Assembly (NCBI GenBank): GCA_024681875.1
Contig: JAILAA010000136.1
Coordinates: 1-6,182 of the forward strand
Origin: Prevotella sp.
Lineage (GTDB): Bacteria; Bacteroidota; Bacteroidia; Bacteroidales; Bacteroidaceae
Length of the DNA: 6,182 nt
Direction: 5' to 3'
In this document: in pieces, positions 1-6,182 of the stretch
Numbering within the stretch: position 1 is the stretch's first letter
How the letters are laid out: each line of letters begins with the position of its first letter
Translations under genes and position numbers: made by a program
The notes under the pieces: model-generated
The model's input: the letters and a program-made list of their open reading frames with translations, nothing else
Database searches by the model: none
Told to the model about the DNA's origin: nothing

Positions 1-426
1 CATGCCCATGCTCCTGTAGAAGCTTAGCGCGGGGCCGTTGCCTTCCCAGACGTTGAGGGTGATGTTGTAGCAGCCGACTGACTTGGCATACTCGCGGACG
101 TACTCATACAGAGCCTTCCCGACGTGCTTGCCGCGGGCGGCTTCGTCTACGCAAATATCGTCTATATAGAGCGTCTTGGCGTCCTGCAGCAATACGTGGT
201 CCCTGACTTCAGTTATCTGGCAGAAGGCGTGGCCTAATACCTTGCCGTCGTCGTAGACGAATATGGGCTTGCTGTCGTCGTGGAGCAGGGCTTCAAGCTC
301 TTGTTCGCTATACTTTGTCGTGTCGGGCTTGAACAGGTCTGGGCGTATTTCGTGGTGCACCATGTCTACCTGGCGCAGCAGGTCGATGATTCGCCCGATG
401 TCGGTTGTGTCAGCTTTTCTTACCAT
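1..426 (-). CDS. GNAT-family N-acetyltransferase (3' end cut by window edge)
   Basis: Transfers an acetyl group from acetyl-CoA to an amine; the substrate cannot be read from sequence. The visible 142 residues start at the ATG at 424-426. An upstream ATG in the AT-rich leader is followed at once by a stop. The acetyl-CoA pyrophosphate-binding motif A is at about residues 92-106 (CVDEAARGKHVGKALYEY), where the usual R-x-x-G-x-G reads R-G-K-H-V-G. Motif B follows at 124-142 (LNVWEGNGPALSFYRSMGM), with the Asn and Tyr typical of the fold. Typical proteins of this kind are about 145-155 residues, so only a short tail is missing. It lies 43 bases downstream of the PqqD-like gene on the same strand and may be cotranscribed, but a link in function is not shown. 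It resembles stand-alone housekeeping GNATs common in Bacteroidales. Confidence 0.9.
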   Translation of the reverse strand, partial: MVRKADTTDIGRIIDLLRQVDMVHHEIRPDLFKPDTTKYSEQELEALLHDDSKPIFVYDDGKVLGHAFCQITEVRDHVLLQDAKTLYIDDICVDEAARGKHVGKALYEYVREYAKSVGCYNITLNVWEGNGPALSFYRSMGM

Positions 427-469
427 CGTTTAATTATTTGTTATTACATTTTGAATCATACCTGCGATG

Positions 470-742
470 CTACGGCTCGACTATTCCCTCTTCCAGCCAG
501 CCTGCTACAAGGCGCGACACGTCGGTGGCGGCCTGCTCTGGGCTGACGTCGTACTCATCGCAGAGTGCAGCGGTCAGCGACTCCACCGTGAAGTCGCCCT
601 GCTCGCCGGCCTGCTTCCACAGCCAGGCGGCACTCTCCGACAGGCTCAGCAGCCGGCCGAAGTCGATGCTCCCCGTCCCCTGCTGCATGATGAACGGCTC
701 GCCGCACACCTCACGCAGTACAAATTCTTTTTTCTGTCTCAT
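470..742 (-). CDS. PqqD-family protein (RiPP recognition element-like)
   Basis: A 90-residue protein with the PqqD pattern. It has an N-terminal beta part (KKEFVLREVCGEPFIM, residues 4-19), then the 'LSLSESAAWLWKQA' block (32-45), equivalent to the family's LN-x-T/S-A-x-x-I/L-W. A helical part follows, with 'TVESLTAALCDEYDVS' (52-67) and a last helix ending in 'GWLEEGIVEP'. In PQQ, lasso-peptide and radical-SAM peptide pathways such proteins bind the leader of a precursor peptide and present it to the modifying enzyme. Stand-alone copies of unknown role are common in Bacteroidetes. The start at 740-742 follows an A-rich stretch (AAAAAAAGAAACCA). Family assignment is good; the partner is unknown. 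The only other candidate pathway members here are the nucleotidyltransferase and small membrane protein upstream and the 56-residue peptide gene far upstream. Confidence 0.85.
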   Translation of the reverse strand: MRQKKEFVLREVCGEPFIMQQGTGSIDFGRLLSLSESAAWLWKQAGEQGDFTVESLTAALCDEYDVSPEQAATDVSRLVAGWLEEGIVEP

Positions 743-796
743 TGGTTTCTTTTTTTGTAGTTAAACTCTGTCATAGTGGCATTTGTGGTCGCTTCG

Positions 797-906
797 CTCA
801 AAATTATAAGAAAATTGAATCAAAAAATGATAAGAAAAATTTTCCAGAGCGCAATCATATCAAGAGATTTTCATAATTTTCAAATCCATTTTTTTATAAT
901 TTTGAG
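797..906. repeat. 110-bp AT-rich palindromic element with 18-bp terminal inverted repeats
   Basis: Bases 797-814 (CTCAAAATTATAAGAAAA) and 889-906 (TTTTTTTATAATTTTGAG) are reverse complements with a single mismatch. The inner arms continue with weaker complementarity (811-820 against 883-892, 8 of 10). The flanks are small GC-rich palindromic sequences, GGTCGCTTCGCTC on the left and GAGGCCAAAGGCC on the right. No coding potential is seen. It could be a MITE-like or dispersed intergenic repeat, or a transcript hairpin between the nucleotidyltransferase and the PqqD gene. Each terminal repeat carries TAATTTTG, a match to the Bacteroidetes -7 box, pointing outward (799-806 minus strand, 897-904 plus strand). 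Confidence 0.6.
799..806 (-). promoter_or_regulatory. Candidate -7 box upstream of the PqqD-like gene
   Basis: The minus strand reads TAATTTTG, which fits the Bacteroidetes -7 pattern TAnnTTTG. It would start a transcript about 50 bases before the PqqD start codon. The nearest upstream TTTG (821-824) is only 14 bases away rather than 19-21, so the -33 part is not convincing. The box lies inside the inverted repeat, so it may be a coincidence of AT-rich sequence. Confidence 0.25.
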
Positions 907-951
907 GCCAAAGGCCGATCAACGAATGATGACGGAGTAGTTACTTATAAA

Positions 952-2118
952 TTACCAGGTCTCAGGGTGCCGGCGCAGCGACAGCGAGCGGTACTTGATG
1001 CGCAGCGGCAGCTTGCGCACGATGCGCCACCAGTAGTCCACTTCTGAGGACAGCTGGGCACCGATGGTCGACGGCTCAAACCACGTGAGCTGCGCCTGCA
1101 TCTTCTTCTGTGCCCAGAACCACTGCCACAGGTTCATGTCGGCCCGACGGTCGTGGCGGCTGAAGTTGCCGCGCATCAGAACCTGACCGAGCATCCACCG
1201 TCCCTTCCGTGGCGCCGGCTCGACCGGCAGCAAGCAGTCGCCGTCGGCGTCAAACACCTGCTCTAATACCCACATCAGCGCCCGTGCCGTCGTCAGCAGG
1301 CCCGTCTCGCTGAGGCGGGCCGCCACGTCGCGGCGCTCCTCGCCGGAGCTGTGGCGCAGCAGCAGGTAGTAGTCGGTCAGCTGGCGCAGGCCGATGCCCT
1401 CGCCGCGCAGATGGTGGCGGATGTGGGCCAGCTGCATGACTAATGAGAAGCGCAACGGCGGCACACGGAAGCCCTCGTCGCAGAGCGGCACGCCCTCGTC
1501 CAGCACACCCTCCAAGTACGCCTGCAGCCGGCGGTTGCAGGCGGGCAGCGTATGCGAGGGCGACGGGTGGAAGTGTACCTCCACCTCGATGCCCTCACTG
1601 TTGGGCGGCAGGTGGAGGTGCTGGTAGCTGACGGCCGTCTCGTCGTCGGCCATACCCAACCGTCGCAGCAGTGCCGTGACGCGCTCCTGTCCGCCCGACA
1701 CCCAGATGTCGATGTCGCCGGGCTGGCGCAGCGACGGCGTTGGGTAGTAGCGGGCGTTGGCCTGCCCCTTCAGGATGGCCGTGGCGTGACCCTCGCCCTC
1801 AAACAGGCGGGTCAGCCGGGCCGACTCGGCATTCATCTCGCCGTTCAGTAGCGCGATGTTCTCGGAATCGCCCATCCAGCGCAGCTTCAGTGGCAGCGGC
1901 GGACACAGCGTCTTGTCCACCTTCTGCAACCGCTGAATGCCCTCGAAGAGCACACCAACCAAAGAGTGGCGGCAGCTGTCCTCAAACAGCTGCTGCCACT
2001 CGTCTGCAGTATAGCGGGGGAAGGCATCAGCATCCAGGCCCAACGAATAGCTCAGCATCGACAACAGACGGAGGTCCTGCTGACTTACACCCGATAACGA
2101 CTTCTTCACTTTTTCCAT
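952..2118 (-). CDS. Uncharacterised nucleotidyltransferase family protein (NTP_transf_5 type)
   Basis: A 388-residue protein with the fold signature of DNA polymerase beta-type nucleotidyltransferases. 'ILKGQANARYYPTPSLRQPG' (115-134) leads into G-D-I-D-I-W (134-139), where D135 and D137 are the likely metal-binding pair. 'EVEVHFHP' (178-185) supplies a probable third acidic residue. A helical C-terminal part contains 'RHHLRGEGIGLRQLTDYYLL' (234-253), a conserved block in this family. The substrate is not known; relatives often sit in peptide-modification or polysaccharide loci. I chose the ATG at 2116-2118, which gives an 8-base gap after the stop of the upstream membrane protein gene. The frame stays open to an ATG at 2178, but that would overlap the upstream gene by 52 bases and add a poor N-terminus. 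GC content is much higher than in the lipoprotein gene. Confidence 0.85.
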   Translation of the reverse strand: MEKVKKSLSGVSQQDLRLLSMLSYSLGLDADAFPRYTADEWQQLFEDSCRHSLVGVLFEGIQRLQKVDKTLCPPLPLKLRWMGDSENIALLNGEMNAESARLTRLFEGEGHATAILKGQANARYYPTPSLRQPGDIDIWVSGGQERVTALLRRLGMADDETAVSYQHLHLPPNSEGIEVEVHFHPSPSHTLPACNRRLQAYLEGVLDEGVPLCDEGFRVPPLRFSLVMQLAHIRHHLRGEGIGLRQLTDYYLLLRHSSGEERRDVAARLSETGLLTTARALMWVLEQVFDADGDCLLPVEPAPRKGRWMLGQVLMRGNFSRHDRRADMNLWQWFWAQKKMQAQLTWFEPSTIGAQLSSEVDYWWRIVRKLPLRIKYRSLSLRRHPETW

Positions 2119-2126
2119 ACACGCGT

Positions 2127-2726
2127 TCAACGATTGTCTTCGTCGGAACACGAATAGAGCTCCAGAGCTAAGACACAAGCTGACAACTTAGCAACTATCC
2201 ACTGCGCTAAGCCCCATCCACCAGGCAGGCTGAAAGGACAACTTGCAATACCCGCCAACAACAGAAGTACACCTGCTGCCCGGAACTGCGAGTCGTCCAA
2301 TGTCAAGAAGTCAAATGCCAAGGCACACCACAGCAGCGTCTTTAATGCCCAAAACGCCAAGGTTACTTCAAAAAGGCCATATTGAAAACCTACTGCATAC
2401 CCCACGATAGCCACCAGATGGTAGGCGATGGTGAGAACTATAGCCACCAATGGCAGTCTGTCGCGACGCGCCTCCATGTCGGAAACGGTCGTTGCCGCCC
2501 ATATCAACAGGCCATTGCCTACCGTTCCAAACAGATGTCCAGACATATTCAGCCGAGCGATTGACAATCCAAATAAGGAGGCAATACCAGCCTGAGAGCT
2601 TCCAAGTATGAACAACAGCGTTGATAGCAATGCGGCAATAAGTGCTATCCTCAAGTATCTGGTCGTTCTGAGTCTTCTGGCCCAAGAGCGGTGGTGATGA
2701 TGCTGTCTATGTCTTGTATTCGTCAT
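2127..2726 (-). CDS. Membrane protein of unknown family, His-rich N-terminus
   Basis: I do not recognise this family. From the ATG at 2724-2726 it has 199 residues. A basic, His-rich N-terminus (TNTRHRQHHHHRSWARRLRT) is followed by about six hydrophobic segments, at roughly residues 24-42, 66-83, 91-113, 119-141, 148-165 and 172-191. It ends in a short acidic tail (SDEDNR). The charge pattern suggests a cytoplasmic N-terminus. A longer start at 2747 (7 extra residues, MRQTKFI) is possible and has a GGAGGAG ten bases upstream. However, bases 2735-2800 encode, in another frame, a copy of the nucleotidyltransferase N-terminus, so the longer start looks fortuitous. The gene sits between that remnant and the intact nucleotidyltransferase, with an 8-base gap to the latter, so the two are probably cotranscribed. 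The His cluster could bind metal, but nothing else supports this. Confidence 0.7.
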   Translation of the reverse strand: MTNTRHRQHHHHRSWARRLRTTRYLRIALIAALLSTLLFILGSSQAGIASLFGLSIARLNMSGHLFGTVGNGLLIWAATTVSDMEARRDRLPLVAIVLTIAYHLVAIVGYAVGFQYGLFEVTLAFWALKTLLWCALAFDFLTLDDSQFRAAGVLLLLAGIASCPFSLPGGWGLAQWIVAKLSACVLALELYSCSDEDNR

Positions 2727-2820
2727 AATAAACTTCGTCTGCCGCATACCGAGGAGGCTCCTCCGACATATTCAGCGAATAGCGCAGCAGCGATAGCAGA
2801 TTCCCGTCGCGTTTGTACAT
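2707..2820 (-). pseudogene. 37-codon remnant of a second nucleotidyltransferase N-terminus
   Basis: The ATG at 2818-2820 opens 37 codons ending at TAG 2707-2709. The stretch LLSLLRYSLNMSEEPPRYAADE closely matches LLSMLSYSLGLDADAFPRYTADE near the start of the intact nucleotidyltransferase (its residues 18-40). Bases 2773-2800 and 2041-2068 agree at 23 of 28 positions. Similarity stops at about base 2735. The rest of the domain, including the catalytic GDID block, is absent, and the membrane protein ORF begins instead. The ORF starts 3 bases after the lipoprotein stop, so it could still be translated by coupling. I read it as the left end of a duplicated gene that was truncated or replaced. A functional short peptide is the alternative. 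Confidence 0.55.
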
Positions 2821-2823
2821 TAG

Positions 2824-3307
2824 TTAGAAAGCGAAGACCGAACGCGCATAAATGCCGACACCAGGCTTGTTGCCGTAGTACCAACCGCTGTAGCCGTAGC
2901 CCCCTTCGTCATAACCGGTGCTAAAGTTGTATTCGTACACATGGTTTTCATCACGTTCCGTACACGACCAATAGTAGTCTTTTATATTTTCCCCACCACG
3001 AGTGCTGATGACATCACGAAGACCAGAAATTTCTACATAATCCCAACGACTTTCATCAAAAATTATACCTTTTACGACCTTGCACGCTGCAAGCTTCTTT
3101 TCCCACTGGTAGGCAGAGCACAAGAACCAAGGACTGCAACTGTGTTCAGCAGGGTCATAACCTTCGACGCTATAACTTGCACAGTAATTGAAGGCAGGCC
3201 AATCTGTATTATTTCGAGCATTACGATACTGCAAGCCCGACTCGGAGGCGGCTAGGCCAGAACCATCCCACTGATAATTATTATAACATGTACCAGTACC
3301 CCCCCCC
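2824..3307 (-). pseudogene. Out-of-frame C-terminal domain of the fimbrillin-like lipoprotein
   Basis: This frame resumes at the G tract and encodes about 160 residues. It contains G-L-A-A-S, 'SPWFLCSAYQWEKKL', 'YWSCTERDENHVYEYNFSTG' and a final 'ARSVFAF'. This is the layout of the C-terminal domain common in Bacteroidales fimbrillin-type proteins: W-F-L-P-S-x-x-Q-W, then Y-W-S-S-T/S-E, then an ending like V-R-P-V-L-A-F. It resembles DUF1566-like or formylglycine-enzyme-like folds and is probably an extracellular binding module. It contains no methionine and has no ribosome binding site of its own, so it is not an independent gene. The upstream sequence GLAIAMKDAINGCSWGG continues naturally into it if one G is added. 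It holds six Cys, more than usual for such domains. Confidence 0.8.
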
Positions 3308-4397
3308 AACTGCAACCGTTGATTGCATCTTTCATCGCAATGGCAAGGCCGTGGTTGTAGGCAGTCAGCGGGGACACATTGTTCTCCTCTCCTGTATCAT
3401 TGCCTACGTATGCTATCATGGCAACGGGGGTGGGAACGCTGGAAGGATTCAGATCCACAAATATTCCGTTGTAGAAATCTCCATAGTACCAAACACCTTT
3501 CTCCAACGTGGTTGTGAATGTTCCACTATAGGGAAGACCGCCAAGACTGCATGAATAGACCTTGTTGTCCGGGAGTATCACATTGCCAATATCTGATGTC
3601 GTGATATTTGCAGGGACAAAATCTTTGACATAAGTATAGTCAGCATATGCGTCTTTCATATTTGCGGACTGACAGCTAAAGGTGAAGGTGGAATTCTCGA
3701 CGGACATCAGGGCTATAATGAATTTCTGCGTGGCTTCATCGGGGGTGATAGTGTATTTATATGTACCGTTAGTGATTTCCAACTTCTTAGTAGAAATGAG
3801 TTTTTCCGTCCCAGCCTGACGAAGACTTAAAATAAAGAGGCTCACCTGAGGCTCCATAGTGACGTCGTTTTTCAGTGTAGCATTCGTACCATCCACATTC
3901 ATTGTGGTTGAAGCAGTCTGGAAATCAAGATTATTGTCATTGATATATTTCAGCGTGCCTTCCTGCGTCATCAGGGCATCGGGCTTGAAACCGCCCTTAC
4001 CGTCGTGTGCCGAGTAGGGATATACAAACTTCACGGCGTTGTCGCCCCTCTTGGGAGAAATGAGCGTTGCCCTGAACTTGGCAGAATAATTATCATATGT
4101 GTTGACTTCGGTAATCGTGGCGATAGCTGTAGCGTGGCCATTATTAGCCGTTTCGTAGTAGATGGCAAACTGATCGTCTACGTCCCAACTATCTTCGCCA
4201 ATGTGATCGAGATCATTTATGGTGCGCGTCGTGTTGCCCTTGCTGCCAAGGGTGCCAACCAGCTCAACGACGTCATTCTCCGTGGGCGTCTGCTGCTCAG
4301 GGGTTATATCACTCGTCATGTCATCACCGCCGGAACAGGCAGCCATTACGGCACCTGCCAACAGCAGAACAGCCGTATAAAACTTATTCTTTCTCAT
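3252..4397 (-). CDS. Fimbrillin-family surface lipoprotein, frameshifted near its C-terminal domain
   Basis: The 381-residue product starts with a lipoprotein signal (MRKNKFYTAVLLLAGAVMAA, then Cys21). The following SGGDD resembles the acidic lipoprotein export signal that sends Bacteroidetes lipoproteins to the cell surface. After a disordered linker (about 25-45), the Mfa/fimbrillin-like domain begins with T-R-T (57-59) and 'EDSWDVDDQFAIYY' (68-81), and contains 'VKFVYPYS' (122-129). The likely role is an outer-membrane-anchored fimbrial subunit or adhesin. From W364 the frame enters the G9 tract and ends in a hydrophobic out-of-frame tail (VLVHVIIIISGMVLA) not expected in this family. Adding one G restores a 524-residue protein. 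Base composition is clearly less GC-rich than in the flanking genes. It lies 37 bases after the 56-residue peptide gene, in the same transcript. Confidence 0.85.
   Translation of the reverse strand: MRKNKFYTAVLLLAGAVMAACSGGDDMTSDITPEQQTPTENDVVELVGTLGSKGNTTRTINDLDHIGEDSWDVDDQFAIYYETANNGHATAIATITEVNTYDNYSAKFRATLISPKRGDNAVKFVYPYSAHDGKGGFKPDALMTQEGTLKYINDNNLDFQTASTTMNVDGTNATLKNDVTMEPQVSLFILSLRQAGTEKLISTKKLEITNGTYKYTITPDEATQKFIIALMSVENSTFTFSCQSANMKDAYADYTYVKDFVPANITTSDIGNVILPDNKVYSCSLGGLPYSGTFTTTLEKGVWYYGDFYNGIFVDLNPSSVPTPVAMIAYVGNDTGEENNVSPLTAYNHGLAIAMKDAINGCSWGGVLVHVIIIISGMVLA
3299..3307. repeat. Homopolymer tract of nine C (G9 on the coding strand)
   Basis: Nine consecutive C on the plus strand lie exactly where the lipoprotein reading frame breaks. 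With nine G on the coding strand the frame gives TGG GGG GGG GTA and runs 15 further codons to a TAG at 3252-3254. With ten it gives TGG GGG GGG GGT ACT and continues for 157 more residues. Tracts of this length are prone to slipped-strand mispairing and to sequencing or assembly error. Confidence 0.95.
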
Positions 4398-4434
4398 TGT
4401 CTACTATAATCGTTATTGTTTACCTTGTTGTTAA

Positions 4435-4605
4435 TTACTGAAACGGATTGGTAACACGATCTATTGTAAAATCGCCAAGCATCAGGCGGCTACCACCACC
4501 ATCGGACGGAACCTCAACGGGCGAACTTCCCGACAACAACTGTGATTTACCACTCAACTGCACGACACTCATGCGTGCTTCATTGTAGATTCTTTTCTGT
4601 TTCAT
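4435..4605 (-). CDS. Small protein (56 aa) encoded just ahead of the fimbrillin-like gene
   Basis: The ATG at 4603-4605 and TAA at 4435-4437 frame MKQKRIYNEARMSVVQLSGK, then SQLLSGSSPVEVPSDGGGSR and LMLGDFTIDRVTNPFQ. It has no signal peptide or membrane segment. It starts with a short basic region, followed by a 'V-V-Q-L-x-x-x-S-Q-L-L-S-G-S' core and a Gly/Asp-rich polar tail. Small proteins of this shape (basic start, 'E-V/V-x-x-QLLA/SGS' core, low-complexity tail) are common in Prevotella and Bacteroides, often beside fimbrillin-type or other surface lipoprotein genes; that is from memory of the group, and their function is not known to me. It is the first gene after a strong promoter and is probably cotranscribed with the lipoprotein. 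It could be a secreted or modified peptide, a partner of the lipoprotein, or a regulatory leader product. Confidence 0.75.
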   Translation of the reverse strand: MKQKRIYNEARMSVVQLSGKSQLLSGSSPVEVPSDGGGSRLMLGDFTIDRVTNPFQ

Positions 4606-4614
4606 TTTTTGCGG

Positions 4615-4674
4615 TTAAAATTTGGTTGATAATTGGTTGATATTTGGTGGATAAATAGTCGTAGAACTGCACAT
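4615..4674 (-). other. Possible 19-codon leader ORF in the 5' untranslated region
   Basis: An ATG at 4672-4674 opens a 19-codon frame ending in TAA at 4615-4617, nine bases before the start of the 56-residue protein. It spans the three 11-bp repeats and reads MCSSTTIYPPNINQLSTKF. No ribosome binding site is obvious and the composition is unremarkable. It may be chance; if translated, its stop would place ribosomes close to the next start. Confidence 0.2.
4621..4653. repeat. Three tandem 11-bp repeats in the leader
   Basis: The plus strand reads TTTGGTTGATA, ATTGGTTGATA, TTTGGTGGATA without gaps; the coding strand units are TATCAACCAAA, TATCAACCAAT and TATCCACCAAA. The array ends 15 bases before the start codon of the 56-residue protein, inside the predicted transcript. 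Units about one helical turn long could be a repeated protein-binding site, or an unstructured region that keeps the ribosome binding area open. Confidence 0.8.
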
Positions 4675-4714
4675 TCGGCGATACCCTGCCCCCTACCCTT
4701 CTCGGGCGCGGGTG

Positions 4715-4746
4715 CAAAATTACAAAGAATGTGTGGAACGGCCAAA
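4715..4746 (-). promoter_or_regulatory. Bacteroidetes-type promoter for the small protein and lipoprotein genes
   Basis: On the minus strand TTTG (4743-4746) is followed by 20 bases and then TAATTTTG (4715-4722). This matches the primary sigma factor pattern of Bacteroidetes, TTTG / TAnnTTTG with 19-21 bases between. Transcription would begin near 4708-4710, leaving a leader of roughly 105 bases before the 56-residue protein. The site lies directly downstream of the ccsA terminator, so the surface-protein genes form their own unit. Confidence 0.8.
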
Positions 4747-4763
4747 TATTCAGCCGTTTTTTT
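4737..4763 (+). terminator. Terminator-like hairpin on the plus strand
   Basis: AACGGC (4737-4742) pairs with GCCGTT (4753-4758) around a 10-base loop, and seven T (4757-4763) follow in the plus direction. No plus-strand gene precedes it, so it could limit antisense transcription toward ccsA or be fortuitous. The loop contains the -33 box of the minus-strand promoter. Confidence 0.35.
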
Positions 4764-4776
4764 ATGTCAGAGTCTC

Positions 4777-4797
4777 AAAAAAGACATAGCGCTATGT
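4777..4797 (-). terminator. Intrinsic terminator at the end of ccsA
   Basis: ACATAGCGCTATGT (4784-4797) is a perfect 14-bp palindrome that includes the ccsA stop codon. On the minus strand it is followed by CTTTTTT (4777-4783). A stem of five base pairs with a GCGC loop plus a T-run fits a short rho-independent terminator. It separates ccsA from the promoter that follows. Confidence 0.6.
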
Positions 4798-5577
4798 GTT
4801 GTAGGTATGAACCGACGCCCCCTGGGCACTCGGCAGATAGTTGATGCCCCACCAGCAGACCTGCAGGAGGACGAAGGAGCCGACAAGCAGCCAGAGGGCC
4901 AGGCGGGCATTGTGAACGGGCAGCTGCCGGTAATGGACATAGACCAGGTAAGCCAGCCAGGTAATAGCCGCCCAGGTCTCCTTGGGGTCCCACGACCAGT
5001 AGTGGCCCCAGGCCTCCTTCGCCCACAGGGCTCCGAAGAGCATGCCTATGGTGAGGAAGGCCAGCCCCACGCTGACGAGGTTGTCGGCTATTGAGAGCTC
5101 CTCGGCGGCAATGGCCGTCTTCTTGAAGAAGAGCAGCCAGAGGGCCATCACTGCCGCCGCGCCGAGCACGGCGTAAGCGAACATATAGACAATGACATGA
5201 GGCGCGAACCAGGGGCTCTGCAGGGCGGGCATGAGCGTCTTGTCGTGAATCTCGGGCTTGAACAGGTTGACGCAGACGAAGACCAGGGCGAGAAGGGTCG
5301 AGAACGTCAGTATCCACTTATACTTCCAGCGCGAATAGACGATGATGCCGGTGAGGGGCAGGAATAGCGAATACCAGAGCCGCGTCTCGCCCATCGTACG
5401 CAAGGGCGGACGCTCCAGCGACACCCAGTAGGACAGTATGAACGCGAAGAACACGAGCAGGCCAGCTGCGGTTGCGGCGCAGGCCAGCTGCGACTTGTCT
5501 CTCCACGCCGCCCAGGCTCCCACGGCCCACAGCACGACGGCTGCTACGGCGAAATATACGAAATGCTCCCAACTCAT
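4792..5577 (-). CDS. ccsA: Cytochrome c biogenesis protein CcsA (System II haem exporter subunit)
   Basis: A 261-residue polytopic inner-membrane protein. With ResB/CcsB it moves haem across the membrane and attaches it to CxxCH motifs of apocytochrome c outside. The tryptophan-rich haem-binding WWD signature is present as W-G-H-Y-W-S-W-D-P-K-E-T-W (about residues 190-202). External haem-ligand histidines are seen in 'SPWFAPHVIVYMFAYA' before it and in the C-terminal 'GASVHTYNT'. About eight hydrophobic segments can be counted. I chose the ATG at 5575-5577: it follows a strong GGAGGAAGGAGG with an 8-base spacer, overlaps the resB stop as ATGA, and starts the first helix (MSWEHFVYFAVAAVVLW). 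The frame extends upstream to 5664, but that part is just resB read in another frame. In Bacteroidales this pair often serves NrfA-type nitrite reductase; that gene is not in view. Confidence 0.93.
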   Translation of the reverse strand: MSWEHFVYFAVAAVVLWAVGAWAAWRDKSQLACAATAAGLLVFFAFILSYWVSLERPPLRTMGETRLWYSLFLPLTGIIVYSRWKYKWILTFSTLLALVFVCVNLFKPEIHDKTLMPALQSPWFAPHVIVYMFAYAVLGAAAVMALWLLFFKKTAIAAEELSIADNLVSVGLAFLTIGMLFGALWAKEAWGHYWSWDPKETWAAITWLAYLVYVHYRQLPVHNARLALWLLVGSFVLLQVCWWGINYLPSAQGASVHTYNT

Positions 5578-6182
5578 AGCTGCTTCCTCCTTCCTCCGAT
5601 GACAAACATACTGACGGCCCCTGCCAGCATCATGTAGATGCCCGCATAGACCAGTGGCAGCCACGGGTCGCTCACCAGCTCGAGTACCGACATCTGGCTC
5701 AGGGCGCCCATCTGCGTGTCGTAGCCGTACTGATAGATTTTCCAGCCGTCGGCCTCGCAGGGCTTGTTCACGTCGACCGTGGCCTCAATCTCCTTACCTG
5801 CCTTAGTCCGGATGCGGACCTCGGAGGCGAAGCGGCGGGGCGAGCCGTCGTCGTAGGTCTCCATGATGAATCGTTTCAGCTCGATGGTCAGCCCCGTCTC
5901 CTTGATGCCGCCTGCGGGAGTGACGGCCCGCCACTCGGGCTCGCCGACAGTGGTTATCATCTTTACCCGCTGCACGTCGGGATTGCCGAGCGTGCCCGTG
6001 GTGAGTGCGACGAAGAGCCCCACGTGGTTCAGCAGGAAGGGGACGTCGCGCTTCCAGCTGCGCAGGTGCGTCAGGCGGCGCAAGACGGTGAGCCCCAGAA
6101 CCAGCGCCACCAAGACGTAGGCAAGCACGAAGGGCCAGAACGTCAGCATGTCGTTCAGCCACGTGCCGTCGGTCTTCTGGCG
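5574..6182 (-). CDS. resB: ResB/CcsB-like cytochrome c biogenesis protein (5' end cut by window edge)
   Basis: The frame is open to the window edge, so 202 C-terminal residues are visible; an internal ATG at 6149 is not a likely start. A membrane helix (MLTFWPFVLAYVLVALVLGL) is followed by the ResB-type 'FLLNHVGLFVAL' helix with its conserved His, a candidate haem ligand. Next comes a periplasmic beta-rich region ending in 'EADGWKIYQYGYDT', equivalent to the family's G-Y/W-x-x-Y-Q-x-x-Y/F-D. A last helix (PLVYAGIYMMLAGAVSMFVI) and a short basic tail (GGRRKQL) complete it. ResB proteins partner CcsA in System II and are thought to help hold haem and apocytochrome. The stop overlaps the ccsA start by four bases (ATGA), a typical coupled operon. 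Further helices expected at the N-terminus lie outside the window. Confidence 0.88.
   Translation of the reverse strand, partial: RQKTDGTWLNDMLTFWPFVLAYVLVALVLGLTVLRRLTHLRSWKRDVPFLLNHVGLFVALTTGTLGNPDVQRVKMITTVGEPEWRAVTPAGGIKETGLTIELKRFIMETYDDGSPRRFASEVRIRTKAGKEIEATVDVNKPCEADGWKIYQYGYDTQMGALSQMSVLELVSDPWLPLVYAGIYMMLAGAVSMFVIGGRRKQL
5586..5597 (-). promoter_or_regulatory. Strong ribosome binding site deciding the ccsA start
   Basis: The minus strand reads GGAGGAAGGAGG, two Shine-Dalgarno cores in a row, 8 bases before the ATG at 5577. Such a clear site is unusual in this phylum and fixes the ccsA start. It lies within the last codons of resB, so translation of the two is likely coupled. Confidence 0.7.

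Follow-up and report, generated by a model that had tools for sequence, protein, structure and literature searches.

A run of nine guanines interrupts a predicted surface lipoprotein gene of Prevotella sp., which raises the question whether the run acts as a switch, marks a recent pseudogene or reflects an error of the assembled sequence. The window analyzed here is the whole stretch of 6,182 nucleotides of contig JAILAA010000136.1 (assembly GCA_024681875.1). Direct reading of the sequence confirmed the tract, which had been noted in a preliminary description, as nine C on the plus strand at positions 3299-3307, corresponding to G9 on the coding strand, and it is the sole G or C run of at least seven nucleotides within the window. 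A first-order Markov model of the window predicts 0.025 C runs and 0.010 G runs of at least nine (0.035 together); a G9 is rare for a single window and not rare for a genome scan. The features of the locus are the following:

4435..4605, minus strand: small ORF of 56 aa upstream of the lipoprotein gene, with tblastn relatives in L003 and L001
3252..4397, minus strand: proximal ORF of 381 aa, comprising signal peptide, fimbrillin-type part, the first ~41 residues of the C-terminal domain and a frameshifted tail
3308..3428, minus strand: piece of the C-terminal lectin-like domain encoded ahead of the tract, approximately residues 324-364
3299..3307, minus strand: G9 homopolymer (C9 on the plus strand), site of the frame break, taken from the sequence
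3252..3298, minus strand: hydrophobic tail of 15 residues and stop, read in the nine-G frame only
2824..3298, minus strand: distal frame of 157 codons and stop, encoding the remaining Lcl_C/C-type-lectin-like domain out of frame with the proximal ORF

The proximal ORF exhibits a lipobox-like MAAC motif in its signal peptide (identified by eye) and ends in ...CSWGG, followed by the hydrophobic tail VLVHVIIIISGMVLA, both break and tail being as previously described. One extra G yields a continuous protein of 524 residues, a length that had been calculated correctly, and the distal coding capacity is intact, with neither a stop nor a second indel in its 157 open codons. Outside the tract, GGG accounts for 3 of 44 Gly codons. 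The distal frame, whose stop ends at 2824, contains no ATG, two TTG and one GTG codon. A separate downstream gene was rejected, since the frame lacks an ATG and all other database matches are continuous; the earlier statement that this frame is not an independent gene is thus likely to be correct, although the TTG and GTG codons leave it short of strict proof. The C-terminal domain starts at about residue 324 (PVAMIAYVG) and comprises about 200 residues. The frame breaks directly after W364, about 41 residues inside this domain and within a variable loop, so that the break does not, as had been claimed, fall exactly at a domain border.

On the evidence of a structural model, the protein family is a fimbrillin fold joined to an Lcl_C/C-type-lectin-like domain, arranged like the tip pilins of type V pili. 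The fold was deduced from a model of the homologue P0003 and not of the window protein: 4eps matches this model over its whole length, while 8q4e matches 121 residues with an rmsd of 2.5, which points to the Lcl fold for the C-terminal domain. A PDB sequence search returned chain 8q4e, named HbP1, as its best match at an E-value of 0.12, and Pfam PF07603 gave no match above the cut-off, with P0006 as the only one of eight homologues to match at all (E 0.042; 14.6 bits vs. 34.9). The earlier designation as a fimbrillin-like lipoprotein is supported by the fold of the homologue model. In the available passages of a study on type V pilus tip pilins of Bacteroidales (PMC12632263), these are lipoproteins with a fimbrillin fold and a C-terminal lectin-like ligand-binding domain. 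The window protein resembles them in its fimbrillin-type fold (from the homologue model), its N-terminal lipidation signal (the lipobox seen by eye) and its predicted C-terminal ligand-binding domain, which presumably binds a glycan. It differs in its surroundings, as no stalk or anchor pilin gene was recognized by Pfam among the eight ORFs of the window, a search that misses this pilin-like protein too.

As a separate observation, the C-terminal end of the frame (2824-2970, minus strand) resembles, by eye, the variable region of lectin-fold proteins diversified by DGRs. No DGR template repeat was found for the L003 relative in genome G003, its 3' end matching only itself, and the RVT_1 gene present in G003 (L274) has no long direct repeat around it. 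For the 56-aa ORF, tblastn identified relatives in L003 (65%, 49 residues) and in L001 (47%, 45 residues), in both cases upstream of the family member. Downstream in the window (470-2747, minus strand) lie a PqqD-like gene, an NTP_transf_5 gene and a 206-aa membrane-type ORF; a PqqD relative is located downstream of the lipoprotein gene in L003 too (2069-2212). The G+C content of the lipoprotein gene (2824-4397) is 46-47%, compared to 61-65% for the PqqD, NTP_transf_5, ccsB-like and resB-like genes, which suggests a recent import or a variable locus.

All 66 other matches of the database search continue past the break point, and no homologue in that search exceeds 81% identity. Identities to P0002, P0003, P0004, P0005 and P0006 are 82, 83, 82, 66, and 62% for the proximal piece and 74, 76, 60, 71, and 41% for the distal piece, respectively. 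Given that the distal part shares 60-76% identity with the four closest homologues and carries no stop or further indel, the break is either recent, reversible or an error. The readable DNA of relatives (L001-L021) contains no G or C run of at least seven, and none of the 66 homologous proteins exhibits more than three consecutive Gly residues in the C-domain; runs of three occur in P0005, P0024, and P0059, in P0024 within the same loop. Among the sequences compared, the tract is therefore private to the window allele, which speaks against an old, maintained switch. Homologues without a homopolymer had been named beforehand as evidence against phase variation, and this is in part what was found. 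Relatives of the proximal ORF were detected in 12 of 398 genomes of the genus (E 1e-15) and in 2 of 298 relatives of G001 (E 1e-25), none of them close enough to supply DNA of the allele. A genome-contig search with the proximal ORF gave eight stretches and no relative, an IMG/VR search gave nothing useful, and a phage tblastn search with P0003 gave no match. In three pairs of homologues (P0002/P0004, P0007/P0010, and P0032/P0033) the N-terminal part is 98-99% identical but the C-domain only 45-59%, while P0040/P0047 retain both parts (88 and 95%). From these comparisons, the lectin-like binding domain seems often to be exchanged or to change fast while the fimbrillin part stays stable, in keeping with a molecule exposed to pressure for variation.

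The reading tentatively preferred here, though given somewhat less than an even chance, is a real slippage mutation in a tip-pilin-like surface lipoprotein, the tract most likely serving as an ON/OFF switch of the C-terminal adhesive domain. In this model, a lipid-anchored fimbrillin-type part would carry the variable Lcl_C/C-type-lectin-like binding domain, and a G homopolymer that arose recently within a Gly-containing loop of this domain would have slipped and shifted the frame. The nine-G copy would then yield a truncated protein whose fimbrillin part is made and whose binding domain is incomplete, and a further slip could restore the frame, making the tract a C-terminal ON/OFF switch of the adhesive domain. 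The indel would be biological and its reversion frequent. The lack of decay in the distal domain points to a recent shift. The tract has also remained a pure homopolymer, so that another slip could reverse the shift, which is the reason for regarding the tract as most likely a switch. The tract is located late in the gene, which counts against a switch: in the available part of a Helicobacter canadensis study (PMC2823697), classical ON/OFF tracts are placed close to the 5' end of genes.

Of 299 genomes belonging to the same genus as G003, 268 contain at least one G9 tract. Tracts were drawn from two genome sets (90 each) and subjected to an open-frame test of whether a coding tract leaves the frame open, “split” being a mechanical open-frame call; each group of tracts with identical 40-base flanks contributed one count, and tracts near a locus edge (7/180 G and 3/86 A) were dropped. 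Of the 173 remaining tracts of at least nine G, 103 fall outside long frames, 43 are in frame (21 in set 1 and 22 in set 2) and 27 are split (14 in set 1 and 13 in set 2). Coding tracts were thus split in 27 of 70 cases, compared to 143 of 3350 random sites (odds ratio 14, p 2e-18). These random sites were taken from the fetched loci (3207 in frame, 143 split, and 921 other), with 4271 of 6000 draws retained after removal of short loci and of sites near homopolymers. An earlier, looser definition of splitting, applied to 87 tracts (without L050-L052), had given 15 split, 23 in frame, 47 other, and 2 edge cases, against 155 split, 2293 in-frame, and 575 other random sites. In an A9 control of 83 non-edge tracts, 17 were in frame, 5 split, and 61 other, so that 5 of 22 coding tracts were split, which is not significantly different from G (odds ratio 2.1, p 0.21). 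A special status of poly-G relative to poly-A is therefore not supported, and the excess of split frames may be a general property of homopolymers. The frame-split G tracts of the genus make slippage credible, not proven. They lend class-level support to phase variation as originally proposed, which is plausible for the window gene.

Several split tracts have the same Pfam family on both sides, namely DUF1919 (L090), Acyl_transf_3 (L095 and L105, the first piece of L105 scoring under the curated cut-off), a LacI-type regulator (L101) and Reg_prop (L159). In L120, a histidine kinase part precedes the tract and a response-regulator part follows it. One-sided matches include a glycosyltransferase 2 (L084), two Acyl_transf_3 genes in L043 and a TonB receptor (L061). 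Pfam coverage extends to both pieces of 19 of the 27 split tracts, to one piece of two (L118 and L155) and to neither of six (L025, L036, L066, L077, L180, and L192), and some split tracts are probably neighboring genes (L088, L130, and L187). Among the in-frame ORFs, 20 of 43 were scanned with Pfam and three (L024, L033, and L034) were read by eye; they include an Acyl_transf_3 gene (L096), TonB receptors (L060 and L108), an aquaporin-type MIP (L042), a guanylate kinase ORF (L046) and TamB (L156), and in L063 (genome G014) the tract lies inside an Acyl_transf_3 match with the frame open. In view of these varied families, not all tract genes are surface genes.

Acyl_transf_3 genes hold 6 of the 88 non-edge tracts of set 1 (binomial p about 9e-8), a family that was chosen post hoc and has three of its six tracts in a single genome (G129). 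The expected share of about 0.24% of the DNA derives from 199 copies in 27 genomes (88 Mb) at an assumed 1.05 kb per copy, and the set-1 loci L050-L052 come from genomes outside these 27. A home-made profile, which also missed L105, detected no acyltransferases at set-2 tracts or A9 loci; its seeds were L063, L096, and L043, where matches arise by construction, and the assignment of L063 rests on its Pfam match. In six relatives of L095, the tract site encodes three Gly in mixed codons (four of six) or no Gly (two of six), so that the L095 tract looks young and not maintained. No series of tract lengths was obtained from orthologues of the L095 acyltransferase.

The main competitor of a switch, possible and by no means negligible though on balance unlikely, is a recent pseudogene, in which one-off slippage struck a fast-evolving and probably redundant adhesin gene that is now drifting or fixed in the strain, with no selected switching. 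The restriction of the tract to the window allele among the sequences compared agrees with this explanation, as does the splitting of genes by A9 tracts, and redundancy is suggested by family members that appear to share contigs, judging by equal lengths of the longest contig (65523 for P0006, P0007, and P0012; 91093 for P0009, P0021, P0046, and P0048). The undamaged distal 157 codons argue against it, as do the G tracts of Acyl_transf_3 genes, which are seen in both frame states. Less probable still is a consensus or assembly error, with an unbroken gene and a tract of some other length in the actual genome. Errors of this type concentrate in homopolymers, each of the 66 remaining matches is continuous, and 15 of 90 set-2 loci (e.g., L143, L163, L167, L180, L194, L125, and L129) have their tract no more than about 520 bases from a contig end, a pattern that may represent assembly breaks or artefacts at G tracts and hints at assembly trouble there. 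However, the five neighboring genes recognized by Pfam show no break, and split tracts also occur in contigs of more than 2.6 Mb (L084 in G065 and L037 in G199). Decoding of the nine-G form by RNA polymerase slippage or −1 ribosomal frameshifting, yielding some full-length protein, is very improbable: the distal frame is intact and G GGG GGG in the zero-frame register is a possible slippery heptamer (by eye), but the downstream RNA shows no unusual structure (z −0.54), by which a strong frameshift-stimulating element was rejected, and the homologues are continuous ORFs that need no frameshift.

Translational phase variation at poly-G tracts is typical of the contingency loci of Campylobacter, Neisseria and Helicobacter, in which tract length is hypermutable. 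The window gene resembles these loci in that a G tract lies inside a surface-protein gene and a one-base change alters the frame, but its tract is known at one length, occupies a late position in the gene, was not observed in relatives and belongs to a Bacteroidales host. A closer parallel is the C-terminal phase variation of Helicobacter canadensis, where, in the part of the study available, a homopolymer late in the ORF changes the C-terminus of a protein that is still begun (PMC2823697). In that species the reads showed tracts of varying length, whereas the window gene has one consensus length and would swap an entire binding domain for a 15-residue tail. Surface genes of Bacteroides are described, in the passages available, as phase-variable through invertible promoters (PMC11868660, PMC12632263), and the accessible text of a phase-variation review names Bacteroides for temperature-dependent shifts, invertases and promoter inversion (PMC11868660). 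Such systems share the order and the stochastic surface variation, but act by DNA inversion and not by homopolymer slippage. In B. fragilis 638R, a frameshift in a run of four C was noted in an acetyltransferase-related gene, with slippage raised as a possibility in the passage available (PMC3090145); this is likewise a homopolymer indel in a surface-polysaccharide gene of Bacteroidales, but the run is short, the gene is another one and only a strain difference is concerned. For the FSD genes of Ornithobacterium hominis, a preprint mentions a putative phase-variation mechanism, unspecified in the passage available (PMC12139837). Among the papers listed in literature searches, no title or opening part of an abstract dealt with poly-G phase variation in Prevotella.

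A possible wider role of homopolymer tracts across this genus is a more interesting lead than the window gene itself. It is conceivable, albeit doubtful, that poly-G/C contingency loci switch surface acyltransferases, glycosyltransferases, TonB/SusC-type receptors, two-component regulators and pilus-tip-like adhesins throughout the genus by slipped-strand mispairing, the window gene being one of them, with its lectin-like domain switched and its fimbrillin part kept. Bacteroidales are known for DNA inversion as a route of surface variation, to which a homopolymer route would form a contrast. If this is true, some apparent pseudogenes of the genus would be OFF states, and if part of the frame-split G tracts do switch, a large gut and rumen genus would vary its adhesins and surface decoration without a recombinase.
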